A program made the translations under genes and the position numbers. Of a stretch of DNA of 5,280 nt, positions 1 to 5,280 are shown piece after piece. The notes below the pieces were generated by a model that saw nothing but the letters and a program-made list of their open reading frames with translations, searched no databases and was not told where the DNA came from. How positions within the stretch are numbered: position 1 is the first letter of the stretch; every line of letters starts with the position of its first letter. The stretch covers positions 38,585-43,864 of the forward strand of contig MGQK01000046.1 in the NCBI GenBank assembly GCA_001797815.1. The letters are read 5' to 3'. This DNA comes from Deltaproteobacteria bacterium RBG_13_61_14 (GTDB lineage Bacteria; RBG-13-61-14).

Positions 1-311
1 GCGGCCATTCGCTGGAAGAGTTGCTCCAAGCCGAGGCCCTGGCCACCGAGGCGGCGCTCACCCGCGGCCGGCGACCGAACCTCAAGATCACCCTGCCCTC
101 GCTTTGCGCGGAGGCCCTGGGCCAGCTCATCTTGATGGCCGAGGCGGCCACGGTCTTTGCCGGCGGCTTGTGGCAGATCAACCCCCTGGACCAGCCCGGG
201 GTGGAGGCGGGCAAGAAATACGCCTACGGCCTGATGGGCCGCAAGGGCTTTGAGAGCCAGGCCCGGGAGATCAAGGAGCAGTTCCGGGCAAGCGACCGCT
301 ACCGGATTTAA
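1..311 (+). CDS. pgi: Glucose-6-phosphate isomerase, C-terminal part (5' end outside window)
   Basis: This is the C-terminal end of phosphoglucose isomerase, the cytoplasmic enzyme interconverting glucose 6-phosphate and fructose 6-phosphate. The reading frame is open from base 3 to the TAA at 309-311, so the start lies upstream of the window. The recognisable part is the second family signature, which reads GGLWQINPLDQPGVEAGK. The DQxGVExxK core is intact, and its lysine (codon 213-215) corresponds to the conserved active-site lysine. The signature position normally Phe or Tyr before DQ is Leu here. After it comes YAYGLMGRKGFE and a short charged tail, typical of bacterial Pgi C-termini. The stop is 7 bases before the radical SAM start, suggesting cotranscription. 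Internal TTG or ATG codons in this frame are not real starts. Confidence 0.9.
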   Translation, partial: GHSLEELLQAEALATEAALTRGRRPNLKITLPSLCAEALGQLILMAEAATVFAGGLWQINPLDQPGVEAGKKYAYGLMGRKGFESQAREIKEQFRASDRYRI

Positions 312-318
312 TTGCACC

Positions 319-1773
319 ATGCTCAGCCTCCTGTTCCTCAACCCGCCCAACGAGTTTCACGAACCGGTCGGCCGCGACCTCATCTACGGCTGTTGGTGCC
401 ACGGCAAGCGGGTGGCGGACATGCAACTGCCCCCGCTCCACCTCCTCTACCTCGCCACTATTCTCCGCGAACTGGGCGGGCACCGGGTCCGCGTGCTCGA
501 CGCCCTGGTGCAAAACCTCTCGCTCTCGGCCATTGCCGAGCAGGCCAAGGCCTTTGACGCGATGGTCATCCACACCTCCAACACCACTTTTCGCTACGAC
601 CTCAAAGTGCTGGCCGCAGTCAAGGCGGCCAAGCCCGGGACCATTTCCATCCTGACCGGGCCGCATCCCACGGTTTACCCGGAGCTGGTGATGCAGGAGG
701 GAATCGTGGACCTGGCCGTGCAGGGGGAAGCCGAGGATACCCTGCTCGAGCTCTTCGGAAAACTCGCCGGCGGTGACGGGCTTGCCGACGTGGCCGGCCT
801 GGTCTGGCGCGACCGGGGTAAAGTGGTGAGCAACCCGCGCCGGCCGCTGCGCCCGAACCTGGACGAATGGCCTTTCCCCGACCGCTCGCTGGTGGATTCC
901 AGCCTTTATTACAATCCCCACTCCCGGCGCTCGCCCTTCACCACCGCGCTCACCAGCCGGGGCTGCGTGGCCCGCTGCATCTTTTGCACTTCCCCTCCTT
1001 TTTACCACGGCAAGTTCCGCCAGCGATCGGCCGCGAACGTGCTTGCAGAATTGAAAACGCTCCGCGACCAGGGCTTCCGCGAGGTGCTCTTCCGCGACGA
1101 GTCCTTTACCGAAAACCGCAAGCGCCTGCGCGCCATCTGCTCGGGCCTGATCGAGCAGGACCTGGACCTGACCTGGATCGCCAACTCCCGGGTGGGCGTG
1201 CTGGATGAAGAGGATCTCCGGCTGATGAAGCGGGCCGGGTGCTTCTACCTCTGGGTGGGGGTGGAGTCCGGCTCGCAGCCGGTGCTGGACCGGCTGCGCA
1301 AGGGGATCACGGTGGAGGAAACCCGGGAGATGTTTCGGATGGCGAACAAGATGGGCATCAACATCCACGCCCATCTCATGTTCGGGAACCCGGGCGAGAC
1401 CAAAGAGGACATCCTTCAGAGCATCCGCTTTTTAATGGAGATCGAGCCGGCCGCGGTGGACATCGGCATCACCACGCCCTTTCCCGGCACCCCGCTCTTC
1501 GAGCAGGTGAAGGCGAAAAACCCCCAGATCGGCGACGGCTCGGAGCTGCAGATTGACCAGGTCCACAACATCGCCTTTTTCAGCCGGCACTATTGCGAGC
1601 TGGACGAGGAATTTCTGGAAAACGCGCTCCTCCTGGCTTACCGGAGGTTCTACCTGCGGCCGGCTTATGTGCTCCGCTACCTCCGCCGCATCCGCTCGCT
1701 CCGTCAATTGCTGAACGTGGTCCGCGCCGGCTTCAACCTCCTCCTCTACCTCTTCCGCGACCGCCGGAATTAA
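319..1773 (+). CDS. B12-binding-domain radical SAM protein (BchE/oxidative cyclase-like class)
   Basis: The predicted protein has 484 residues. Residues ~1-150 look like a cobalamin-binding fold: a LFLNPP start, PPLHLLYLATILRELGG, then GPHPTVYPE and VQGEAEDTL, all typical of this class. The radical SAM core follows. The 4Fe-4S/SAM cluster motif CxxxCxxC is complete (C216, C220, C223, in CVARCIFC), followed by FRDESFTENRKR, GVESGSQPVLDRLRKGIT and MFGNPGETKEDI. The C-terminal ~60 residues are Arg-rich with hydrophobic stretches (e.g. FNLLLYLF), possibly for membrane contact. The ATG at 319 is preferred because the first residues match the family start; an upstream TTG at 250 would overlap pgi. 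No clear Shine-Dalgarno is present, so translation may be coupled to pgi. The substrate cannot be read from sequence; relatives act in lipid, hopanoid, tetrapyrrole and natural-product modification. The last Asn codon and TAA stop lie in an AATTAA motif that belongs to the repeat next door. Confidence 0.92.
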   Translation: MLSLLFLNPPNEFHEPVGRDLIYGCWCHGKRVADMQLPPLHLLYLATILRELGGHRVRVLDALVQNLSLSAIAEQAKAFDAMVIHTSNTTFRYDLKVLAAVKAAKPGTISILTGPHPTVYPELVMQEGIVDLAVQGEAEDTLLELFGKLAGGDGLADVAGLVWRDRGKVVSNPRRPLRPNLDEWPFPDRSLVDSSLYYNPHSRRSPFTTALTSRGCVARCIFCTSPPFYHGKFRQRSAANVLAELKTLRDQGFREVLFRDESFTENRKRLRAICSGLIEQDLDLTWIANSRVGVLDEEDLRLMKRAGCFYLWVGVESGSQPVLDRLRKGITVEETREMFRMANKMGINIHAHLMFGNPGETKEDILQSIRFLMEIEPAAVDIGITTPFPGTPLFEQVKAKNPQIGDGSELQIDQVHNIAFFSRHYCELDEEFLENALLLAYRRFYLRPAYVLRYLRRIRSLRQLLNVVRAGFNLLLYLFRDRRN

Positions 1774-1785
1774 AGGGAATTAAAG
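1766..1785. repeat. Tandem duplication of GGAATTAAAG at the left edge of the repeat cluster
   Basis: The 10-mer GGAATTAAAG occurs twice in direct tandem (1766-1775 and 1776-1785). The second copy is the outer arm of repeat unit A. The first contains the stop codon of the radical SAM gene. It may be a local duplication made when the element arrived or by replication slippage. Confidence 0.85.
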
Positions 1786-1803
1786 GGACACCATACTTAA
1801 TTC
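1777..1803 (+). repeat. RAYT-associated repeat unit A (left-end type)
   Basis: It has outer arm GAATTAAA and core GGGACACCATACTTAATTC (1785-1803). The unit starts with GAATT and ends with AATTC, so its tips are themselves complementary. Its outer 16 bases are identical to the outer arm of unit F read on the opposite strand. Confidence 0.92.
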
Positions 1804-1829
1804 TATTTTGGGGACAGCATACTTAATTC
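1803..1829 (+). repeat. RAYT-associated repeat unit B (left-end type, diverged)
   Basis: The core GGGGACAGCATACTTAATTC lies at 1810-1829, in the same orientation as unit A and separated from A's core by six bases. It differs from A by G instead of C within GACAGC. The outer arm has drifted to CTATTTT. It can pair with unit C to form a long hairpin between the radical SAM and transposase genes, with a ~31-base loop. Confidence 0.88.
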
Positions 1830-1858
1830 AATACACAGCTTATCCAACAGACAATTAG

Positions 1859-1885
1859 TAATTAAATATGGTGTCCCCAAAATTA
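1859..1885 (-). repeat. RAYT-associated repeat unit C (inverse orientation)
   Basis: The core AATTAAATATGGTGTCCCC is at 1860-1878, followed by AAAATTA. It is inverse to A and B. Against A the core has one mismatch, so A-C (or B-C) pairing would form a stem just upstream of the transposase promoter region. Such a structure could end transcription arriving from the pgi/radical SAM side and could also be bound by the transposase. Confidence 0.88.
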
Positions 1886-1927
1886 TATTTTCTTGACTTT
1901 AGCAGGGGAAGTTAATAGGATAAGACC

Positions 1928-2593
1928 ATGCCGAGACTGGCCAGAGTCGTGGCCCCAGGCCACCCCCACCATCTCACCCAGCGCGGCAACCGCCGCCAGC
2001 CCACCTTCTTCTGCCAAGACGACTACCAAACCTACCTCTATCTGATGTCCGAATGGTGCCAAAGCCACCAGGTCTCAGTCTGGGCCTATTGCCTCATGCC
2101 CAACCATGTCCACCTGATCGCGGTCCCTGCCACGGTGGACGGCCTGCGCCGCGCCATCGGCGAAGCCCACCGCCGTTACACCCGCCGGGTGAACTTCCGC
2201 GAAAACTGGCGCGGCCACCTCTGGCAGGGCCGCTTCGCCTCATTCATCCTGGACGAGGCTTACCTCCTTGCCGCAGCCCGCTACATCGAACTCAACCCGG
2301 TCCGGGCCGGGCTCGCGGCTTCACCCGGCGATTATCCCTGGTCCAGCGCCGCCGCTCACCTGGCCGGCAAAGATAACCGCCTGGTCCAGACGGCTCCCTT
2401 GCTGGAAATGGTGCCGGATTGGGCCGGATTCCTGCTCCAAACCTCCCGCGATAACCTGGGCCCGCAACTGCGCCGCCACGAGCGCACCGGCCGGCCCTTG
2501 GGGGAGGGGGCTTTTCTTGCCAAACTTGAAAAAGAGTTGAGTCGCCGCTTGGCTAGCCGCAAAACAGGCCCAAAGCCGAAAAAAGGGAATTAG
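1928..2593 (+). CDS. REP-associated tyrosine transposase (RAYT), Y1/IS200-like HUH family
   Basis: The 221-residue protein belongs to the Y1 transposase superfamily (IS200-like fold), which nicks single-stranded DNA at hairpin repeats through a covalent 5'-phosphotyrosine. Visible hallmarks are the N-terminal MPRLAR...HHLTQRGNRRQ, the metal-binding HUH motif H60-V-H62 in MPNHVHLIA, GHLWQGRF at ~97-103, and ARYIELNPVRAGL, whose Y119 is the best candidate nucleophile by comparison with the remembered E. coli RAYT. A WSS motif at ~138-140 and a basic tail (KTGPKPKKG) complete the usual domain order. All key residues are present and the frame is intact, so the enzyme may be active. ATG 1928 is supported by AGGA at 1917-1920. 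Its base composition is GC-rich like the neighbouring chromosome. The final Asn codon and TAG stop lie inside repeat unit D. Confidence 0.94.
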   Translation: MPRLARVVAPGHPHHLTQRGNRRQPTFFCQDDYQTYLYLMSEWCQSHQVSVWAYCLMPNHVHLIAVPATVDGLRRAIGEAHRRYTRRVNFRENWRGHLWQGRFASFILDEAYLLAAARYIELNPVRAGLAASPGDYPWSSAAAHLAGKDNRLVQTAPLLEMVPDWAGFLLQTSRDNLGPQLRRHERTGRPLGEGAFLAKLEKELSRRLASRKTGPKPKKGN

Positions 2594-2613
2594 GTATGGT
2601 GTCCCCAAAATTC
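2587..2613 (-). repeat. RAYT-associated repeat unit D (right-end type)
   Basis: It reads GAATTAGGTATGGTGTCCCC followed by AAAATTC. It supplies the last codon and stop of the transposase gene. Its first 19 bases are identical to unit F at 4293-4311 and in the same orientation, so D and F are direct repeats enclosing the propeller segment. Both carry TTAGG where the inverse of the left-end type has TTAAG. Confidence 0.92.
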
Positions 2614-2802
2614 CGAATTCACAAGCTTCAATGGATTTGCTATGGAATGGTGCATTCTGGATCAAAATCTTAAGAACTGTGCCATATAGATAGTTCCTTT
2701 ATCAGGCCCTTAAGCCTGGAGTTCAAGACAAAAAGCCAGCCAAAGAGAGGCGTGAGTGTTTGCACTTCTTAATCGAGTTTGGCACAAGGAGCTTCTGGGA
2801 AG

Positions 2803-2840
2803 ATCCCTGGGAGGTAGGTTTACCTTGCCGGGGATTTTTT
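2803..2840 (+). terminator. Rho-independent terminator in the leader of the propeller gene
   Basis: The outer stem ATCCCTGG (2803-2810) pairs with CCGGGGAT (2828-2835), 8 pairs including one G-T. The inner stem AGGTA (2812-2816) pairs with TACCT (2821-2825) around the loop GGTT. A short G-T/bulge joint separates the two stems. A run of T follows directly (2835-2840). It reads on the + strand, 210 bases after the transposase stop and 98 bases before the ATG at 2939. It either ends transposase transcription or acts as a leader attenuator. Confidence 0.75.
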
Positions 2841-2856
2841 GTTCGCGGTGGATTTG

Positions 2857-2891
2857 CGCGGCTGAGGCTTCGGCCGTGAGCTCAGTCGAAC
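2857..2891. repeat. GC-rich palindromic stretch, possibly a second REP-like family
   Basis: A 9-pair stem can form between 2857-2865 and 2870-2878 (two G-T pairs, loop GGCT). Overlapping it is a second palindrome: TTCG (2869-2872), the perfect 8-mer TGAGCTCA (2877-2884), and CGAA (2887-2890). Sequences of the type TTCGnnnnTGAGCTCAnnCGAACGG resemble dispersed intergenic repeats I recall from other bacterial genomes. Only one copy is in this window, so the family assignment is a guess. No T-run follows, so it is not a terminator. Confidence 0.35.
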
Positions 2892-2926
2892 GGTCAGCCA
2901 CGCCCCTAAGGAGTTCATTTGATCGG

Positions 2927-2933
2927 GGGGGAG
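2927..2933 (+). promoter_or_regulatory. Ribosome binding site deciding the start at 2939
   Basis: GGGGGAG ends 5 bases before ATG 2939. The protein from this ATG begins with a short basic segment and a single transmembrane helix, as expected for a true N-terminus. A better Shine-Dalgarno match, TAAGGAG at 2907-2913, is 25 bases away from this ATG and too far to serve it directly. Confidence 0.6.
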
Positions 2934-2938
2934 CGAAG

Positions 2939-4192
2939 ATGAGTGAAGAGAAGAAGAATGGAAAGAAGCGAGTAGGCTGGGTGATAGCCCTGATCGTGGT
3001 TATGGCCATGTTGGTTGGAGGAGGATGGTGGTTGTGGGGGAAGGACTTCCTGAGGGGAGCGGGAGCGGAAGGAGAGGCGGGGAAGAAGGGGGATCAGCCG
3101 GGCAAAGTTGCGGGAGCAATGCCGGCGCCGGGGGGAGATGAGGAGAGGCTGGCGGGGATGGAAAAGGGAGAAATGAAGGGCAAGGAAGTTGCTCTGGCCA
3201 AAGAAAGCGACAAGAAGCCGGCCAAGATGATCGAATACAAGAAGCGGGTGATCCGGGAGTTCAAGTGGAATGAGGGAGTGGATTCGTTGCATTGGACAAA
3301 TGTTGATGGTGGGTCATGGGGTCCAATTGGGTTATTAGCCAACAAACAAGGCTATATTTATATTTTTGATCTCTATGATAATTGTAAAATTATTAGCCCC
3401 AATGGGGAATTAGTAAAAATTGCAAATTATAATACAGGAGAACCGTTAGGAATTGATGGGAATGGAAATGTTATTTCAACAGGAGGCGTATACGATTCTG
3501 ATCTTAACTTGATTAAGCGCTTCAGACTGCCTGCTGTCCTGCCCGAGTACCGTTCAAGTTCTTATATATCCGAAGATGGAAAGCTATATATCATTAATCG
3601 AGAATTAGATAAGAGAGATAACAAGCATTACATTTATTACATTTATCGCTGTGAACCTTACAGCAATGATTTAAGAATTGATGAAAAACTGATGAAATAC
3701 AATCCAGGGAAGGCTCCTACTATGGTTATTCCCTGTGATATTATTGATCCAGATGAAGCGCCCCAATATGCTCAGTTGGCCAAGCAATTCATGGAAGGGA
3801 ATATCAATAAAAATGTTAATAGCAACGGTATCTATTCATTCACACTTGATGATGTGATTTATCATATATATTTTAATAGTGATCTGAAGATTTCATTAGG
3901 GGAGCTATTGGCCATGGGTAAGCAAGGTAATCTCTATGTCACGTATCACCAATTTCTTTTTTACAGTAAATCCAGCTTATCCGATAGCTATAATCTTGCC
4001 ATAACAAACCGGGACGGTTTGATTGGAAATATAACCCTTTGTGAGTCGCCTCATTTTACTTGGCCCGGAGGCATATCCACATATATTTATGTTGAGCAAT
4101 ATTCAGGAAAAGTTTATCAGATTTGTGAAAAAGAAGAAGAGGAGAATCCGGTACTAATCGTTTGGGAAGGAATCAAGGAGGAAAAGAAATGA
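2939..4192 (+). CDS. Membrane-anchored protein with beta-propeller-like (NHL-like) outer domain
   Basis: I do not recognise a named family for this 417-residue protein. Residues 1-11 are polar and basic, and 12-34 form one hydrophobic helix (VGWVIALIVVMAMLVGGGWW) acting as an uncleaved anchor. Residues 35-100 are a low-complexity Gly/Lys/Glu linker. From ~105 the sequence shows repeated beta-strand units like NHL/SMP-30 propellers: GPIGLLANKQGYIYIFD then ISPNGELVKI, GIDGNGNVIS, SEDGKLYIIN, and MGKQGNLYVTYHQ. Five cysteines (C149, C238, C266, C368, C396) lie in the probably exported domain, which could permit disulfides. The orientation is most likely N-in, C-out. The stop TGA overlaps the next start as ATGA, so both genes form an operon. 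Bases before ~3295 are GC- and purine-rich, whereas bases after it are strongly AT-rich, as if two sources were joined near codon 119. An upstream TTG or GTG extension (from 2756) is rejected because it crosses a terminator. Function is unknown; surface sensing or binding is only a guess. Confidence 0.82.
   Translation: MSEEKKNGKKRVGWVIALIVVMAMLVGGGWWLWGKDFLRGAGAEGEAGKKGDQPGKVAGAMPAPGGDEERLAGMEKGEMKGKEVALAKESDKKPAKMIEYKKRVIREFKWNEGVDSLHWTNVDGGSWGPIGLLANKQGYIYIFDLYDNCKIISPNGELVKIANYNTGEPLGIDGNGNVISTGGVYDSDLNLIKRFRLPAVLPEYRSSSYISEDGKLYIINRELDKRDNKHYIYYIYRCEPYSNDLRIDEKLMKYNPGKAPTMVIPCDIIDPDEAPQYAQLAKQFMEGNINKNVNSNGIYSFTLDDVIYHIYFNSDLKISLGELLAMGKQGNLYVTYHQFLFYSKSSLSDSYNLAITNRDGLIGNITLCESPHFTWPGGISTYIYVEQYSGKVYQICEKEEEENPVLIVWEGIKEEKK
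4175..4181 (+). promoter_or_regulatory. Perfect Shine-Dalgarno for the truncated secreted-protein gene
   Basis: AAGGAGG lies 7 bases before ATG 4189, inside the end of the propeller gene. This is the best ribosome binding site in the window and argues that the ATGA-overlapping start was a real gene start. Confidence 0.8.
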
Positions 4193-4299
4193 AAAGGATT
4201 TATTTATTAATGAGTTCAGTTATTCTATTGTGGACAGGAATAAGCTTTTCGCAAACGAATTCGGGGGACACCATACTTAATTCAGTCATCTTGAATTAG
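4189..4299 (+). pseudogene. Truncated gene for a secreted protein (signal peptide only), cut by the REPIN
   Basis: The frame begins at an ATG overlapping the preceding stop (ATGA) behind a perfect AAGGAGG. The first 23 codons give a textbook signal peptide: MKR, a hydrophobic core (IYLLMSSVILLWTGI), then SFS-QT, with likely cleavage after residue 21. From base 4257 onward the sequence is the palindromic repeat, which by chance adds 13 more residues and ends with AAT-TAG at 4294-4299. The true mature domain is missing, and nothing after the repeat continues it, since the complementary strand there already encodes the oxidoreductase. It is therefore best read as the 5' remnant of an operon partner of the propeller protein. 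A real 36-residue secreted peptide is possible but less likely. Confidence 0.68.
4257..4283 (+). repeat. RAYT-associated repeat unit E (left-end type)
   Basis: It has outer arm GAATTCGG and core GGGACACCATACTTAATTC (4265-4283). The core is identical to unit A. It interrupts the truncated secreted-protein gene. Confidence 0.93.
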
Positions 4300-4319
4300 G
4301 TATGGTGTCCCTTTAATTC
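4293..4319 (-). repeat. RAYT-associated repeat unit F (right-end type)
   Basis: Its core, GAATTAGGTATGGTGTCCC, is identical to unit D, and it is followed by TTTAATTC. Read on the - strand, the outer arm is GAATTAAAGGGACACC, the same as in unit A. Its last base is also the last base of the oxidoreductase stop codon. Confidence 0.93.
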
Positions 4320-5280
4320 TACAGCTTAGTCGGGGCGATCCACTTCCCGGTCTTGGCGCTCCGGTAGATGGCTTGCACCAGTTGGGTGGCGCGCAAGCCG
4401 TCCAGGGCCGTGACCGGGCTGGGCTTTTTCTTGGTAATGGCGTTGAGGAAGGCGAGGTCTTCCTGGAGGTAGCCCCATTTTTCCGGGACGGGCAGGGTCC
4501 GGAATTCCTCCATCAGCACCTTTTGCTGAAGCCCGGTGGTGAAACGGATCTCGTCCATTTCCGCGGTCTCGGCCGCGGCGTGCTCGCCGAAGACCTCGAG
4601 GCGCTCGAACGGGAAAATCCAGGAGGTGTGGGCGCAGGAGGTGAAGGCGGCCTGGACCCCGGAGCGGAACTTGAGGAGCACGGAGAAGTCATCCAATTCT
4701 TCATAGACGCCGCGTTTGGCGAGAGCGAGGAGGGAAGCGACGTCGCCGAAGAGCCAGCGGACGAGGTCGAGGAGGTGGATGGTGGACTCATAGAGGAACC
4801 CGCCGGTGATTTTAGGGTCGCCGACCCAGGAGGGGTGCAAGAGCTCGCCCCGGTTCATCTTGACGTGGAGCGAGTGGGGCTGGATCAGCTTGCCGGCGAT
4901 GAGCTCGCGCAGCCGCACGTAAACCGGGGCGAAGCGGCGGTTGAAGCCGAGTTGGTAGAGGCGCTTGCTCTTTTTTGCCGCGGCAAAAATCCGTTTGGCC
5001 TCGGCCAGGTTGGTGGCCATGGGCTTTTCGCTGAAGACGTGAGCGCCGGCGGCGAGCGCGGCGAGCACGGCCCGGGTGTGGAGGGTGTTGGGAGTGGTCA
5101 CCCAGACCGCGTCGGGTTTCCGGGCGAGGAGCGGCGGGAGATCGGGATAGGGTTTGGCTTGGAGGAACTCGGCCAGTTCCTGGGCCCGCTGGCGGTCTTT
5201 GTCCACCACGCCGAGGACGCGGACGCCCTTCAGCTCTTGCAGGATGGCGCCGTGGGTGTTGCCCATGTGGCCGGCGCCGA
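4319..5280 (-). CDS. GFO/IDH/MocA-family NAD(P)-dependent oxidoreductase (5' end outside window)
   Basis: This is a cytoplasmic sugar or cyclitol dehydrogenase-type enzyme. The frame continues past the internal Met at 5264-5266 to the window edge, where the upstream codons read G-A-G-H-M-G. This is the GxGxxG nucleotide-binding motif, so the real start is a few codons outside the window. Numbering from that Met: DKD at 22-24 follows the second Rossmann strand, VTTPNTLH is at 56-63, and the catalytic-type EKP motif is E80-K81-P82 (HVFSEKPMATN). GGFLYESTIHLLDLVRWLFG (155-174) is the C-terminal domain motif with H164. The usual Asp four residues before this His is Glu (E160). The C-terminus YRSAKTGKWI is typical and seems complete. 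The TAG stop (4319-4321) touches the REPIN. The gene runs against the propeller operon. The specific substrate cannot be assigned. Confidence 0.93.
   Translation of the reverse strand, partial: GAGHMGNTHGAILQELKGVRVLGVVDKDRQRAQELAEFLQAKPYPDLPPLLARKPDAVWVTTPNTLHTRAVLAALAAGAHVFSEKPMATNLAEAKRIFAAAKKSKRLYQLGFNRRFAPVYVRLRELIAGKLIQPHSLHVKMNRGELLHPSWVGDPKITGGFLYESTIHLLDLVRWLFGDVASLLALAKRGVYEELDDFSVLLKFRSGVQAAFTSCAHTSWIFPFERLEVFGEHAAAETAEMDEIRFTTGLQQKVLMEEFRTLPVPEKWGYLQEDLAFLNAITKKKPSPVTALDGLRATQLVQAIYRSAKTGKWIAPTKL

Follow-up and report, generated by a model that had tools for sequence, protein, structure and literature searches.

The closest described system is the TIRtron, in which the gene of a TIR-associated tyrosine transposase (TIRYT), itself RAYT-like, lies between TIRs at a near-constant distance, some of which overlap the ends of the gene; the TIRs carry the motif GGGGWSAS, and further copies are found in the genome singly, in dimers or in clusters (Di Nocera et al. 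2013, PMC3733652). Most described TIRYTs (20 of 26) belong to subclass 2.1, which carries an HTH tail (PMC6006769). REPtrons (PMC2817692, PMC3116915, PMC6006769) combine an HUH/Y1 enzyme bearing HuH and Y---NP motifs with an inverted repeat to either side of its gene, inverted dimers dispersed in the genome and sites at gene ends that supply stop codons. Apart from the HTH tail, these features are all found at the locus described here, which lies in a window of 5,280 nucleotides, the whole stretch of DNA that was analysed, and in which the TIRtron motif takes the form GGGGACAC. The locus differs from the subclass 2.1 TIRYTs in its 221-aa protein, which lacks their HTH tail, and from TIRtrons in having sister lineages with multi-copy whole units; it differs from REPtrons in the absence of a GTAG/GTGG foot, in the poor fold of the single unit, in the spread of the repeat across phyla and in the several whole units of its relatives. 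With IS200/IS605 elements (TnpA-IS200, class 1) it would share the Y1 HUH chemistry expected of its enzyme and an apparent whole-unit mobility in relatives, and no target-site duplication is obvious, but it has the class-2 signature YIELNP and true TIRs of 20-35 bp as ends. Its hairpins, like bacterial MITEs, are short, non-coding and TIR-ended, and an internally deleted derivative was found, although their mover would be a transposase of the Y1 type and not of the DDE type. No exact-string match to this TIR or its core was found in the running text of the papers searched. The system is a further example of the already known TIRtron kind, and it is suggested, with a probability of about 85%, that the RAYT side of the window is an IS200/IS605-like TIRtron and that the 63-bp hairpin at 4257-4319 is a two-TIR MITE, whose copying in trans would be the work of this enzyme or of one closely related to it.

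Table 1. Features of the window that bear on the TIR system (positions counted from the first base of the window).
Feature	Position	Strand	Remarks
Partial copy	just before unit A		GAATTAAAG; includes the TAA (1771-1773) that ends the radical-SAM gene upstream
TIR unit A	1777-1803	+	GAATTAAAGGGACACCATACTTAATTC; best match is F (26/27)
TIR unit B	1803-1829	+	CTATTTTGGGGACAGCATACTTAATTC; outer arm of B-C dimer
TIR unit C	1859-1885	-	Inner arm of B-C dimer
Putative promoter	1893-1921	+	TTGACT 1893-1898, 17-nt spacer, TAGGAT 1916-1921; consensus match by eye
Y1/HUH transposase (RAYT/TnpAREP-like), 221 aa	1928-2593	+	HUH motif PNHVHL, Y motif YIELNP
TIR unit D	2587-2613	-	Right end of RAYT unit
63-bp TIR dimer/MITE	4257-4319	.	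Unit E 4257-4283 (+), 9-nt loop, unit F 4293-4319 (-)

Units A, D, E and F are present where the sequence-only reading of the window had placed them, with the transposase gene between A and D and nine bases between E and F, but its inventory had overlooked B and C, which together form a separate 83-bp dimer to the left of the gene (1803-1885). The outer TTTTGG of unit B is also present in units C and D. In orthologues the left TIR mostly lies at -53 to -57 from the ATG and the right TIR overlaps the stop codon; unit C is near this usual left position but in inverted orientation, and the rearranged left end of the window (A, B and C) may not be a working end. The 27-bp TIR of the RAYT unit reads (G)AATTNNGGGGACACCATACTTAATTC. 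When its 17-base core, GGACACCATACYTAATT, was searched with up to two mismatches, 74 copies were found in the 4.74-Mb genome, nine converging dimers among them, against none for the reversed pattern, so the repeat is not due to chance.

The protein encoded between A and D matched PF01797 with 46.8 bits, scored 77 bits against NF047646 (REP-associated tyrosine transposase), just under the curated cut-off of 80, and aligned to the E. coli TnpAREP 4ER8 (E 0.002); both the HuH and the Y---NP motifs of TnpAREP and class 2 Y1 enzymes are present. Y1_Tnp was the sole Pfam match in the 221 residues, with no C-terminal HTH (DnaA_C, HTH_23 or HTH_28). Because some described TIRYTs lie outside subclass 2.1, the missing HTH excludes that subclass and not a TIRYT. 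A TTGAC is found immediately inside the left TIR in about 10 of the 17 relatives listed. The genome holds 19 Y1 genes, and only the RAYT gene of the window is flanked by the core.

The tie between this TIR and this transposase extends across genomes. The same TIR accompanies orthologues in records of Planctomycetota, Nitrospirota, Desulfobacterota, Alphaproteobacteria, Chloroflexota and Armatimonadota; since most of the other genomes are MAGs, single cross-phylum assignments may be misbinned. In an unselected set of 386 genomes, the RAYT gene (E<=1e-40) was found in 15 of 29 genomes with the core against 19 of 357 others (OR 19, p 2e-10). The scoring of LE/RE TIR pairs covered 55 records besides the window. 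Seven changes of TIR label are needed on the RAYT tree, against a shuffled mean of 24 and with none of 500 shuffles as low, and the TIR follows one transposase clade. The sequence-only reading had held that repeats abundant in relatives without any RAYT would speak against it, and such genomes do exist in part: 17 of 50 core-bearing genomes have no RAYT at E<=1e-20, some of them with 25-37 cores. Most of these are MAGs whose completeness is not known, and taken as a whole the association is strong. Plasmids and phages were considered as vehicles and rejected: among plasmids, 8 carry relatives, all of them distant (<60% identity), and none was found in phages.

The signs of movement come from several places. 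A copy of the E-F hairpin, identical at 61/63 bases, lies between unrelated flanks on contig C99, and at C9:25926/26096 of the same genome an in-frame, internally deleted transposase lies between two TIRs (LE-MPRLAPGC...KPGPKPLKGN*-RE). Apart from this deleted copy, only fragments of further units were found in the window's own genome, and for the exact TIR type of the window the only duplicate found is a 5'-truncated one (L292, 98.6% over 503 bp). In two sister lineages with other TIRs, whole-unit copies were found: in an anammox MAG of the Candidatus Anammoxibacter lineage (G073) four full copies and four cut by contig ends, at 92-96%, and in a second genome (G232) two at 91.6%; in both, the flanks are unrelated and the breakpoints fall at the TIRs. 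These relatives offer unusual sequence evidence in support of the view that such units can jump whole. In the one same-genus pair tried (G259/G389), whose sequences are too diverged, no homologous empty site was found, and insertion is therefore read from the copies and not from an occupied/empty pair. The earlier claim that the hairpin is a non-autonomous derivative with ends in common with the RAYT unit is supported by the co-occurrence and co-variation of TIR and RAYT, by the deleted RAYT and by the 61/63 copy. The sequences themselves show the common ends, that co-occurrence and co-variation and the converging orientation, as well as an intermediate with an internal deletion, dimers that are nearly identical at sites unrelated to each other, and copies of whole units in relatives.

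It is proposed that a class-2 Y1 HUH transposase, a relative of RAYT/TnpAREP, is bounded by 27-bp TIRs, the left of which in relatives adjoins the putative -35 box of the gene and the right of which holds its stop codon, and that the 63-bp hairpin, two TIRs converging as in the RAYT unit, would be copied in trans. The transposase would recognise the TIR, probably as a single-strand hairpin of paired TIRs, HUH/Tyr-mediated cleavage may occur at the AATT ends, and new copies would settle at stop codons, where insertion may be tolerated or preferred. A cross-phylum repeat family is in this way tied to its transposase, and the multi-copy units, the deletion intermediate and the stop-codon insertions are concrete loci that bear both on whether RAYT-type genes move as units and on the origin of REP-like dimers from such genes.

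The repeats often lie at the ends of genes. Stop codons are overlapped by 16 of the 74 cores against 1.7 expected; in this genome 10 of 16 dimer ends lie on stop codons of flanking long ORFs against 0.4 expected, and for the dimers of other genomes the figure is 13 of 54 against 2.6%. A Gfo/Idh gene of the window (minus strand, 4319-5266) has a stop codon that is complete only with the outermost base of F. Given this strong overlap and the strong hairpin, it is conceivable that the hairpins persist chiefly because they act in both directions at the 3' ends of convergent genes, as terminators or as stabilisers of mRNA, and that their mobility is past or incidental. This is unlikely, for two reasons: first, it leaves unexplained the ends in common with a transposase gene, the deleted intermediate and the copies at unrelated sites; second, tolerance of insertions only at stop codons would give the same bias of position. 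The balance tips slightly towards a wider statement of the TIRtron and MITE reading, namely that TIR-type class-2 Y1 (RAYT-like) units are mobile, IS-like and cross-phylum, and that two-TIR hairpins insert by preference where convergent genes stop, with the stop codon provided or kept intact by the TIR end.

A true REPIN/REPtron, with REP singlets that bear a GTAG-like foot and are processed by a TnpAREP that is domesticated and passed on vertically, would share the protein superfamily, the inverted dimers with a hairpin and, as known of GTAG REPs (PMC3733652), the sites at the 3' ends of genes. As in REPINs, the dispersed unit consists of two inverted units: pairs are converging in 38 cases and diverging in one, and the 61/63 copy is of this form. 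Folded as single-stranded DNA, E-F reaches -19.4 kcal/mol (z -8.8) and the B-C dimer -16.6 kcal/mol (z -6.1), but the lone 27-mers of E and D do not fold (z about 0) and that of A folds weakly (z -2.1); on this ground the reading of the lone unit as a REP hairpin was rejected. The GT[AG]G foot is absent from the repeat unit, and the sequence-only reading had itself set the unit apart from GTAG-type REPs. Lacking both this foot and a proper single-unit hairpin, the unit is a TIR, and the label REPIN used in that reading was imprecise. The GGGGWSAS motif of TIRs takes the form GGGGACAC/GGGGACAG not only in the window but also in most close relatives, and multicopy whole units in relatives and cross-phylum spread are both unlike REPtrons. 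A REPtron origin is accordingly held to be quite improbable, and the system suits the TIRtron better.

The sequence-only reading had further proposed that a left (T) and a right (C) end can be told apart and give a direction to RAYT element and hairpin alike. Within the window alone A and E have T and D and F have C, and three dimers (C46, C99 and C110) have a common asymmetric pair of arms. The claim fails by the standard of the same reading, which had called for a tabulation of variant pairing across the genome and named random combination of the variants as refuting: the convergent dimers are TT in five cases, TC in two and CT in two, and the 29 dimers of other genomes are TT in 26 cases, CT in two and TA in one, so the variants are not systematically left and right ends. 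Over the whole 27-bp unit A matches F at 26/27 and E only at 24/27, while D is no nearer to F than to E (24/27 each). What distinguishes the variants is a single base, the last of the RAYT stop codon (AAT-TAG, 2588-2593), which lies within the right repeat, the AATTAG of unit D being the last codon (Asn) and the stop of the transposase; in most relatives this stop codon is TAA, which puts T at both ends there. Given the pairing and the identity of this base, T/C polarity was rejected, and a polar arrangement has very little chance of being correct. That the repeats are an assembly or binning artefact can practically be dismissed: the source genomes are largely MAGs, but the 74 copies are scattered over many contigs, every copy in its own context, and dozens of independent genomes contain the family.

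Among the single cores at other places in the genome are several sites with 80-300 bp of inner sequence in common. That these are the ends of one other element family was considered and rejected, no common gene or second end having been found among them; at least two, C9:25926 and C99:67090, are RAYT C-terminal remnants.

The sequence-only reading took the E-F inverted dimer to be a non-autonomous derivative of the transposase unit, and the core of that idea stands. All six 27-bp units of the window belong to a large family in its own genome, where GGACACCATACYTAATT occurs 74 times at up to two mismatches and its reversed control not at all; the unit positions first reported are correct, and B and C are two further units that had been missed. 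The transposase and the dimer have common ends, and the copy of E-F on contig C99 is identical at 61 of 63 positions, loop included, within unrelated flanks. At C9:25926-26112 two terminal inverted repeats (TIRs) surround a transposase with an in-frame internal deletion (MPRLAPGC...KPGPKPLKGN*), a form midway between unit and dimer. Among sister lineages of the transposase, a Candidatus Anammoxibacter genome carries whole units in four full and four contig-cut copies (92-96% identity) and genome G232 carries two (91.6%), all with unrelated flanks and with similarity stopping at the TIRs. More widely in the TIR clade, one contig of G361 holds two copies at 97.8%, one of which is cut off where the contig begins; in G065, whose TIR is of the same type as the window's, there is a duplicate truncated at its 5' end. 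Such multi-copy units are evidence, at the level of sequence, of whole-unit movement; in the one same-genus pair tried (G259/G389), the sequences were too diverged and no empty site was found.

Repeat units, dimer and genes of the window
Feature	Position	Strand	Remark
B12-binding radical-SAM gene	319-1773	+	left neighbour of transposase
A	1777-1803	+	left of transposase
B	1803-1829	+	left of transposase
C	1859-1885	-	left of transposase
Y1 transposase	1928-2593	+	221 aa; between radical-SAM gene and unrelated ORF
D	2587-2613	-	right of transposase
Unrelated ORF	2756-4192		right neighbour of transposase; ATG 2939 likely start (417 aa)
Possible ORF	4189-4290		enters E-F
E-F inverted dimer	4257-4283 (E), 4293-4319 (F)		63 bp; between unrelated ORF and Gfo/Idh/MocA gene
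Gfo/Idh/MocA oxidoreductase	4319-5266	-	right of E-F

Taken singly, units E and D show no folding (z about 0) and unit A little (z -2.1). The E-F dimer, by contrast, gives a strong fold from either strand (z -8.8 and -7.5), and the B-C dimer folds with z -6.1. The GT[AG]G foot is absent from the unit, and GGGGACAC within it matches GGGGWSAS, the motif reported in TIRs of the TIRtron (PMC3733652). The TIR family and its host are new for a kind that is known, the TIRtron/TIRYT with TIR-dimer MITEs. The genome has 19 Y1_Tnp matches (e.g. L040, L045, L046), mostly proteins of some 320 aa that have a long tail at the C-terminus; most are distant from the window's transposase and the core flanks none of the others, the C40 Y1 gene having a separate palindromic TIR carrying GGGGACAG.

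It had also been proposed that the two ends are distinguishable, with T in A and E and C in D and F. This polarity amounts to one base, which in the right-hand unit is also the last base of the codon that stops the transposase (AAT TAG at 2588-2593; relatives mostly AAT TAA), and it fails genome-wide: converging dimers are TT in five cases, TC in two and CT in two, and TT in 26/29 in other genomes. Over the 27-mer, A matches F at 26 positions and E at 24, D matches E and F at 24 each, and the outer TTTTGG is common to B, C and D. The T and C variants do not label ends. A lesser regularity, the same pair of unlike arms in the C46 (E-F), C99 and C110 dimers, is best read as recent copying of one dimer.

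An exact scan of GTDB contigs for the 20-base core gave at least 108 stretches, with record names among the matches listed from Alphaproteobacteria, Desulfobacterota, Nitrospirota, Planctomycetota, Elusimicrobiota, Armatimonadota, Chloroflexota and others. The closest transposases in these genomes (about 55-68% identity to that of the window) carry the window-type TIR, the left copy usually starting 53-57 bp upstream of the ATG and the right overlapping the stop codon. Given that these genomes were picked for the core, a second, unselected sample of 386 was taken, in which 29 had the core, 34 the transposase (E<=1e-40) and 15 both (OR 19, p 2e-10). On a quick tree of 83 transposases with many open forks, the core-type TIR requires 7 changes, where shuffled labels need 24 on average (none of 500 shuffles reached 7), and a single clade of 40 rows (SH-aLRT 94) takes in all 30 rows of core type. 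This co-occurrence and clustering therefore show that TIR and transposase move and evolve together. As evidence to the contrary, 17/50 core-bearing genomes gave no transposase match at E<=1e-20, and some of these have 25-37 cores, but the overall association is strong; loss or incompleteness is a possible cause.

Two such overlaps with stop codons lie in the window itself: the stop of the Gfo/Idh gene is completed by F, and the radical-SAM stop sits in a partial copy adjoining A. With ORFs defined by length (>=100 codons), the outer end overlaps a stop codon in 16/74 units against 1.7 expected if positions within those loci were random (p 1e-11, indicative only, as same-genome sites have common ancestry), in 10/16 ends of the genome's eight stand-alone dimers, and in 13/54 dimer ends elsewhere against 2.6%. 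The habit is alike in GTAG REPs, whose TAG often terminates flanking ORFs (PMC3733652).

Judging from its family, the HUH/Tyr enzyme most likely acts on paired, single-stranded TIRs and moves units as well as dimers; TIR recognition, cleavage and the direction of causality we infer from the same knowledge. Compared with most relatives, the window has a rearranged left end (A, B, C), and its copy may therefore have lost competence.

Elsewhere in the genome, groups of single cores have 80-300 bp of non-coding sequence in common on their inner side, beginning exactly at the TIR (C79:41850, C82:43054, C118:6201; C44:797, C60:26104, C65:26699, C65:31908; C109:15076/16223). This suggests additional non-autonomous elements in which one end is of this type; no second end was found at these sites. 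Tandem partial TIRs ending GGGGACA(CC) lie outside many TIRs (L093/L209, L208, C81:45187, C85:2118), as if insertions recur beside existing ends. The radical-SAM product is most like HpnJ, far under that model's cut-off, and the 417-aa ORF has a transmembrane-like N-terminal segment and no match in Pfam or NCBIfam. The possible ORF with a MKRIYLLMSSVILLWTGISFSQT start (signal-peptide-like) enters E-F directly and terminates inside, with no remaining coding part downstream of the dimer, and is perhaps a gene cut off by its insertion.
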